A stretch of 64,000 nucleotides of DNA, from assembly GCF_902459565.1 (NCBI RefSeq), contig NZ_CABPSN010000002.1, forward strand, positions 558,001 through 622,000, given 5' to 3'. The notes beneath the pieces are model-generated. The model was not told where the DNA came from. It searched no databases and saw only the letters and a program-made list of their open reading frames with translations. Source of the stretch: Pandoraea aquatica (GTDB lineage Bacteria > Pseudomonadota > Gammaproteobacteria > Burkholderiales > Burkholderiaceae). Each line of letters starts with the position of its first letter. Positions within the stretch are counted from its first letter, which is position 1. Of this stretch, positions 1-64,000 are shown piece by piece. The position numbers were made by a program, and so were the translations under genes.

Positions 1-1
1 G

Positions 2-973
2 GGCTACATCCCGCTGGGTGTGCTGACTGTGTTGGCGTTGCATCCGGCATGGCGCGGCACGCGTGCGGTGCTCGCCGCGTTCGTGCTGGGCACATTGCTC
101 TCGTGCGGCATGGAGGCGTTGCAGACGTATCTGCCCACGCGCGTGGCGTCGAATGTCGATCTCGCGACGAATGCGCTGGGCGCCCTCATTGGCGGTGCGA
201 TTGCCGTGCCCCTCACCAGTCCCTTGCTCGATCGCGGATGGCTCCGCCATTTGCGCTTCGCGTGGTTCGAGCGTCATGCGAGCCTGCTGCTCGTGTTGCT
301 GGCGCTGTGGCCGTGGGCGCAGGCGTATCCGCAGCAATTTCTCTTTGGCGACGGCGACCTTGTCCGGCAAATCTGGCTCTGGCAGGACCCGGATATCACC
401 GATCTGGTCCTCGACTGGGTGCCGAAGCTCGGGGAATTGCAGGACTATCTGTCGGCGCTGGATGCCGTCGCGAGCCACGCCCTGTGGGAGACGGTCGTGA
501 CCGCCAGCGGCACGATTCTCGCGGGAATGCTCGCGACGCTGGCCATGCGCCGCACGGCACCGCGTGTGCCGCTGCTGTGCGCGATGTTCATCAGCGCCTT
601 CGCGATCAAGGCCATCGCGGCGGCGTGGCAGTTCTCGCCCGCGCAGGCGTTCGACTGGGTGACGGCAGGCGCGATTTACGGATTGATCATCGGCTCGCTC
701 GTGCTGACGGTAGCAGGGCGCGGGCCGCGCTTTCTGCGAGGCGCTGTGGCGCTGGCGGCGCTGGTCGTCCTGCTCGTCTTCGTCAATCTTCTTCCAGCGA
801 ATCCGTACTATGAGGCGGCGCTTCAGTCGTGGCGTCAGGGCCAGTACGTGCACTTCAACGTGCTGGCGCGCTGGCTCGCGTGGACATGGCCGTATCTCGT
901 GCTGATCTACCTGCTGGCGATGTTCGATCCGAGCCATCGTGGTCCGGCGCGTAGCGTCGGTAAGCGGGACTGA
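2..973 (+). CDS. VanZ-like family membrane protein (5' end outside window)
   Basis: The reading frame is open from the first bases of the window and ends with TGA at 971-973, so the gene is truncated at its N terminus. The visible start reads GYIPLG followed by a hydrophobic helix, a layout typical of VanZ-like domains, with a conserved-looking GMEALQTYLPTR segment near residue 35. Several further hydrophobic segments follow (about residues 95-110, 165-185, 200-240, 250-265 and 295-310), so the protein is an integral membrane protein. VanZ-like domains are of uncertain function; some confer teicoplanin resistance or affect the cell envelope. No catalytic motif is visible. The family call rests on the N-terminal pattern and is moderately sure. 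Confidence 0.7.
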   Translation, partial: GYIPLGVLTVLALHPAWRGTRAVLAAFVLGTLLSCGMEALQTYLPTRVASNVDLATNALGALIGGAIAVPLTSPLLDRGWLRHLRFAWFERHASLLLVLLALWPWAQAYPQQFLFGDGDLVRQIWLWQDPDITDLVLDWVPKLGELQDYLSALDAVASHALWETVVTASGTILAGMLATLAMRRTAPRVPLLCAMFISAFAIKAIAAAWQFSPAQAFDWVTAGAIYGLIIGSLVLTVAGRGPRFLRGAVALAALVVLLVFVNLLPANPYYEAALQSWRQGQYVHFNVLARWLAWTWPYLVLIYLLAMFDPSHRGPARSVGKRD

Positions 974-1094
974 CGCCGGAGCGCGCCCGGAATTCCGGCG
1001 TTTTTGAGGGCGCGCCGACGCTCCCGACGGAAGGGTGAGATGCCCGCCAAGCCCCGTCAGGCAAGCGTTTTCGCCCGATTTCCCCAGTTCATTG

Positions 1095-1109
1095 TTTCCA
1101 AATTGGAAA
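1095..1109. promoter_or_regulatory. Inverted repeat upstream of MFS gene, possible operator
   Basis: The sequence TTTCCAAATTGGAAA is a perfect inverted repeat (TTTCC, five-base AT-rich centre, GGAAA), 140 bases before the MFS start. Its size and symmetry fit a dimeric regulator site. No regulator gene is adjacent, so the binding protein is unknown. Confidence 0.4.
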
Positions 1110-1195
1110 TAGCGTATTGGCCGTCTGCCCATTGGTGAGGCAGCCCCTGACTTCTAAACTCTCATGTAAGGCGTACTGAGACTTGGTGCGTCACG

Positions 1196-1233
1196 ACCGC
1201 CCGGCATCTACAGGCAGATCCCGGGCGGTTTTC
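1196..1233 (+). promoter_or_regulatory. GC-rich leader hairpin with T-run just before the MFS ribosome binding site
   Basis: Arms ACCGCCCGG (1196-1204) and CCGGGCGGT (1221-1229) pair perfectly around a 16-base loop and are followed by TTTTC. The hairpin sits 16 bases ahead of the MFS start and directly before its GGGGAGG ribosome binding site. It resembles an intrinsic terminator placed in a leader, so it could act as an attenuator; it may equally be the terminator of a short upstream transcript. Confidence 0.45.
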
Positions 1234-1248
1234 ATTGGGGAGGCGAAG

Positions 1249-2790
1249 ATGAGTACCTGGGGATTGGTGTTTGCGCACAAGACACGGCAGCGCGTGCTGA
1301 TGGCCGTGATCGCGGCGGCCACTGGCATCGAGATGCTGGAGAACGGCATGTTCGTGTTCGCGTCGTCGCATATCGCGGGCGGCGTCGGCGCAGCCCCGGA
1401 AGAGTACGCCTTCGTCTCCACGCTTTACGCCGTCGCAGGCATTCTCGTCATCCTCAAGCAACGCTGGCTCGCGTCGCGACTCGGTTATCGCGGGTTTCTG
1501 ACTGGTGCACTCACGCTCATGGCGTTCGGCGCATGGCTGTGCGGCATGGCGCACAACCCGGTGGAGCTTGCCGCCGCGCGCTTCGTGCTCGGGCTGGGCG
1601 CCGGATCGCTGTTCACGGCGAGTCGTATTCTGATCAATCTGTGCTTTGCCCCCGAGCTGCGACTGCGCGCGCTGTTGTTCTTCACCTACGGCTTCTTCGG
1701 TGCGCAAATCTCCGCACCGCTGCTCGCGAGCTATCTCGTCGATCATTTCCTGTGGTCGTCGGTGTTTCTCATCATGGTGCCGATTGCACTCGCCGGGGCG
1801 CTGGCGTCGTGGCTCGTCATTCCGGACTTTCGTGAACGTCTGCGTGACGAAGGCGAGTTCGAAATGCGCGGCATCGTGTTCTTCGCGGTGGGTGTGCTGC
1901 TCGTCGAAGTGATGATGCAACGCTCGCGCTTCGATTTCTTCTCCAACCCGTTGCATCTGCTCGAACTCTGTCTGGTCGGTGCGATCTGCGCCATCGGCTA
2001 TATGTGGCATCAGTATTCGCATCACAAGCCACTGATCGACTTTCGCGTGCTCGTGCGCAATCCCGTGTATGTGCTCGGGCTGGGCGGGTACGCGGTGTAC
2101 TACTTCTTCTCGTATTCGACGTCCTATCTGTTCCCGATCTACATGCAGCAGGGGCTGAACTGGAGTGTCGAGCACACGGGGTATCTGCAAGCGGTGGCGT
2201 CGGTGACGAGTCTCGTCGTGGCCGTGATTTACACGATCGCGCGCCCGAAGTTCGTGAAGCTCAAACCGTTCGTGCTGCTCGGCTATCTGTGCCTGCTCGG
2301 CTACGCGTTCTTGCTGTCGCAGAGCTATCAGGGCGTGTCGAGTCGGTGGCTGATTCTGCCGATGGTGCTGAGCGGCCTGGGCGGTGTGTTCGCGATGATT
2401 CCGATTGCCGAGCTGACGTTTCGCGGCATGGACGAGTACGTCTTTCAGCATGGCTATCAGACGAAGAACATCGTGCGTCAGTTGGTGAGTTCGATGTCGG
2501 TCTCCGTGATGGCGGTGCTGATGCAAGACCGTCAGGCCGTCTTCATGCATCAACTCACGCCTGCGATGACACCGCTCAACCCTGCCTACAACGCAGCCGT
2601 CTCGCAGGCGCAGCAGACGTTCGGTGCGAGTGTCGACGCGACGACGGCGGCACACATGGCGTCGGCGTGGGTGGGCAGTCTCGCGTCGCAACAAGCGCTG
2701 GTGCTTTCGTGCGTGAACGTGTTCTTCGGCTTCGCGTGTCTGGCCGCCTTCTGCGCCTTGTTCATGGCAGTGCAACGGCGTCTTCGCTGA
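1249..2790 (+). CDS. MFS transporter, DHA2 (14-TM, EmrB-like) drug exporter family
   Basis: A 513-residue protein with about 14 hydrophobic segments, the size of DHA2 drug:proton antiporters. ATG 1249 was chosen because GGGGAGG lies nine bases upstream; the open frame extends to 1183 but that part lacks a ribosome binding site. The short loop containing RWLASRLGYRGFL resembles MFS motif A, and the segment around residues 105-125 (AAARFVLGLGAGSLFTASR) fits helix 4, motif B. The substrate cannot be read from the sequence. No membrane-fusion (EmrA) partner lies next to it, so it would act as an inner-membrane exporter alone or with a distant partner. It is preceded by an inverted repeat and a leader hairpin, suggesting inducible expression. 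Confidence 0.85.
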   Translation: MSTWGLVFAHKTRQRVLMAVIAAATGIEMLENGMFVFASSHIAGGVGAAPEEYAFVSTLYAVAGILVILKQRWLASRLGYRGFLTGALTLMAFGAWLCGMAHNPVELAAARFVLGLGAGSLFTASRILINLCFAPELRLRALLFFTYGFFGAQISAPLLASYLVDHFLWSSVFLIMVPIALAGALASWLVIPDFRERLRDEGEFEMRGIVFFAVGVLLVEVMMQRSRFDFFSNPLHLLELCLVGAICAIGYMWHQYSHHKPLIDFRVLVRNPVYVLGLGGYAVYYFFSYSTSYLFPIYMQQGLNWSVEHTGYLQAVASVTSLVVAVIYTIARPKFVKLKPFVLLGYLCLLGYAFLLSQSYQGVSSRWLILPMVLSGLGGVFAMIPIAELTFRGMDEYVFQHGYQTKNIVRQLVSSMSVSVMAVLMQDRQAVFMHQLTPAMTPLNPAYNAAVSQAQQTFGASVDATTAAHMASAWVGSLASQQALVLSCVNVFFGFACLAAFCALFMAVQRRLR

Positions 2791-2946
2791 CCTGTGTCCG
2801 GGTGTCCCGGAATCTGCATTTCCTCATCTCGTCGGTGCCGGGCGCTGCGTGCGCCCGCCGGGGCCGTCCGCAAGCCTTAAGCAGGTCGGTTAGAATGCCC
2901 GCAACACGTCGTAACGTTGCCAATTCCCCCACATAAAAGCACCGAC

Positions 2947-3279
2947 ATGGCCACCACCCAGTCGCAGTACTACAAGCATCACGTGTTCTTCTGTCTCAAC
3001 CAGCGCGAAGCAGGTGCCGACCGTCCGTCGTGCGCGAACTGCAATGCGCAGTCGATGCAGGAATACGCCAAGAAGAAGGTCAAGCAACTCGGTCTGGCCG
3101 GTCCCGGTCAGGTGCGGGTGAACAAGGCCGGATGCCTGGACCGTTGCGAGCTGGGGCCGGTCGTCGTGATCTATCCCGAAGGGACCTGGTACACGTACAT
3201 CGACGAGACCGATATCGACGAAATCGTCGAGAAGCATCTGGCGCAAGGCGAGATCGTCGAGCGCCTGTTGATCGACTGA
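2947..3279 (+). CDS. Thioredoxin-like [2Fe-2S] ferredoxin family protein
   Basis: A 110-residue protein with four cysteines in the NuoE-like order: one in FFCLNQ, a pair in SCANC, then GCLDRC before ELGPVVVIYPEGTWY. This is the pattern of small '(2Fe-2S) ferredoxin domain' proteins with a thioredoxin fold, which probably carry electrons in the cytoplasm. The start at ATG 2947 was preferred to the upstream ATG at 2917 because alignment with the family normally begins a few residues before YYKHHVFFC. The next gene follows 61 bases later on the same strand and the two may be cotranscribed. The electron partner is unknown. Confidence 0.8.
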   Translation: MATTQSQYYKHHVFFCLNQREAGADRPSCANCNAQSMQEYAKKKVKQLGLAGPGQVRVNKAGCLDRCELGPVVVIYPEGTWYTYIDETDIDEIVEKHLAQGEIVERLLID

Positions 3280-3340
3280 TCGACCGAACTGCCGCCTTGT
3301 CGACGCAGCGTCGGCCTCGCACTCCAGACCTACTTCGCTC

Positions 3341-3979
3341 ATGAACGCTCAGACTGAACGCTTCACCATCGACGGCCCGGTCGGCGCCATCGAAATCGCT
3401 ATCGATCGTCCGGCCGGTGGGCCGGAAAATCTGCGCGGCATCACCCTCGTCGCCCACCCGCATCCGCTGTTCGGCGGCTCGCTCGACAACAAGGTGGCGC
3501 AAACGCTCGCGCGTGCTTTCGTCCAGCTCGGTTACGCCGTAGTGCGTCCGAACTTCCGTGGCGTGGGCAAGAGCGAAGGCGAGCACGACAAGGGCATCGG
3601 CGAGCGCGACGATCTGATGGCCGTCATTACCTGGATGCGTCAGCAACCGGGCTGGGAAACGCCGCCGCTAGCACTCGCCGGTTTCTCGTTCGGCACGTTC
3701 GTGCTCTCGCACGTGGCCAAAGCGCTCGAAGCCGCGGCCACGCCGGCACAACGTCTGGTGTTCGTCGGCACGGCCGCGAGCAACTGGGACGTGGCGACCG
3801 TGCCGGCCGACACGCTCGTCATCCACGGCGAGAAGGACGATACGGTGCCGCTGCAATCGGTGCTGGACTGGGCGCGTCCGCAAACCTTGCCCGTCGTGGT
3901 AATCCCCGGCGGCGAACACTTTTTCCACGGTCTGTTACCGCTGTTGAAACAGATCGTGGTCGATGCGTGGCGTCATTGA
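3341..3979 (+). CDS. Alpha/beta hydrolase
   Basis: A 212-residue cytoplasmic alpha/beta-hydrolase. The nucleophile elbow is GFSFG (serine at about residue 112), the oxyanion-hole region is HPHPLFGGSLDNKV, and the C-terminal HGEKDDTVPL and GGEHFFHG supply the expected acid and histidine of the catalytic triad. This compact form (about 210 residues, HPHP motif) is widespread in betaproteobacteria as a putative serine esterase or aminopeptidase-like hydrolase of unknown substrate. It lies downstream of the ferredoxin-like gene on the same strand. Confidence 0.85.
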   Translation: MNAQTERFTIDGPVGAIEIAIDRPAGGPENLRGITLVAHPHPLFGGSLDNKVAQTLARAFVQLGYAVVRPNFRGVGKSEGEHDKGIGERDDLMAVITWMRQQPGWETPPLALAGFSFGTFVLSHVAKALEAAATPAQRLVFVGTAASNWDVATVPADTLVIHGEKDDTVPLQSVLDWARPQTLPVVVIPGGEHFFHGLLPLLKQIVVDAWRH

Positions 3980-4053
3980 TACATCTGGCCCGAATTTCGG
4001 GCCGTTTCGTCTGACAGCGACCTGCTTCGCTGGGGACGTCGAATGGCGACGGG

Positions 4054-4059
4054 TATAAT
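4054..4059 (+). promoter_or_regulatory. Candidate -10 element (TATAAT) upstream of dacC
   Basis: A perfect TATAAT lies in the otherwise GC-rich gap between the hydrolase gene and dacC. A clear -35 box at standard spacing is not visible. It would give a leader of about 170 bases before the dacC start. Confidence 0.4.
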
Positions 4060-4237
4060 TCGCCTCTGAACCTTGTCGTGCCGTGTCGGGTCTATTTCCC
4101 AGAACGGCATGGCTCCGGTGCTCCGGTGCCGCCGTCTTCTTCGCCGTGCCGCGCTCGCCAAAGCGTGGGTTGCACGGTGCCTTCAAGCGCAGATGCCTCT
4201 GAGTTTTGCTTCGCTCACTTCGTTTTTCTCATCGCCA

Positions 4238-5425
4238 ATGAAATTCAACGCTTCGCTGTCCCGTGCCGCCGCCGCCGCGGCGATTGTCGCTTGTGGCTCG
4301 CTTGCTACGCTTCCCGCCCGTGCTCAACAGATTCCGCCGCCGCCGATGTCGGCCAAGGCGTGGACGATTGTCGACGTCACCAGCGGTCAGGTGCTCGCCG
4401 CAGGTGATCCGGATGCCCGCGTAGAGCCGGCCTCGCTCACGAAGATCATGACGACGTATCTGGTCTTCGAAGCCCTGCGCGACAAGCGCATCTCGATGGA
4501 CCAGACCGTCATTCCGGGCGAGTCGGTTCGCAAGGTGGGTCGCGACGAATCGCGCATGTTCATCGAAGCCGGCAAGCCGGTCTCGGTGCGCGATCTGGTC
4601 TCGGGCATGATCATCCAGTCGGGTAACGACGCCTCCATCGCACTCGCCGAACTCGTCGGCGGCTCGCAGCCGGGCTTCGTCGAGCTGATGAACCGTGCTG
4701 CACAGCGCATGGGCCTGAAGAACACCCATTACACGAACGTCGACGGTCTGACCGACCCGCAGCACTACACGACGGTGGCCGACATCGCCACGCTGTCGAC
4801 GCACATGATTCAGGACTTCCCCGAGTACTACAAGATCTACTCGGAGAAGAGCTTCACGTACAACAACATCCGCCAGCCGAACCGCAACCGTCTGCTGTCG
4901 CTCGATCCGACGGTGGATGGCCTGAAGACGGGCCACACGAAGGAAGCGGGTTACTGCCTCGTGTCGACGGCGTCGCGCCCGTTGCCGGGTGCCGCCGGCG
5001 TGAACCGCCGCGTGTTGTCGGTGGTCGTGGGTGAGCCGACCGAGCGCGCGCGCGTGCAGGACAGCCTCTCGGCCCTGAACTACGGCTATCAGAACTTCGA
5101 CACGCTGCGCGTGTACGGCGCGAATCAGGTCGTGGCTACGCCCAAGGTCTGGAAGGGCAAGGACAGCGAACTGAAGATCGGCGTGAAGAAGGACACCTTC
5201 ATCACCGTGCCGAAGGGCATGGCCGACAAGATCAAGCCGCAGCTCGAACTGCGTGAGCCGCTGATCGCACCGATCGCCAACGGCGCGCAAGTCGGCACCG
5301 TCAAGGTCATGGCAGATGGCAAGCAGCTGGCCGAATTCCCGGTCGTGGCGCTGGCCGACGTGGCGCAGGCCAGCTTCATCGGCCGTGCATGGGACGCCCT
5401 GCGTCTGATGTTCGTCAAGAAGTAA
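4238..5425 (+). CDS. dacC: D-alanyl-D-alanine carboxypeptidase (PBP5/6 type, DacC)
   Basis: A 395-residue periplasmic low-molecular-weight penicillin-binding protein that trims the terminal D-Ala from peptidoglycan pentapeptides. A signal peptide begins MKFNASLSRAAAAAA and ends near PARAQ. The serine acyl-enzyme motifs are present in order: SLTK (about residue 67), SGN (about 129) and KTGHT (about 231). The C-terminal PBP5 beta domain is followed by an amphipathic end (RAWDALRLMFVKK) that would anchor it to the outer face of the inner membrane. ATG 4238 is chosen because it directly starts the signal peptide; the longer frame to 4073 has no signal sequence. The next gene, dat, starts 19 bases after the stop, as in other Burkholderiales. 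Confidence 0.93.
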   Translation: MKFNASLSRAAAAAAIVACGSLATLPARAQQIPPPPMSAKAWTIVDVTSGQVLAAGDPDARVEPASLTKIMTTYLVFEALRDKRISMDQTVIPGESVRKVGRDESRMFIEAGKPVSVRDLVSGMIIQSGNDASIALAELVGGSQPGFVELMNRAAQRMGLKNTHYTNVDGLTDPQHYTTVADIATLSTHMIQDFPEYYKIYSEKSFTYNNIRQPNRNRLLSLDPTVDGLKTGHTKEAGYCLVSTASRPLPGAAGVNRRVLSVVVGEPTERARVQDSLSALNYGYQNFDTLRVYGANQVVATPKVWKGKDSELKIGVKKDTFITVPKGMADKIKPQLELREPLIAPIANGAQVGTVKVMADGKQLAEFPVVALADVAQASFIGRAWDALRLMFVKK

Positions 5426-5444
5426 CCGGGAAGCCGACCGCATC

Positions 5445-6293
5445 ATGAACAACCCCACCGTCTGGCTCAATGGCGAACTGATTGCGCTTGCCGACGCGAA
5501 GATTTCCGTCCTCGATCGAGGTTTCCTCTTCGGGGACGGGATCTACGAAGTCGTGCCGGTCTATCACGGCAAGCCGTTCCGTCTCGCGCAGCATCTCGAC
5601 CGCCTTGAGCGCAGTCTCGCGGAAATCCGCATCGCGAACCCGTACACGCGTGCCGAATGGGAAGCGCTCTTCGCGCGCCTGTCGGCCACGTGCCCGGCCG
5701 ATCCGCACAGCGTCTACGTGCAGGTCACGCGCGGTGTCGCGCCGCGTCAGCACACGTTCCCGAAGGACATCACGCCGACCGTGTTCGGCATCGCCACGCC
5801 GCTTACGCTGCCGAGCCGCGAGAAGGTGGAGCAGGGCGTCGGCGCGGTCACGCATGAAGACCGTCGCTGGTTGAACTGCCACATCAAGTCGACGTCGCTG
5901 TTGGGCAACGTGCTGATGGCGCAATACGCGGCCGATCACGAAGTGCAGGAGACGATTCAGTTCCGCGACGGGTTGCTGACGGAAGCGTCGTCGAGCAACG
6001 TGTGGGTGATCAAACGCGGTGCAATGGCCGCGCCGCAGCGCGATAATCGAATTCTCGAAGGTATCCGCTACGGCGCGCTCGAATCGTTCGCGCAGGAATG
6101 CGGGATTGCGTTCGAGGAGCGTGCGGTGAGCGAAGCGGAAGTGCGCGACGCCGACGAACTGCTGATCACGTCTGCCACGAAGGAAGTGCTGGCGGTCGTC
6201 ACGCTCGACGGCAAGCCGGTGGGCGACGGCAAGCCGGGCCCTGTCTTCCGCGCGCTTTATGCGGCGTATCAACGCGCCAAGGAGGCACTATGA
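5445..6293 (+). CDS. dat: D-amino acid aminotransferase (class IV PLP enzyme)
   Basis: A 282-residue fold-type IV aminotransferase. The PLP-binding lysine lies in NCHIKSTSLLGNV, and the cofactor phosphate and substrate regions LDRGFLFGDGIYE, LTEASSSNVWV and ITSATKEV match D-alanine/branched-chain aminotransferase-like enzymes. The short form and the SLLGN motif favour D-amino acid transaminase over IlvE. It interconverts D-amino acids and keto acids in the cytoplasm, and its place between dacC (which releases D-Ala) and ybeD suggests a role in D-alanine turnover. Its stop overlaps the next start (ATGA), so it is translationally coupled to ybeD. Confidence 0.88.
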   Translation: MNNPTVWLNGELIALADAKISVLDRGFLFGDGIYEVVPVYHGKPFRLAQHLDRLERSLAEIRIANPYTRAEWEALFARLSATCPADPHSVYVQVTRGVAPRQHTFPKDITPTVFGIATPLTLPSREKVEQGVGAVTHEDRRWLNCHIKSTSLLGNVLMAQYAADHEVQETIQFRDGLLTEASSSNVWVIKRGAMAAPQRDNRILEGIRYGALESFAQECGIAFEERAVSEAEVRDADELLITSATKEVLAVVTLDGKPVGDGKPGPVFRALYAAYQRAKEAL

Positions 6294-6559
6294 CGGAAGA
6301 GAAGAAGAGCCTGATCGAGTTTCCGTGCGACTTCCCCATCAAGGTGATGGGGCATGCGCAGGACGGTTTTGCGCAGGCCATCGCGGAGTTGCTGCGCGAG
6401 TTCGATGCGCAGTTCGACGCGGCGACGATGGAAATGCGTCCGTCCAGCACGGGCAAGTATCTCGGTCTGACCGTCACGGTGCGCGCGCATTCGCAGGCGC
6501 ACCTCGACGACATCTACCGCAAGCTGACGTCGCATCCGATGGTGAAGGTGGTGCTGTAA
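6290..6559 (+). CDS. ybeD: YbeD/DUF493 family protein
   Basis: An 89-residue protein with the DUF493 layout: LIEFPCDFPIKVMG at the start, a helical middle, and KLTSHPMVKVVL at the end, which matches E. coli YbeD in size and ends. The family has an ACT-like fold and a suspected regulatory role near lipoate synthesis genes; the exact function is not established. ATG 6290 overlaps the dat stop codon. In many Burkholderiales ybeD is followed directly by lipB; here a three-gene group of about 2.7 kb intervenes. Confidence 0.9.
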   Translation: MTEEKKSLIEFPCDFPIKVMGHAQDGFAQAIAELLREFDAQFDAATMEMRPSSTGKYLGLTVTVRAHSQAHLDDIYRKLTSHPMVKVVL

Positions 6560-6630
6560 GCGACGTAGTATCGATGCGCGCCTGAGTTCGCCTCGGGCGC
6601 GCGTCTTCAGTCTCCCGATCCCCGGATCGA

Positions 6631-7671
6631 TCAGGCGTGCGTCGGTGCCCCGTCGTCGGGCAGCTTCGCGGGGTCGAGACCCAGTTGCGCATCCGTCGCC
6701 ATCTCCCCAGCCGTCGCGGCCATCCCCGCCGCCAGCGCAGCACGGCTCGGCTTCGTCGGACGCTGCCGTGTGTCCTTCACCAGCTCGAACGCCGCCACTT
6801 CCTCCAGAAACCACGCTCTGAACGCCTGTACGCGTTTCGTCTCCAGCACGGCCAGCGGACACACGAAGAAGTAATCCCATTCGCAAGGCGTATCGACGTC
6901 GGACAGCCGCACGAGGCGTCCCGCCATGATGTCGCCGACCGCGAGCGAACGACGCACCAGCGCCACCCCCTGACCGACGATGGCCGCCTGCGAGAGCATG
7001 CCGGAATCCTCGTACATCATCCCTTGCATCGGCTCCGGGATATCGAAGCCTGCGGACGCGAACCACGGGGCCCACGGCTCATCTTGCGAGCGCAGCAGCG
7101 TGCTTTGGCGAAATTCGTCGGCGGTCTGCGGCAGCTTGCCGTCGTTGTATGACGGACTGCACGCGGGGAAAAAGACGTCGTCGAGCACCTTCTCGATGTG
7201 CAGCCCCGGCCAGTTGCCTTTGCCCATGCGCAGGGCGATGTCGACGTCGTCGCGCTCGAAATCGGTGAGCTGCGCGCTGCATCGCAACTCCACTTCCAGT
7301 TCCGGATGACGGTCGATGAAGCGGCCGATGCGCGGCGTCAGCCAGCGGCTGGCGAACGACGGCATGGTGGTGAGCACCAGACGCCGCTCGCTGCGTGTGC
7401 CCGCTTGCAGCTTGCGCGTGGCTTGGGCAATGTCGGTGAGGGCAGCCCGGATCGACGCGGCGTACTGACGCCCTGCTGGCGTGATGCTGATGCGCTTGCC
7501 ATTGCGGGTGAACAGCGTGGTGCCCAACTCCTGCTCCAGCGCACGAATCTGATGGCTGATCGCGCCGTGCGTGACGAACAGTTCTTCCGCCGCACGGGAA
7601 AAGCTCTCCAGGCGGGCAGCCGCCTCGAAGGCGCGCAAGGCGCTAAGGTTGGGAAGTCTCCGAAGATCCAT
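6631..7671 (-). CDS. LysR-family transcriptional regulator (GcvA-like)
   Basis: A 346-residue LysR-type regulator. The N-terminal winged helix-turn-helix is clear (LSALRAFEAAARLESFSRAA...HGAISHQIRALEQELGTTLF, residues 8-56), followed by a linker helix and a periplasmic-binding-fold effector domain (about 95-300). The opening MDLRRLPNLSALRAFE is characteristic of the GcvA subgroup. The C terminus, past residue 300, is a longer alanine-rich tail than usual. It is divergent from a DUF2917 gene with a 100-base shared promoter region, a pairing common in Burkholderiales, so it probably regulates that gene and itself. Confidence 0.9.
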   Translation of the reverse strand: MDLRRLPNLSALRAFEAAARLESFSRAAEELFVTHGAISHQIRALEQELGTTLFTRNGKRISITPAGRQYAASIRAALTDIAQATRKLQAGTRSERRLVLTTMPSFASRWLTPRIGRFIDRHPELEVELRCSAQLTDFERDDVDIALRMGKGNWPGLHIEKVLDDVFFPACSPSYNDGKLPQTADEFRQSTLLRSQDEPWAPWFASAGFDIPEPMQGMMYEDSGMLSQAAIVGQGVALVRRSLAVGDIMAGRLVRLSDVDTPCEWDYFFVCPLAVLETKRVQAFRAWFLEEVAAFELVKDTRQRPTKPSRAALAAGMAATAGEMATDAQLGLDPAKLPDDGAPTHA

Positions 7672-7771
7672 GTGAGCTTTATTCGCAAGGCCGTGAAAAT
7701 ATGTCGTTTGGTACGGCGCCTGCCAGTCCCTATGATTCAGTCATTGTCTCGCACTGAGTGGGGGTCGTAAA

Positions 7772-8104
7772 ATGCAAAACAATTTGACAAAGGTTCAGTA
7801 CTTCTACGGTCTTCGCCCGGGCGAAGTGATCACGCTCGATCTGCACCATGAGCATACGCTCGTCGCGCGTGGCTCGTCGGTCTGGGTGACGCGAGCCGGC
7901 GATCCGCGCGATTACTGGCTCACGCCGGGTCAGCGTCTGGCTGTCGAGCCGGGCCGCCGTTACTGGGTGTCTGCGGACGAGACGGCCGAGGCCGAACTGG
8001 AACGCGAAGTCTCGCGTCGCTTCCCGGTGATGCGCCTGCTTCGCAAGTGGCTGGCCGGACGTCGGGCGGCGCGTGAAGCGAATTCCTGCACCTGCGCTGC
8101 CTGA
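7772..8104 (+). CDS. DUF2917 domain-containing protein
   Basis: A 110-residue protein with a small beta-rich, cupin-like core: residues 13-65 include GEVITLDLHH, SSVWVTRAGDPRDYWLTPG and QRLAVEPGRRYWVSA, the hallmark of DUF2917. A basic, arginine-rich tail follows and the protein ends with CTCAA. The biochemical function is unknown. It is divergently transcribed from the LysR gene and followed by a strong hairpin terminator, so it is probably a single-gene unit controlled by that regulator. Confidence 0.8.
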   Translation: MQNNLTKVQYFYGLRPGEVITLDLHHEHTLVARGSSVWVTRAGDPRDYWLTPGQRLAVEPGRRYWVSADETAEAELEREVSRRFPVMRLLRKWLAGRRAAREANSCTCAA

Positions 8105-8151
8105 TATCGCTGGCAATACGATCGATATGCCGGGCTCCGGCCCGTGAAAAC

Positions 8152-8196
8152 CACGCGCTCGATGGCCATAGTTGCCGCTCGAGCGCGTGTTTCGTT
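8152..8196 (+). terminator. Intrinsic terminator after the DUF2917 gene
   Basis: Arms CACGCGCTCGA (8152-8162) and TCGAGCGCGTG (8179-8189) form a perfect 11-bp stem, followed by TTTCGTTT. Confidence 0.75.
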
Positions 8197-8309
8197 TGGG
8201 GCATGGAAGTCTGAACCCCGGTTCTGTTAATCGAATTCACAACAAGACGCGCAATAATCGAGGCGAAATTATCGCGATAACGCGTCGAAACAAGAGAAGT
8301 CGTCCCCCG

Positions 8310-9245
8310 ATGAGCCAAGCTTCGCCCCCCGCATCGATGCCGTCCTCCGCCACACCGAACCCGCAAGCCGACGAACGCCTTGGGCGTTTGCTGATGATTG
8401 CCGCGATGGTGATCTCCGGCACGATCGGTTACTTCGTGCTGATGTCGGGCCAGCCCGCGCTCAATGTGGTGTTCTTCCGTTGTCTGATCGGGGCGCTCAG
8501 CCTGTGCGCCTGGTGTGCGTTTCGCGGTTATTGGCGCGGGTTCCGTATGACGCGATGGCAAGTCGTGAACGTGACGCTTGGGGCCATCACGCTCGTCTCT
8601 AACTGGTATTTCCTGTTCACGGCTTACCGATTGACCTCGGTCGGCATTACGACAGTCGTCTATAACGTCCAACCATTCCTGCTCGTGCTTGCCGGCGTGA
8701 TCGTCACGCGTGAGCGGCCGTCGCTGGCCACGCTGGGCTGTCTTGGTGTGGCGTTCGCCGGGTTGGTGATCCTGGCCGAGCCGGGCGGCGTGCATGGTGC
8801 GGGATACCTGGTCGGGGTGGCGAGTGCGCTGGCGGCCGCGTCGCTTTACGCCGCGACGACCCTTTTCACCAAGAAGCTGGCCGGGACGATTCGGCCCGAG
8901 ATCATTGCGGCGCTGCATATGGTGATCGGCGCGGTGGTTTTCGTCTGGATGGCGGACTTCCACCATTTGCCGTCGGCACCGCGCGAGGTCGGCGCTATCG
9001 TCACGCTGGGCCTGTTCCACACGACGTTCATGTATTTGTTGCTCTACGGGGCGTTTCAGAAGGCGTCGACGTCGAGTCTGGCGGTGTTCGGCTTCGTCTA
9101 TCCCGTGGTGGCCGTGGCGGTAGACTTTCTGGCGTTCGGCATCGTACTGCACCCGACGCAGTGGCTGGGCGGCGTGATGATTCTGCTCGCAGCCGGGTGG
9201 TATGCCCGGGGGCTGGGCGCGGCACCCGCCCGAAAGTCGGCCTGA
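8310..9245 (+). CDS. EamA/DMT-superfamily transporter
   Basis: A 311-residue inner-membrane protein of ten hydrophobic segments built from two EamA repeats (about residues 25-155 and 165-300). Typical features are [11 protein letters not shown] in helix 2, [27 protein letters not shown] around helices 3-4 and [23 protein letters not shown] in the second repeat. The family exports or exchanges metabolites; the substrate is unknown. ATG 8310 was chosen over the frame start at 8172 because it starts just before the first repeat and has a purine-rich AAGAGAAG upstream. Confidence 0.87.
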
Positions 9246-9354
9246 ACGCAGGGATCCGACGGCGGCGACCGTTGCGGCCGGGCAACATTGGGCGCTGGGC
9301 CTTGCCAGACGTGGTTTCGAGCAAGACCGGCGGGGTTTCGCTAAAATTGCGTCC

Positions 9355-10068
9355 ATGACCTCCCCGATCGAAGTTTGCTGGCGCGGCATAGAAGACTACG
9401 CCACCTCGTTCGACGCCATGCGCGCGTACAGCGACGCGCGTGGCTCGGACGGCCCCGACCAGCTCTGGATCGTCCAGCATCCGCCCGTCTACACGCTCGG
9501 ACTCGCCGGCGATCCCGCTCACCTGCTCGTTGCCAACACCGGTATTCCGCTCGTCAAAGTCGACCGCGGCGGCCAGATCACGTATCACGGCCCCGGTCAG
9601 GTGGTGATCTATCTGCTCGTGGACCTGCGCCGCCGCAAGCTCGGCGTGCGCGAAATGGTGCGTCTGATCGAGCAGGCGGTGATCGACACCCTTGGAGCGT
9701 ATAATCTCGACGTTGAGCGCCATGCCGGCGCGCCGGGTATCTATGTGAGCCCAGGCGACGGCAATGTGGCGCATGCCGGCGCGAAGATCGCTGCGCTCGG
9801 GTTGAAAATCCGCAACGGATGCAGTTATCACGGCGTATCGCTGAACGTCGCGATGGACCTGCGCCCGTTCGACTGGATCAATCCGTGCGGTTACGCCGGT
9901 TTGCAAACCGTAGACATGGCCACGCTAGGCGTGGCTCCCCGCTGGGACGAAGTGGCCGCGCGACTGGCGCAGCAACTCGGTCATCACCTCGAACAGCACC
10001 CCGCGACGACAGTTGCCGCGCCGCACGCCGATACGAATTCGGCCGCCAGCGCAGACGCCGCCGCCTGA
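9355..10068 (+). CDS. lipB: Octanoyl-[acyl-carrier-protein]:protein N-octanoyltransferase LipB
   Basis: A 237-residue LipB that moves octanoate from ACP to lipoyl domains of the 2-oxoacid dehydrogenases and glycine cleavage H protein. The biotin/lipoate ligase fold is shown by [29 protein letters not shown] and GAPGIYV. The catalytic lysine is in GAKIAALG and the acyl-accepting cysteine in INPCGYAG. It is followed 24 bases later by lipA, so the two form the lipoate-assembly operon. ATG 9355 is preferred as the frame upstream overlaps the EamA gene without family similarity. The C terminus has a 25-residue alanine-rich tail. Confidence 0.95.
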
Positions 10069-10092
10069 TTGGACGCCTGGAAAGCCCCCATC

Positions 10093-11100
10093 ATGACCAC
10101 CGTGACTCAGAACGACAGCACGAACAAAGAAGTTCGCACGATCGACGGCGATTACGACGCCACCGCCAAGCAGAAGTCGCAAGCCAAAACCGCGCGCATT
10201 CCGATCAAGATCGTGCCGATCGAGCGCCTGAAGAAGCCGGACTGGATTCGCGTGAAGGCGGCCACTCACACCTCCCGTTTCTACGAGATCAAGCAGATCC
10301 TGCGCGAGCACAATCTGCACACGGTCTGTGAAGAGGCGAGCTGCCCGAACATCGGCGAGTGCTTCGGCAAGGGCACGGCCACGTTCATGATCATGGGCGA
10401 CAAGTGCACGCGCCGTTGCCCGTTCTGCGACGTCGGTCATGGCCGCCCGGACCCGCTGGATGTCGACGAACCGCTGAACCTCGCGAAGACCATCGCTGCG
10501 ATGCGTCTGAAGTACGTCGTGATCACCAGCGTGGACCGCGACGACCTGCGCGATGGTGGTGCCCAGCACTTCGTCGATTGCATCCGCCACGTGCGTGAGC
10601 TGTCGCCGTCGACCCGCATCGAAATCCTGACGCCGGACTTCCGTGCGCGTCTCGATCGCGCGCTGGGCATTCTCAATGCCGCACCGCCCGATGTGATGAA
10701 CCACAACCTTGAAACGGTGCCGCGTCTGTACAAGGAAGCGCGCCCCGGTTCGGACTACCAGCACTCGCTCACGCTCCTCAAGGAGTTCAAGGCGCAGCAT
10801 CCGGACGTGTCGACGAAGTCGGGTCTGATGGTCGGTCTGGGCGAGACGGACGAAGAAATTCTTCAGGTGATGCGCGACATGCGTGCGCACAACGTCGACA
10901 TGCTCACGATCGGTCAGTACCTGCAACCGTCGGAGCACCACCTGCCGGTGCGCCGTTACGTGACGCCCGACACGTTCAAGATGTTCGAGGAAGAAGCGTA
11001 CAAGATGGGCTTCACCCACGCGGCTGTAGGCGCGATGGTGCGTTCGAGCTATCACGCCGATGTACAGGCGCATGAAGCGGGTGTGGCCGACGCCATCTGA
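10093..11100 (+). CDS. lipA: Lipoyl synthase LipA (radical SAM)
   Basis: A 335-residue radical SAM enzyme that inserts two sulfurs into protein-bound octanoyl groups. Both iron-sulfur sites are visible: the auxiliary cluster cysteines in [12 protein letters not shown] and the SAM cluster in CTRRCPFC. The C-terminal serine ligand lies in the RSSYHA segment. The start at ATG 10093 excludes a TTG-started extension at 10069. It forms an operon with lipB and is followed by a strong terminator. Confidence 0.96.
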
Positions 11101-11144
11101 GCGGCATCCCCCCGGGCAACTGCCCGGAAAAAGCTTTACGAAAG

Positions 11145-11173
11145 CGGATCGTCGAAAGACGGTCCGTTTTTTT
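11145..11173 (+). terminator. Intrinsic terminator of lipBA
   Basis: Stem CGGATCGTC / GACGGTCCG with a GAAA tetraloop (one T-G wobble) followed by seven T residues. A second hairpin, CCGGGCA/TGCCCGG, lies at about 11112-11127 just before it. Confidence 0.85.
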
Positions 11174-11555
11174 CGTCCGTGCCGTCCGCACGCTCGGCCA
11201 CCGAGCGAGCCGATGGCCACCGCCAAGCGTTAGCCGGACGCCCGTACTGGATTACGGGACGTCACAAGTCGCGCCCGGTTTAATAGCCGATACGCGCCGC
11301 ACCTTCCATCGGATGCCGACTAACGCGTCCGAATGTCTACGATACGCACCGCCATTTGCGGCGATCGTCGCCGAACGGTCAGCGTTACCCCCGCCCGGCA
11401 GCTTCATCTCCCTCGAAATATGTTGTAACAACCGTCACCTTGTGGCGCTGGGTGGGTTGTTCCAGAATATTGAAACTTTGTTTTGCTTGGCAAAACACTG
11501 CGCGCGTCATGGTTATTAGGCGAGCGGATGTTCCGGATGCACGCCAGGAGGCAGC
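11174..11555. other. Gene-free stretch with inverted repeats before the amidohydrolase gene
   Basis: I see no supported gene in these 382 bases. Near the 3' end lies a perfect inverted repeat TGTTTTGC-TTG-GCAAAACA (11479-11497), and GTTGTAACAAC lies near 11422. Either could be an operator for the amidohydrolase-IclR pair; the IclR product encoded downstream is the obvious candidate. AGGAGG precedes the ATG at 11556. Confidence 0.45.
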
Positions 11556-12449
11556 ATGTCCCGTCAGGTCACTGAGGGCCGATTTTTCGTTGAAGCACCG
11601 CAAGGTGGCCAAGGTGACGTTAAGCGCCACGGGGCACACTTGCCTCTGGTGATCGACGCGCCTCACAGCGGCCATGTATTCCCGCCGGACTTCGACACCA
11701 TCGCCCCGACCGCCGCGATCCTCGCTTGCGGCGACGCCTATGTCGACGAGCTTTGGTCTGTCGCCACGCATCACGGCGCGACGCTCGTGGCTGCGCTTTT
11801 CCCGCGCGCCTATATCGACCCGAACCGCGCCGAGCACGACATCGACCCCGAATTACTGGCGAGCCTGTGGCCGCACGATGCGCGTCCGCAACACTATAGC
11901 GAACGTGGTGTCGGCCTGTTGCACCGGTTTGCCGCCCCTAACGTACCGCTCTACGACCGCCGTTTGACGGTGGCCGAAGTCGAGCGACGCATACACGACT
12001 ACTACCTGCCGTACCGCCATGCGTTGCGCGATGCACTCGATGCGGCGTGGCAGCGTCAAGGCGTGGTCTGGCATCTCGACTGCCATTCGATGCGCTCGCG
12101 CGGCGGGGCGCTCGATCCCGACGCGGGCATGGCGCGCCCCGATGTCCTGGTGAGCGACGGAGACGGCACCACCGCGGACCCCGCGTTTTCACGCTGGGTG
12201 ATGGCCGAATTCACGCGTCTCGGATTTCGCACGGCCTACAACGTGCCCTATCGAGGTGGGGATCTGGTGCGTCACTTCGGACGTCCCGCCGAGCGGCGTC
12301 ACAGCGTGCAGATCGAACTGAATCAGGCGCTTTATCTGAATGAATCTAGTGGCGAAAAGCATGACGGCTTTTCGACGCTGCAATCGCAACTTGGCCAATT
12401 TGCGGCGGCGCTTGCCGCCTATGCCGAACAACATAGCGAGGAAGTTTGA
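11556..12449 (+). CDS. N-formylglutamate amidohydrolase family protein
   Basis: A 297-residue amidohydrolase of the N-formylglutamate deformylase family, which hydrolyses N-formylglutamate to glutamate and formate at the end of the five-step histidine pathway. The metal-site residues are in VIDAPHSGHVFP, DAYVDEL and WHLDCHSM. A strong AGGAGG sits eight bases before ATG 11556. No other hut genes lie in the window; instead it is followed one base after its stop by an IclR regulator and then by an ABC transporter-dctA operon, so its real substrate may be a formylated or acylated amino acid imported by those genes. That link is inference. Confidence 0.85.
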   Translation: MSRQVTEGRFFVEAPQGGQGDVKRHGAHLPLVIDAPHSGHVFPPDFDTIAPTAAILACGDAYVDELWSVATHHGATLVAALFPRAYIDPNRAEHDIDPELLASLWPHDARPQHYSERGVGLLHRFAAPNVPLYDRRLTVAEVERRIHDYYLPYRHALRDALDAAWQRQGVVWHLDCHSMRSRGGALDPDAGMARPDVLVSDGDGTTADPAFSRWVMAEFTRLGFRTAYNVPYRGGDLVRHFGRPAERRHSVQIELNQALYLNESSGEKHDGFSTLQSQLGQFAAALAAYAEQHSEEV

Positions 12450-12450
12450 G

Positions 12451-13230
12451 ATGGACTACACAGTCGCTTCGGTCGACACGGCGCTTTCGCTGCTGTCGCT
12501 GGTCGGGGAGTGCCCCGGCCTGGGTGTGACGGAACTGGCGCAGCGCGCCGGCCTGAACAAGTCGCGGGCGTTTCGTCTGCTGGCCACGCTCGAACAGCAT
12601 CGCTGGGTGGTTCGCGAGGGCAGCCCGGTGACGTACGTGCTGGGTGCGCAGGCACTGGTGCTCGGCGTCGCTGGCCATGAACAGGTCAATCTTGTGAAGG
12701 TCGCCCATCGTCACCTTCAGGCGCTCAACCGCGCGCTCAACGAGAACATCCAGTTGCGCGTGCGCGACGGTCTCGAATCGCTGTGCGTCGCCCGCGTGGA
12801 ATCGACGCACGAACTGCGCGTACATGGCGTAGTCGGTAACCGTCGCCCGCTGTACGTCGGCGCGTCGGGCCGCGTGCTGCTGGCCTTCGCGTCGGACGAT
12901 GTCCGTGCGCAAGTGCTCGGACGTCCGCGCAAGCGCTTCACGGCGGGCACGTTGATCGAGCGCGACGAACTTGCGGCCGAGCTGCTGAATGTGCGCCGTC
13001 AGGATTGCGCCGTGAGCTTTGGCGAACTCGCGCCGGAAGCTGTCTCGGTCGCGGTGCCGGTGCGCGACGCATCGGGCGAAGTCATCGCCTCGTTGTCGGC
13101 CTCGGGTCCGTCGTCGCGCATGACGCGCGCGTTGCTGCCCGATATCTCGTCGCGTCTGTCGGCCTGTGCCGCAGAGATTTCGGCCGCACTGGGCTATCAC
13201 ACGCCGGTCCCGGAAGCACTGTCTGCCTAA
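12451..13230 (+). CDS. IclR-family transcriptional regulator
   Basis: A 259-residue IclR-type regulator. The winged helix-turn-helix spans about residues 5-65 (LGVTELAQRAGLNKSRAFRLLATLEQ), and the effector-binding domain follows, with VGASGRVLLAF and a C-terminal VAVPVRDASGEVIASLS typical of IclR. ATG 12451 begins one base after the amidohydrolase stop, so the two are cotranscribed. It sits directly before a regulatory region rich in GGAAATCC-type repeats, which resemble IclR-family operators, so it is a good candidate regulator of the downstream transporter operon. Confidence 0.9.
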   Translation: MDYTVASVDTALSLLSLVGECPGLGVTELAQRAGLNKSRAFRLLATLEQHRWVVREGSPVTYVLGAQALVLGVAGHEQVNLVKVAHRHLQALNRALNENIQLRVRDGLESLCVARVESTHELRVHGVVGNRRPLYVGASGRVLLAFASDDVRAQVLGRPRKRFTAGTLIERDELAAELLNVRRQDCAVSFGELAPEAVSVAVPVRDASGEVIASLSASGPSSRMTRALLPDISSRLSACAAEISAALGYHTPVPEALSA

Positions 13231-13249
13231 GTGCGCTGAGCGTAGCCGG

Positions 13250-13350
13250 TAGGAGGGGCAACCGGTGACGTTGCCCCCCCTAGCGGAATCCGAACCTCCC
13301 ATCGAAGGCCCTGCCGCCACCGGCAGGTGCTTTCAAGGGAGGTTTTGTTT
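13250..13350 (+). terminator. Two hairpins after the IclR gene, the second a branched terminator
   Basis: The first hairpin (about 13250-13282) pairs AGGAGGGGCAAC with GTTGCCCCCCCT. The second pairs AACCTCCC (13293-13300) with GGGAGGTT (13337-13344), encloses an inner CCTGCCG/CGGCAGG stem, and ends in TTTTGTTT. Together they should end amidohydrolase-iclR transcription. Confidence 0.65.
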
Positions 13351-13434
13351 ATTTCAACGGTCCGTTGTGACGCATCGAGCCGCGTGCGCACCTAGCTATA
13401 TCGCGTGAAATCTCCCAATTTCACCGGATTTTCT

Positions 13435-13603
13435 GGAAATCCAGAAACAATCTGTGCTTGCTTTCCGGTTTTCCGTATAAGTGAGCATCGGGTTTTCCAC
13501 AACTTCCCACAATAAAATCAACAACTTGTATTGATGGCATAAGACTTGCTTTCTAACGCGCGTGCTGCCGCAGTTTCCGAATTCCCGTTGGAAATCCGGA
13601 AAC
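13435..13603. repeat. Repeated GGAAAnCCGGAAAC-type motifs flanking the sigma-54 promoter
   Basis: Four copies of a 14-base motif are seen: GGAAATCCAGAAAC at 13435-13448 (plus), GGAAAACCGGAAAG at 13461-13474 (minus), GGGAATTCGGAAAC at 13573-13586 (minus) and GGAAATCCGGAAAC at 13590-13603 (plus). The first copy also lies in the perfect inverted repeat TTTCTGG-AAAT-CCAGAAA (13430-13447). The copies form one pair upstream and one downstream of the promoter at 13535-13550, an arrangement that suggests operator pairs or an enhancer plus repressor sites. Confidence 0.6.
13535..13550 (+). promoter_or_regulatory. Sigma-54 (-24/-12) promoter of the ABC transporter-dctA operon
   Basis: The sequence TGGCATAAGACTTGCT matches the sigma-54 consensus TGGCACGRNNNTTGCW at all key bases, with GG and GC separated by exactly ten bases. 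It lies 89 bases before the substrate-binding protein gene. The predicted start of transcription is near 13561. A sigma-54 activator of DctD type is encoded about 6 kb downstream. Confidence 0.75.
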
Positions 13604-13638
13604 CCAGAGCAAGCCGTTCTAATAAGAGAGGAGACCTT

Positions 13639-14607
13639 ATGTTCAAGCAATGCCTTGCCGCCGCTGCGCTGTGTGCAGTTTCGCTACACGCTTTTGCCGA
13701 CGATCTGGTGCGTCTGGGGAACCTGAAGTTCGCCCACTACGGCGCTGTGTCGTACATGAAAGTGATTGGACCGAAGTACGGCCTGAAGATCGAGGAACGG
13801 ATGTTCGCCAAGGGCGTGGACATCATGCCGGCCATCGTGGCCGGTCAGATCGACGTGTCGGCAAGCGCGCTTGACGCCGCTATCGCAGGTCGCGCTCAGG
13901 GCGCACCGATTTACGCGGTGGCCGGTTTTGCCAAGGGCGGCGTGCGTCTCGTGGCGAAGAAGGGACTGCCGGTCACCAAGGTGGCCGACCTCAAGGGCAA
14001 GAAGGTGGGTGTGGCCCGTGGCGGTGCGCAGGAAATGATTCTGTACGCAGAACTGGCGAAGGCCGGTCTGACGTGGTCGGATCAGCCGGGCAAGGACGTG
14101 CAGATCATGTTCATGGCCTTCGCCGATCTGAATCAGGCACTGGCCGCCGGCAGCATCGACGCGATGTGCCAGTCGGAGCCGCAAGCCTCGCAAGCCATCA
14201 ACAAGGGCTTCGGCGTGGAAATGCTCAAGCCGTACGACACGCCCATCGGCGAGCCGGTGCGTGCGCTCGTGATCACCGAGAAGCTCTATAAAGAAAAGCC
14301 GGACGTGGCCCAACGTCTGATGTATGCGTTCGTCGAAGCGACCGATTACTTCATCAAGAACCCGAAGGCGGCCGAGAAGTACGTTCGCGAGGACATGTTC
14401 AAGAACCAGATCACGGAGCAGGACTTCACGGACGCCATCGGCAACTCGCCGTATAGCTACGACCTGAGCCTCTCGCACGTGCAACTCACGACCGACCTGA
14501 TGAAGAAGTACGGCGTGGGCAAGTTGCAGGATCCGGTGCCGCAGGCGGGAGACTGGGTCAAGCTCGACCTGCTCGCCAAGGCGAAAACCAAGCTGAACAT
14601 CAAGTAA
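13639..14607 (+). CDS. ABC transporter substrate-binding protein (SsuA/TauA/NrtA type)
   Basis: A 322-residue periplasmic binding protein. The signal peptide is MFKQCLAAAALCAVSLHAFA. The mature part follows the NMT1/SsuA fold: LGNLKFAHYGAVSYMKVIGPKYGLKIE, GVDIMPAIVAGQIDVSAS, DLKGKKVGVARGG and DAMCQSEPQAS. The family binds sulfonates, nitrate, pyrimidines or aromatic acids; the ligand cannot be told from the sequence. ATG 13639 has AGAGAGGAG upstream. It starts a run of four closely spaced genes (binding protein, permease, ATPase, dctA) behind a sigma-54 promoter. Confidence 0.88.
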   Translation: MFKQCLAAAALCAVSLHAFADDLVRLGNLKFAHYGAVSYMKVIGPKYGLKIEERMFAKGVDIMPAIVAGQIDVSASALDAAIAGRAQGAPIYAVAGFAKGGVRLVAKKGLPVTKVADLKGKKVGVARGGAQEMILYAELAKAGLTWSDQPGKDVQIMFMAFADLNQALAAGSIDAMCQSEPQASQAINKGFGVEMLKPYDTPIGEPVRALVITEKLYKEKPDVAQRLMYAFVEATDYFIKNPKAAEKYVREDMFKNQITEQDFTDAIGNSPYSYDLSLSHVQLTTDLMKKYGVGKLQDPVPQAGDWVKLDLLAKAKTKLNIK

Positions 14608-14621
14608 GGCGAGGCGAACGG

Positions 14622-15458
14622 ATGTCCGCAGTGCTCCCCCATTCGGGTGCTTCACGCGCCGCGCGCATGATGCGCGGCGTGCTGATTCCGGTCGCGGTTG
14701 TGGTGATCTGGCAGATCGTCACCGGCCTCGGCTGGATCAACCCGATTATTCTCCCGTCGCCGCTCGCCGTCGTGACCAAGTGGTGGCAATACCTCAAACC
14801 GACCGTGGCGATGGCCGAGGGCTTCGGTGCGTGGCTCGAATCGAGCGAATTGCTCATGGATGCCACGCATAGCCTTTACCGCGTGATCATGGGCTTCATC
14901 GTGGGCGCAGGCATTGCGCTGCCGCTCGGTCTGCTCATGGGCACGAGTACGCGTGTCTACGGCCTGTTCAACCCGCTGGTGCAGGTGGTGCGTCCGATTC
15001 CCCCGATCGCGTACATTCCGCTCGCCATTCTCTGGTTCGGTCTGGGCAATCCCCCCGCGTTCTTCCTGATCGCGCTGGGCGCGTTTTTCCCTGTGCTGAT
15101 GAACACGATCGCCGGTGTGCGTCACGTCGACGGCATCTATCTGCGTGCCGCGCGCAACCTCGGCGCGGGTCAGCTCACGATCTTCCGCCGCGTGATTTTG
15201 CCGGCGGCGACGCCCTACATCCTGTCGGGCGTGCGCATCGGTATCGGCACGGCGTTTATCGTCGTGATCGTGGCCGAGATGATCGCGGTGAACAACGGTC
15301 TGGGTTATCGCATTCTGGAAGCGCGCGAGTACATGTGGTCGGACAAGATCATCGCCGGGATGCTGACCATCGGTCTGCTCGGTCTGGTGATCGACCTCGG
15401 CATGGATCGTCTCAACAACCACCTGCTCAAGTGGCACCGTGGTCTGGAAACGAAGTGA
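14622..15458 (+). CDS. ABC transporter permease (SsuC/TauC type)
   Basis: A 278-residue inner-membrane permease with about six helices. The EAA-type cytoplasmic loop that docks the ATPase is seen as LRAARNLGAGQLTIFRRVILPAATPYI at about residues 172-198. It starts 14 bases after the binding-protein stop and ends 13 bases before the ATPase start, so the three form one importer. The short N terminus before the first helix and the overall length fit the SsuC/TauC group. Confidence 0.9.
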   Translation: MSAVLPHSGASRAARMMRGVLIPVAVVVIWQIVTGLGWINPIILPSPLAVVTKWWQYLKPTVAMAEGFGAWLESSELLMDATHSLYRVIMGFIVGAGIALPLGLLMGTSTRVYGLFNPLVQVVRPIPPIAYIPLAILWFGLGNPPAFFLIALGAFFPVLMNTIAGVRHVDGIYLRAARNLGAGQLTIFRRVILPAATPYILSGVRIGIGTAFIVVIVAEMIAVNNGLGYRILEAREYMWSDKIIAGMLTIGLLGLVIDLGMDRLNNHLLKWHRGLETK

Positions 15459-15471
15459 GGAGACGACCGAC

Positions 15472-16266
15472 ATGCTGATTCAAATCGATCACGTCAACAA
15501 ACAGTTCCCGATTCCCGGCGGCGTCGTCGACGCGCTCAAGGACATCGACCTGAACATCAACGCGGGTGAGTTCGTCTGCCTGCTCGGCCCGTCGGGTTGC
15601 GGCAAGTCGACGCTGCTCAACGCGCTCGCCGGCTTCGTGCAACCGACTTCGGGTGCGATTCGCATCGACGGTCGTGCCGACGCTGCTGCCGAACCGGGCC
15701 CGGATCGCGGCATGGTGTTCCAGGAGTACGCACTGTTCCCCTGGATGACCGTGGCGCAGAACGTGGCGTTCGGTCTCGAAATCAAGGGCATGAAGCGCGC
15801 CGAGATCAACGAGCGCGTGAACCTGCTGCTCGGCAAGCTCAATCTGCGCGAGTTTCGCGACCGCTATCCGCGCGATCTCTCGGGCGGTATGCGTCAGCGC
15901 GTGGCGATTGCCCGCGTGCTCGCGCTCGACAGTCCGATCATGCTCATGGACGAGCCGTTCGGTGCGCTCGACGCCCTCACGCGTCGCACGTTGCAGGACG
16001 AGCTGCTGCGCATTTGGGAGGAATTCAGGAAGACGATCATTTTCGTCACACACAGTATCGAGGAGTCGATCTATCTGGCCGACCGGGTCGTCGTCATGAC
16101 GTACCGGCCGGGCACGGTCAAGCGGGACGTGGTCATCGAACTACCCCGTCCGCGCGACACGGCAGGCAGCGAATTCAATGAATTGAAGAAGGAGCTGGCC
16201 CAGATGGTGATGGAGGAGCAAATGCGCTTTGCGCAAAGCGAGATTCGCGGCGTCACCGCGGATTAA
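15472..16266 (+). CDS. ABC transporter ATP-binding protein (SsuB/TauB type)
   Basis: A 264-residue ATPase energising the neighbouring permease. Walker A is GPSGCGKST (about residue 38), the signature is LSGGMRQR, Walker B is IMLMDEPFGALDA, and the switch histidine is in IFVTHSIEES. ATG 15472 follows the permease stop closely. dctA follows after 44 bases that contain no obvious promoter, so the importer and dctA are likely cotranscribed. Confidence 0.92.
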   Translation: MLIQIDHVNKQFPIPGGVVDALKDIDLNINAGEFVCLLGPSGCGKSTLLNALAGFVQPTSGAIRIDGRADAAAEPGPDRGMVFQEYALFPWMTVAQNVAFGLEIKGMKRAEINERVNLLLGKLNLREFRDRYPRDLSGGMRQRVAIARVLALDSPIMLMDEPFGALDALTRRTLQDELLRIWEEFRKTIIFVTHSIEESIYLADRVVVMTYRPGTVKRDVVIELPRPRDTAGSEFNELKKELAQMVMEEQMRFAQSEIRGVTAD

Positions 16267-16310
16267 TAAGAAGGGCGGTGGCTTGCCCCGCCGCCTGAAG
16301 AGGAAACAAC

Positions 16311-17597
16311 ATGCAAACCCAGACCAAAAAACCCTTTTACCGCATCCTGTACGTGCAGGTGCTGTTTGCCATTGTCGTCGGCATTCTGCTCGGGCACTTC
16401 CGGCCCGATCTGGCCGTCGAGATGAAACCGCTTGGTGACGCGTTCATCAAGCTCATCAAGATGATCATCGGTCCGGTGATCTTCTGTACGGTCGTGACCG
16501 GTATTGCCGGCATGGAAGACATGAAGAAGGTCGGTCGCGTGGGCGGTAAGGCGCTGATCTACTTCGAAGTCGTCTCGACGCTCGCGCTCGTGATCGGTCT
16601 CGTTGCCACGCACGTGCTCAAGCCGGGCGCTGGCTTCAACGTCGACATCAGCACGCTCGATCCGAAGGCCATCGCCGGCTACGCCGCGAAGGCTGCACAC
16701 GGCGACACGTTCACCGACTTCCTGCTGCACCTGATTCCGAACACGATCACTGACGCGTTCGCCAAGGGTGAAATCCTTCAGATTCTCGTGATCGCTATCC
16801 TGTTCGGCGCTGCGCTGGGCATGATCGGTGAGCGTGGTCGCGTGGTGACGGGCTGGATCGACAGCGTGTCGGGCGTGCTCTTCCGCGTCGTGCACATCAT
16901 CACCAAGGTCGCTCCGCTGGGCGCTTTCGGTGCGATGGCCTTCACCATCGGCAAGTACGGTATCGCTTCGCTGGTGCCGCTCGCCAAGCTGATGGGTACG
17001 TTCTACCTGACGTCGTTCCTGTTCGTGATCGTCGTGTTGGGTCTGATCGCCAAGTTCACCGGCTTCTCGATCTTCCGCTTCCTCGCGTACATCAAGGAAG
17101 AGCTGCTGATCGTGCTGGGTACGAGCTCGTCGGAAGCCGCGCTGCCGCACCTGATGGAAAAGATGGAAAAGGCCGGTTGCTCGAAGTCGGTGGTGGGTCT
17201 CGTGATCCCGACCGGTTACTCGTTCAACCTCGACGGCACGAACATCTACATGACGATGGCCGTGCTGTTCATCGCACAAGCGACGAACATCGACCTGACC
17301 TGGGGCCAACAGCTCACGCTGCTCGCCGTGGCGATGCTGACGTCGAAGGGCGCTTCGGGCGTGACCGGCGCAGGCTTCATCACGCTGGCGGCAACGCTGG
17401 CCGTGATCCCGACGATCCCGGTCGCAGGGATGGTGCTGATTCTCGGTATCGACCGCTTCATGAGCGAATGCCGTGCACTGACGAACATCTGCGGCAACGG
17501 TGTCGCGACGATCGTCGTGTCGGCCTGGGAAAAGGAACTGGACCGCAAGAAGCTGAACGACGCCATGTCGGGCAAGCAAGGTCCGGAGCTGGCCTAA
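16311..17597 (+). CDS. dctA: C4-dicarboxylate/proton symporter DctA
   Basis: A 428-residue DAACS-family symporter importing succinate, fumarate and malate. Family marks are [18 protein letters not shown] near residue 55, the serine-rich [15 protein letters not shown] hairpin, the NLDGTNIYM helix-7 motif and [14 protein letters not shown] hairpin 2. It lies 44 bases behind an ABC importer and 346 bases before the dctB start, so DctB/DctD and sigma-54 probably control it. Unusually, it does not carry its own obvious -24/-12 element; the nearest is upstream of the ABC genes. Confidence 0.95.
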
Positions 17598-17943
17598 GGG
17601 CTGGCGGCAGGGGCGAGCGGTGTTGCGCGTGACGTGTCTCGCGCGATACTGTCGACCGCTTAGCGGAGTCCCTGCCAACCTGCATCAACCGTACGTTCGC
17701 CACCGGGCGGCGCGGCACAGGCACAATAGCGCCTGAGCTTCGCCGCCCGGTGGTCCTTCAGCACCTCACGCAACACCCTGTGCCCCAATGGCCACCCCGC
17801 ACGACAACACGATCCGCGCCCGCCACGCCCACGGCAGTCACGCACCTCAAGGTGCCGCTGCGCCCGTGAGCCATAAGGACGGTAAGGACGCAGTGGGCCA
17901 TCGGCGCGACGAAGTCCCCATCGATCTCGAGAGGACTGTCCCG

Positions 17944-19806
17944 ATGCGCCGTTGGTCATGGATCGTCGTCATGTTGCTGGCGAGTGTCCTGTTTTGCTGG
18001 TTGACGTACTCCCTGAGCTGGCAGCGGGGTGTGGCCGACCTGCGCGTGAACGCCGGCGCGCGTGTCGAGCGTTACGCAGGCAGCCTGCGCAGCACCGTCG
18101 ACCGCTACGAATTTCTTCCGTATCTGCTCTCGCTGCATCCGTACGTGCACGACCTGTTGCTCAATCCGAAAGACAAGGCAGTCGTGCAGCGGGCCAACGA
18201 TTATCTGTTCGACGTCAATCAACGCGCCAAGGCATCGGCAGCGTATGTGATCGACGCCAATGGTCTGGCACTCGCCGCGAGCAACTGGCGCGAGAAGGCC
18301 ACGTTCGTCGGACAGGAGTATCGCTTCCGTCCGTATTTCATCGACGCCATCAAAGGCGCATTCGGCCGTTTCTACGGCGTGGGGACCACGTCCGGCGAGC
18401 CGGGGTATTTCGTCTCTCAGCCGATTCTCGTCGACGGCCAGATCCACGGCGTGGTCGTGGTAAAGCTGAATCTGGAGTGGTTTCAGCGCGCGGGGGCGGA
18501 TGCCTCCGAACCCGTTGTCGTGGCCGACGACCATGGCGTGATCTTCCTGTCGTCCGAGCCGCGCTGGCAGTATCGTTCGCTCACGCCGCTCGCGCCTGAC
18601 GTGAAGGCGGCGCTCGACAGCACGCGTCAGTATTACAACCAGAACGTCACGCCGCTCGCGTGGAGCGAGGACGAACGACTCGACACCGACGGCGAGGTCG
18701 TGACGGTGCATGACGGAAGGGGCGCGGGCAAGAACCGGCGCTTTCTCGCCGTGCAGCGCAAGTTGGGCGAGCCGGACTGGACGCTCATGTACTTCGCGCC
18801 GCTCGATCAGGTGATCGCCAACGCACGGATTGCGGCCGTGGCCGCGGCGTGTCTGGCGGCGTTCACTTGTTTGCTGGGGGTGGCGTGGAATCAGCGGCGT
18901 CAGCGCGTGCGCGACATGCTCAAGAGCCGTGAACTGTTGCAGTCCGCCTATGCCGAACTGGGCGAGCGTGTGGCCGAACGCACGGCCGATCTGCAATCCG
19001 CCAACGAGCGTTTGCAGACGGAAGTGCAGGAGCGCTCGCGCACCGAACACGAATTGCGCGAGGCGCAGAGCGAACTCGTGCAGGCATCGAAACTCGTGGC
19101 GCTGGGGCAGATGGCTGCCGGCATCACGCATGAACTTAACCAGCCGCTCTCGGCGCTGCGCAGTTTCTCGGACAACACGCGCGTGCTGATCGAGCGCCGG
19201 GAGTACGACGCCGCGCAGGAGAACCTCGAAGCCATTGCGTCGCTCACCGACCGCATGGGCAAGATCACCGGGCAGTTGCGCCTCTTTGCGGGGCGCGCGC
19301 GACGTGGCGATATGGAAGCCTCGGTGCAGCGCGCGCTGGACAATACGTTGATGCTGCTGCGCGGGCGTCTGGCCGGTATTCACGTGACGACCACGTTCGC
19401 GCGTGGCCTGGACGATGTGCAGGTCGCGTGCGAGGGCTTGCGTCTCGAACAGGTGTTGATCAATCTGGTGGGTAACGCCATCGACGCGGTGGTGGGGGTG
19501 GCTAACCCGCAAGCCTCACCGTCCTCACCGTCGATATGGATCGATGTGGACGCGGACGACCTGTGGGCGCGCATTTACGTGCGCGACAACGGGCCGGGCA
19601 TTTCGGAGGCACATATGCCGCGTCTGTTCGAGCCGTTTTTCAGTACCAAGGAGGGCGGTCAGGGCATGGGGCTCGGACTCGCAATTTCGTCATCCATCGC
19701 ACAAGAGAACGGCGGCCAGTTGGTCGCCCGCAACGTTCCGGGCGGTGGGGCTGAATTTCTCGTGACGCTGCGCCGCGTGCAACGCACCGGCGCGACAATC
19801 GCATGA
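17944..19806 (+). CDS. dctB: C4-dicarboxylate sensor histidine kinase DctB
   Basis: A 620-residue membrane sensor kinase. An N-terminal helix (about 5-25), a periplasmic double-PAS/Cache sensor domain (about 30-290) and a second helix (about 295-315) are followed by a coiled linker. The kinase core has the H box MAAGITHELNQPLSALR, N box NLVGNAIDA, G1 DNGPGI and G2 GMGLGLAIS. GTG/ATG options exist further upstream (an ATG at 17788 adds 52 polar residues), but ATG 17944 has AGGA at good spacing and gives the usual length. The stop overlaps dctD, so kinase and regulator are coupled. Confidence 0.9.
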   Translation: MRRWSWIVVMLLASVLFCWLTYSLSWQRGVADLRVNAGARVERYAGSLRSTVDRYEFLPYLLSLHPYVHDLLLNPKDKAVVQRANDYLFDVNQRAKASAAYVIDANGLALAASNWREKATFVGQEYRFRPYFIDAIKGAFGRFYGVGTTSGEPGYFVSQPILVDGQIHGVVVVKLNLEWFQRAGADASEPVVVADDHGVIFLSSEPRWQYRSLTPLAPDVKAALDSTRQYYNQNVTPLAWSEDERLDTDGEVVTVHDGRGAGKNRRFLAVQRKLGEPDWTLMYFAPLDQVIANARIAAVAAACLAAFTCLLGVAWNQRRQRVRDMLKSRELLQSAYAELGERVAERTADLQSANERLQTEVQERSRTEHELREAQSELVQASKLVALGQMAAGITHELNQPLSALRSFSDNTRVLIERREYDAAQENLEAIASLTDRMGKITGQLRLFAGRARRGDMEASVQRALDNTLMLLRGRLAGIHVTTTFARGLDDVQVACEGLRLEQVLINLVGNAIDAVVGVANPQASPSSPSIWIDVDADDLWARIYVRDNGPGISEAHMPRLFEPFFSTKEGGQGMGLGLAISSSIAQENGGQLVARNVPGGGAEFLVTLRRVQRTGATIA

Positions 19807-21155
19807 TGTACAAGAACCTCCAGATCCTATTTGTCGAAGACGACGAACTCGTGCGGCGTGCCACGCTGCAAAGCCTGCAACTCGCCGGGCTCGATGCCTT
19901 TGGGCTCGCCTCGGCCGAGGCGGCGCGCGAGCGCATCACGCCGGACTTCGCCGGTATTGTCGTGTCGGACATTCGTCTGATCGGCATGAGCGGGCTCGAA
20001 TTGCTCACGCATCTGCGTCAGCACGCGCCGGAAGTGCCGGTCATTCTCGTCACCGGTCATGGCGATATTTCGATGGCGGTGCAAGCCATTCGCGACGGTG
20101 CGTACGACTTCATCGAGAAGCCCTTTGCGCCGGACCGTTTGATCGAGTCGGCCAAGCGCGCGCTGGAAACGCGCAAGCTGATGCTGGAGAACCAGGCGCT
20201 GCGCCGTGAGCTGGCGGAGCAGGGCGGACGCGCCTCGCGCATCATCGGACGCAGCCCGTCGATGGAGACGCTGCGCACGCTCATCGCTAACGTCGCCATG
20301 ACGGATGCCCCGGTGCTCATCAACGGCGACACCGGCACTGGCAAGGAGCTGGTCGCACGCAGTTTGCACGAGTTGTCGCGTCGCCGCGATGCGCCGTTCG
20401 TCGCACTGAACTGCGGGGCGCTGCCCGAGGCGATCTTCGAGAGCGAGATGTTCGGCCATGAGGTCGGTGCGTTTACCGGTGCGGCGAAGCGTCGTATCGG
20501 CAAGCTTGAGCATGCGTCGGGCGGCACGCTGTTTCTCGACGAGATCGAGAGCATGCCCGCCGCGTTGCAGGTGAAGCTGCTGCGCGTGTTGCAGGACGGC
20601 GTGCTGGAGCGCCTCGGTTCGAACCAGTCGATTCGCGTGGACTGCCGCGTGGTGGCGGCTGCCAAGGGCGATATGGAAGCGCTCGTGCGTGAGGGGACGT
20701 TCCGTCGCGATCTCTACTATCGTCTAAATGTGGTGACGCTTGCGCTGCCGCCGTTGCGCGAGCGTCGCGAGGACATCCTGCCGCTGTTCGAACACTTCAT
20801 GCTCGATGCGGCGGTGCGTTACGGACGCCCTGCGCCGGTGGTGTCGGACCGGATGCGTCAGGAGTTGTTGCAGTCGGACTGGCCGGGCAACGTGCGCGAG
20901 TTGCGCAACGCGGCCGACCGTCTCGTGCTGGGTGTGGCGAGTGCGCCAGAAGGCGAGTCGCTCGCGCCCCTGCCGCTCAAGGAGCAGGTGGAACGGTTCG
21001 AGCGCGCCGTGCTTCAGGAAGCGTTGGAGCACAGCAAGGGCAACGTGGCGGCGACGGCTGAGGCGTTACATGTGCCGAAAGCGACGCTGTACGAAAAGCT
21101 CAAACGCTATGGCCTGCATACGCGCGGGCACGGCGAGGGTGGCGACGGGCGGTGA
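19803..21155 (+). CDS. dctD: Sigma-54-dependent response regulator DctD
   Basis: A 450-residue NtrC-type activator. Residues 5-120 are a receiver domain with the acidic pocket FVEDDE, phospho-acceptor aspartate in VVSDIRL and the conserved lysine in IEKPF. The AAA+ domain (about 145-380) carries Walker A GDTGTGKE, the sigma-54 contact loop GAFTGA, Walker B GGTLFLDEIE and an arginine finger region FRRDLYYRL. The C-terminal Fis-type HTH reads GNVAATAEALHVPKATLYEKLKRYG. It is activated by DctB and should act on the sigma-54 promoter at 13535-13550. The start overlaps dctB by four bases. Confidence 0.95.
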   Translation: MMYKNLQILFVEDDELVRRATLQSLQLAGLDAFGLASAEAARERITPDFAGIVVSDIRLIGMSGLELLTHLRQHAPEVPVILVTGHGDISMAVQAIRDGAYDFIEKPFAPDRLIESAKRALETRKLMLENQALRRELAEQGGRASRIIGRSPSMETLRTLIANVAMTDAPVLINGDTGTGKELVARSLHELSRRRDAPFVALNCGALPEAIFESEMFGHEVGAFTGAAKRRIGKLEHASGGTLFLDEIESMPAALQVKLLRVLQDGVLERLGSNQSIRVDCRVVAAAKGDMEALVREGTFRRDLYYRLNVVTLALPPLRERREDILPLFEHFMLDAAVRYGRPAPVVSDRMRQELLQSDWPGNVRELRNAADRLVLGVASAPEGESLAPLPLKEQVERFERAVLQEALEHSKGNVAATAEALHVPKATLYEKLKRYGLHTRGHGEGGDGR

Positions 21156-21236
21156 TGGGTGCAGACGGTTGCACGGTGGTGGGTGCATTCGTACGGCATT
21201 CGCACGGCATTCGTGCGCTGGTGTGGTCCGGAAAAC

Positions 21237-21264
21237 AAAAAGCGCCCTGCGGGGCGCTTTTTTG
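21237..21264. terminator. Bidirectional terminator between dctD and the TlpA-like gene
   Basis: AGCGCCC (21241-21247) pairs with GGGCGCT (21252-21258). A-rich sequence precedes it and six T residues follow, so it can end transcription from both convergent genes. Confidence 0.85.
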
Positions 21265-21284
21265 TTGGCAACTGGTGGCGAGCG

Positions 21285-21809
21285 TCAGGCTTGCTTCGCC
21301 AGTGCCGTCTCGATCAGCTTGTTGAGTTCCGCGTACTCCGGCTCGCCGACGTATTGCTTGAGCACCTTGCCGTTGCGATCCACGACGAACGTCGTCGGCG
21401 TGAGCTGGACGTTACCGTATTGCTTGGCGACGCTGCCGTCGGAGTCCATTGCGACCTTGAACGGCAACTGACGCGACTGCGCGTAGTTCATCACGTACAT
21501 CGGCGGGTCGTAGCTCATGGCCACTGCGACGAACTCCAGCCCCTGGCCTTTGTACTTCTCATACGTCTTCACCATCGTCGGCATTTCCTTCATGCACGTG
21601 ACGCAGCTCGTCGCCCAGAAGTTGACCAGATAAACCTTGCCTTTGAGTTGTTCGGTGCCGAGCTTCTGACCCGAGAGCAGCGTGAACGTCGCTTCGGGCG
21701 CGCGCTTCTGACCGGCGAACGTGAAGTACGCGGCAATCGCCACTGCGGCGATAACCACGACGGCGAGGATCTTGCCGAGGGGAGACTTGCGGGAGGTCGT
21801 AGCGCTCAT
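21285..21809 (-). CDS. TlpA/ResA-like thioredoxin-family protein
   Basis: A 174-residue membrane-anchored or secreted thioredoxin-like protein. An N-terminal hydrophobic helix (residues 12-32) is followed by an AhpC/TSA-Redoxin type domain. The active-site motif is WATSCVTCMKEMP, that is CVTC in place of the more usual CxPC, and the cis-proline loop is QLTPTTFVVDRNGKV. Such proteins reduce disulfides in periplasmic apocytochromes or other partners. It is the only gene of its transcript visible here; the next gene upstream on the same strand is another thioredoxin-like protein. Confidence 0.88.
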   Translation of the reverse strand: MSATTSRKSPLGKILAVVVIAAVAIAAYFTFAGQKRAPEATFTLLSGQKLGTEQLKGKVYLVNFWATSCVTCMKEMPTMVKTYEKYKGQGLEFVAVAMSYDPPMYVMNYAQSRQLPFKVAMDSDGSVAKQYGNVQLTPTTFVVDRNGKVLKQYVGEPEYAELNKLIETALAKQA

Positions 21810-21906
21810 GACACAGCCGTGTGGGTAATGGAGTTCGGTGGGGGGCAGAGATCCGTCGTTTTGACGTCGATCCGCCCTTGATTTGCCAACGATTCTACTC
21901 TGAATC

Positions 21907-22656
21907 TCAGCGCGTCGTGGTGCCGCTGCCCGGGGGCAGACGGGCGCGTCCGCGGGCGATAGCGTCGTCGAGATACGCGCCGTAGAAGTCTGGCAGACCT
22001 GCGCCGATCAACGGGTCTGCGACCGGGTGTCCGCTGGTATCGAGGAACAAAACCGTCGGCGACACCTTGACGCCATGGGCACGCGCCCACGCAACGCCGG
22101 TGGTCGTCGTGCCGTCGAAATCGCGCACGGGCGTTGTGCTGTCCATGCCGATTTCGCGCACTTCGTATTTGCCGCTGCGTACGAGCGGGGCCAACTCGCG
22201 CTGACGGATCGGGCCGCAGTAGACGCAATCGCGCAGCGACACGAGTACGATCAGCGGCGCATCGAGTGCGGCTGCACGACGTGCGTGCGCCGCGAAATCG
22301 GTCGCGAGCGGCACGGCCGCCTGCTGTTTAGCGGCGGTCCTGCTATCGAGCGGTTTTGCCGCAACCCCCTCATGCGGATAGGTGACGCCGGTTGCCTGCG
22401 CGAGAACGAGCGTCGAGGCGGCGGAAGTCGGGTGTGTAACCGACTGGCCGAAGCTGTCGTCGGCGCCCTGTGTGGCTGGTGAGGCCAGAACTGCAATCGG
22501 CATCATGATCGGCAGCGTGATCACTGCGCTGGCGATCAGTGACTTCAATGTTCGCGCACGTCCCATCGCCTGCTGCGACAAAGCAGGGGCTGCCGGGGCC
22601 GCCGGGGCAGCTCTGGCCGTTGAGGTAAGGGATGTTTTCGCGCGGATGGATGTCAT
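21907..22656 (-). CDS. Secreted thioredoxin-like protein with CVYC motif
   Basis: A protein of about 249 residues with an N-terminal export signal (LKSLIASAVITLPIMMPIAVLASP) and a C-terminal thioredoxin fold. The likely redox motif is RDCVYCGPIRQREL, followed by VSPTVLFLDTSGHPV, which supplies the cis-proline. The layout is that of SoxW-like or thioredoxin-fold proteins acting in the periplasm. ATG 22656 was chosen because it starts the basic stretch before the signal helix; a start at the internal ATG of MGRARTLK is equally possible. It lies 97 bases upstream of the TlpA-like gene on the same strand. Confidence 0.7.
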   Translation of the reverse strand: MTSIRAKTSLTSTARAAPAAPAAPALSQQAMGRARTLKSLIASAVITLPIMMPIAVLASPATQGADDSFGQSVTHPTSAASTLVLAQATGVTYPHEGVAAKPLDSRTAAKQQAAVPLATDFAAHARRAAALDAPLIVLVSLRDCVYCGPIRQRELAPLVRSGKYEVREIGMDSTTPVRDFDGTTTTGVAWARAHGVKVSPTVLFLDTSGHPVADPLIGAGLPDFYGAYLDDAIARGRARLPPGSGTTTR

Positions 22657-22753
22657 GCCGCCGATGATACCGGGAACCGCGCCACACCGTTTTGCCTGCC
22701 GCGCCGCATGGCGGATAATGGCGGCTTCCCTTTCTTCAACCGCTCTGACGTCT

Positions 22754-23293
22754 ATGAACCGCGTTGTCCGTGTCTGCGCTCTGCTTGCCGCGACCATCGT
22801 GATGGCCGCGTGCTCCCCTCGCTACGATTGGCGTGAGGTCCACGACAAGGATGGCGCGTATGCCGTGACCTATCCCGCCAAGCCCACGCAAGACGAACGC
22901 GAGGTGAAGTTCGCCTCCGGGCCGTTGCCGATGCGCATGCAGGCCGCCCGTGTCGACGCTGCGCTCTTTGCCGTGGGTGTGGTCACGCTGCCCAGCGATG
23001 ACGCTTCGCTGCGCCAGACCGTTGTCGACGAGCTGCGTCACGGTCTGCTCGCCAACGTGAGCGAGAGCCAGGCGACGCCCTCGCAAGTGATGGTGCGTCA
23101 GGCTGGCGACGCGCCGTCCCTTCCCGGCATGGCGGTCTCCGCACAAGGCATGGCGAGCGACAAAGCCGAACGGTACGTCTCGGCCCGCTTCGTCGGACGC
23201 GGCAATCACGTCTATCAGGTCGTTGTCATGGCGACGAAGGCCCCCGGCAAGGAACAAGTCGACCAGTTTCTGGATTCGTTCACGCTGGAGTGA
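22754..23293 (+). CDS. Putative lipoprotein
   Basis: A 179-residue protein with a lipoprotein signal: MNRVVRVCALLAATIVMAAC, with the lipidated cysteine at residue 20. The mature part has no motif I recognise with certainty; it reads as a compact alpha/beta domain with YAVTYPAKPTQDEREV and a closing KEQVDQFLDSFTLE, which resembles the small 'surface/extracytoplasmic' lipoproteins common in Burkholderiales. It is divergent from the SoxW-like gene and convergent with comM. Confidence 0.75.
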   Translation: MNRVVRVCALLAATIVMAACSPRYDWREVHDKDGAYAVTYPAKPTQDEREVKFASGPLPMRMQAARVDAALFAVGVVTLPSDDASLRQTVVDELRHGLLANVSESQATPSQVMVRQAGDAPSLPGMAVSAQGMASDKAERYVSARFVGRGNHVYQVVVMATKAPGKEQVDQFLDSFTLE

Positions 23294-23309
23294 CCGAAAG
23301 CACTCACAG

Positions 23310-24833
23310 TTAGTCCGGCGCTTCGCGGTACTGCACCGCCTCGGCCACATGATGTGACTCGATCGCATCGCACCCCGCGAGATCCGCCACCGTTCGGGCG
23401 ACGCGTAGCACGCGATGGTAGGTACGCGCTGACCAATGGTGTTGCGTCACCGCCCGGAGCAGCACATCTTGTGCTTCAGGGCGCAACGGGCATTGTTCAT
23501 CCAGGGCTCGGTTCGACAAACTGCAATTCAACTGCCCCTGACGCGATAGCTGTTGCTCTCGCGCTTGACTCACACGGCAAGCGACAACCTCGCTAGGTTC
23601 GCCAGTGGCAGGCATCGAGAACGTTTCCGGACTGAGAGCGGGGACTTCCACATGAAGATCGATGCGATCCAGCAACGGTCCGGAAAGACGATTGCGATAC
23701 CTCGTTACGGCCTCGCTCGTGCAGCGGCAGCTTCGCGACGGATGACCCAGATCGCCGCAAGGACAAGGATTCATCGCTGCCACCAGTTGGAACGCCGCGG
23801 GGAATGTGGCTTGTCCGCCTGCGCGCGAGATTGTCACGTGGCCCAACTCCATCGGTTCTCGGAGTACTTCCAGCACGCGTCGCTGGAACTCGGGTAATTC
23901 ATCAAGGAAGAGCACACCGCGATGCGACAAGCTGATTTCTCCCGGACGGGGTCCACTCCCGCCGCCGACCAGTGCCGCTGCTGACGCCGTGTGATGCGGT
24001 GCGCGAAAAGGGCGACGTCCCCAGTGCCGCATATCGAATCCGTTTGCGCTCAGACTCGCCAACGTTGCAGCTTCCACTGCTTCTGATTTACTCAACGGCG
24101 GAAGCAGCCCTGAGAGCCTTGTTGCAAGCATCGACTTCCCCGTCCCAGGTGGACCATAGAACAGGATGTGATGCCCGCCAGCTGCCGCGACTTCGAGGGC
24201 ACGCTTAGCTTGTTCCTGACCTTTGATATCGAACATGTTGGGCGCGTCCGCGGCGGCGTGGGCGGCTGCGGCGAGTTCGTATGGGACCGACGCGCGCGTT
24301 AGTGGCACAGCGACATCCGGCTCGGCGAGATGGGCGCAGACGTCGAGCAATGTACGCGCACCATAAATCGTCGCTTCCTCCACCAGCGCTGCCTCCTGCG
24401 CGCTACTCGTGGGTAGCACGAGTGAACGGGGCGACGGCGCGTTGGCCATCGCACTCGCCATTGCAAGTCCGCCACGGACCGGCCGTAACTCCCCTGTCAA
24501 TGACAACTCTCCGGCGAACTCATGCGTTCGCAGACCCCTTTCCGGTAACTGACCACTTGCGGCAAGAATGCCGAGCGCGATGGGGAGGTCGAAGCATCCA
24601 GACGCCTTAGGCAGATCGGCAGGGGCCAGATTGACGGTGATGCGTCGTGCGGGGAATTCGAAATGACTGTTCTGTAAGGCGGAGCGAACCCGCTCACGGC
24701 TTTCCTTGACTTCGGTATCCGGTAGGCCAACGAGCGACAACCCGGGTAGCCCATTTGCCAGATGCACCTCGACTGTGACCGGGCGAGCGGCCATTCCTGT
24801 GATCGCGCGACTGCTGACAACTGCCAACGACAT
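23310..24833 (-). CDS. comM: YifB/ComM family Mg-chelatase-like AAA+ ATPase
   Basis: A 507-residue AAA+ protein of the ComM type, a hexameric helicase that promotes branch migration during natural transformation. An N-terminal Lon-like domain (residues 1-165) starts MSLAVVSSRAITGMAARPV and is followed by Walker A GPPGTGKS, a Walker B region GVLFLDELPEF, sensor MNPCPCGDLG with a cysteine cluster, and the C-terminal lid. ATG 24833 has AGGGGAAG upstream and gives the family length; the frame extends further without a ribosome binding site. Confidence 0.93.
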   Translation of the reverse strand: MSLAVVSSRAITGMAARPVTVEVHLANGLPGLSLVGLPDTEVKESRERVRSALQNSHFEFPARRITVNLAPADLPKASGCFDLPIALGILAASGQLPERGLRTHEFAGELSLTGELRPVRGGLAMASAMANAPSPRSLVLPTSSAQEAALVEEATIYGARTLLDVCAHLAEPDVAVPLTRASVPYELAAAAHAAADAPNMFDIKGQEQAKRALEVAAAGGHHILFYGPPGTGKSMLATRLSGLLPPLSKSEAVEAATLASLSANGFDMRHWGRRPFRAPHHTASAAALVGGGSGPRPGEISLSHRGVLFLDELPEFQRRVLEVLREPMELGHVTISRAGGQATFPAAFQLVAAMNPCPCGDLGHPSRSCRCTSEAVTRYRNRLSGPLLDRIDLHVEVPALSPETFSMPATGEPSEVVACRVSQAREQQLSRQGQLNCSLSNRALDEQCPLRPEAQDVLLRAVTQHHWSARTYHRVLRVARTVADLAGCDAIESHHVAEAVQYREAPD

Positions 24834-25089
24834 GACTTCCCCTGTGAGTTCGCAACGCGCACGGCGTGTTGCATCGATGCCGTCGATGGTCGCTGCAGCG
24901 CCCCGCAAGGCACAACGCCTTATCGGTGCATAGGAAGGGATGGGGAAGGGTTTTCAGATCGGCGATGCCGTCTCACCGGACGAATCTGTGAGGCGGCTAA
25001 GAAGATTCCGATTGTCAATCAGGAATCCGGGAGGAACGAAGAAGCACGCGTCTCGTGCCGGGAGACAGTTGTTGAACCTCCAAAAGTAC

Positions 25090-25111
25090 AAGGGGCGCTT
25101 TCGCGCCCCCT
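25090..25111 (-). terminator. Hairpin after ubiK
   Basis: GGGGCGC-TTTC-GCGCCCC lies about 10 bases past the ubiK stop on the minus strand. The following T-tract is weak (TTGTACTTTTG). Confidence 0.5.
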
Positions 25112-25119
25112 TCGGATCG

Positions 25120-25368
25120 TCAGTCTTGCGCTTCGCTGCGCTGGCCTTCCAGCTCGGCCACGCGCTTTTCCAGCGCTTCGAGCTTTTCGCGCGTGCGGGC
25201 GAGCACTTGCGCCTGCACGTCGAATTCCTCGCGCGTCACCAGATCGAGTTTGGTGAAACCCTGACCCAGCAGGCTTTTGACGTTGCGCTCGATATCCTTG
25301 GCGGGCGATTGCTTGAGCATCTCGCTCACCTTGGCTTGCATGTCTTGCAGGATCTCGTTCGGTTTCAT
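25120..25368 (-). CDS. ubiK: Ubiquinone biosynthesis accessory factor UbiK (BMFP/YqiC)
   Basis: An 82-residue coiled-coil protein of the BMFP family. It starts MKPNEILQDMQAKVSEML and ends in a leucine-heptad helix EKLEALEKRVAELEGQ, matching YqiC/UbiK in length and order. UbiK binds UbiJ and helps the soluble ubiquinone-hydroxylation complex. The start is fixed by family length. It is divergent from the torF-glnK-amtB operon and its upstream region contains the NtrC-type sites of that operon. Confidence 0.88.
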   Translation of the reverse strand: MKPNEILQDMQAKVSEMLKQSPAKDIERNVKSLLGQGFTKLDLVTREEFDVQAQVLARTREKLEALEKRVAELEGQRSEAQD

Positions 25369-25391
25369 AAGCCTTCCTCTCGTCGTTTCTT

Positions 25392-25408
25392 TGCACCGAT
25401 GTGGTGCC
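25392..25408. promoter_or_regulatory. NtrC-type enhancer site
   Basis: TGCACC-GATGT-GGTGCC matches the NtrC consensus TGCACC-N5-GGTGCA at 11 of 12 arm bases. A second, half-conserved copy with a perfect GGTGCA arm lies at 25444-25460. Both stand about 250-320 bases upstream of the sigma-54 promoter start, a normal distance for enhancers. Confidence 0.75.
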
Positions 25409-25683
25409 TGCACCGTCAACGTGCTTCGTCGTGCTGGCCAGACCGGTGCAACGTGGTGCATTCCGGCACGGCCCCTCAATGTTGGCGCAACTCTAACACC
25501 GTTTTTTGCGCCCAGCCACCCAAGCGGCCCGGCCAGCGGCAGTCGCCTGCGCTTTTGACTCGAATTACCGCGCTTTGTTATGCCTGGTCTGTCGTTTGCA
25601 CGCCTCACATCCCCCGGAATTTTGCCAATTTTTTATCCCGAAATTCGTATCTTGCGCGTCGCAGCATACGCGGTCGAAGGACC

Positions 25684-25699
25684 TGGCACGGGAGTTGCT
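25684..25699 (+). promoter_or_regulatory. Sigma-54 promoter of torF-glnK-amtB
   Basis: TGGCACGGGAGTTGCT matches the -24/-12 consensus at every defined position. It lies 66 bases before the porin start codon, with the predicted transcription start near 25710. The downstream glnK and amtB are classical NtrC/RpoN targets. Confidence 0.85.
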
Positions 25700-25764
25700 C
25701 TACCCAGTTCAGAACCTGCCGCACGCTGTACTAAGACGTGAAACGTCAACTTAAGGGGAAAGTG

Positions 25765-26962
<1,198 letters not shown>

Positions 26963-26987
26963 AGGTCCCACATAAGAGACAACAATC

Positions 26988-28514
26988 ATGAAAAAACTAC
27001 TTGCCAAACTCCTGCTCGCCGCCGCCTTCACGGGTGTCGTGGGCCTCGGCGCCAGCGCCGCGCTCGCTCAGGACGCCTCGGCGCCTGTCGCCGCTTCGCA
27101 GTCCGCAGCACCCGCTCCCGCAGCGGCTGCCGCAACGCCGGCGGCCGCGCCTGCACCCGCTGCGCAAGCCGCTGCACCGGCCGCGCCTGCGGCGGCTCCC
27201 GTGCCGCCGAACAAGGGCGACACGGCCTGGTTGCTGACCTGCACCGCGTTCGTGATTCTCATGACGCTGCCCGGTCTGGGCCTGTTCTACGGCGGTCTGG
27301 TCCGCTCGAAGAACATGCTCTCCGTGCTGATGCAGTGTTTCATCATCTTCTCGCTGGTGGTCGTGCTCTGGGCGATCTACGGCTATAGCATCGCGTTCAC
27401 CGAAGGCGGGGCGTTCTTCGGTGGCTTCGATCGCTTGTTCCTCAAGGGAATGACGCCAGACTCTGTCGCGGCCACTTTCAGTAAGGGCGTGAATGTGCCG
27501 GAGTACGCCTACATGGCGTTCCAGGCTGCGTTCGCCGCGATTACCTGCGCGCTGATCGTCGGTGCGTTCGCCGAGCGCGCCAAGTTCTCGGCCGTGCTGC
27601 TGTTCACCGTCATCTGGTTCACGTTCTCGTACCTGCCGATGGCGCATATGGTCTGGTTCTGGGCCGGTCCGGATGCATACATCGATGCGGCGGCGGCTGA
27701 TGCGGCCAACGCACACGCCGGCTGGCTGTTCCAGAAGGGCGCGCTCGACTACGCTGGCGGCACGGTGGTGCACATCAACGCAGCTATCGCAGGTCTCGTG
27801 GGTTCGTACATGGTCGGCAAGCGCGTCGGCTTCGGTAAGGAAGCCTTCAAGCCGCACTCGCTCACGATGACGATGATCGGTGCTTCGCTGCTCTGGTTCG
27901 GCTGGTTCGGCTTTAACGCCGGTTCGGGTCTGGAAGCGAACGGCGGTGCTGCACTTGCCTTCGTCAACACGTTGCTCGCGACTGCCGCTGCCACGCTTTC
28001 GTGGACGGCCGGTGAGTGGATCGGCAAGGGCAAGCCGTCGATGTTGGGTGGTGCGTCGGGTGCCGTGGCCGGTCTGGTGGCAGTGACGCCGGCCGCTGGC
28101 TTCGTCGGTCCGATGGGCTCAATCGTGCTCGGCCTGATCGCCGGTCTGGTGTGCCTGTGGGGCGTGAACGGTCTGAAGCGCCTGCTCAAGGCCGACGACG
28201 CGCTCGACGTGTTCGGCGTGCACGGCGTGGGCGGTATGCTCGGCGCGATTCTGACGGGCGTGTTCGCTTCGCCGTCGCTCGGCGGCACGGGCATCTATGA
28301 CTACGTCGCCAACAAGGTGGCACCGGATTACTCGATTGCGGGCCAGGTCTGGATTCAGTTCCAGGGCGTGCTGACCACGCTCGTGTGGTCGGGGGTCGTC
28401 GCCTTCATCGCCTTCAAGATCGCCGACATCGTGCTGGGTCTGCGTGTGCCGGAAGACGAAGAGCGCGAAGGTCTGGACATCACCTCGCACGGCGAATCGG
28501 CCTATCACAACTGA
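26988..28514 (+). CDS. amtB: Ammonium transporter AmtB
   Basis: A 508-residue ammonium channel. A signal-like N terminus is followed by an unusually long Ala/Pro linker (about residues 28-75), then the Amt domain of 11 helices. Pore histidines are in GGTVVHINAA and in FGVHGVGG; conserved segments include GLGLFYGGLVRSKN and GASLLWFGWFGFNAGS. It acts in the inner membrane with GlnK as its gate and is regulated with it by NtrC and sigma-54. The low-complexity linker makes it longer than E. coli AmtB. Confidence 0.95.
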   Translation: MKKLLAKLLLAAAFTGVVGLGASAALAQDASAPVAASQSAAPAPAAAAATPAAAPAPAAQAAAPAAPAAAPVPPNKGDTAWLLTCTAFVILMTLPGLGLFYGGLVRSKNMLSVLMQCFIIFSLVVVLWAIYGYSIAFTEGGAFFGGFDRLFLKGMTPDSVAATFSKGVNVPEYAYMAFQAAFAAITCALIVGAFAERAKFSAVLLFTVIWFTFSYLPMAHMVWFWAGPDAYIDAAAADAANAHAGWLFQKGALDYAGGTVVHINAAIAGLVGSYMVGKRVGFGKEAFKPHSLTMTMIGASLLWFGWFGFNAGSGLEANGGAALAFVNTLLATAAATLSWTAGEWIGKGKPSMLGGASGAVAGLVAVTPAAGFVGPMGSIVLGLIAGLVCLWGVNGLKRLLKADDALDVFGVHGVGGMLGAILTGVFASPSLGGTGIYDYVANKVAPDYSIAGQVWIQFQGVLTTLVWSGVVAFIAFKIADIVLGLRVPEDEEREGLDITSHGESAYHN

Positions 28515-29001
28515 TTCAGCAACTGATTCGACAACTGAAGCAACGGACTTCGCCTCAACTACATCTGTCTCATCGCACCGTTTAGCCCCGGTTTCCGTCC
28601 GGGGAAAGCCCGGGAACGTCAGCAAGTCGGCAAGGACTCGCTGGCATCGGCCAGACGGCCCGTCCCGGGCGACGCGAGAGGAGTTGCCGGAAGCCGGTCG
28701 GACAGCCGGCCCCGGCATTGCGCGGGCACCCAGACGGTGCCCGTTTTTTTCGGCGCGGCCGGAAATCGTCCCCGCGCTTGTGATTTTCGGTTTTGCCCCC
28801 ATGTCTTCTCACCGCGGCATCGCGCCGCGCTCCCCATAAACGTTGTCGACGCGTGCTCGCACGCCGGAAATCGTCGTCTGATGGACGGTGTTCCTGCAAC
28901 GCTGGCCTCGCGTCCCGGTGCCCCTTCCCGGGGCATGGCGAACGGCGGGGGCGCTGGGCGTATGCTCTACAATCGATATTCCATCTGGATATGAGAGAAG
29001 C
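28515..29001. other. Gene-free stretch between amtB and gshA
   Basis: I see no supported gene in these 487 bases. It contains the amtB terminator at 28724-28750 and, just before gshA, a possible -10 element (TACAAT near 28970) with GAGAGAAG as the gshA ribosome binding site. Confidence 0.5.
28723..28750 (+). terminator. Intrinsic terminator of torF-glnK-amtB
   Basis: CGGGCACC (28723-28730) pairs with GGTGCCCG (28736-28743), followed by seven T residues. Confidence 0.85.
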
Positions 29002-30291
29002 ATGGTTCCGCATCTCGTCACGGCCCTGAAAGGCCCTTTGCTCGACCTGGAAAAGAAGATCCTCGATGCGACGCCCGCCATCGAGCGCTGGTTCCGGCTT
29101 GAGTGGCAGGAACATACGCCGCCGTTCTACTGTTCGGTCGACCTGCGAAATGCCGGCTTCAAGCTCGCTCCCGTCGATACCAATCTCTTCCCCGGCGGCT
29201 TCAATAATCTGGCACCCGAAGTGCTGCCGCTCGCTGTGCAGGCCGCCATGGCCGCCATCGAGAAGATTTGCCCCGATGCGAAGAACCTGCTGCTGATTCC
29301 CGAACGCCATACGCGTAACTCGTTCTATTTGCAGAACATCGCGCGGCTGTCGACGATCATGCGTCACGCCGGGCTGAATGTGCGTCTGGGCAGTGTGTCG
29401 GACGACATTACCGAGCCGACGACCATCGAGCTGCCTGACGGACAGCATGTCGTGATCGAGCCGCTGGAGCGCACGCCGCGTCGTCTGGGGCTCAAGAACT
29501 TCGATCCCTGCTCGATTCTGCTCAATAACGATTTGTCGGCGGGCATTCCGCCGATTCTCGAAAATCTGCACGAGCAATATCTGCTGCCGCCGCTGCACGC
29601 CGGCTGGGCGGTGCGTCGCAAGAGCCAGCACTTTTCGGCCTACGACGATATCGTCAAGAAATTCGCCAAGATGATCGACGTCGATCAATGGATGCTCAAT
29701 CCGTACTTCGCGAAGTGCGAGGGCGTGGATTTCGACGAAGGTGTCGGCGTGGAGAAGCTTGCCGATACCGTCGATGCGGTGCTCAAGAAGATCAACAAGA
29801 AGTATCGCGAGTACGGGATCACCGAGAAGCCGTTCGTCGTGATCAAGGCCGATGCCGGCACCGACGGCATGGGCGTGATGATGGTGCGCGACGCCGCCGA
29901 GCTGAAGAACCTGAATCGCCGCGAGCGCACCAAGATGAGCGTGGTGAAGGAAGGGCTCGAAGTGCACGACTTCATCGTGCAGGAAGGCGTCTACACGTTC
30001 GAGCGCATCAACGAAGCGGTGGCGGAGCCGGTCGTCTACATGATCGATCGCTACGTGGTGGGCGGCTTCTACCGGGTCCATACCGGGCGCGGCACCGACG
30101 AAAACCTCAACGCCCCCGGCATGCATTTCGTGCCGCTCGCGTTCGAACATACGGCGCTGCCGGACGTCCACGCGAAGCCGGGGGCAGCACCGCCCAATCG
30201 CTTCTATATGTACGGTGTGGTGGCGCGTCTGGCGCTGCTGGCGGCGTCGGTCGAACTGGAACGCACCGATCCGGATCCCGAAACGTATTGA
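29002..30291 (+). CDS. gshA: Glutamate-cysteine ligase GshA (proteobacterial type)
   Basis: A 429-residue enzyme making gamma-glutamylcysteine, the first step of glutathione synthesis. It is the non-enterobacterial form found in betaproteobacteria, recognised by DTNLFPGGFNNL near residue 53, HAGWAVRRKSQHF, FVVIKADAGTDGMGVM and the closing RTDPDPETY. ATG 29002 follows GAGAGAAG at good spacing. The partner gshB lies 1.8 kb downstream, separated by an orphan LuxR-HTH gene. Confidence 0.92.
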   Translation: MVPHLVTALKGPLLDLEKKILDATPAIERWFRLEWQEHTPPFYCSVDLRNAGFKLAPVDTNLFPGGFNNLAPEVLPLAVQAAMAAIEKICPDAKNLLLIPERHTRNSFYLQNIARLSTIMRHAGLNVRLGSVSDDITEPTTIELPDGQHVVIEPLERTPRRLGLKNFDPCSILLNNDLSAGIPPILENLHEQYLLPPLHAGWAVRRKSQHFSAYDDIVKKFAKMIDVDQWMLNPYFAKCEGVDFDEGVGVEKLADTVDAVLKKINKKYREYGITEKPFVVIKADAGTDGMGVMMVRDAAELKNLNRRERTKMSVVKEGLEVHDFIVQEGVYTFERINEAVAEPVVYMIDRYVVGGFYRVHTGRGTDENLNAPGMHFVPLAFEHTALPDVHAKPGAAPPNRFYMYGVVARLALLAASVELERTDPDPETY

Positions 30292-30760
30292 TCGATCCCT
30301 GCCGGTGTCGCGCAATGCGACAGGTTGCGCCGCGCGGCGAGTGACAGCTTGCCGCGCGCTATCGGTTTCGGCGGGTTTCGGCGTCGCATTGAGAAGTTTC
30401 TGAATTTGGCGTGAGACGACGTCCGTTTGACGGTGGTCTCAGGCGCCTCTCGTCACGAGAAGCGAAAAGAAAAAGACGCCCGGCTGGCCCCCCGACTAGC
30501 CGGGCGTCACATTTACCGGTCGCCTCATGCAACGACCGGAAATCGGGGTTTCCCTGGGCGGTTCTCCCCGCAAACTGGCTCCCTGCGCATCCCCTTCACT
30601 TCCCGTATCGGTGTACTGTCCCGATCCGTTCCGGTTCGCGTCAGCAATGAAGCGATGATGCGACCGTTTGACGCAACAAACATCCCCCGAATGGGGGATG
30701 TCCGTCTGTGTTCAGGTGGAATAGGAAATTTCCCCGGAACGACCTTTGATTGGGAGACGC
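30292..30760. other. Gene-free stretch between gshA and the LuxR-HTH gene
   Basis: No supported gene is seen here. The main structure is a perfect 11-bp hairpin at 30475-30508, described separately. An overlapping 99-codon minus-strand frame looks like a chance open frame. Confidence 0.45.
30465..30508 (-). terminator. Strong hairpin after gshA, with its T-run on the minus strand
   Basis: GACGCCCGGCT (30475-30485) pairs perfectly with AGCCGGGCGTC (30498-30508). The run GAAAAGAAAAA precedes it on the plus strand, so the T-rich tail would belong to a minus-strand transcript. No minus-strand gene is known to end here, so an antisense RNA or a factor-independent stop for gshA without a T-run are both possible. 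Confidence 0.5.
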
Positions 30761-32074
30761 ATGGGAGTGCCGGGGGACTTGCGCGCGTGCCTTCGCCAGC
30801 TACATCAATTGCCGGTCCCCACACTCGGCTACCTGCCGCTGTGGCTGGAGACGTTACGCGTAGGGCTCTCGGCCGACAGCGTTGCCGCGCTCTGGTGTCA
30901 TGCGGCGGACGGTGCGAATTGTGCGAATGGGGCGTGCGATCCGTCCGGTGGCGAGAACGTCACGTGTGGGTACGCGCCGCAAGCGCCGCTATCGGCGTGT
31001 GAGCGGTTGGCGTCGTGCGGTTGGTCGATGCGGCCTGCGGCCGAGTTGCGACAGTCGCCGAGTCGTTGGCCGACGCATCTGTCGACTCACTCGCCGAATC
31101 CCGGTGGGGTGCTTTACGGGCACGCACGTAAGCGTTCCGGCGCAACGAGGCGATTGTCGCTGCCGAGCCACCTTCACCGTCCGCCGGCGCTTGAGGCCTG
31201 TTTGGCGGATGGCGATTTGCTCGATGCCTACCTGCTGCCCGCGAGTCGCATGGCCGACGAACGTCAGCAACCGATGCCTTCCCCCGGGAGCGAGGGGGCC
31301 AGTCCGATAGGGCCGCCCCCCCCTCTCGGCGCGTTGCGGCTGCTCGTGTCGCGCAACGCGGCGCGAGAGGCGTTCACCGCGCGGGAAGTTGCGGCGTTCG
31401 AGACGGCGGCCGCCGAGTTTGCCAAAGTGCCCGAGCGTCCATATTTCCCACCGCTCGCGTCTGCGGCGAGTGCGATGCTGCCCGCCGCCGATGGGGCGGG
31501 GACCCTCTGTGCCGACGTATCGGGCACGCTCGTGTGGCACCGCCGTCAGCCCGAGTGGGCCGACCCCGCCGCGTTGACACTTATGCGCCGCGTCTGGCAG
31601 TTGGTGCCGGGGCGCGCATGGCCCGACGCTTGCGTGGTCGTGCAGGCTTGCCAGCGGCTGGCCGACGAGTTGACGCTCCATCCTTGTGGAATGTCCGGCG
31701 CGGCCGTCCCGGGGGCGCAAATCAGTACGGCGTTGCCGGTGCCGGGCGGCACGTTACACCTGCACGCCACCCATCTCTGCGGCATGGGCGGGCGCGCCAC
31801 GGAGCGCGTGCGCATCTCGTTGCATTTGGCTGTGCCGCCCGCCATCCGCCTGTTGCAGCGTTTGTGGGACACGGCGCTCACGCCCGTGCAGCGGGAGATC
31901 GCGATGCGCTTGCTGGCGGGCCAATCGCGTACGCAAACGCGCGAAGCCTGCGCGATTGGTGTGCAGACGCTCAAGACACATCTTTCGCTCATGCGGGCAC
32001 GGCTGGATCCGGTGCGCGACGCGTCGCTGCTCCTCGGACTGCGCAGCGGCAAAACGACGCCTCGGCTAGAATAG
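30761..32074 (+). CDS. Orphan protein with C-terminal LuxR-type helix-turn-helix
   Basis: A 437-residue protein whose last 65 residues look like a GerE/LuxR DNA-binding domain (LTPVQREIAMRLLAGQSRTQTREACAIGVQTLKTHLSLMRARL). The preceding 360 residues have no motif I recognise: no AHL-binding WxxxY pattern, receiver or PAS domain. The N-terminal 130 residues are arginine- and cysteine-rich and may not be folded like a known sensor. ATG 30761 has GGGAG upstream. It lies between gshA and gshB on the same strand, so a role in redox or thiol regulation is possible, but this is a guess from position. Confidence 0.65.
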   Translation: MGVPGDLRACLRQLHQLPVPTLGYLPLWLETLRVGLSADSVAALWCHAADGANCANGACDPSGGENVTCGYAPQAPLSACERLASCGWSMRPAAELRQSPSRWPTHLSTHSPNPGGVLYGHARKRSGATRRLSLPSHLHRPPALEACLADGDLLDAYLLPASRMADERQQPMPSPGSEGASPIGPPPPLGALRLLVSRNAAREAFTAREVAAFETAAAEFAKVPERPYFPPLASAASAMLPAADGAGTLCADVSGTLVWHRRQPEWADPAALTLMRRVWQLVPGRAWPDACVVVQACQRLADELTLHPCGMSGAAVPGAQISTALPVPGGTLHLHATHLCGMGGRATERVRISLHLAVPPAIRLLQRLWDTALTPVQREIAMRLLAGQSRTQTREACAIGVQTLKTHLSLMRARLDPVRDASLLLGLRSGKTTPRLE

Positions 32075-32133
32075 ACGCCTGTCGCCGCAGCTTGCGGTGT
32101 GTGCATCCGAACCCCCAAGACTCCCGCCGATCG

Positions 32134-33072
32134 ATGCAGATTCTCTTTATCGCCGACCCGCTCGACCAGTTCAAGATTTACAAGGACACCACGTTCTCGA
32201 TGATGCGCGAGGGCGCACGTCGCGGGCACCGCATTTTTGCGTGCGAGCCGCACGAGATGGCATGGCAAGGCGCTACGGTCGATGCGCGCGTGAAAGAAAT
32301 TCGTCTGACGGGCGACGCCGACGTTTGGTACGAGGTCGTCGACACGCACGTGGCGGCGCTCACCAAGTTCGACGCGGTGATCATGCGCAAGGACCCGCCG
32401 TTCGATATGGAGTACATCAACTCCACGTGGCTGCTTGAGATTGCCGAGCGCGCCGGCGCTCGCGTGTTCAACAAGCCGAGCGCGATTCGTGATCATTCCG
32501 AAAAGCTGGCGATCGCCGAATTCGGACAGTTCGTCGCACCCACGCTGGTCACGCGCGACCCCGCACGTCTGCGCGCTTTTCACGCGGAACATGCCGACGT
32601 CATTTACAAGCCGCTCGACGGCATGGGCGGCACGGGCGTTTTCCGTATCGGTCCGGACGAGCGCAACCTCGGCTCGGTCATCGAAATGCTGGGAGAGAAC
32701 GGCGCACGCTCGGTCATGGCGCAGCGCTTCATCCCCGATATCAAGCTGGGCGACAAGCGCGTGCTCGTGATCGGCGGCAAAGTCGTGCCGCATTCGCTCG
32801 CACGGATTCCGCAAGGCACCGAAGTGCGCGGCAATCTCGCGGCCGGTGGCCTGGGCGAAGCGCGCGACCTGACGGCACGTGACCGTGAGATCGCCGAGAC
32901 GCTGGCACCGGTGCTCTGGCAACGCGGCCTGCTGCTCGTGGGGCTCGACATCATCGGCAATTACCTCACGGAAGTGAACGTCACGAGCCCGACGTGTTTC
33001 CAGGAAATCACCGATCAGACCGGTTTCGACGTGCCGAAGATGTTCATCGACGCACTGGAACTGGCGGTCTGA
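32134..33072 (+). CDS. gshB: Glutathione synthetase GshB
   Basis: A 312-residue ATP-grasp enzyme adding glycine to gamma-glutamylcysteine. Family marks are MQILFIADPLDQFKIYKDTT at the start, KDPPFDMEYI, KPLDGMGGTGVF in the ATP-grasp region, GDKRVLVIGG and the closing NVTSPTCFQEI. ATG 32134 gives the family length. It shares strand with gshA and the intervening LuxR-HTH gene. Confidence 0.95.
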   Translation: MQILFIADPLDQFKIYKDTTFSMMREGARRGHRIFACEPHEMAWQGATVDARVKEIRLTGDADVWYEVVDTHVAALTKFDAVIMRKDPPFDMEYINSTWLLEIAERAGARVFNKPSAIRDHSEKLAIAEFGQFVAPTLVTRDPARLRAFHAEHADVIYKPLDGMGGTGVFRIGPDERNLGSVIEMLGENGARSVMAQRFIPDIKLGDKRVLVIGGKVVPHSLARIPQGTEVRGNLAAGGLGEARDLTARDREIAETLAPVLWQRGLLLVGLDIIGNYLTEVNVTSPTCFQEITDQTGFDVPKMFIDALELAV

Positions 33073-33306
33073 GACGTCTAAGTCGTGGCAACGCGCGACG
33101 ACGCGCGGAAATGCCGCGCAGAACTAGCGTGTTTCGGGTCGGCCCTGCGGAGAACCCGCTTGGGACGGCCCCTAACCCGATGAAATTTCAGGGTTAATTC
33201 GGGATTTTGGCGCGCCTGCTAAAATAAGAATCCCAAAATCGACAGGTTCGCGTTCGTCGTTGTGTTTGTATCCCGAACACTCTCGGCGCCCGGCGTGCCT
33301 AGCATC

Positions 33307-33720
33307 ATGGCTGGAATTCTGATCATTGCCCACGCACCGCTGGCTTCGGCCCTTCGCGAGTGCGTTTCGCACATCTACGGCGGTTGTCCGTCGCGCATCG
33401 GCGCGATCGACGTAGTCCCTGACCAGGACACGGCGGCGCTCGTAGACGTCGCAAAAGAACGCCTCGCGCAATTGCGTGAAGAGAACGGCGTGCTGGTCCT
33501 CACCGATTTGTTTGGCGCGACGCCGTCGAATGTGGCGGCGCAACTGGTGGGTCCGAAAGTGCGCGTGCTCGCGGGGGTCAACCTGTCGATGCTCATCAAA
33601 GCGGTGTGCTACCGCTCGGTGCCGCTCGATACGCTGGCGGAGAAGGTGCTTTCGGGCGGATCTAAAGGTATTCTGGAAGTCGGCGCGGGTGCGCCGGCCA
33701 CACACACTACGTCACACTGA
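33307..33720 (+). CDS. PTS EIIA component, mannose/fructose (Man) family
   Basis: A 137-residue EIIA(Man)-type protein. The phospho-accepting histidine is residue 9 in GILIIAHAPLA, and LVLTDLFGATPSNVA and RVLAGVNLSML follow as in the family. No EIIB, EIIC or EIID sugar permease is nearby: the gene is followed by HPr and Enzyme I only. In betaproteobacteria this arrangement forms a phosphorelay thought to be regulatory rather than for sugar uptake. ATG 33307 is preferred to an upstream start at 33262. HPr begins three bases after its stop. Confidence 0.9.
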   Translation: MAGILIIAHAPLASALRECVSHIYGGCPSRIGAIDVVPDQDTAALVDVAKERLAQLREENGVLVLTDLFGATPSNVAAQLVGPKVRVLAGVNLSMLIKAVCYRSVPLDTLAEKVLSGGSKGILEVGAGAPATHTTSH

Positions 33721-33723
33721 AAC

Positions 33724-33993
33724 ATGCTTCGACAAGAAACGACGATCGTAAATAAATTGGGCTTGCATGCCCGGGCATCCGCAAAGCTGACGCAACTGGC
33801 GGCGAAATTTCAGAGTGAGGTCTGGCTGACCCGGAACGGTCGGCGTATCAACGCGAAGAGCATCATGGGCGTCATGATGCTGGCGGCCGGCATCGGCTCG
33901 ACGGTGGAAGTCGAGACCGAAGGCTCGGATGAGGCTCAGGCCATGCAGGAAATCCTCGACCTCATCGCGAACAAGTTCGGCGAAGGGGAATAA
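33724..33993 (+). CDS. ptsH: Phosphocarrier protein HPr
   Basis: An 89-residue HPr with the active histidine at residue 15 (NKLGLHARAS) and the regulatory serine at residue 46 (NAKSIMGVMML), the site used by HPr kinase in species that have it. It takes phosphate from Enzyme I and passes it to EIIA(Man) encoded three bases upstream. Confidence 0.95.
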   Translation: MLRQETTIVNKLGLHARASAKLTQLAAKFQSEVWLTRNGRRINAKSIMGVMMLAAGIGSTVEVETEGSDEAQAMQEILDLIANKFGEGE

Positions 33994-34153
33994 GGCCTTG
34001 CGGAAGTGATGTGGCGTCGGCAGGCGCGCCGCATCTTGCAGCACACCGGCATCTTGCAGGCCGTGCTGTCGCCGCACCGCCACTCGCTGTCCCGAGGGCA
34101 GTAATACACACAGAATTCGGTCGAATCACCGCCTCTGAACTGGGGAGACTTCC

Positions 34154-35890
34154 TTGTCTTTCACCCTGCACGGCATTCCCGTTTCCCGCGGCATCGCGAT
34201 CGGACGCGCTTATTTGCTCGCGCCCGCCACGCTCGATGTCCCGCACTACCTGCTCGATCCCAGCCAGATCGACGACGAAGTCGCGCGCTTCCAAAGCGCT
34301 CAGGCGACTGTCCAGCAGGAACTCGACACCCTCAAGGAAGAACTGCCCGATGACGCGCCCGGCGAGATGGGTGCGTTTCTCGATGTTCACTCCCTGATTC
34401 TGAACGATACGTTGCTGGTCGACGCTGTCGTCAAGCTCATTCGCGAGCGTCGCTACAACGCGGAGTGGGCGCTGACGACGCAACTCGAAGTGCTCGTTGC
34501 GCGTTTCGAGGACATCGAAGACGAGTATCTGCGCGAGCGTCGCGCCGACATCGAACAAGTCACGGAGCGTGTGCTCAAGGCACTGGCCGGCGCGCCCGGC
34601 ATTCGCCACGTCGTGGCCGAGACGCCACGCGACGACATGATCGTCGTGGCTCGCGATATCGCCCCGGCGGACATGCTGCAATTCAAGTCGCAGACGTTCA
34701 AGGGCTTCGTCACGGACCTCGGCGGCAAGACGTCGCACACGGCCATCGTGGCCCGCAGTCTCGGCATTCCGGCTGCGGTCGGCGTGGCGCAGGCGAGCCT
34801 GCTCGTCAAACAGGACGACGTCATCATCATCGACGGCGATCACGGCATCGTCATCGTCGACCCGGCACCGATCGTGCTCGAAGAGTACAGCTACCGGCAA
34901 AGCGAGCGTGCGCTGGAAGAGCGTCGCTTGCAGCGCTTGAAGCACTCCCCGGCACAAACCATCGACGGCACGCCCATCGAGCTGTTCGCCAACATCGAAT
35001 TGCCGGAAGACGCCAAGACGGCCGTCGATGCGGGCGCGGTCGGCGTGGGATTGTTCCGCACCGAGTTCCTCTTCATGAACGAGGAGGAAGCGCCGGAGGA
35101 AGAGGCGCAATTCGAGGCGTACAAGCGCGCAGTGGAGACGATGCACGGTCTGCCGCTCACGATCCGGACCATCGACGTGGGGGCCGACAAGCCGCTGGAT
35201 AGCCACGAGACGTACGAAACCGCGCCGAACCCGGCGTTGGGGCTGCGCGCGATTCGCTGGAGTCTGTCGGAGCCGCGCATGTTCCTTACGCAGTTGCGCG
35301 CGATTCTGCGGGCGTCGGCGTTCGGTAAGGTGCAGATCCTGTTTCCGATGCTGGCCCACGCGCAGGAAATCGATCAGACGCTCGAACTCGTGCGCGAAGC
35401 GAAAGCACAGCTTGACGCCGCTGGCCTGCTCTATGACCCGAACGTGAAGCTCGGCGCGATGATCGAGGTGCCGGCCGCCGCCCTCACCGTGCCCATGTTC
35501 CTGAAGCGGCTCGACTTCCTGTCCATCGGCACGAACGACCTGATTCAGTACACGCTGGCCATCGATCGTGCCGACAACGCTGTCGCGCATCTTTACGATC
35601 CGCTGCACCCGGCGGTGCTGCGTCTCATCGCCATGACGATTCGCGAGGCCCACGCGTTCGGCGTGCCGGTCGCCGTCTGCGGCGAAATGGCGGGAGATCC
35701 GACGGCGACGCGTCTGCTGCTCGGTATGGGGTTGCGCGAGTTTTCCATGCACCCGAGCCAGTTGCTTCAGGTCAAGCAGGAGATCCTGCGCGCGCATCTG
35801 CCGGATCTGGAGCGGCCGGTGCAGGAACTGCTCGCCGCGACCGAGCCCGAGGAAATGCAGGCTGCGCTGGCGAGACTTGCCGTGGCCTGA
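34154..35890 (+). CDS. ptsI: Phosphoenolpyruvate-protein phosphotransferase (Enzyme I)
   Basis: A 578-residue Enzyme I that uses PEP to phosphorylate HPr. The active histidine lies in GGKTSHTAIVARS, the PEP-binding barrel has GLFRTEFLFM, RTIDVGADKPL and SIGTNDLIQYT, and a catalytic cysteine lies in VAVCGEMAGD. The start is TTG 34154 behind GGGGAG, supported by the family opening SFTLHGIPVSRGIAIG. It closes the EIIA-HPr-EI operon and is followed by a terminator. Confidence 0.94.
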   Translation: MSFTLHGIPVSRGIAIGRAYLLAPATLDVPHYLLDPSQIDDEVARFQSAQATVQQELDTLKEELPDDAPGEMGAFLDVHSLILNDTLLVDAVVKLIRERRYNAEWALTTQLEVLVARFEDIEDEYLRERRADIEQVTERVLKALAGAPGIRHVVAETPRDDMIVVARDIAPADMLQFKSQTFKGFVTDLGGKTSHTAIVARSLGIPAAVGVAQASLLVKQDDVIIIDGDHGIVIVDPAPIVLEEYSYRQSERALEERRLQRLKHSPAQTIDGTPIELFANIELPEDAKTAVDAGAVGVGLFRTEFLFMNEEEAPEEEAQFEAYKRAVETMHGLPLTIRTIDVGADKPLDSHETYETAPNPALGLRAIRWSLSEPRMFLTQLRAILRASAFGKVQILFPMLAHAQEIDQTLELVREAKAQLDAAGLLYDPNVKLGAMIEVPAAALTVPMFLKRLDFLSIGTNDLIQYTLAIDRADNAVAHLYDPLHPAVLRLIAMTIREAHAFGVPVAVCGEMAGDPTATRLLLGMGLREFSMHPSQLLQVKQEILRAHLPDLERPVQELLAATEPEEMQAALARLAVA

Positions 35891-35916
35891 TTCGACCGAC
35901 GTGCGTTGCACGACGC

Positions 35917-35957
35917 AAAAGCGGACGCTCCCGTGAGGAAGCGTCCGCTTTTTCTTT
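35917..35957. terminator. Bidirectional terminator between ptsI and moeB
   Basis: AGCGGACGCT (35920-35929) pairs with AGCGTCCGCT (35940-35949), with AAAA before and TTTTCTTTT after. Confidence 0.85.
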
Positions 35958-36033
35958 TGCGCTGATCGATAGGGTGGTGCGCGGCCAAAATTTAGGATGC
36001 CGCCGGTAGCGCCCTCAGCCATTCCCCAAGCAA

Positions 36034-36786
36034 TCAGTGTCGCTGTCCGCAGACTTTACATTCCGGGTTGCGGGCGCAGTGCATGGTGTGCCAACTCATC
36101 TTGCGGCCATCGAGCATCTGAAGACGGCCCACGAGCGGCGTGCCGATGCCGGTGATCAGCTTGATCGCCTCGGCGGCCTGCATGCTGCCGATGATGCCGA
36201 CGAGCGGTGCGAGCACACCCATCGTGGCGCAAGCCTGTTCGGGGAACGGCTCGTCTGCCGGAAAGATGCATTCATAGCAGGGCGACGCGTCGTTGCGCAC
36301 GTCGAACACGCTGATCTGTCCGTCGAAGCGCAGTGCTGCGCCCGAGACCAACGGCACGCCAGCGGCGACGCAGGCGCGGTTGACCGCGTGACGCGTCGCG
36401 AAGTTGTCCGAGCCGTCGAGCACGACGGTGGCACCGCGTGCGAGTGTCGTCAGGCGGGCTTCGTCCACGCGTTCGTTGATGACGTCGACGACCACGCCTG
36501 GGTTGATGCGCGCGATGCGCTCGCGACCGGATTCGACCTTCGGCTGTCCGACGCTCTGCGTATCGTGAAGAATCTGACGTTGAAGATTGGTGAGGTCGAC
36601 GGTGTCGTCGTCGATCAGTGTGATGCGTCCGACGCCCGACGCCGCCAGATAGAGCGCTGCGGGCGAGCCGAGGCCACCGGCACCGACGATGACCGCGTGC
36701 GCGGCTAGCAGGCGCTCCTGACCCTCGATACCGAGTTCGTCGAGCAGGATATGGCGGGAGTAACGCAGCAGCTGATCGTCGTTCAT
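36034..36786 (-). CDS. moeB: MoeB/ThiF/HesA-family adenylyltransferase
   Basis: A 250-residue E1-like enzyme that adenylates the C-terminal glycine of a ubiquitin-like sulfur carrier (MoaD or ThiS). The start MNDDQLLRYSRHILLDELGIEGQ, nucleotide loop VGAGGLGSPAALYLAASGV, DGSDNFATR and the two zinc CxxC pairs (CYECIFP and CKVCGQ) are all present. ATG 36786 gives the usual length; the longer frame to 37257 overlaps ctpA. It follows ctpA on the same strand, but a strong terminator hairpin lies in its leader and no clear Shine-Dalgarno sequence is seen. Confidence 0.9.
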   Translation of the reverse strand: MNDDQLLRYSRHILLDELGIEGQERLLAAHAVIVGAGGLGSPAALYLAASGVGRITLIDDDTVDLTNLQRQILHDTQSVGQPKVESGRERIARINPGVVVDVINERVDEARLTTLARGATVVLDGSDNFATRHAVNRACVAAGVPLVSGAALRFDGQISVFDVRNDASPCYECIFPADEPFPEQACATMGVLAPLVGIIGSMQAAEAIKLITGIGTPLVGRLQMLDGRKMSWHTMHCARNPECKVCGQRH

Positions 36787-36804
36787 CGCAAAACGGAAAG
36801 GGAT

Positions 36805-36838
36805 AAAAAAACCGTGCCGGCTTTCGCGGGCACGGTTT
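36805..36838 (-). terminator. Terminator hairpin between ctpA and moeB
   Basis: On the minus strand AAACCGTGCC pairs with GGCACGGTTT and is followed by a run of T residues. It ends ctpA transcription only about 20 bases before the moeB start codon, so moeB must rely on read-through or an unusually placed promoter. Confidence 0.8.
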
Positions 36839-36856
36839 GTAGTGTAAAGCCGTTGC

Positions 36857-38413
36857 TTATTTCTTGTCCGCAGGCTTGGCCGGCACGACGGTGTCCGTCT
36901 TCGGATCCGTCTTGGCACCGGCCGCCGGTGCTGCGGCCTTCGAGGCGTCCTTCGGCAGCGGGCCGGCGTTGGCTTCGAGGCGCGATTTCGTGCGCTGGAC
37001 CGGCTCACCCTTGATCTGGTGGATGGCCTGCTGGAGCATGAAGTCGTCGGCGCTGCCCAGATCCGGCAGACGTTCTTCGCGTTCCTTCTTGCGCTCTTCC
37101 GGCGTCTTCTTCGCGTTCTCTTCTTCGAGGCGGCGCAGTTCTTCCAGACGGCGGGCTTCGCGTGCGTCGATTTCCTTCTGCTCGTCAGGCGTTTGCGTGT
37201 TGTGCAGGTGGTTCTGGTAATCGATTTCACGCGTGACCAGCACGTCGTCCGGATCACCCTTCGGATTCTGGTCGACCGGCACGTCCGGCTTGATACCGAT
37301 GGACTGGATCGAGCGGCCGCTCGGCGTGTAGTAGTACGCCGTGGTCAGACGCAGTGCCGTGTCCGGACCCATCTGGCGCACGGTCTGAACCGAGCCCTTG
37401 CCGAACGTCGTCTTGCCCATGATGATGGCGCGCTTCGAGTCCTGCAGTGCGCCGGCCACGATTTCCGAGGCGGAAGCCGAGTATGCGTTCACCAGTACGA
37501 CCATCGGCACCGTCTTCCAGATCGGGGCTTCGCCCTTGAGCGGATCTTCCGGGCTGGCCGACAGACGGTAGTTGTCGAAGGTCGCCTTGTACGTCTGCTT
37601 GGCGTCTTCGATCTGACCGTTGGTGGACACGACCACAGCGCCTTCCTTCAGGAACGCAGCGGACACGCCGACAGCCGACTGGAGAATGCCGCCGCCGTTG
37701 TTACGCAGGTCGAGGATCAGGCCCTTGAGCGGCTGGTCCTTGGCCAGTTCCTGGAGCTTCTTGGCCAGATCCGGCACGGTGCGTTCCTGGAAGCTGGTGA
37801 TGCGCACGTAACCGATACCCGGTTCGAGCAGCTTGCCCTTGATGCTCTGGACACGAATCTCGGCACGCACGATCGAGACCGGGAACGTGCGCTCTTCCGA
37901 CTTGCGGAAGATCGTCAGCGTGACCTTGCTGCCCGGCGCGCCGCGCATGCGCTTGACCGCCTGATCGAGCGTCATGCCACGTACGGGCTTGTCGTCGATG
38001 CGGGTGATCAGGTCGCCCGGCTTCAGGCCGGCCTTGAACGCAGGGCTGTCTTCGATCGGGGAGATGACCTTCACGAGGCCGTCTTCCTGCGAGATCTCGA
38101 TGCCGAGACCGGCGAAGCGGCCACGGGTCTGTTCCTGGAGTTCTTTGTATTCTTCCTTGTCGAGATACGACGAATGCGGATCGAGGCTCGACACCATCCC
38201 CTTGATGGCAGCGGTCAGCAACTTCTTGTCGTCGACCGGCTGGACATATTCACGCTTGATCTGGCCGAACACTTCGGCCAGCAGACGAAGCTGTTCGAGC
38301 GGCAACGGCGTGGTAGCGCTTTGGGCGGATGCCTGCGAGAACGCGAGGGTGGCAGCCGCACCGGTCGCGAGGCCCAGCACGATCAGGCCGATGTGTTTGA
38401 GGGTTTGGCGCAT
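36857..38413 (-). CDS. ctpA: Carboxy-terminal processing protease (S41 family, CtpA/Prc-like)
   Basis: A 518-residue secreted serine protease. An N-terminal signal (LKHIGLIVLGLATGAAATLAF) is followed by a PDZ domain (about 90-180, GLGIEISQEDGLVKV to RGAPGSKVTLTIF) and the S41 protease core. The catalytic serine is in NAYSASASEIVAG and the lysine in GKTTFGKGSVQT. A charged tail rich in Glu, Arg, Ala and Lys follows. It degrades or trims periplasmic proteins, often controlling cell-wall hydrolases. The start at ATG 38413 begins the signal peptide. Confidence 0.93.
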   Translation of the reverse strand: MRQTLKHIGLIVLGLATGAAATLAFSQASAQSATTPLPLEQLRLLAEVFGQIKREYVQPVDDKKLLTAAIKGMVSSLDPHSSYLDKEEYKELQEQTRGRFAGLGIEISQEDGLVKVISPIEDSPAFKAGLKPGDLITRIDDKPVRGMTLDQAVKRMRGAPGSKVTLTIFRKSEERTFPVSIVRAEIRVQSIKGKLLEPGIGYVRITSFQERTVPDLAKKLQELAKDQPLKGLILDLRNNGGGILQSAVGVSAAFLKEGAVVVSTNGQIEDAKQTYKATFDNYRLSASPEDPLKGEAPIWKTVPMVVLVNAYSASASEIVAGALQDSKRAIIMGKTTFGKGSVQTVRQMGPDTALRLTTAYYYTPSGRSIQSIGIKPDVPVDQNPKGDPDDVLVTREIDYQNHLHNTQTPDEQKEIDAREARRLEELRRLEEENAKKTPEERKKEREERLPDLGSADDFMLQQAIHQIKGEPVQRTKSRLEANAGPLPKDASKAAAPAAGAKTDPKTDTVVPAKPADKK

Positions 38414-38831
38414 ATAGGCGTGGAATTCCCGGAATTTTGGGGCGCACGCCAATGGGCGCGCGCACTTTGGCGAAGTATAACCGTTTGCCCGCAGGCGGGA
38501 CATTGCCCATTCGACAGGGACTTTTCCTGAGTGGTTCGACGAAAAGTTCCGTTCCAGGCGATGTAGCACGGCGAATTTCGTCGAACGTCGCCCGATAGCG
38601 CGTCGCTTTCGCCGGTGGGACGTGCTCGCGCCGTCGTTCGCCAGCCCGCGTGCAGACGCAAGGGCGGTGCGGAATTCGTGTTACCGCGTATTACTGGAGT
38701 CGACAAGCGCGTGGGGAAAATGCCTAGCGAGGCGGGAACGAGATGACCGGAAGATGGCGGGAATGCCAGGGAGGGGGGCTGCGACGCTTGCCCGAAAGCG
38801 TGCGTCGCAGCCGTCAGCCATTAGCTGAGAC
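38414..38831. other. Gene-free stretch between gpmA and ctpA
   Basis: No supported gene lies in these 418 bases. Close to the gpmA stop a perfect 11-bp stem GGCTGCGACGC (38777-38787) / GCGTCGCAGCC (38802-38812) is probably the gpmA terminator, although it lacks a T-run. The remainder should hold the ctpA promoter; I cannot pick it with confidence. Confidence 0.5.
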
Positions 38832-39578
38832 TTACTTCGACTTGCCTTGCGCGGCGACAGCAGCCAGTGCGCCGGCGATCTTGTCCTGATCGCCCAGATA
38901 GTAGTGACGGATCGGCTTGAGGTCGGCGTCCAGTTCATACACGAGCGGCGTGCCGTTCGGGATGTTCAGGCCGGCGATGTCGTCGTCCGAAATATTGTCG
39001 AGGTGCTTGATGAGGGCGCGCAGCGAGTTGCCATGCGCGGCCACCAGCACTTGCTTGCCGGCACGCACGGCCGGGGCGATCGACTCGTTCCACAGCGGCA
39101 GTACGCGCGCCACGGTGTCTTTCAGGCACTCGGTGAGCGGAATCTCTTCGCGCTTGAGCTTGGCGTAACGCGGATCGTTGTACGAGCTGCGTTCGTCATC
39201 CGCAGCCAGCGGCGGCGGCGGCGTGTCGTAGCTGCGACGCCACACGTGGACCTGATCGTCACCATACTTCGCGGCGGTCTCCGCCTTGTTCAGGCCGGCG
39301 AGCGCACCGTAGTGACGCTCGTTCAGACGCCAGCTGTGGACCACCGGAATCCACATCTGGTCCATGGCGTCCTGCACGTGCCAGAGCGTGCGGATAGCGC
39401 GCTTGAGCACCGAGGTGTAAGCGAGATCGAATTTGAAGCCGGCTTCGGCGAGCAGATTACCGGCCTGGCTGGCCTCGGCGACACCCTTTTCGGTCAGGTC
39501 GACGTCGACCCATCCCGTGAAGCGGTTTTCTTTGTTCCACGTCGATTCGCCGTGGCGGATGAGAACGAGCTTGTACAT
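38832..39578 (-). CDS. gpmA: 2,3-bisphosphoglycerate-dependent phosphoglycerate mutase
   Basis: A 248-residue glycolytic mutase interconverting 3- and 2-phosphoglycerate. The phospho-histidine is residue 9 in [12 protein letters not shown]; the family segments [28 protein letters not shown] and [15 protein letters not shown] follow. ATG 39578 was chosen over a TTG six bases upstream. Its hairpin terminator lies just after the stop. Confidence 0.95.
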
Positions 39579-39771
39579 AAGCAAACTTCAGTCAGAGTAG
39601 GAAAGCGGGGGCAGCCGGCGGAGCTGGGGCGGTTCGTTGCATCGGGCGGAGCCACGCCCGGTAAGGGTTTGGCGTCACTTCGCGGTGACGTTCGGGGCTT
39701 CGCAAAGGGAGCCGCCGACGCCCGGCGCAACGATTGGCAACGAGACCCGTCGGCGCAATCACGGAATATTT

Positions 39772-39777
39772 TATAAT
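39772..39777 (+). promoter_or_regulatory. Candidate -10 element of the rhodanese-grxC-secB-gpsA unit
   Basis: A perfect TATAAT in the AT-rich gap after gpmA, 34 bases before the rhodanese GTG start. The -35 box is not clear. Confidence 0.45.
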
Positions 39778-39810
39778 GATCGGATTCTTTTGATATTTTT
39801 CAGGTGGTTT

Positions 39811-40218
39811 GTGAAGTTCTTTGCCGATTACACCAACCTCGCGCTGATCGCGATTGCCCTCGTTTCGGGCGGCATGCTGGCCTGGCCGGTATTCAAGCGC
39901 GGCGGTCGCGGTCTGTCGACCGTGGAAGCAACGCAGCTCATCAACCGTAAGGGCGCCGTGGTGCTCGATGTGCGCACGGCTGAGGAATTTGCCGCTGGCC
40001 ACCTGCCGTCTGCACGCAACGTGCCGCTCGACGACGTGGAGCAAAAGGTCGCGGGCGTCATCAAGAACAAGGCTGCCCCGGTTCTGATCGTGTGCAAGAG
40101 CGGCCAACGCTCGGCGCGCGCTCAGACGCTCCTTCGCAATCTTGGTTATGCTGAGGCGTTCAGCCTCCAGGGCGGCGTTGCTGCCTGGCAGGAAGCCGGT
40201 TTGCCGGTGGTCAAGTAA
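39811..40218 (+). CDS. Membrane-anchored rhodanese-like protein
   Basis: A 135-residue protein with one N-terminal membrane helix (NLALIAIALVSGGMLAWPVF) and a single rhodanese domain. The active-site loop is VCKSGQRSARA, with cysteine as the persulfide carrier, and DVRTAEEFAAGHLPSARNVPL is the usual CH2A region. GTG 39811 is chosen because AGGTGG stands seven bases before it and the family begins here; upstream codons are poor. It is followed after 16 bases by grxC and then secB and gpsA, a conserved order in Burkholderiales. Confidence 0.88.
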   Translation: MKFFADYTNLALIAIALVSGGMLAWPVFKRGGRGLSTVEATQLINRKGAVVLDVRTAEEFAAGHLPSARNVPLDDVEQKVAGVIKNKAAPVLIVCKSGQRSARAQTLLRNLGYAEAFSLQGGVAAWQEAGLPVVK

Positions 40219-40234
40219 TCAAGGAGTTGCAGTC

Positions 40235-40495
40235 ATGCCGAAGATCGTGATGTACAGCACGCAAGTGTGCCCGTATTGCCAGATGGCGGAGCGCTTGCTG
40301 CGTCAGCGCGGTGTTCAGGAGATCGAGAAGATCCTGATCGACAAGGAGCCGGCCCGCCGCGAAGAAATGATGTCGCGCACGGGGCGTCGCACCGTACCGC
40401 AAATTTACATCGACGAGCGTCATATTGGCGGTTACGACGATCTGTCGGCACTCGATCGTGCCGGTGGTCTCGTTCCGCTCTTGCAAGCTGCCTGA
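40235..40495 (+). CDS. grxC: Glutaredoxin 3
   Basis: An 86-residue dithiol glutaredoxin with the active site CPYC at residues 12-15, the glutathione-binding RRTVPQIYID loop and the GGYDDLSALD C-terminal motif. It reduces protein and glutathione mixed disulfides in the cytoplasm. AAGGAG precedes ATG 40235. Confidence 0.95.
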   Translation: MPKIVMYSTQVCPYCQMAERLLRQRGVQEIEKILIDKEPARREEMMSRTGRRTVPQIYIDERHIGGYDDLSALDRAGGLVPLLQAA

Positions 40496-40560
40496 TACCG
40501 CCTGCAAAATAGTCGCCCAGCCGCGTGATTGCGCGGCTGTCTCAATTCCAAGGAAACGAA

Positions 40561-41067
40561 ATGTCCGACCAGAATCAGCCGTTTTTCAGCATCCAGCGCG
40601 CCTACCTGAAAGATCTGTCGCTCGAGCAGCCGAATTCGCCCGCGATCTTCCTCGAGCAGGAGATGCCGACCGTTGAAGTGCAGTTGGACGTCGCTGCCGA
40701 GCGCCTGGCCGAGGAAATCTTCGAAGTCGCCGTGATCGCCACGGTGACGGCCAAGATCAAGGACAAGGTGGCGTTCCTGGTCGAAGGTAAGCAAGCCGGG
40801 ATTTTCGAAATCCGCAACGTGCCGGTCGAGCAACTCGATCCGCTCATCGGTATCGCCTGCCCGACGATCGTCTACCCGTACCTGCGCGCCAACGTGGCCG
40901 ATACCATCAGCCGCGCCGGCTTCCAGCCGATCCATCTGGCAGAAGTGAACTTCCAGGCGCTCTACGAGCAACGTCTGGCACAACTGGCCGAGCAACAAGC
41001 GGCCAACGGCGAGACGCCGGCCCCGGGCATCGTGATGCCTGACGGCTCGTCCGCCCAGACCCACTAA
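40561..41067 (+). CDS. secB: Protein-export chaperone SecB
   Basis: A 168-residue SecB. Marks are [22 protein letters not shown] at the start, [17 protein letters not shown] and [24 protein letters not shown]. The tetramer keeps preproteins unfolded and passes them to SecA. AAGGAAACGAA precedes ATG 40561. The C terminus beyond residue 150 is polar and variable. Confidence 0.95.
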
Positions 41068-41130
41068 GCGCTTGCGCTGCTTCGACGCCGTGGCCGGTAC
41101 GCTGACCGGCCGCTGCGTCGAGATCTCCAC

Positions 41131-42150
41131 ATGAAAATTGCCGTATTCGGTGCTGGTGCCTGGGGCACCGCGATGGCGAGTCACATGGCAGCGCGCCATG
41201 ACGTCGTTCTGTGGGCGCGCGACACCGCGCTCGTGAAGCAACTGACCGCCACGCACGAGAATTCCGCCTACCTTCCCGGTTCCCCCTTATCTCCCCGTCT
41301 GCGTTTCGAAAGCGATTTCGAGACGGCGATGGCGCATGGTGCTGGCGATCACGCTTTGTGCGTTGCCGCCGTCCCCGTCGCCGGGTTGCGCGCACTGGCC
41401 GGCCATATGGCCAAGGCCACCGAAGCGCCGAAAAACCTCGTCTGGTTATGCAAGGGTTTTGAAGCGGACACGGGTCTGCTGCCGCATCAGATTGTGACGG
41501 ACGTTTTTCCCGCCGTCGCCGGCGGTTCGCTCTCCGGGCCGAGTTTCGCGCGTGAAGTCGCCAAGGGCTTGCCCGCTGCGCTGACGATTGCGAGCGCGGT
41601 CCCGTCCCTTTGCGAATTGACGATCGCTGCGTGCCACTTCGGCGCGTTGCGCATTTATTCGAGTGACGATCTCGTGGGTGTCGAAGTCGGCGGGGCCGTG
41701 AAAAACGTACTCGCGATTGCGACTGGCGTGAGCGATGGCCTAGGTCTGGGACTCAATGCCCGCGCGGCGCTGATTACACGCGGTCTGGCTGAAATGACCC
41801 GGCTGGGCGTTGCGCTGGGCGGCAAGCCCGAGACGTTCATGGGGCTGACCGGCATGGGCGATCTGATCCTGACCGCGACCGGCGATCTGTCACGCAACCG
41901 CACTGTTGGTTTGCAGCTCGCATCGGGCAAGTCGCTCGATGAGGTGCTGGCGTCGCTGGGTCATGTCGCCGAAGGCGTACGATGTGCGCGTGCGGTACGC
42001 GATCTGGCGCGCGCGCATGGCGTCGAGACGCCGATTACGGACGCGGTCTGCGCAACGCTGTTCGACGGGCTCCCGGCGCGTGCTGCGGTGGAAGCGTTGC
42101 TGCGTCGCGACGCCCGCGCGGAGCGTGAAGACGGTGCCTCGCAGGACTGA
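41131..42150 (+). CDS. gpsA: Glycerol-3-phosphate dehydrogenase [NAD(P)+]
   Basis: A 339-residue enzyme reducing dihydroxyacetone phosphate to sn-glycerol-3-phosphate for phospholipid synthesis. The NAD-binding motif is [54 protein letters not shown] and [20 protein letters not shown] are family signatures. It follows secB by 63 bases on the same strand. Confidence 0.95.
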
Positions 42151-42279
42151 GCGTGTCCGACACAGCCCATGAAGTTTTACCGGACTCTCCAGTCGTTCGT
42201 CTGACGGCTAACGGCGGATAGCCCGTTCCTCCGCCGACGACCTTCTGCCGTCGACACTCGCTACAAGGGAGAGATGCCC

Positions 42280-42831
42280 ATGTCGCAAGTTGCGCTTCCT
42301 CATCGACACCTGCGTCACCTGCACGCTTCGCAGGGCGACATCACGCAATCCACGCTCGATGCCATCGTCAATGCCGCGAACGAATCGCTGCTCGGCGGTG
42401 GTGGCGTCGACGGTGCGATTCACCGCGCCGCAGGCCCAGCGCTTCTGGACGCCTGCCGCAAGCTCCACGGTTGCCCGACTGGACAGGCGAAGCTCACGCC
42501 GGGTTTTCGTCTCCAGGCAAAGTTCGTCATCCATACGGTTGGCCCGGTCTGGCACGGCGGCGCAAGCGACGAACCCGCACAACTCGCGAGTTGCTACCGC
42601 GAAAGTTTGCGTCTGGCGGCCGAACAGGGGTGCCGGAGCGTGGCGTTCCCGGCGATCAGCTGCGGCGTGTACGGCTACCCGCCGGAGCTTGCCGTGCCGC
42701 TCGCCGTCTTCACTGTGAGCGATGCGTTACCCCATTTCCCCCGCATCGAACACGTTGAGTTCGTATGCTTCGACACGGCAATGCTCGCCCTGTACCAGCG
42801 CGAACTCGCGAATCAGGACCCGCCAGCGTAA
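42280..42831 (+). CDS. Macrodomain protein (probable O-acetyl-ADP-ribose deacetylase)
   Basis: A 183-residue single macrodomain (residues 10-175). The ADP-ribose-binding features are [20 protein letters not shown], the glycine-rich [16 protein letters not shown] and the loop [13 protein letters not shown]. Members of this MacroD/YmdB type remove acetyl from O-acetyl-ADP-ribose or ADP-ribose from glutamates. ATG 42280 is favoured by its seven-base distance from AGGGAGAG; ATG 42274 is an alternative. Its 3' end overlaps the convergent trmL gene by 19 bases. Confidence 0.92.
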
Positions 42832-43283
42832 TCCTGCTGACGCCACGCCTCGAAAACGACGACGGCGACGGTATTCGAGAGATTGAGACTCCGGTTGCCG
42901 GGGCGCATCGGCAGACGCACACGTTGCGTCATGGCGAACGTGTCGAGCAGGTCGGGGTCCAGTCCCCGCGTTTCTGAGCCGAAGACGAACCAGTCGCCTG
43001 GTGCGAACGACAACTCGCCGAAGGGACGCGACCCGCGTGTGGTTAGCGCGAACATGCGCGTCGGATCGGGGGCTTCGGCGGCGAGAAATGCTGCCCAATC
43101 CTTATGCACTTTCATCTCGGCGTACTCGTGATAGTCGAGCCCGGCGCGTCGCATGCGCGCGTCGTCGAGCGGAAATCCGAGCGGTTCGATCAGGTGCAAC
43201 CGCGCACCCGTATTGGCGCACAGACGGATGACGTTGCCGGTGTTCGGCGGAATTTCGGGCGAGACGAGAACGACGTTGAACAT
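42813..43283 (-). CDS. trmL: tRNA (cytidine(34)-2'-O)-methyltransferase TrmL
   Basis: A 156-residue SPOUT-class enzyme that methylates the wobble ribose of leucine tRNAs. The start [26 protein letters not shown], the [11 protein letters not shown] loop and the knot motif [19 protein letters not shown] are diagnostic. It overlaps the convergent macrodomain gene at its 3' end and lies 12 bases downstream of comF on the same strand, so they may be cotranscribed. Confidence 0.94.
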
Positions 43284-43294
43284 GAGTTTGGGGA

Positions 43295-44128
43295 CTAATT
43301 GATTGAGTGAGCCGAGGGCGGCGTGCGCAGCACGACGGCCGCGAGGACGTGGACGGCGCCGGCACGCTTGAGTGCGGCGGCCGCAGCGTCGCAGGTGGCG
43401 CCGGTGGTCATCACGTCGTCGATCAGTACGACGTGACGGCCCTCGATGCGCTCGCTAGCGGTAAAAACGTCACGCAGATTGCGCTGGCGTGCGTCACGCG
43501 ACAAGCGACGTTGCGCCAGTGTCGTTCGCTCCCGGTGAAGCATCCCGACGCTGGCTGGCAGATGTGCCCGTCGCGCCGCAACGCGCGCCAACTCCCAGGC
43601 CTGATTGAAGCCTCGTGAGGCCAACCGTGAGGGTGCCAGGGGCACGGGCACAACGAGCGGTATCGCCTCCCGATCGTGGCTTGCCGGGCCGACGTCTCGC
43701 AAGGCATCGCCGAGGCGTTCGCCGAATTCCCGTGCGAGCGGCAGGGCACCGCGGTATTTCAGACGAATCATCAACGTATCGAGCGGCGGAACGTAGTCTG
43801 CGAGCGTCAGCGTGGCGTCGAATGCAGGGCGGTTTCGCAGGCATTGTCCGCAGAGTGCGGGTGTTGGGGTGCGACAAATTGTCGCACTATTTGCCGTGGG
43901 TGCAACCGTTCCGTCCAATGCCAGAACCGGTGGACGCAAAGCGACAGCACATCGTGCGCAGCGTGGTCCGGCATTGGGCTGGCTCGCGTCGAACGCCACC
44001 GCGCAAGCATCGCAGATCTGCCTCGGCGCGCGTCGTCGACAAATCGCGCAATGGTCGGGCAGCGCAATGCGTAGCAATCCGCTCGCGAGCCGCGTCGGCG
44101 TCAGGAGGAGCGAAGAGAGGATGGGCAC
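43295..44128 (-). CDS. comF: ComF family phosphoribosyltransferase-like protein
   Basis: A protein of about 277 residues, with cysteine pairs suited to zinc binding near the N terminus (CAICRRR, ICDAC, CARC, CGQC) and a phosphoribosyltransferase domain ending in the PRPP loop VVLIDDVMTTGAT. ComF proteins are needed for DNA uptake during transformation in some bacteria. The start is uncertain: the frame extends to 44332 across the divergent methyltransferase start, and GTG 44128 just before the first hydrophobic stretch is my choice. It faces the BioC-like gene divergently. Confidence 0.85.
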   Translation of the reverse strand: MPILSSLLLTPTRLASGLLRIALPDHCAICRRRAPRQICDACAVAFDASQPNAGPRCARCAVALRPPVLALDGTVAPTANSATICRTPTPALCGQCLRNRPAFDATLTLADYVPPLDTLMIRLKYRGALPLAREFGERLGDALRDVGPASHDREAIPLVVPVPLAPSRLASRGFNQAWELARVAARRAHLPASVGMLHRERTTLAQRRLSRDARQRNLRDVFTASERIEGRHVVLIDDVMTTGATCDAAAAALKRAGAVHVLAAVVLRTPPSAHSIN

Positions 44129-44270
44129 GGCGAATATCCGGGATGAAAAGCAGAGGGCGATGGATCGGTACTGACGGCGCAACACGGGCGAGGCACGGGC
44201 GTGGCGCGGGCGTGGCCGATGCGTTCCGGCAGCAGCGAGTATACTGCCGACTCGTCTTTTCGCCTGTCCC

Positions 44271-45191
44271 ATGAAGCCTTCCGACGCTCCCCAAAACCCG
44301 TCCTCTGCGTTCTCCGCACGCTTTTTGCGCACTGCGTTCGACCGTCGCGCGCCGAACTGGCAGGACGCCGATTTCCTGATGCGGGAGGTGGCGTCGCGAC
44401 TTGCGAGCCGGCTCGATTACATCAAGCTCAAACCCAAACGCGTCCTGGACGCAGGCTGCGGCACGGGCGGCGATCTGCAAAGCTTCGGCGAACGATATCC
44501 CGATGCGTACCGCGTCGGTCTCGATGCTTCGTTCGGCATGGCGAAGGCGGCTGCGTCGGCGGGTGCGACCACCGGCTGGCGACGTCTGCTGCGTAGCGGC
44601 CCTCCCTACGGGGTCGTGCAGGCCGATTTCGCCGCGCTGCCGTTTGCGTCGCGTGCCTTCGATCTCGTTTGGTCGAACCTTGCGCTCCATTGGTACCGGG
44701 AACCGCATCGCGTGATCCCCGAGTGGCATCGTGTGCTGACGACGGATGGATTGCTGATGTTCTCGGCCTACGGCCCCGACACGTTGCGAGAGTTGCGCGC
44801 CGCGTGGGCGGAAGTCGACGGCCTTCCCCACGCGTTGGAACCGACGGACATGCACGATCTGGGCGACATGATGGTGGCGAGCGGATTCGATACGCCCGTG
44901 ACCGACATGGAGCGCCTGACGCTGACGTTCGAATCGCCTGAGACGTTGCTGCGCGACGTTCGTCTGCTTGGCGTGAACCCGCTGCCTGAGCGTCGCCAGG
45001 GATTGACGGGGCGGGCGCGACTCGCGGCATTGCGAGCGGCGCTGGAGCGTCAGCGCGGCCCTGACGGCACGATCGCGCTCACGTTCGAACTCGTCTACGG
45101 TCACGCCTGGAAGATTCCCGAGAAGACAGACGCCGCAGGCAATGCTGTGGTGCGTCTTCAGGATATCGGTCGCGGCGGCCGTCCGCGTTAA
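44271..45191 (+). CDS. BioC-like SAM-dependent methyltransferase
   Basis: A 306-residue class I methyltransferase. Motif I is VLDAGCGTGGDL, the acidic SAM residue is in VGLDASFGM, and the substrate-side segments FDLVWSNLALHWY and LLMFSAYGPDTLRELR match malonyl-ACP O-methyltransferase (BioC). BioC masks malonyl-ACP to start pimelate synthesis; outside a bio operon similar enzymes may do other jobs, so the symbol is withheld. It is the last conserved gene before the accessory island. Confidence 0.87.
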   Translation: MKPSDAPQNPSSAFSARFLRTAFDRRAPNWQDADFLMREVASRLASRLDYIKLKPKRVLDAGCGTGGDLQSFGERYPDAYRVGLDASFGMAKAAASAGATTGWRRLLRSGPPYGVVQADFAALPFASRAFDLVWSNLALHWYREPHRVIPEWHRVLTTDGLLMFSAYGPDTLRELRAAWAEVDGLPHALEPTDMHDLGDMMVASGFDTPVTDMERLTLTFESPETLLRDVRLLGVNPLPERRQGLTGRARLAALRAALERQRGPDGTIALTFELVYGHAWKIPEKTDAAGNAVVRLQDIGRGGRPR

Positions 45192-45282
45192 GCGCTTTTT
45201 CCTTCCCTTCGCCAGCACGGCATCGGTGGTGTTCCGCCGATGCCGAAGCATCTCCCACTCCCCTTGCACCACGCAGCGCGAT

Positions 45283-45305
45283 AGGTCGCGTGACAGGTCG
45301 CGTGA
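45283..45305. repeat. Tandem 11-bp repeat in the promoter region of the biosynthetic island
   Basis: AGGTCGCGTGA occurs twice (45283-45293 and 45295-45305), 12 bases apart, in the 283-base gap between the BioC-like gene and the first gene of the island. The near-helical spacing fits a regulator site. I see no convincing 20-bp lux box nearby. Confidence 0.4.
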
Positions 45306-45474
45306 TGTGCCGCCGCAGCCTGCGTCCTACACGACTTTGCAGGTGTTCCGCGCTCGTCCGGTTCGCTTAAATGACGCTTCACGGCGGAATTGAGCGCAGG
45401 ACACAGAAGGCATCTCTCCCTGCGCCTCTTCACGCACAAGCGTTGCTTGCGGGCGAATACTCGGGAGGTGGGCG

Positions 45475-46602
45475 GTGGGCGATCAACACGAAACGTTGTC
45501 GGTACGACAAGACGTCGAACGTGCGCAATGCGACCGGTCGCGTCATGCGGGCGCGACTGGCCGCACGGTGCTTCGTATCGACGGCGAGTTCCTGCGCCCG
45601 ACCGTCCCCGTCTTCACGGCCATCGACGGCCTGTGCGCGGCCACCGTTCACCTGAAGCTGGAGGGGCTGAACGCCGCAGGTTCGATCAAGCTCAAGACTG
45701 CGCTGCAACTGATCGACGACCTTGAATCCACCCATCGGATTCGGCCGGGTGCGCAGATCGTCGAATCGTCGTCGGGCAATCTCGGTGTGGCGCTGGCGAT
45801 GGTTTGTGCGAATCGCGGCTACCGATTCACATGCGTGACAGACCCCAATACATCGCGGCAGGCCATCCGGGCGATGCAGGCGGTCGGTGCCCGTGTCGTA
45901 CGCGTCGACCGTCGCGACGCACAGGGCGGCTATCTCGCAACACGCATCGCGTGGATTCGGGAGCAGGTTGCGCGCGACCCGAAGTGCATCTGGGTCAATC
46001 AGTATGCGAATCCGGCCAACTGGCGCGCGCACTTCCGGTGGACGGCGCCGGAAATCTTCTCGGCCTATCCGGACGTCGATCACCTTTTCATCGGTGCAGG
46101 GACGACCGGCACGTTGTTGGGCTGCCTTCACTATGTCCGTACCCATCGGTTGCGAACGCGCGTGGTCGCCGTCGACGCGGTGGGTTCTGTCACGTTCGGT
46201 GGACCGCCGGGGCCGCGCTTTATCCCGGGGCTCGGCACGAGTTGCAGGCCACCGCTCAGCGAGCTTTCGGACTCGGAACCGCCGGACGTCGTCGTCCATG
46301 TCCGTGAATCCGACACCTTGCGCATGTGCCACACGCTGGCCCGACGAGGGTTGCTGGCTGGTGGATCGACGGGCAGCGTGCTCCATGCCGTTCAGGCTTC
46401 AGCAGTAGACATTGCGGCAAGCGATACCGTCGTCGCTATCGCGCCCGACATGGGCGACAAGTATCTCGACACGCTGTACGACGGTGACTGGGCCTCGGCG
46501 TGCTTCGGAGATTCGCCATGTGTAACCAATGAATTCGATGAATCCGATGCGTCCGGCATTTCTGACGCTTCCATCGAAACCGTTGCACCGTCGCTGTCAT
46601 GA
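45475..46602 (+). CDS. sbnA: SbnA-like N-(2-amino-2-carboxyethyl)-L-glutamate synthase
   Basis: A 375-residue fold-type II PLP enzyme close to staphylococcal SbnA, which joins O-phospho-L-serine and L-glutamate into N-(1-amino-1-carboxy-2-ethyl)glutamate. Shared segments are ESSSGNLGVALAM, TCVTDPNTSRQAI, DAQGGYLATRIAW, NQYANPANW and VAVDAVGSVTFGG. The PLP lysine is in AAGSIKLKTA, where most relatives have KDR after the same serine. About 30 extra residues rich in Asp and Ser follow the family end. GTG 45475 stands six bases after GGGAGG. The stop overlaps sbnB by four bases. With SbnB it supplies L-2,3-diaminopropionate. Confidence 0.88.
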   Translation: MGDQHETLSVRQDVERAQCDRSRHAGATGRTVLRIDGEFLRPTVPVFTAIDGLCAATVHLKLEGLNAAGSIKLKTALQLIDDLESTHRIRPGAQIVESSSGNLGVALAMVCANRGYRFTCVTDPNTSRQAIRAMQAVGARVVRVDRRDAQGGYLATRIAWIREQVARDPKCIWVNQYANPANWRAHFRWTAPEIFSAYPDVDHLFIGAGTTGTLLGCLHYVRTHRLRTRVVAVDAVGSVTFGGPPGPRFIPGLGTSCRPPLSELSDSEPPDVVVHVRESDTLRMCHTLARRGLLAGGSTGSVLHAVQASAVDIAASDTVVAIAPDMGDKYLDTLYDGDWASACFGDSPCVTNEFDESDASGISDASIETVAPSLS

Positions 46603-47633
46603 ACGCACTCCCCATTCCCCAATTTCGCGTGTTCACGGGCGAGCAGATCGACACTGTCGTTCGCCACGGAAGGCGTGCCATTCTCGAGATCGTCGAAGCA
46701 GCGTATCGCGCGCATCACCGGGGCCAGACAGTGAATCCGGAGAGCCAGTTTCTCCGGTTTCCCGACGCGCAGCGCAATCGCATCATCGCGCTGCCAGCGC
46801 ATATTCGTGGAAGCGGCGAAGACTGCGAGGGTGTGACCGGCATCAAATGGATTTCGAGTTTCCCGGAGAACATCGAGCGCGGCGTGCCGAGGGCGTCTGC
46901 GGTGCTGATCCTCAACGATGCAGCGACGGGATACCCGATGGCCTGCATGGAAGCGAGCATCATCAGCGCGGCCCGCACGGCAGCGAGTGCCATCAGCGCA
47001 CTGCGATGCCTCGCGCGTGACGACGCATCTCGTCCTCGACGTGTAGCGTTTATCGGCGCGGGGGTGATTGCACGCCATGTCGCAGAGTGTTTGGCACTGG
47101 CGGAGCTGAGCATCGACGAGGTCATGGTGCATGACCTGAGCATCGGATACGCCGAGTCGCTTGCGAGTCGAATCGAAACACACATCGGGTTGAAGGCTCG
47201 CGCCGAAGCGTCGCTGGAAATCGCGATTCGCGATTCGGACATCATCGTTTTCACGACCACGGCGGTGTCTCCGCATATTGAAGACCCCGAATGGTTTGCA
47301 CACTGTCCGATCGTGTTGCATCTGTCGTTGCGGGATCTCGCGCCTTCGATTGTGATGGCGTCGCACAACGTGGTCGACGATATCGACCATTGCTTGCGCG
47401 CCTCGACGTCGCTTCATCTCACCGAAATCGCGACGGGCCATCGACGCTTCGTCACGACATCACTGCCGCACTTGCTGAGCGGCGGCGAGCCGCCGATGCG
47501 CAATCGGCCCATCGTGTTTTCTCCTTTCGGACTTGGCATTCTCGACATCGCCGTCGGACGCTGGGTCTACGAGTGTCTGGCTGCCGAGCAGGCACCCGTC
47601 CCCCGCTTTTTCTTTGATTTGCAACGCGCATGA
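46599..47633 (+). CDS. sbnB: SbnB-like 2,3-diaminopropionate synthase (ornithine cyclodeaminase family)
   Basis: A 344-residue NAD-dependent enzyme of the ornithine cyclodeaminase/mu-crystallin family. SbnB oxidatively splits the SbnA product into L-2,3-diaminopropionate and 2-oxoglutarate. Seen here: FRVFTGEQIDTVV, the substrate loop GVTGIKWISSFPEN, the dinucleotide motif VAFIGAGVIARHV and FSPFGLGILDIAVG near the end. The ATGA overlap with sbnA and a second ATGA overlap with the next gene show tight coupling. Its only known role beside an SbnA is diaminopropionate supply. Confidence 0.88.
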   Translation: MNALPIPQFRVFTGEQIDTVVRHGRRAILEIVEAAYRAHHRGQTVNPESQFLRFPDAQRNRIIALPAHIRGSGEDCEGVTGIKWISSFPENIERGVPRASAVLILNDAATGYPMACMEASIISAARTAASAISALRCLARDDASRPRRVAFIGAGVIARHVAECLALAELSIDEVMVHDLSIGYAESLASRIETHIGLKARAEASLEIAIRDSDIIVFTTTAVSPHIEDPEWFAHCPIVLHLSLRDLAPSIVMASHNVVDDIDHCLRASTSLHLTEIATGHRRFVTTSLPHLLSGGEPPMRNRPIVFSPFGLGILDIAVGRWVYECLAAEQAPVPRFFFDLQRA

Positions 47634-49111
47634 CCACAGCTTCCACCGCTTCATTTTGCCCCTCATCATCATCGGATCAACATACTTCGCCCGTGCCTGC
47701 GGGGTTCGCGGACGTCCTCGTCGGGCTGCAATATGGCGATGAAGGAAAGGCGAAAATCATCGACGCCCTCGCTCCCGGGTATGACGTGATCGCCCGATTC
47801 AACGGCGGGGCCAACGCGGGTCACACCATCGACACCCCGCAAGGGCGCATCGCGCTAAAGCAATTGCCGTCCGGTGTATTTCACCCTCACACAACGCTGT
47901 ATATCGGCTCGGGATGTGCCATCAATCCATGGAAGTTGGCGGACGAGATTAGTCAATTGCGCGAGATGGGCATCACCCTTGAAGGACGACTTCACATCAG
48001 TGCGCGAGCGGCATTGGTGCAGCCGCATCACATTGCGATGGATCGTCGCAATGGCGACACGATTGGCACGACCGGTAACGGTATCGGCCCGTGTTACGCA
48101 GACCGCGCTTTGCGGGTTCGCAACGATATGCGCGTGAATCTGATGCTGGGCGATCTGATCGCGAACGAATCCGAGGCCGTGGTTTCGATGCGAAACGTCT
48201 TCTCGCGCATGGTCAACGCGGAGGGCGGTACCTCGCCGTGGATGGCCGAAATGTCCGATCTGCTAAGGGACTTGCCGCAGGTAGCAGCATCCTTGCGCCC
48301 GTACCTCCAGGTGGATCGTGGATGGCTCACGAATCGTGTCAAGGCGGGCGCTAGCGTGTTGTTCGAAGGCGCGCAGTCGGTGTTGCTCGACGTCGTCGAG
48401 GGAAGTCAGCCCTATGTCACGTCGAGCCACACGGTACCAGCCTTCGCGTATGTGGGCGGCGATCTTTCGCCGAAGTACCACCGACGGACGATCGGTGTCG
48501 CAAAAGCCATCATGTCGCGCGTGGGACGTGGGCCATTTCCTTCGGAGCTTGGCGGCGAGCGCTCCGCACAGTATTGCCACGACGCGTCCCGGTTGCGCAT
48601 CGGAAAAGCCGAGGAGCAGTCACGTTTTTCCGTCGATACGTTGCTTCGCTCCAGCGATCCGTTCGACGTCGGTACGGCGCTTCGCATGCTTACAGCCGAG
48701 TACGGAACGGGCACCGGGCGGCCCCGCCGTATCGGCATGCTCGATCTCGCCCAGTTGAGAGACGTCATCAGAACGCACGCAGTGGACTGCGTGTATCTCA
48801 ACAAGGTGGACTGTCTCTCGCACTACGCAAAGTCGACTTATCAGGGCGTGCCGATGCGGGTACATCGCGATGTCCTGACAGCGGATGCCATGCCGGATGT
48901 TCTGGTCTACCCCGGCCTCACCGAGCAGTCGCTCGACCAGGGACGGGAAGGGATGCTGGATGCCGCTATGCACGGCTTTGTCGACTTCATCGAACGTCAC
49001 ATCGGGGCTCCCTTGGCCGGGCTGGGGCTCGGGCCTGAACGAGCCAGTCTGGTGTCGTTGGCCCCGCATCCCGTAGCACCCGTCGCGTCATCGATGCCTC
49101 ATGACGGATAA
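47630..49111 (+). CDS. Adenylosuccinate synthetase (PurA) paralogue
   Basis: A 493-residue PurA-family protein, longer than the usual 430 because of a 25-residue N-terminal extension and inserts. Key parts are retained: QYGDEGKAKIID (catalytic Asp and Lys), NAGHT (catalytic His), the GTP-specific NKVD, and EGAQ and YVTSS of the IMP site. Against E. coli PurA, from memory, GKGK is GKAK, TTGRGIGP is TTGNGIGP, and the aspartate loop TTGRRRR is GTGRPRR. It may be an inhibitor-tolerant copy giving self-resistance, or a ligase redirected to a new carbonyl/amine pair. No PurB follows. It overlaps both neighbours. Confidence 0.85.
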   Translation: MTTASTASFCPSSSSDQHTSPVPAGFADVLVGLQYGDEGKAKIIDALAPGYDVIARFNGGANAGHTIDTPQGRIALKQLPSGVFHPHTTLYIGSGCAINPWKLADEISQLREMGITLEGRLHISARAALVQPHHIAMDRRNGDTIGTTGNGIGPCYADRALRVRNDMRVNLMLGDLIANESEAVVSMRNVFSRMVNAEGGTSPWMAEMSDLLRDLPQVAASLRPYLQVDRGWLTNRVKAGASVLFEGAQSVLLDVVEGSQPYVTSSHTVPAFAYVGGDLSPKYHRRTIGVAKAIMSRVGRGPFPSELGGERSAQYCHDASRLRIGKAEEQSRFSVDTLLRSSDPFDVGTALRMLTAEYGTGTGRPRRIGMLDLAQLRDVIRTHAVDCVYLNKVDCLSHYAKSTYQGVPMRVHRDVLTADAMPDVLVYPGLTEQSLDQGREGMLDAAMHGFVDFIERHIGAPLAGLGLGPERASLVSLAPHPVAPVASSMPHDG

Positions 49112-50063
49112 GCAGTCCCGCATCGGCACGGACGGTGTTTCCGGCGGACACAGTGCACCCGCATTTGAGCGGAAACCTTGGCGAGAGGTTGCGGCAGTTA
49201 CCCGCTGTGCTACGGAGTTGCCGTTCCCGCCGCTGCTGCCCGGACATCTGTTCTTCAATGTGTCGCTCATGCCGTATGCGACGCATCCGTTAGTCTGCGC
49301 GCAAGGTCAGGCGGTGCGGCAGCGGTTGAGTGCACTGCGTCTCGGAGACTATCTGAACAAAACGGAACGGGTCGAGTTGTTCATCGTCAACCGGGCCATT
49401 GAGCAGATGCTCGACAGGGCGGAAATCATGGCCGTGAGTCGCGACGACTTGCTGGCGATCTACACGGACGAGGGCTTCCACACCTGGATGATGGAGCGCT
49501 TCCGATTACAGATGTTGCGTGTGACGGGGCACGTCATGGAGAAGCGAACCTCTCAGAGCGTTGCGCGGGTGCTGGCTCTGTGCGAATCGGCTTCTCCGGC
49601 GTATGCGGGCGTCGCAAGCATTGCCGCGGCGACGGTGACGGAGACGTTGATTACGGGAACATTGCGTCAGGCGGGCGCGGGCGACGAGATTTACCCGCCG
49701 GTGCACACGCTGCTCTCTGAGCATGGTGCCGATGAGATGCGGCATCAGGCAGCGTTCGTTCACTTCGCGAGCGAGTGGGTGCCTGAGCTTTCGGTCGATG
49801 AGCGCGAATGCCTCGATCAACTGTTGCCGGACCTGATGATGGCATTTCTTGCACCCGAGATCGCAACGTGGCGGGAGCATCTCGTTGCCATTGGGCTCGG
49901 CGAGCCTGAGGCCGATCGGGTGCTGCTGGAGAGCATCGATCCGTTGGCGGTGGGCGTGCAGATGATGGAGGCGGCGCGGGTGCCACGTCGTCTTTTCGAA
50001 CGCCTGGGACTGTCATGCGCAGAACGGTTTGCGCAACAGGCGAGCCGGTGGCGGCCACCTTGA
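49101..50063 (+). CDS. AurF-like diiron N-oxygenase
   Basis: A 320-residue helical diiron protein of the AurF/CmlI group. The iron ligands can be placed: a Glu in TERVELF or AIEQM, DEGFH (ExxH), a Glu in TVTETLITG, and HGADEMRH (HxxxExxH). The spacing matches p-aminobenzoate N-oxygenase. These enzymes oxidise amines to hydroxylamines, nitroso or nitro groups. In this context an amino group of diaminopropionate or a derivative is the likely substrate. The start overlaps the PurA-like stop by 11 bases. The island carries a flavin-reductase-like gene that could help supply electrons. Confidence 0.85.
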   Translation: MTDKQSRIGTDGVSGGHSAPAFERKPWREVAAVTRCATELPFPPLLPGHLFFNVSLMPYATHPLVCAQGQAVRQRLSALRLGDYLNKTERVELFIVNRAIEQMLDRAEIMAVSRDDLLAIYTDEGFHTWMMERFRLQMLRVTGHVMEKRTSQSVARVLALCESASPAYAGVASIAAATVTETLITGTLRQAGAGDEIYPPVHTLLSEHGADEMRHQAAFVHFASEWVPELSVDERECLDQLLPDLMMAFLAPEIATWREHLVAIGLGEPEADRVLLESIDPLAVGVQMMEAARVPRRLFERLGLSCAERFAQQASRWRPP

Positions 50064-50172
50064 TTGTGTCGCGCGATGGGACTTAAGCGCGAAGTCTTCG
50101 CAACGCGCGAGACGGATGAGGAAGTTTGAGCAAGATCGAACAAGGTTGAGGAACGGCGATCAGGAGGGACAT

Positions 50173-51219
50173 GTGACGTGTCATTGGCTTGCGCCCGATT
50201 TGACGATGAGTGCCCCGGACTACCGGGCGTTACTGAGTGCGGCGTTGTCGTTCAAGCGCCGATATCCCCTGCATACCGAGGGGGCGCTTCGTGACAGAAC
50301 GATCTACTTTCTCTTCTACAACGCGTCGCTGCGCACACGCAGCAGTTTCCAGACCGGGCTGGCGAGGTTGGGAGGGAACGCCATCGTCCTCGATCCGCAC
50401 GCAGGGATTTACACGCCCGCGCTCCCCGATGCGGAGATCCCCTACACGACAGAACGTGTGGCCGACGTCGCGCGGGTGCTGTCGTCCTACGGCGACGCGA
50501 TAGCGATTCGCATGTACGGCGCGCCCGCAGGCTGGGTGTACGGCGCGGCACACCGGCATCTTGAAGCGTTCGCCGAGTGGAGTCAGGTGCCGGTCATCAA
50601 CATGGAGTGCGACCGGTTTCATCCGTGTCAGGCGCTCGCAGATGTGATGACGCTACGCGAACAACTGGGCGGACTCACCGGGCGGAAGCTGTGCATCAGT
50701 TGGGCTTACTCGGGAAGCTGGCACAAACCCGTCGCGGTGCCGCAAAGTCTGCTGCTCGCCGCCGTCAAGACCGGGATGGATGTGACGCTCGCTTATCCGC
50801 CGCCGTTTGCGCTTGATTCTCACGTCATGGCGGCCGCCGCGCAGTTTGCTGGGCAGACGGGCGCGAGGATTCGCGTGACGCACGACTTGCGCGACGGCGT
50901 GACAGGCGCGCACGCCGTCTACGCCAAGTCGTGGTGCAGCCTGAACCATTTGCCGCAGCACTCAGGCGAAGCCGTCGACGAAGCCGGCATGCATGCAGTA
51001 TTCGAACGACATCGCGATTGGTGCGTAGACGCGGACATCATGCGTCTGGCCGCGCCGAATGCCGGCTATCTCCATTGCTTGCCGGTGGACCGGGGGCAGG
51101 AAGTGTCGGATGACGTCGTGGAAAGCCCGGCATCGTGGGTGTTCCGGCAAGCGGAGAACCGGCTGCATGCGCAAAACGCCGTGATGGCGCATCTGCTGAA
51201 TCCGGGGAGTCTGACGTGA
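50173..51219 (+). CDS. N-acetylornithine/ornithine carbamoyltransferase-like enzyme
   Basis: A 348-residue carbamoyltransferase closest in pattern to N-acetyl/N-succinyl-ornithine carbamoyltransferases: the carbamoyl-phosphate motif is NASLRTRSSF, then HPCQALADVMTL, YAKSWCSLNHLP and LHCLPVDRG. The start is GTG 50173 behind AGGAGGG; an ATG two bases earlier hits a stop at once. No other arginine gene is present, so it probably carbamoylates an amine or hydroxylamine of a diaminopropionate intermediate. The 109-base gap before it is the largest inside the first part of the island. The stop overlaps the next ATG (TGATG). Confidence 0.85.
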   Translation: MTCHWLAPDLTMSAPDYRALLSAALSFKRRYPLHTEGALRDRTIYFLFYNASLRTRSSFQTGLARLGGNAIVLDPHAGIYTPALPDAEIPYTTERVADVARVLSSYGDAIAIRMYGAPAGWVYGAAHRHLEAFAEWSQVPVINMECDRFHPCQALADVMTLREQLGGLTGRKLCISWAYSGSWHKPVAVPQSLLLAAVKTGMDVTLAYPPPFALDSHVMAAAAQFAGQTGARIRVTHDLRDGVTGAHAVYAKSWCSLNHLPQHSGEAVDEAGMHAVFERHRDWCVDADIMRLAAPNAGYLHCLPVDRGQEVSDDVVESPASWVFRQAENRLHAQNAVMAHLLNPGSLT

Positions 51220-52475
51220 TGCCATCGTTCTCTTATCGCTATGCCTGCGTGCGTTGCGCGACCCCGCAGACATGGGGGGCGATTCGCTATCGATGCCACG
51301 TGTGTGGTCAGAACCTGCGCATCCAGCGCAAGGCGAATGCAAACGCGCCGTCGGCGACGGATATCGTGACGGCGTTCCAGGAGAGTGAGACGGAGGGTAT
51401 GTGGCGATACGTTGCCCTGTTACCCGTCGAAGCGCATTGGGGCAGCCGGCTGCGCGTCGGCGGAACCCCCCTGATCGATTGCGGGGACGATGGTGGCGTC
51501 CGGCTTCGGATCAAGGACGAAGCGCGTAATCCCAGTGGTTCGCTGAAGGACCGGGCTACCGAGCTGGTATTGGCCATCGCAAAAAGCGTGGGGTGCAAGG
51601 GCGCAGTGACGGCGTCGACCGGCAACGCAGGCGCGTCGCTCGCGTGCATTGCTGCCTCGCAGGCCATGGCCGCAACAGTCGTGGTGCCCGCGAGTACTCC
51701 CTTGGCGAAGCTGGCGCAGATTCGGGCGTACGGCGCGAACGTCTGCGAGATCGGGGGGACCTACGACGACGCCTTCGAGATTGCCGAACGAATGGCCGAC
51801 GACACGCTCGTGTGCTGTCGGAACACCGGTGTGAACCCGTTCACGCGGGAGGGCAAGAAGACGTGTGCCTACGAGATTGCCGAAGCCATGGCGTGGCGTG
51901 TTCCCGACTGGGTCATCGTGCCGACGGGCGACGGCAACATTCTGTCGGGCATTGCGGCGGGATTTCTCGACCTGTTTGCGCTGGGCATCACATCGGGGAT
52001 TCCGCGTCTGATGGCCGCACAGGCCGACAGTTCTGACAGCATCGCCCGCGACTGGACGGCGCACGACGAGACGATGGCGTTACCGGTGTCGCCCACGGCC
52101 GTTGCGCCGAATACCGTGGCCGACAGTCTCTCGGTCAGTCGACCGCGAGATCACTTTGCTGCGCTGCATGCCCTTCGAGCCACGCGCGGCACTTGTGTGG
52201 TGGTGAACGACGAGTGCATTGCCGCCGCGTCGCGCACGCTCGCACAACACTTCGGTCTTTGGTATGAACCGTCGACGGCCGCAGGTTACGCCGCACTGCA
52301 AATGGGTGTCGCCAGCGGGTGTATCCCGTCGGGGGCGGACGTGGTGCTACTTGGCACCGGTAGCGGACTGAAGTCGCCGCAATCCTTCAATGGCGTGGCC
52401 GAGCCGCTCGCGGTACTGCCGGATTGTCGTGCGCCCGGCGACGATGGCCGTTTGCATCGCGGGACATGCCCATGA
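51219..52475 (+). CDS. Threonine-synthase-like PLP enzyme with zinc ribbon
   Basis: A 418-residue fold-type II PLP enzyme. The N terminus has two CxxC pairs (YACVRC and CHVCGQ), a small zinc ribbon seen in one class of threonine synthases. The PLP lysine is in NPSGSLKDRA, the phosphate-binding loop in TASTGNAGASLA, and PTGDGNILSGIAAG and LLGTGSGLKSP follow. Threonine synthase works on O-phosphohomoserine; an accessory copy here more likely performs a beta- or gamma-replacement or elimination on a pathway intermediate, or on O-phosphoserine. It overlaps both neighbours (TGATG and ATGA). Confidence 0.85.
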   Translation: MPSFSYRYACVRCATPQTWGAIRYRCHVCGQNLRIQRKANANAPSATDIVTAFQESETEGMWRYVALLPVEAHWGSRLRVGGTPLIDCGDDGGVRLRIKDEARNPSGSLKDRATELVLAIAKSVGCKGAVTASTGNAGASLACIAASQAMAATVVVPASTPLAKLAQIRAYGANVCEIGGTYDDAFEIAERMADDTLVCCRNTGVNPFTREGKKTCAYEIAEAMAWRVPDWVIVPTGDGNILSGIAAGFLDLFALGITSGIPRLMAAQADSSDSIARDWTAHDETMALPVSPTAVAPNTVADSLSVSRPRDHFAALHALRATRGTCVVVNDECIAAASRTLAQHFGLWYEPSTAAGYAALQMGVASGCIPSGADVVLLGTGSGLKSPQSFNGVAEPLAVLPDCRAPGDDGRLHRGTCP

Positions 52476-53440
52476 GTGCGCTGTCAGGCATGGACGTCAT
52501 CGTCGTAGGCGCGGGTGTGAGTGGGCTGACGACAGCAGTGGCGATGTCGCTGGCGGGTTGTCGCGTCACCATTCTCGCGGCCGAGGGGCCGTCGCAAACG
52601 ACGTCGGCGTTAGCGGCGGCGATCTGGCATCCGTTCTATCAGGCCCCCGATCTCGTCTATCTGGCGCGCGCGCGGCACACGTATGCCACGATGCATCGCT
52701 TGTCATCGGATGCTTCGTCCGGGGTGAGGATGAGGCCGTTGACCGAATATTTTCGACGCGACGCCGGCGTGCCCTGGTGGGCAGAATGCACCGGCGGTCT
52801 GTGCCGGGTGCCGCCGGAGCGTGTGCCGTCGCGCTTCGCCTGCGCCTACCGCATGGACGTGCCGGTCGCCGCCACATCGACCTACCTGTGCTATCTGATG
52901 AACATGTTCCTTGAACTGGGCGGGCGGTTCGTGCCGCGTCGTGTCGAGGGTCTGGCGTCATTGCTCGACGAGGTCGAGGTGGTGGTGAATTGCTGTGGCT
53001 TCGGCAGTCGCCAGTTCGGCGACGACGCCTTGTCGCTGTCGCGCGCGGTTGTGTTGCGAGCCACGCGTGACGACGCCGTACAAGGGTGTTTCATCGATGA
53101 CTCTGATCCTTTCGCACCGACGTACATCGTCGAGCGCGACGACGACATCGTCCTCGGCGGCACGGCAGAGCCCGACCTGACATCCACGGTCATCGGTCAA
53201 CGACAGATCGATGACATCGTGCATCGGTGCACACGACTCTGCGAGGGCGTTGCGGCCCTGCGTGTCATCGATGCGCGCGTCGGATTTCGTCCGGTGCGTC
53301 ATTCGCCGCGTGTTGTCCGGGACGAGCGGTACAGGCGCTTGCTGCACAACTATGGGCACGGAGGGGGTGGTTTCACCTTGTCTTGGGGATGTGCGAACGA
53401 CATCGTGCGACTCGCGGGCGGGGTGGCGAGCGACGGATGA
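52472..53440 (+). CDS. D-amino-acid oxidase family FAD enzyme
   Basis: A 322-residue FAD enzyme. The Rossmann motif is VIVVGAGVSGLTTAVAMSLAG, and the DAAO signature LLHNYGHGGGGFTLSWGCA lies near the C terminus. The carboxylate-binding arginine is probably in VGFRPVRHSPR and an active-site tyrosine in TYIVER, as in D-amino-acid oxidase rather than glycine oxidase. It would oxidise an amino acid or amine to an imine or keto acid with hydrogen peroxide release. In the pathway it could tailor the alpha-carbon or remove a D-isomer. ATG 52472 overlaps the preceding stop by four bases. Confidence 0.87.
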   Translation: MSALSGMDVIVVGAGVSGLTTAVAMSLAGCRVTILAAEGPSQTTSALAAAIWHPFYQAPDLVYLARARHTYATMHRLSSDASSGVRMRPLTEYFRRDAGVPWWAECTGGLCRVPPERVPSRFACAYRMDVPVAATSTYLCYLMNMFLELGGRFVPRRVEGLASLLDEVEVVVNCCGFGSRQFGDDALSLSRAVVLRATRDDAVQGCFIDDSDPFAPTYIVERDDDIVLGGTAEPDLTSTVIGQRQIDDIVHRCTRLCEGVAALRVIDARVGFRPVRHSPRVVRDERYRRLLHNYGHGGGGFTLSWGCANDIVRLAGGVASDG

Positions 53441-53497
53441 GCGTTCTCGCACCGTATGCATCACGCATCACCAAACGCAACTGCGTAAGGAGACCCG

Positions 53498-54142
53498 ATG
53501 GAACTGAACCCGGCGACGCTGGACGAGACGCGCATCTACAACTTCATGATGAGCACGATACTCCCGCGTCCGATTGCGTGGGTGAGTACGGTCGATGCGC
53601 TGGGGCGCTCGAACCTCGCGCCGTACGCGTACTTCATGGGCGTGTGTTGTGTGCCGATGACGGTGCTGTTCTGTCCTGTAGTGCCGCCGCAGCCAAGGCG
53701 AAAGAAAGACACACTGCACAACATCGAGGCGGTGCCGGAGTTCGTCGTGAACGTGGCGAGCACGTCGTGCATCGATGCCGTGAATCTCTCGGCGGCACCG
53801 TTGCCCCCCGGGGAGTCGGAATTCGATCTCACGGGCATGACGCCGGTGCCGTCGTCGCGGGTGCGGCCCCCGCGCGTTCGTGAGGCGTCCGTCGCCTTCG
53901 AGTGTGAGGTGCGCGACATCATCGAGATCAGTGCGGCACCCGGCGGTGGATGGGTCGTGCTCGGCACAGTGCTTGCCGCACACGTAGACGACGCGCTGCT
54001 CGATCCCGTGACGTGTCATGTCGACTTGCATGCCCTCAGTCCGGTGGGGCGTCTTGGCGGCGGCGCGTTCGTGAATGCCGCCACCGATACGTTCACGTTG
54101 ACACGCTACAAGACGCTTGCCGATCTTGCGTCGCGAAAGTGA
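53498..54142 (+). CDS. Flavin reductase-like FMN-binding split-barrel protein
   Basis: A 214-residue protein of the flavin reductase/DIM6-NTAB type. The FMN-binding region is ILPRPIAWVSTVDALGRSNLAPYAYFMGV, and KDTLHNIEAVPEFVVNVAS and VVLGTVLAAHVDD match the family. It may supply reduced flavin or electrons to the diiron oxygenase, or act as an oxidoreductase itself. AAGGAG precedes ATG 53498, 57 bases after the oxidase stop. Its 3' end overlaps the convergent luxR gene by 50 bases. Confidence 0.85.
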   Translation: MELNPATLDETRIYNFMMSTILPRPIAWVSTVDALGRSNLAPYAYFMGVCCVPMTVLFCPVVPPQPRRKKDTLHNIEAVPEFVVNVASTSCIDAVNLSAAPLPPGESEFDLTGMTPVPSSRVRPPRVREASVAFECEVRDIIEISAAPGGGWVVLGTVLAAHVDDALLDPVTCHVDLHALSPVGRLGGGAFVNAATDTFTLTRYKTLADLASRK

Positions 54143-55004
54143 TCTCTTTGATTTCCTGATGCGGCGGCCCCGCGACATCGTCGAGCAGTCCGTAGTCGCT
54201 GGCCATCTTCGCGGCACGATGGCGGCTCGATACTTCGAACTTGCGCATGGCGCTGCGCAGATGGAAGACGACGCCATGTTCAGAGAGTGTGAGGATGCGG
54301 CCGATTTCCCACGATGTCTTGCCGCATGCCACCCATCGCAAGCACTCGCGCTCGCGGGGTGTCAGTGCAGGCGCACAGCGCTGCGCCGCATCGCGCTGAA
54401 CGATGCGCCACACCGCTTCATGCACGTGGGCCGCGAGCACGACAGCGGCGTGCGACGCCCACACATGTGTGTCGGGTCCGTCGGCATCGTGCGTTGGCCG
54501 CGCGTTATAGCGTGCAGCCAACGTATGAGGTCGACTCTGATGCGGCGTCGATGGCCGCAGGCAATGCGCGGGGCGTCTTGATGAAGACAGACTCAATGTT
54601 CCCGATGCCCCCGATGGTGTGAAGACCGGATACGTGATGCCGAAGCGCAACCCGGCAGCGCGCTGTTCATCGAGCAACTGTCGTGCTTCGGGCGACGCAT
54701 ACAGTCCAGCCGTCCATTCCACGGGCGTGAGTTGCCGGGCGGCGAGCGAGAGGACCGGGTCGACGTTGTCGTAGCGTTGTGCGTCGTAACGTTGCTGCCA
54801 CACGCGGGGCAGGTTGCCGAGGCGCGGCGTTGCGAAACGGCCGTCGGGTAATGCGAAGTGACCGCGGTAACTGAAGTAGCGCTGGCCGAGCGCGCTGCAA
54901 AGCGAAGGGAGCAGCGCTTGCAGGACGTCGAAGTCGGAAGCGTTCTGCAGGGCGCTGAGACCGTCTGCAAACGAGTGGGGAGAGAGATGACGCGTGGCGC
55001 GCAT
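54093..55004 (-). CDS. LuxR-family quorum-sensing regulator (AHL-binding type, no luxI nearby)
   Basis: A protein of about 303 residues with an autoinducer-binding domain and a C-terminal GerE helix-turn-helix. The signature residues of AHL receptors can be placed in RVWQQRYDAQRYDNVDPVL and PVEW (Trp, Tyr, Asp-Pro, Trp), and the HTH is LTPRERECLRWVACGKTSWEIGRILTLSEHGVVFHLRSAM. A 50-residue insert rich in His, Pro and Arg separates the domains. ATG 55004 is used; the frame is open to 55379 but the extra residues look non-coding. No luxI is present, so it is a solo regulator or works with a distant synthase. It is convergent with the island and probably controls it. Confidence 0.85.
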   Translation of the reverse strand: MRATRHLSPHSFADGLSALQNASDFDVLQALLPSLCSALGQRYFSYRGHFALPDGRFATPRLGNLPRVWQQRYDAQRYDNVDPVLSLAARQLTPVEWTAGLYASPEARQLLDEQRAAGLRFGITYPVFTPSGASGTLSLSSSRRPAHCLRPSTPHQSRPHTLAARYNARPTHDADGPDTHVWASHAAVVLAAHVHEAVWRIVQRDAAQRCAPALTPRERECLRWVACGKTSWEIGRILTLSEHGVVFHLRSAMRKFEVSSRHRAAKMASDYGLLDDVAGPPHQEIKEITFATQDRQASCSVST

Positions 55005-55652
55005 GACAAAGCGATGTAGGGAACATGTTTCGCTTGTAGCATGGGTCTGATGGCAGTGCGCAGCGGGCTTCGCTGCATCGTGCGTGGTCCGTGCGTCGCC
55101 GCGTGGCAGCGGCGACGGAATGCCAAAGCGATAACGGATCGCAGCTTTGCGGCAAAGCCCCTTGATGAGGCTATGTCGCCACAACATCGACGCATCAGAG
55201 GTGGGCGCGACATAACGTCGCACGCGAAATCCGGCACAGCGTCTACTGTTGATGGATATCGGACGAATCCCGCATCGCAACGAAGCCGTCGATGTGAAGA
55301 CGAGGCGGTGCGAGCCGATGATGTGCCGATGATGTGTCGTTCGAATGTGTCGGTTGGCAGGGTATTCAGGACACCGCAACGAGTCGTCGCGTGTTGCATT
55401 GTGTCAATCGTGCGACGCATAGGGAGTATCCCGTAGTCGCTCGGCCGTTGGGATTTCCGGCTAGGGGATTAACCGGATTTCCCTTTTGCATCAATGAGTT
55501 CAGGAGGATGCTATGGCGCGCCAAATACTCGGTATCAATGTTGTCGCTTCGAGAATGCGCGTTCTATAATGCGGCAGTTTGTCGCGGCCCGGACGCAACT
55601 AGTTCCCGGCCGTCGGACATGAAAGACCCAAAATGCCCCACGGGTGACGGCG
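55005..55652. other. Gene-poor stretch between luxR and the cytochrome oxidase genes
   Basis: These 648 bases hold the luxR leader, possible remnants of the island junction, and the cox promoter at 55541-55570. A plus-strand frame at 55041-55436 is rich in Arg and Ser and looks like chance. I find no tRNA, integrase or flanking direct repeat that would mark an integration site. Confidence 0.5.
55541..55570 (+). promoter_or_regulatory. Sigma-70 promoter upstream of the DUF2244-cox operon
   Basis: TTGTCG (55541-55546), an 18-base spacer and a perfect TATAAT (55565-55570). It lies about 80 bases before the DUF2244 gene and is the clearest housekeeping promoter in the window. Confidence 0.65.
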
Positions 55653-56132
55653 ATGCTCGCAGCCTCTTCTTCCGAGACCGGAAACGGTTCGGCGATGAAG
55701 GAATGGACGCATAAGCGCAACTGCGCGATATCGCCGCGCCAGTTTGTCCTGTTCTACCTGTCGTTGGCCGCCGTCTCACTGGGTGTTGCCTTGATTGCGG
55801 CGTGGCGCGGTGGGTGGTTGGTCTTGCCGTTCACAGGCCTGGACTTGCTCGTGGTGGGCGTTGCGTTCGTCATTCATGCCCGGCATGCCACAGATTACGA
55901 GGTCATTCGGTTGTCGCCCGTGAGCCTTGTGGTCGAGCAACGTTCAGCACAGAGGTTGACGCAGTTCGAGTTCAATCCCCGCTGGGTACGCATCGACATC
56001 GAGAAGCCGCCGCGAACGCGCATCGTCTTGCGCTCGGGTAGCCGCTCGGTCACTGTCGGTGCCTATCTTGCGCCGCATCGCCGCGAAACGTTTGCGCGCG
56101 AGCTGCGCCGTTGTCTTGCCCAACAGGCCTGA
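55653..56132 (+). CDS. DUF2244 domain-containing membrane protein
   Basis: A protein of about 159 residues with two central hydrophobic helices (FVLFYLSLAAVSLGVALIAA and LVLPFTGLDLLVVGVAFVI) followed by a beta-rich cytoplasmic part, the DUF2244 layout. It normally sits directly upstream of cytochrome c oxidase genes in Burkholderiales, as it does here, and may help oxidase assembly; its function is not established. ATG 55653 and GTG 55644 are both possible starts, neither with a strong ribosome binding site. Confidence 0.8.
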   Translation: MLAASSSETGNGSAMKEWTHKRNCAISPRQFVLFYLSLAAVSLGVALIAAWRGGWLVLPFTGLDLLVVGVAFVIHARHATDYEVIRLSPVSLVVEQRSAQRLTQFEFNPRWVRIDIEKPPRTRIVLRSGSRSVTVGAYLAPHRRETFARELRRCLAQQA

Positions 56133-56175
56133 GAGAGATGGAGACGATCTCGGGCGACCGCCAGGGAGGATTTGG

Positions 56176-57405
56176 ATGGTAATTTTGGGTAAGGAAGCTA
56201 TGAAAAAAACGAAACACGCCTTGGCGGCTTTCCTTGCGAGCGCCTCACTGCTCGCCGGCGCTCCGGCCATCGCGGCGGACGTCGCAGACATGCCGGGGGG
56301 GCCGGCCGTCAACGAACTCAACTTCCAGCCGCCGGTCACGAAACTCGCGCAAGAGCTTCACAGCCTGCACACCATGATGCTGATCATCTGTCTGGTGATC
56401 TTCATCGCTGTGTTCGGCGTGATGTTCTACTCGATCATCAAGCACCGCAAATCCAAAGGCCATCAGCCCGCGAATTTCCATGAAAGCACCACGGTCGAGG
56501 TGATCTGGACGGTCGTGCCGTTCATCATCGTGATTCTGATGGCGCTGCCCGCCACGAAGACCGTCGTTGCCATGAAGGACACCACCAACGCCGACATCAC
56601 CATCAAGGTGACCGGTTATCAGTGGAAGTGGGGCTACGACTACCTGAAGGGCGAAGGCGAGGGCATCAAGTTCCTCTCGACGCTCACGACGCCGCGCAGC
56701 CAGATCGACGGCACGGCGCCGAAGAGCAACACGTACCTGCAGGAAGTCGACAACCCGATGGTCGTGCCGGTCAACAAGAAGGTGCGCCTGATCACCACGG
56801 CCAACGACGTCATTCACTCGTTCTACGTGCCTGCCTTCGGTATCAAGCAGGACGCCATTCCGGGCTTCGTGCGCGACACCTGGTTCAAGGCAGAGAAGGT
56901 CGGTGAGTACCGTGGCTTCTGTACCGAGCTGTGCGGTAAGGAACACGCGTTCATGCCGGTCGTGGTTAAGGTTGTCTCGGAAGACGATTACAACAAGTGG
57001 GTCGACACGCAGAAGAAGCAGATGGCCGCTTCGGCAGACGACCCGAACAAGACCTACACCGTGCAGGAACTGATGGAGCGCGGTCAGAAGGTCTACGCCT
57101 CGAATTGCGCGGTGTGCCACCAGCCGAACGGCAAGGGCGGCGGTGCGTTCCCGGCGCTCGATGGCGGCAAGATCGTGACGGGCCCGGTGGCCGATCACAT
57201 CAGCATCGTGCTGCATGGCAAGAATGCGATGCCGAACTGGTCGCATCTGAACGATGTGGAGCTTGCGGCCGTCATCACGTTCGAGCGCAACTCGTGGAGC
57301 AACAAGACCGGCGACGTGATTCAGCCGGCACAGGTGCGCGAAGCACGCGGCAACAAGTCGGCGAATGCCGCCGGTGCCGCGGCCGACGCAGCGAAGAACA
57401 GTTAA
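56176..57405 (+). CDS. coxB: Cytochrome c oxidase subunit II with fused cytochrome c domain (CoxB/CtaC)
   Basis: A 409-residue subunit II. A signal peptide begins MKKTKHALAAFLASASLL, two transmembrane helices follow (about residues 60-80 and 105-125), then the cupredoxin domain with the binuclear CuA site CTELCGKEHAFM. A C-terminal cytochrome c domain carries heme motif CAVCH with an axial Met in AMPNWSHL, giving a caa3-like subunit. AGGGAGGA precedes ATG 56176; a second start at ATG 56200, behind AAGGAAG, begins the signal peptide exactly and is equally likely. ctaD follows 34 bases later. Confidence 0.94.
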   Translation: MVILGKEAMKKTKHALAAFLASASLLAGAPAIAADVADMPGGPAVNELNFQPPVTKLAQELHSLHTMMLIICLVIFIAVFGVMFYSIIKHRKSKGHQPANFHESTTVEVIWTVVPFIIVILMALPATKTVVAMKDTTNADITIKVTGYQWKWGYDYLKGEGEGIKFLSTLTTPRSQIDGTAPKSNTYLQEVDNPMVVPVNKKVRLITTANDVIHSFYVPAFGIKQDAIPGFVRDTWFKAEKVGEYRGFCTELCGKEHAFMPVVVKVVSEDDYNKWVDTQKKQMAASADDPNKTYTVQELMERGQKVYASNCAVCHQPNGKGGGAFPALDGGKIVTGPVADHISIVLHGKNAMPNWSHLNDVELAAVITFERNSWSNKTGDVIQPAQVREARGNKSANAAGAAADAAKNS

Positions 57406-57439
57406 GTCGTTCGACCAGTTCGAAGCAAGGAGATTGGGT

Positions 57440-59032
57440 ATGAGTTCCATCGCTCACGATCACGTGGCGGGTCACGACGATCACGCGCACGACCATCCGC
57501 ACGGGTGGCGTCGCTGGCTGTTCGCGACGAATCACAAGGACATCGGTACGTTGTACATGATCTTTTCGTTCGTCATGCTGCTCTCGGGCGGCGTGATGGC
57601 GTTGATGATCCGTGCGGAATTGTTCGAGCCGGGCCTGCAGTTCATTCGTCCGGAGTTCTTCAACCAGCTCACCACCATGCACGGGCTGGTGATGATTTTC
57701 GGCGCGATCATGCCGGCGTTCGTGGGATTCGCGAACTGGATGATCCCGCTGCAGATCGGTGCGTCGGACATGGCGTTCGCCCGCATGAACAACTTCAGCT
57801 TCTGGCTGCTGCCGGTGGGCGGTCTGCTGCTGATTTCGTCGTTCCTCGTGCCGGGTGGTGCGACCGCAGCAGGCTGGACGATGTATGCGCCGCTGTCGGT
57901 GCAGATGGGGCCGGGCCAGGATCTGGCGATCTTCGGGGCGCACATTCTGGGCGCGTCGTCGATCATGGGTGCCATCAACATCATCGTCACGATTCTGAAC
58001 ATGCGCGCACCGGGCATGACGCTCATGAAGATGCCGATGTTCGTGTGGACGTGGCTCATCACCGCCTACCTGCTGATCGCCGTGATGCCGGTGCTCGCAG
58101 GTGCGATCACGATGCTGCTCACGGACCGTCACTTCGGTACGTCGTTCTTCAACGCAGCGGGCGGCGGCGACCCGGTCATGTATCAGCACATCTTCTGGTT
58201 CTTCGGACACCCGGAGGTGTACATCATGATTCTGCCGGCGTTCGGGATCGTGTCGCAGGTGATTCCGGCGTTCTCGCGCAAGCCGCTGTTCGGCTATAGC
58301 TCGATGGTGTACGCCACGGCGTCGATCGCGATTCTGTCGTTCATGGTGTGGGCGCACCACATGTTCGTGACGGGCATGCCGGTCACCGGCCAGTTGTTCT
58401 TCATGTACGCGACGATGCTGATCTCCGTGCCCACGGGCGTGAAGGTCTTCAACTGGGTCGCCACGATGTGGAAGGGCTCGCTCACGTTCGAGACGCCGAT
58501 GCTCTTCTCCGTCGGCTTCCTCTTCGTGTTCACGATGGGCGGTTTCACGGGCCTGATTCTCTCGCTCGCGCCGCTCGACATTCAGATGCACGGCACTTAC
58601 TACGTGGTGGCGCACTTCCACTACGTGTTAGTGGCCGGCTCGCTCTTCGCGCTATTCGCCGGGTTCTATTACTGGGTGCCGAAGTGGACGGGCCATATGT
58701 ACAACGAGTGGCGCGGCAAGTTCCACTTCTGGGGTTCGCTCATCACGTTCAACGTGACGTTCTTCCCGATGCACTTCCTGGGTCTGGCCGGCATGCCGCG
58801 TCGCTATGCCGATTACCCGGCACAGTTCACGGACTTCAACCAGATCGCGACCATCGGCGCGTTCGGTTTCGGCCTGATGCAGGTGTACTTCCTGTTCTGG
58901 GTCGCGATTCCGACGTGGCGTGGCGGCCCGGCTGCCGAAGCCAAGCCGTGGGACGGTGCAGAAGGGTTGGAGTGGACCGTGCCGAGCCCGGCGCCGTTCC
59001 ACACGTTCGAGACGCCGCCGAAGGTGCATTGA
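57440..59032 (+). CDS. ctaD: Cytochrome c oxidase subunit I (CtaD)
   Basis: A 530-residue, 12-helix subunit I of an aa3-type heme-copper oxidase. A histidine-rich N terminus is followed by the low-spin heme ligand in TTMHGLVMIFGAI, the CuB ligand and cross-linked Tyr in FWFFGHPEVYI, the CuB histidine pair in VWAHHMFVTGMP, and the heme ligands in YVVAHFHYVLVAG. It reduces oxygen and pumps protons. It is in an operon with coxB, ctaG and coxC. Confidence 0.97.
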   Translation: MSSIAHDHVAGHDDHAHDHPHGWRRWLFATNHKDIGTLYMIFSFVMLLSGGVMALMIRAELFEPGLQFIRPEFFNQLTTMHGLVMIFGAIMPAFVGFANWMIPLQIGASDMAFARMNNFSFWLLPVGGLLLISSFLVPGGATAAGWTMYAPLSVQMGPGQDLAIFGAHILGASSIMGAINIIVTILNMRAPGMTLMKMPMFVWTWLITAYLLIAVMPVLAGAITMLLTDRHFGTSFFNAAGGGDPVMYQHIFWFFGHPEVYIMILPAFGIVSQVIPAFSRKPLFGYSSMVYATASIAILSFMVWAHHMFVTGMPVTGQLFFMYATMLISVPTGVKVFNWVATMWKGSLTFETPMLFSVGFLFVFTMGGFTGLILSLAPLDIQMHGTYYVVAHFHYVLVAGSLFALFAGFYYWVPKWTGHMYNEWRGKFHFWGSLITFNVTFFPMHFLGLAGMPRRYADYPAQFTDFNQIATIGAFGFGLMQVYFLFWVAIPTWRGGPAAEAKPWDGAEGLEWTVPSPAPFHTFETPPKVH

Positions 59033-59034
59033 AC

Positions 59035-59154
59035 ATGGCACTCAGTCCTGAACAGCGGGCGAGAAACCTGCGCACCGGGCTGATTCTCGGCTCGGTGGTG
59101 CTGGTGTTCTTCATCGGCGTGATGATCAAGACCAAATTGTTAGGCGGTATCTGA
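59035..59154 (+). CDS. Cytochrome oxidase small assembly protein
   Basis: A 39-residue protein starting MALSPEQRARNLRTG, with one membrane helix (LILGSVVLVFFIGVMI). It lies between ctaD (two-base gap) and ctaG (TGATG overlap), the place and size of the small single-helix protein seen in cox operons of betaproteobacteria. It probably assists oxidase assembly, though proof for this family is thin. Confidence 0.8.
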   Translation: MALSPEQRARNLRTGLILGSVVLVFFIGVMIKTKLLGGI

Positions 59155-59771
59155 TGGCTGGCATGCGACGCCTCAACGTGCGCACCTTCAGCAAGCTTTT
59201 GCTGCTGGTCGCGGTGATGTTCGGATTCGGGTACGCGATGGTGCCGTTCTACCGCGCGTTCTGCGATCTCGTGGGCATCAACCAGTTGGGCGATCGCACG
59301 ACCGAGATCAGCGCACGCAATTCGCAGGTCGACGAGAGCCGCACGATCACCGTCGAATTCGACGCCAATGCGCAGGGACCGCTGCGCTTCAAACCGGCGA
59401 AGAGCAGTCTGACGGTGCATCCGGGCGAGATTGCGACCATCGAATACGAAGTGGCGAATCAGCAACCGCATGAAGTCCGCGCGCAGGCGATTCCGAGCTA
59501 CGCGCCGGCACAGGCGGCGAGCTACTTCAAGAAGATCGAGTGTTTCTGCTTCACGCAGCAAACGCTCAGGGCCGGAGAGGCCAAAGAGTTTCCGGTGGTG
59601 TTCGTGGTCGACACGAAGCTGCCCAAAGATGTGAATACGATCACGCTGTCCTATACTTTTTTCGATCTCGGCAAGAACGACGCCAATCAACGTGCGGACG
59701 CCCCGACGGGTGCCCAGGCTGGCGAAGTCACCGGAGCAGCGATAGGGGGAGGCAAGGGCGGGAATGGATGA
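59154..59771 (+). CDS. ctaG: Cytochrome c oxidase assembly protein CtaG (Cox11)
   Basis: A 205-residue inner-membrane protein with one N-terminal helix (LLLLVAVMFGFGYAMV) and a periplasmic Cox11 domain. The copper-binding CFCFTQQTL motif and VPFYRAFCDLVGI are diagnostic. It delivers copper to the CuB site of subunit I. Its stop overlaps the next gene by eight bases. Confidence 0.95.
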   Translation: MAGMRRLNVRTFSKLLLLVAVMFGFGYAMVPFYRAFCDLVGINQLGDRTTEISARNSQVDESRTITVEFDANAQGPLRFKPAKSSLTVHPGEIATIEYEVANQQPHEVRAQAIPSYAPAQAASYFKKIECFCFTQQTLRAGEAKEFPVVFVVDTKLPKDVNTITLSYTFFDLGKNDANQRADAPTGAQAGEVTGAAIGGGKGGNG

Positions 59772-59985
59772 CCTGAAGGAGGCGACCCGGCGCAAGCTGT
59801 CTTTCTTCCAGACCATCGGTGCGGTGTTCTGGTCGTTTTTCGGTGTGCGCAAGGGGCGTGATCACGACCGCGATATGGCACAGCTCAACCCTGTGCATCT
59901 GATCGTGGCGGGGTTGATCGGGGGCATCCTGTTCGTCGTGGCGCTGGTGTTGCTGGCGAAGCTCGCCATCCGGCTCGCGACGTGA
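59764..59985 (+). CDS. DUF2970 domain-containing small membrane protein
   Basis: A 73-residue protein with a charged N terminus (MDDLKEATRRKLSFFQTIGAVFWSFFGVRKG) and one C-terminal helix (LIVAGLIGGILFVVALVLLAKLAI), the DUF2970 pattern. It is found between ctaG and coxC in related genomes and is likely an oxidase-associated protein of unknown job. The start overlaps ctaG by eight bases. Confidence 0.85.
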   Translation: MDDLKEATRRKLSFFQTIGAVFWSFFGVRKGRDHDRDMAQLNPVHLIVAGLIGGILFVVALVLLAKLAIRLAT

Positions 59986-60024
59986 TTGGTACAGACAAAG
60001 AGAACCAAGCCTGGAGAGATAAGA

Positions 60025-60885
60025 ATGAGTGGTCAACACCAAACGGCGCCGTACTACTTCGTGCCGGCCCCCTCGCGTCACCCGGTGAGCTGCAGTGTCG
60101 GCCTGCTGGTGGTGCTCGGCTCGGCTGCTGCCTGGGTCAACGGACAATCGTGGGCCCCGTGGACGGCGCTGGCCGGTCTGCTGTGGGTACTGTGGGTGCT
60201 GCGCAGCTGGTTCGGCGACTCGATCGCCGAGTCCGAGGGCGGCCTGTACAGCAAACGCATCGACGTGTCCTATCGCTGGGGCATGAGCTGGTTCATCTTC
60301 TCCGAAGTGATGTTCTTCGCGGCATTCTTCGGCGCACTGTTCTACGCCCGCACGCTGGCCATGCCGTGGCTCGGCGACCTCGATAACAAGCTGCTGTGGC
60401 CCGACTTCAGCGCCGTGTGGCCGAACGCCGGCCCGGCGGGCGTGGTCGATGCGTTCGAGACGATGGGCCCGTGGCCGATCCCGACGCTCAACACCGCACT
60501 GCTGCTGACCTCGGGCGTCACGCTCACGATCTCGCACCACGCATTGCGTGCGAACCATCGTGGCAGCGCGATCTTCTGGCTGTTCGCCACCGTCGTGCTC
60601 GGCTTCGTGTTCCTCGGCTTCCAGGCGTACGAATACCACCACGCTTACACCGAACTGAACCTCAAGCTGACCTCGGGCGTGTACGGATCGACGTTCTTCC
60701 TGCTTACGGGCTTCCACGGGTTCCACGTGATGTTGGGCGCGATCATGCTGTCCGTCATGCTGGTGCGTCTGATGAAGGGGCACTTCACGCCGGATCATCA
60801 CTTCGGTTTCGAAGGCGCGGCGTGGTACTGGCACTTTGTGGACGTGGTGTGGCTGGGGCTGTACGTCGTGGTCTACTGGCTCTGA
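60025..60885 (+). CDS. coxC: Cytochrome c oxidase subunit III
   Basis: A 286-residue, seven-helix subunit III. Marks are RWGMSWFIFSEVMFFAAFFGALFYAR, FQAYEYHHAYTELNL, FFLLTGFHGFHVMLGAIML and HFVDVVWLGLYVVVYW. GGAGAGATAAGA precedes ATG 60025. It completes the core oxidase with coxB and ctaD, and a GC-rich hairpin follows. Confidence 0.96.
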   Translation: MSGQHQTAPYYFVPAPSRHPVSCSVGLLVVLGSAAAWVNGQSWAPWTALAGLLWVLWVLRSWFGDSIAESEGGLYSKRIDVSYRWGMSWFIFSEVMFFAAFFGALFYARTLAMPWLGDLDNKLLWPDFSAVWPNAGPAGVVDAFETMGPWPIPTLNTALLLTSGVTLTISHHALRANHRGSAIFWLFATVVLGFVFLGFQAYEYHHAYTELNLKLTSGVYGSTFFLLTGFHGFHVMLGAIMLSVMLVRLMKGHFTPDHHFGFEGAAWYWHFVDVVWLGLYVVVYWL

Positions 60886-60912
60886 CGTTGAAATCGGAAC
60901 AGGCCTCGCGGA

Positions 60913-60940
60913 CGCCGCCGGATTCCGGCGGCGTTTCCAT
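60913..60940 (+). terminator. Hairpin after coxC
   Basis: ACGCCGCCGG-ATT-CCGGCGGCGT (60913-60935), a perfect 10-bp stem, followed by a short TTCCATTT tail. Confidence 0.6.
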
Positions 60941-61089
60941 TTGGATGCGGCCTTATGTCGCACAAACGGCGTGACACCGGCAGTGACGACATGACGCCAC
61001 CGCCGTGATCGTCGGTACAGGTTATCCGCAGCAAAGCAGGTTGGCAGAGATGGGGTGCGGCGATTTGCCGCAGGAGGCCGGCGCGGGAC

Positions 61090-61293
61090 TCAGTATCGTA
61101 TGCCCGTGCTGTGAATCCAGCCCATCCAGTTGGCGAACAGGATGAGCAGGAACAGCGTCACCGACAGGCCGACGCGCACCATCAGCGATTGCACGGTGCG
61201 ATTCGATCGGCCCTTGTCCCGCATCATGAAAAACAATGCGGACGCCAGACTGCCGAGAATCAGGACGAAGGCGATGGCAACGATGATGCGCAT
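61090..61293 (-). CDS. Twin transmembrane protein (DUF2909)
   Basis: A 67-residue protein with two helices (MRIIVAIAFVLILGSLASALFFM and SVTLFLLILFANWMGW) joined by a basic loop RDKGRSNRTVQSLMVR. This is the DUF2909 pattern seen beside surf1 in cox clusters. The function is unknown. It is divergent from surf1, with 120 bases between the starts. Confidence 0.8.
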   Translation of the reverse strand: MRIIVAIAFVLILGSLASALFFMMRDKGRSNRTVQSLMVRVGLSVTLFLLILFANWMGWIHSTGIRY

Positions 61294-61413
61294 GATCTGT
61301 CCGATGACGGGAATTCGTCATTATCGGACAACGCACACGCGCTGGCACGCTGCAATGCAGTGTGGGCAGTCCGCGTTGCGCAACATCGGGCGGCAGCCGG
61401 ACAAGGAACGTAC

Positions 61414-62163
61414 GTGTTGAAAACTCTCTTGCGCGGCCTGCGGCCTGTGCCGGCCGTGCTGATACTGCTGGGCGTAATGCTTACCGCAGCGCTTGGCGTG
61501 TGGCAGTACCAGCGTGCGCAGATGCGTCTCGCGCGTCAGGCGCAGATCGAGCATGCCGAGCGTGCCCCGGTCGTCGCGCTCGGTGCGCAGGCCTATTCGC
61601 TCGACGACGTGACCCATCGGCGCGTGCGCGTCACAGGCCGTTTCCTGCGCAACCGCGTGGTGTATCTCGACAATCGTCCTCGCAACGACCTGCCGGGCTT
61701 CTATGTAGTGATGGCGTTGCAAGTCGCGCCCGATCACGTGGTGCTCGTCAATCGAGGCTGGCTGCCACGGGACCTGCGCGATCGCGAGTCGATCATGCCG
61801 TATGCGACGCCGGCGGGCGATGTCACGGTGGAAGGCATCGCCGCCCCCGATCCATCGCGCGCCTTCGAACTGGGCCACGGCGGCTCGGCGGCGGGGCTGT
61901 CGATCCGTCAGAATCTCGACGTGGCGGCGTATGCGCGCGAGACGTCGCTGCCGCTGCAACCGTTCGTCATCATGCAGACGAACGACACGGGCGATCACCT
62001 GCTGCGCGACTGGCCGCAACCGGCGAGCGGCGCGGATCGCAACTATGGTTATATGGCGCAGTGGTTCGGCATGTCGCTGATTCTGGCGCTGCTGGGACTG
62101 CGTCTGGCGTATAAGCGCGGTCGCCGCATGGCCACGGCGACAAACAAATTCACGCGGGCTTAA
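61414..62163 (+). CDS. SURF1 family cytochrome oxidase assembly protein
   Basis: A 249-residue protein with an N-terminal and a C-terminal helix around a periplasmic domain, the SURF1 layout. Conserved parts are GVWQYQRAQMRLARQ, RVRVTGRFL, LVNRGWLPRDLRD and NYGYMAQWFGMSLIL. It aids heme a insertion into subunit I. GTG 61414 with AAGGAA upstream is chosen; the frame upstream to 61111 is antisense to the DUF2909 gene. Confidence 0.88.
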   Translation: MLKTLLRGLRPVPAVLILLGVMLTAALGVWQYQRAQMRLARQAQIEHAERAPVVALGAQAYSLDDVTHRRVRVTGRFLRNRVVYLDNRPRNDLPGFYVVMALQVAPDHVVLVNRGWLPRDLRDRESIMPYATPAGDVTVEGIAAPDPSRAFELGHGGSAAGLSIRQNLDVAAYARETSLPLQPFVIMQTNDTGDHLLRDWPQPASGADRNYGYMAQWFGMSLILALLGLRLAYKRGRRMATATNKFTRA

Positions 62164-62190
62164 GTTGCGCTAGACGCGCATAGGGCGAAC

Positions 62191-62823
62191 ATGAGTGCAA
62201 ATGTAAGTACGGATCGGCGTGGAAGTCCTGCCATCGACCCGGTGCAACGACGCCGTGCGAGGCGCATGCTCGTGCTGCTCTTCGTGGTGTGCGCCGCGCC
62301 GGCGGTGGCGGCGTATCTGATGTATTACGTGTTCAAACCGCAGGGCGGCACGTCTGCCTACGGCAAGCTGATCGAACCGCAGCGTCCGTTGCCGGCGCTC
62401 GTCGTGCATGACGACGAAACGGGCGAGAACCTGCCGCTGTCGTCGCTCAAGGGCAAATGGCTCATGATCAGCGCGGACACGGCCACATGCGACGAGAACT
62501 GCGTCAGCAAGCTCTTCTATATGCGGCAGATCCGCGTCTTGCAGGGCAACGAGCGCACGCGGGTGGAAACGCTGTGGCTGGTGACGGACGCATCGAAAGT
62601 GACGCAACAGATCGACGATGCCTATCCCGATACGCGCCGCCTGCGTGCCGATCCCGTCGCACTCGCCTCGTGGCTGCCGACGCAGGAAGGCACCGGCCTG
62701 CGCGATCACATCTACCTGGTCGACCCGCTGGGCAACCTGATGATGGCGTTCCCGAAGAACGCCGATCCGGGCAAGATCAAGAGCGATCTGTCGCGACTGC
62801 TGAAGTGGTCGGGGACGGGTTGA
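62191..62823 (+). CDS. SCO1-like/thioredoxin-fold protein of the cox cluster
   Basis: A 210-residue protein with one N-terminal helix (RMLVLLFVVCAAPAVAAYLMYY) and a periplasmic thioredoxin-like domain. The motif CDENCVSK has the CxxxC spacing of SCO copper chaperones, but the distal histidine is not clear, so it may be a thiol reductase of the CuA site rather than a copper donor. It lies between surf1 and ctaA, as in related betaproteobacteria. Confidence 0.82.
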   Translation: MSANVSTDRRGSPAIDPVQRRRARRMLVLLFVVCAAPAVAAYLMYYVFKPQGGTSAYGKLIEPQRPLPALVVHDDETGENLPLSSLKGKWLMISADTATCDENCVSKLFYMRQIRVLQGNERTRVETLWLVTDASKVTQQIDDAYPDTRRLRADPVALASWLPTQEGTGLRDHIYLVDPLGNLMMAFPKNADPGKIKSDLSRLLKWSGTG

Positions 62824-62868
62824 TGGGGCGAGGGAATGTCCCTCGAACGATGGTTGAAACGAATGGCC

Positions 62869-62890
62869 CCGGGGCGCACGTGCGCCCCGG
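62869..62890. promoter_or_regulatory. Perfect 22-bp palindrome before ctaA
   Basis: CCGGGGCGCACG and its exact reverse complement meet at the centre CACGTG. No T-run follows. It lies 28 bases before the ctaA start and could be a dimer operator, a processing hairpin or a weak terminator. Confidence 0.5.
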
Positions 62891-62917
62891 ACATGTTGAA
62901 GAACTGACGTAAAACCG

Positions 62918-64000
62918 ATGCTTTACCTTCTGGAACTGGGCTTCATCGGCCTGTGTATCGCGGTGCTGCCGCTCGGCTGGGTGCTGCTGCGACGCGACGC
63001 GAACAAGTACCGCAAACTGGCCTGGGTGACGACCTTTCTCACGCTCGACCTGATCATGTTCGGCGGCTTCACGCGTCTGACGGATTCGGGTCTCGGATGC
63101 CCCGACTGGCCGGGGTGCTACGGCACGTCGTCGCCGTTCGCCGCGCATGCCGATATCCACGCCGCGCAGTTGATGCTGCCCAGCGGTCCGGTGACCTTCG
63201 TCAAAGCGTGGATCGAGATGATCCACCGGTACTTCGCGATGGCCGTCGGCGTGCTCATCATCACTTTGATGGTGATGGCGTGGGTGAAGCGTCGCGAGCT
63301 GAAGCAATCGCCGTGGCTGGCCACGTGGCTGCTGGTGCTCGTGTGTGTGCAGGGGGCATTCGGTGCGTGGACCGTCACGATGAAGCTGCAACCGGTGATC
63401 GTCTCCATCCATTTGATGTTGGCGCTCACTTTGCTCGGATCGCTGGCATGGCTGGCATGCCGGCAGATGCCACTGACGAGCGTTGCGGCCGATGCCGGCG
63501 CCTTGCGCTGGCGCTGGGCGGCGCTGATCGGACTGGCGTTGCTCGTCTTCCAGATTGCCCTTGGCGGATGGGTAAGCACCAACTACGCTGTATTGGCATG
63601 CACTGACTTCCCGACGTGTCAGGGTCAGTGGATTCCGTCGATGGACTTCCACAACGGGTTCAGGCTATGGCGAGAACTGGGCAAGACGGCGGGGGGCGAG
63701 GTGATTCCGATGGATGCGCTCGTGGCGATTCACTGGGTGCACCGGACGTTTGCCGTGGTCGTGGTGCTGTATCTGGCGTGGCTGGCGAGCCGCCTGCGAC
63801 GTCATGCCGCGCTCAGAAAGCTCTCGATTCTGGTATTTCTACTGGTGCTCGTGCAATTCGCGACCGGATTGTCGAACATCGTTTTCCAATGGCCGCTGCT
63901 CAATGCCATCGCCCACAACGGCGGCGCGGCGGTCCTGCTGCTTTTGCTTGTCATGTTAAACTACCGCATTCGCGCCGCCCGCCTAGTCGCAGCGGCGCCC
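62918..64000 (+). CDS. ctaA: Heme A synthase CtaA (COX15), 3' end outside window
   Basis: The frame from ATG 62918 is open to the window edge (361 codons, no stop). The protein is a polytopic membrane enzyme that oxidises heme O to heme A. Diagnostic parts are FGGFTRLTDSGLGCPDWPGCYG, EMIHRYFAMAVG, VTMKLQPVIVSIHLMLALTLLG, GGWVSTNYAVLACTDFP, AIHWVHRTFA and the final ATGLSNIVF, NAIAHN. It continues the oxidase assembly operon; ctaB, which makes heme O, would be expected just outside the window. Confidence 0.95.
   Translation, partial: MLYLLELGFIGLCIAVLPLGWVLLRRDANKYRKLAWVTTFLTLDLIMFGGFTRLTDSGLGCPDWPGCYGTSSPFAAHADIHAAQLMLPSGPVTFVKAWIEMIHRYFAMAVGVLIITLMVMAWVKRRELKQSPWLATWLLVLVCVQGAFGAWTVTMKLQPVIVSIHLMLALTLLGSLAWLACRQMPLTSVAADAGALRWRWAALIGLALLVFQIALGGWVSTNYAVLACTDFPTCQGQWIPSMDFHNGFRLWRELGKTAGGEVIPMDALVAIHWVHRTFAVVVVLYLAWLASRLRRHAALRKLSILVFLLVLVQFATGLSNIVFQWPLLNAIAHNGGAAVLLLLLVMLNYRIRAARLVAAAP

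What the first reader, a model, noticed from the sequence alone, without database searches (positions are those of the whole stretch)
45475..54142. Compact gene island predicted to make an unusual diaminopropionate-derived small molecule
Eight same-strand genes, most with start/stop overlaps, encode SbnA, SbnB, a PurA paralogue, an AurF-like diiron N-oxygenase, an acetylornithine-type carbamoyltransferase, a threonine-synthase-like enzyme, a D-amino-acid oxidase and a flavin-reductase-like protein. SbnA/SbnB are established to give L-2,3-diaminopropionate. The set lacks NRPS, PKS, NIS synthetase and carrier proteins, so the product should be a small modified amino acid. I know of no described pathway with this combination. 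Product class is inference from enzyme families.
Basis: partly seen in the sequence, partly recalled or inferred. Interest (0 to 1): 0.92.

Follow-up and report, generated by a model that had tools for sequence, protein, structure and literature searches.

The report
Uncharacterised quorum-linked amino-acid antimetabolite gene cluster
A tight eight-gene operon in Pandoraea bacteria, mostly shared in the same order with a distant soil actinomycete, looks like a pathway that turns diaminopropionate into a small nitrogen-oxidised molecule, and a spare copy of a purine enzyme hints at what that molecule attacks.

Summary
Eight same-strand genes (45475-54142) encode SbnA, SbnB, a PurA-like protein, an AurF-type diiron protein, a transcarbamylase, a threonine-synthase-like PLP enzyme, a D-amino-acid oxidase and a flavin-reductase-like protein. 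The window is Pandoraea. The eight genes, in order, are in each of 18 Pandoraea loci fetched through the island-type PurA; the transcarbamylase is in 28 of 32 Pandoraea genomes (frameshifted in two). Seven recur in the same order in Kitasatospora phosalacinea (38-65% identity): one co-inherited unit. Two islandless Pandoraea show the empty site; the insert includes a convergent luxR. A lux-box-like site precedes sbnA in 19 of 19 Pandoraea sequences.

The product is unknown. Best guess: SbnA/SbnB make L-2,3-diaminopropionate, AurF oxidises an amine and the transcarbamylase carbamoylates, giving an aspartate-like antimetabolite of the alanosine/hadacidin type, with PurA2 as an insensitive adenylosuccinate synthetase for self-protection. 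PurA2 keeps the catalytic motifs checked but belongs to a deep non-canonical clade. The transcarbamylase has neither the published diaminopropionate-transcarbamylase motif nor two acetylornithine specificity residues. I found no description of this gene set in the open papers searched. The cluster looks real and uncharacterised; its chemistry is unproven.

The parts
45326..45343 (+). lux-box-like palindrome CCTACACGACTTTGCAGG; 131 bases lie between it and the sbnA start codon
   Evidence: Conserved block in the alignment of 19 Pandoraea upstream regions; a box found in 19 of 19, 18 of them fitting CCTACA-N6-TGCAGG; two places of the strict palindromic form in the 5.96 Mb genome, control pattern 1 forward and 1 reverse.
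45475..46602 (+). sbnA-like PLP enzyme, first enzyme of diaminopropionate synthesis
   Evidence: PF00291; TIGR03945 above cut-off; GTG start behind GGGAGGT.
46599..47633 (+). sbnB-like dehydrogenase, releases L-2,3-diaminopropionate
   Evidence: PF02423; TIGR03944 above cut-off.
47630..49111 (+). purA2, adenylosuccinate-synthetase-like; proposed immunity copy
   Evidence: PF00709 326 bits, below the purA equivalog cut-offs; catalytic motifs checked are kept; separate clade from canonical PurA; canonical PurA elsewhere in the genome at 603.6 bits.
49101..50063 (+). AurF-type diiron N-oxygenase
   Evidence: PF11583 above cut-off; residues aligned with the seven metal ligands of AurF invariant in 7 of 7 orthologues (which AurF residues are ligands is recalled).
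50173..51219 (+). transcarbamylase of unknown acceptor
   Evidence: PF02729 and PF00185; PDB best hit N-acetylornithine carbamoyltransferase; HCLP motif; start.
51219..52475 (+). threonine-synthase-like fold II PLP enzyme with N-terminal cysteines like a zinc ribbon
   Evidence: PF00291; below the thrC cut-off; GSLKDR and NPxTREGKKT in 6 of 6 orthologues.
52472..53440 (+). D-amino-acid oxidase family flavoenzyme
   Evidence: PF01266; PDB best hits D-aspartate and D-amino-acid oxidases; HNYGHGG and GFRP in 6 of 6 orthologues.
53498..54142 (+). flavin-reductase-like protein
   Evidence: PF01613; PDB hits include nitrilotriacetate monooxygenase component B and 2-nitrobenzoate nitroreductase; absent from the two empty sites.
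54093..55379 (-). luxR-type regulator with autoinducer-binding and GerE domains, inserted with the island
   Evidence: PF03472 and PF00196; absent from the two empty sites.

Best explanation
This is a quorum-linked, carrier-free biosynthetic operon for a small antimetabolite built on L-2,3-diaminopropionate (Dap). SbnA joins O-phosphoserine and glutamate and SbnB oxidises the adduct to Dap (recalled as established for the named families; here shown only by model cut-offs). The AurF-type diiron enzyme oxidises an amine of Dap or a derivative, with electrons perhaps from the flavin-reductase-like protein. The transcarbamylase adds a carbamoyl group. The threonine-synthase-like and D-amino-acid-oxidase enzymes tailor the carbon skeleton or the alpha-amine (inferred; order and substrates unknown). 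A plausible core is 3-(N-hydroxyureido)alanine or a ring-closed form of it, an aspartate mimic with a metal-binding N-OH/C=O pair like that of hadacidin or alanosine. PurA2 is proposed to be an inhibitor-tolerant adenylosuccinate synthetase that protects the producer. LuxR with its box turns the operon on at high cell density (inferred).
For: Same gene order in two phyla; single insertion with an empty site; purifying selection on the eight genes; SbnA and SbnB above curated cut-offs; positions of the AurF metal ligands invariant; PurA2 keeps the P-loop, NAGHT, GTTG, EGAQ, RVG, TGR-RR and K-D motifs while canonical PurA is also present; three PurA-like proteins nearest the Kitasatospora island copy stand in actinomycetes without island genes beside them, as expected of an immunity or self-sufficient enzyme; no nucleotide-processing enzyme (lyase, phosphatase) among the island genes. 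Hadacidin and alanosine as poisons of adenylosuccinate synthesis are recalled; one paper in my listing treats hadacidin with this enzyme (PMC6136348, listing and abstract start only). Dap as proposed alanosine precursor: PMC11705231, passages.
Against: No product, substrate or activity is known. PurA2 is not a close copy of the host PurA but a member of an old, widespread PurA-like family, one branch of which sits in an unrelated Burkholderiales operon, so immunity is not the only reading. Changes at positions recalled as the aspartate site (E. coli R131 to N, T300 to G) are shared by much of that family, and T300 also differs in canonical Pandoraea PurA, so they do not specifically mark resistance. 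No exporter lies among the island genes. The HDLP motif of known Dap transcarbamylases is missing, so carbamoylation of Dap itself is doubtful. The roles of the threonine-synthase-like and oxidase genes are unexplained.
Confidence: 0.4

Rival explanations
1. PurA2 is a biosynthetic enzyme: it couples a Dap-derived amine or nitro-amino acid to IMP, so the product is an N6-modified nucleotide or the pathway uses AMP as a leaving group.
For: The IMP and GTP motifs checked are kept; purA2 is translationally coupled in mid-operon and occupies the same slot in Kitasatospora; positions recalled as the aspartate site differ from canonical Pseudomonas PurA. 3-Nitroalanine as a substrate of adenylosuccinate synthetase is recalled from older enzymology, not looked up.
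Against: No lyase, phosphatase or nucleosidase among the island genes; related PurA-like proteins exist without the island.
Confidence: 0.22
2. The island makes a non-proteinogenic amino-acid building block or metallophore part that is used elsewhere, for example by an adenylating enzyme.
For: The Kitasatospora copy is followed at once by an AMP-binding protein whose best PDB matches are oxalate-CoA ligase and malonyl-CoA synthetase; Dap is a known siderophore and antibiotic precursor (PMC11479980, passages).
Against: No such gene in the Pandoraea island; pandorabactin is predicted from its NRPS to hold hydroxy-ornithine, Asp, Ala and Thr, not Dap (PMC12144892, passages).
Confidence: 0.18
3. 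The product is a signal molecule rather than a toxin, a counterpart of the fragin/valdiazen case in Burkholderia.
For: Own luxR and lux-box-like site; fragin biosynthesis in Burkholderia is controlled by a novel quorum-sensing signal (PMC5878181, title and abstract start only).
Against: No LuxI among the island genes; no LuxR match in the 17.5 kb of the Kitasatospora locus; a PurA copy has no obvious role in signalling.
Confidence: 0.1
4. The transcarbamylase and threonine-synthase-like proteins, like PurA2, are target duplicates rather than biosynthetic enzymes.
For: Each resembles a primary-metabolism enzyme, and an ornithine transcarbamylase duplicate gives self-protection in phaseolotoxin producers (PMC4530439, title and abstract start only).
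Against: Both fall below the equivalog cut-offs; three different targets for one molecule is unlikely; two residues that define AOTCase substrate choice are changed.
Confidence: 0.06

Closest known systems
L-alanosine pathway (Streptomyces alanosinicus ala/aln clusters)
   Same: Dap-derived, N-oxygenated amino acid; recalled to act on adenylosuccinate synthesis.
   Different: Alanosine is proposed to use an acyl-CoA-dehydrogenase-like N-hydroxylase, a cupin candidate and CreD/CreE homologues or nitrate/nitrite-reductase-derived NOx for its N-N bond (PMC11705231, passages); none of these is among the island genes, which hold an AurF-type enzyme and a transcarbamylase instead.
Viomycin and zwittermicin A beta-ureidoalanine branch
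   Same: Dap followed by carbamoyl transfer (PMC4581275, passages).
   Different: Dap transcarbamylases carry an HDLP motif; the island enzyme has HCLP, and there is no NRPS in the island.
Hadacidin (N-formyl-N-hydroxyglycine), structure recalled
   Same: Small N-hydroxy amino acid that blocks adenylosuccinate synthetase.
   Different: Simpler molecule; no gene cluster was available for comparison here.
Staphyloferrin B sbnA/sbnB
   Same: Same two-enzyme route to Dap.
   Different: Those feed siderophore synthetases (PMC3179956, abstract start only); none in the island.
Pandorabactin (pan) cluster of Pandoraea
   Same: Specialised metabolism spread through the genus.
   Different: An NRPS siderophore; the authors call pandorabactins the first characterised natural products of the genus (PMC12144892, passages).

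Membership tests
SbnA/SbnB diaminopropionate synthases | Both proteins above the curated equivalog cut-offs, adjacent genes | tested here: met
   375.1 vs 349.95 and 376.5 vs 326.9 bits; 4-bp overlap.
AurF-type diiron N-oxygenases | PF11583 match and seven metal ligands | tested here: met
   74.7 vs 29.6 bits; positions aligned to AurF ligands invariant in 7 of 7 (ligand identity recalled). Structure prediction never ran: machine busy.
4-aminobenzoate N-oxygenase (AurF itself) | NF045603 cut-off | tested here: not met
   34.2 vs 620 bits.
N-acetylornithine transcarbamylase | PRK04523 cut-off; Glu92 and Lys302 | tested here: not met
   281.5 vs 288 bits; aligned residues are Thr141 and Glu358 of the 50029 frame; residues named in PMC4581275. 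Asn185, also named there, was not checked.
Diaminopropionate transcarbamylase (VioL-like) | HDLP motif | tested here: not met
   HCLP in 6 of 6 orthologues; motif from PMC4581275.
Canonical adenylosuccinate synthetase | purA equivalog cut-offs and catalytic residues | tested here: inconclusive
   Below cut-off (301.8 vs 402; 263 vs 395.55) but the motifs checked are kept (the R143 and T239 patterns were not found by the script and were not scored); separate clade. Four of five candidate-phylum or archaeal genomes searched have one PF00709 protein only, the fifth has two, and a Desulfuromonadaceae genome has a canonical one besides; genome completeness was not told.
Threonine synthase | thrC equivalog cut-offs | tested here: not met
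   TIGR00260 145.8 vs 167.1; PRK08197 224.6 vs 303.
L-alanosine-type diazeniumdiolate pathway | Acyl-CoA-dehydrogenase-type N-hydroxylase, CreD/CreE or nitrite reductase, cupin | tested here: not met
   None among the eight genes and luxR; features from PMC11705231 passages. The rest of the genome was not searched for them.
Self-resistance target duplicate | Second copy tolerates the cluster product | not testable with these tools
   Second copy present alongside canonical PurA; tolerance needs an assay.
LuxR-regulated operon | luxR gene plus conserved lux-box-like site before the operon | tested here: met
   DNA binding and signal response not tested.

The most novel reading that the evidence does not exclude
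A carrier-free enzymatic route to an N-hydroxyurea amino acid (3-(N-hydroxyureido)alanine or a cyclised relative): a new aspartate-mimic antibiotic class against adenylosuccinate synthetase, made by an AurF-type oxygenase acting on an aliphatic amine plus a new transcarbamylase specificity, exchanged between Actinomycetota and Pseudomonadota and put under quorum control in Pandoraea.
Probability: 0.17. Interest if true: 0.86.

Novelty: new variant of a known kind. Interest (0 to 1): 0.66.

Why it matters
Pandoraea is an emerging cystic-fibrosis lung genus; in 2025 pandorabactins were called its first characterised natural products (PMC12144892, passages). An operon for a small non-peptide molecule, held by 28 of 32 Pandoraea genomes searched and apparently quorum-linked, would be a second such trait, with a testable target suggested by its own PurA copy. 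It would also give new enzyme specificities: a diiron oxygenase probably working on an aliphatic amine, and a transcarbamylase with an unknown acceptor. Gene sets of this kind, without NRPS or PKS genes, may be easy for core-enzyme-based cluster finders to miss (my own judgement, not tested).

Tried and rejected
Considered and rejected: (1) scattered or chance neighbours, rejected by synteny; (2) an N-acetylornithine or Dap transcarbamylase label, rejected on cut-off and motifs; (3) an alanosine cluster, because its N-hydroxylase and N-N genes are not among the island genes; (4) PurA2 as a recent duplicate of host PurA, rejected by the tree; (5) the flavin-reductase-like gene as a resident neighbour, rejected because it is missing from both empty sites; (6) a plasmid-borne close copy, no megablast match in the plasmid collection.

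Led nowhere: viral-contig scan for the transcarbamylase, 42 pattern matches and no relative; plasmid tblastn with the Kitasatospora transcarbamylase, 534 records, each under 60% identity, the 20 listed at 34-40%; the class of the Pseudomonas genome G728, 0 of 369 without a positive control; an actinobacterial hit (G737/L103) has two transcarbamylase matches and a weak threonine-synthase-like match but none of the other queries; LuxI search in the own genome gave two weak hits, 29.6 bits each against a cut-off of 24, one beside another luxR-like ORF (by eye). The two alanosine cluster papers are not held.

Limits: genome searches are samples (300 of the order, with one other Pandoraea in it; 394 of the family and 394 of the class of the Kitasatospora genome) and used the transcarbamylase profile only, with few candidates scored per genome. 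The genome-contig scan used PurA2 peptides, so a distant cluster without a near PurA would be missed. Of the four islandless Pandoraea two were shown to have the empty site; for G017 only the left flank was recovered and G025 was not fetched.
Full report
WHAT IS THERE. Pfam gives PALP, OCD_Mu_crystall, Adenylsucc_synt, AurF, OTCace/OTCace_N, PALP, DAO and Flavin_Reduct, each above its curated cut-off. NCBIfam puts SbnA and SbnB above the equivalog cut-offs; the matches listed for the other proteins fall below theirs, and the flavin-reductase-like protein matches no NCBIfam model. Start and stop overlaps link sbnA-sbnB-purA2-aurF and carbT-thrS-dao; carbT (GTG 50173, AGGAGG before it) and flavR begin after gaps of 109 and 57 bp. 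No tRNA gene and no Rfam hit at gathering threshold were found in the window, and GC is even across it (0.61-0.66 in 2-kb windows).

WHOSE IT IS. Best relatives of PurA2 in the GTDB-species contig collection are Pandoraea commovens and P. anapnoica at 92% (the window's own genome may be left out there). tblastn of the eight proteins and LuxR (E 1e-8) against the 76 loci then held: all eight plus LuxR, in the same order, in the 18 Pandoraea loci fetched through an island-type PurA (L004-L020, L024). Three other Pandoraea loci of that scan (L028, L030, L031) hold a different PurA-like gene of species already counted. Kitasatospora phosalacinea NRRL B-16228 (L021) has SbnA, SbnB, PurA, AurF, CarbT, ThrS and DAO in the same order at 52, 53, 55, 38, 65, 52 and 47% identity. 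An AMP-binding protein follows there and then the contig ends, so whether a flavin reductase lies beyond cannot be told. The remaining loci, apart from the window's own L001, gave a match to PurA only. A profile of six transcarbamylases found the enzyme in 1 of 300 Burkholderiales genomes (the window's own), 1 of 394 of the family of the Kitasatospora genome (itself), 2 of 394 of its class (itself and one false lead) and 0 of 369 of the class of a Pseudomonas genome, a draw without a positive control.

ONE INSERTION IN PANDORAEA. A single transcarbamylase query found the island gene in 28 of 32 Pandoraea genomes; G017, G023, G025 and G030 have only ordinary transcarbamylase matches. In G030 and G023 the flanking methyltransferase gene runs straight on to the orfX-coxB-coxA genes, with none of the eight genes and no luxR between (L100 and L101): that is the empty site. 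In G017 only the left flank was recovered, and G025 was not fetched. Among the ten genomes compared by gpsA, the four islandless ones are the lowest (72%, and 80% over a partial match for G025), the nearest carrier being G028 at 81%. Two of 28 carriers, G020 and G027, have a frameshift in carbT; the other seven genes there align without internal stops. The frameshift may be decay or sequencing error. For G003 the stop reported lies upstream of the likely start, but its LuxR alignment contains a stop. Comparison of the window with 19 loci (best tblastn segment of each gene; L020 was dropped before the count) gives median pN/pS of 0.13-0.28 for the eight genes and 0.38 for luxR, against 0.04-0.10 for three flanking housekeeping genes: purifying selection, looser than housekeeping.

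REGULATION. Upstream of sbnA the 19 Pandoraea sequences (window and 18 loci) align poorly except for a block around CCTACANNNNNNTGCAGG and a stretch just after it. A best-palindrome search with CT/AG anchors found a box in 19 of 19, of which 18 fit that consensus and P. terrae has a more symmetrical variant (the search itself favours palindromes). In the window the site stands at 45326-45343; at up to two mismatches the window holds 7 matches against 2.7 expected, reached by 5 of 100 shuffles, so loose matches mean little. Genome-wide the strict palindromic form occurs at two places, one being this promoter; the reversed control pattern gave 1 forward and 1 reverse match. With the inserted luxR this makes quorum control likely, not shown. 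Four loci (L014, L015, L016, L020) carry an NHL-repeat propeller gene between flavR and luxR: Pfam-tested in L014 and L020, by motif in L015, by eye in L016. L004, L010 and L017 lack the motifs; in the window flavR and luxR overlap and leave no room for it.

PURA2. The genome has three PF00709 proteins: canonical PurA (603.6 bits), PurA2 (326.1) and a third (300.0) on another contig than the island. PurA2 keeps GDEGK, NAGHT, GTTG, EGAQ, RVG, TGR-RR and the K-D of the GTP site; at the positions I recall as E. coli Arg131 and Thr300 it has Asn and Gly. Two further motif patterns were not found by the script in the canonical reference and were not scored. A 33-row maximum-likelihood tree separates canonical from PurA-like proteins (100/100, a long branch that the program flags). 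Seven Pandoraea island PurAs form one clade (100/94), sister to a clade of the Kitasatospora island PurA and three solitary actinobacterial proteins (100/99 for that clade and for the union). No match to the other island genes lies in the loci of those solitary copies. The third Pandoraea copy belongs to a different gene neighbourhood, with a RidA-like gene (Pfam-tested in the P. commovens locus) and, by eye and by Pfam on a Cupriavidus relative, a pyridoxamine-oxidase-like protein, an MFS carrier and an AraC regulator. Four of five candidate-phylum or archaeal genomes reached through loci have a single PF00709 protein and the fifth has two (completeness not told), which suggests that the family can serve as PurA. 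I read PurA2 as a working, divergent adenylosuccinate synthetase; a biosynthetic role remains open.

OTHER ENZYMES. The AurF-type protein keeps each residue aligned with the diiron ligands of solved AurF but is far from the aminobenzoate oxygenase model. The transcarbamylase is nearest in the PDB to an N-acetylornithine transcarbamylase, keeps the SLRTR and HPCQ motifs, and differs at Glu92 and Lys302, two of the three residues said to tell that substrate from succinylornithine; it has HCLP rather than the HDLP of Dap transcarbamylases (PMC4581275, passages). It is the best conserved of the seven shared proteins between the two phyla (65%). The threonine-synthase-like protein has GSLKDR and CRNTGxNPxTREGKKTC in 6 of 6 orthologues. 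The oxidase has HNYGHGG and GFRP in 6 of 6, which I recall as marks of D-amino-acid oxidases. The flavin-reductase-like protein is nearest to flavin-using proteins, among them 2-nitrobenzoate nitroreductase, which would suit either electron supply to the diiron enzyme or reduction of a nitro group.

MECHANISM. Shown: family membership, synteny, insertion, constraint, conserved promoter motif. Follows from recalled family knowledge: Dap from SbnA/SbnB. Inferred: N-oxidation, carbamoylation, tailoring, target and immunity. Hadacidin and alanosine as poisons of adenylosuccinate synthesis (recalled), and Dap as the proposed alanosine precursor (PMC11705231, passages), make an aspartate-mimic antimetabolite the simplest reading of a set that contains Dap synthesis, an N-oxygenase and a spare PurA. 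I put 0.4 on that reading and about 0.85 on the weaker claim that the island makes a Dap-derived small molecule.

NOVELTY. Nine literature searches in the open PMC library showed no description of this gene set; I saw titles and abstract starts of the listed papers (some lists were capped, as 20 of 132) and passages of five papers. The 2025 Pandoraea paper states that pandorabactins are the first characterised natural products of the genus (PMC12144892, passages). Most subscription papers, including the two alanosine cluster papers, could not be read, so a description outside the library is possible.

Noticed in passing
G000:C4:172660-173985 (L002, L028; also L026, L027, L032, L037, L042, L072): Another PurA-like gene in Burkholderiales and one Pseudomonas sits beside a RidA-like gene (in several), a pyridoxamine-oxidase-like flavoprotein, an MFS carrier and an AraC-type regulator, with a divergent alpha/beta hydrolase in several: an unnamed pathway with a PurA-like enzyme. 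Pfam-tested on single proteins of L026, L028 and L042, the rest by eye from ORF starts (output partly cut).
   Followed up: partly
L022, L023, L075 (Catellatospora, Acrocarpospora): Solitary PurA-like genes in actinomycetes, in one clade with the Kitasatospora island copy, with no match to other island genes in their loci; possible stand-alone immunity genes.
   Followed up: partly
L014, L015, L016, L020, between flavR and luxR: An NHL-repeat beta-propeller gene of about 290 codons belongs to the island in some Pandoraea and has no room in the window.
   Followed up: partly
G020 (L099) and G027 (L097): carbT alone of the eight genes is frameshifted in these two Pandoraea genomes.
   Followed up: partly
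L021:15731-17446: An AMP-binding enzyme, best PDB matches oxalate-CoA ligase and malonyl-CoA synthetase, directly follows the Kitasatospora copy at the contig end.
   Followed up: partly
G000:C4:87635-87652 (L108): The only other strict lux-box-like palindrome in the genome lies inside or beside genes that look, by eye, like an aromatic-ring monooxygenase operon (ferredoxin-like, coupling-protein-like and hydroxylase-like ORFs).
   Followed up: no
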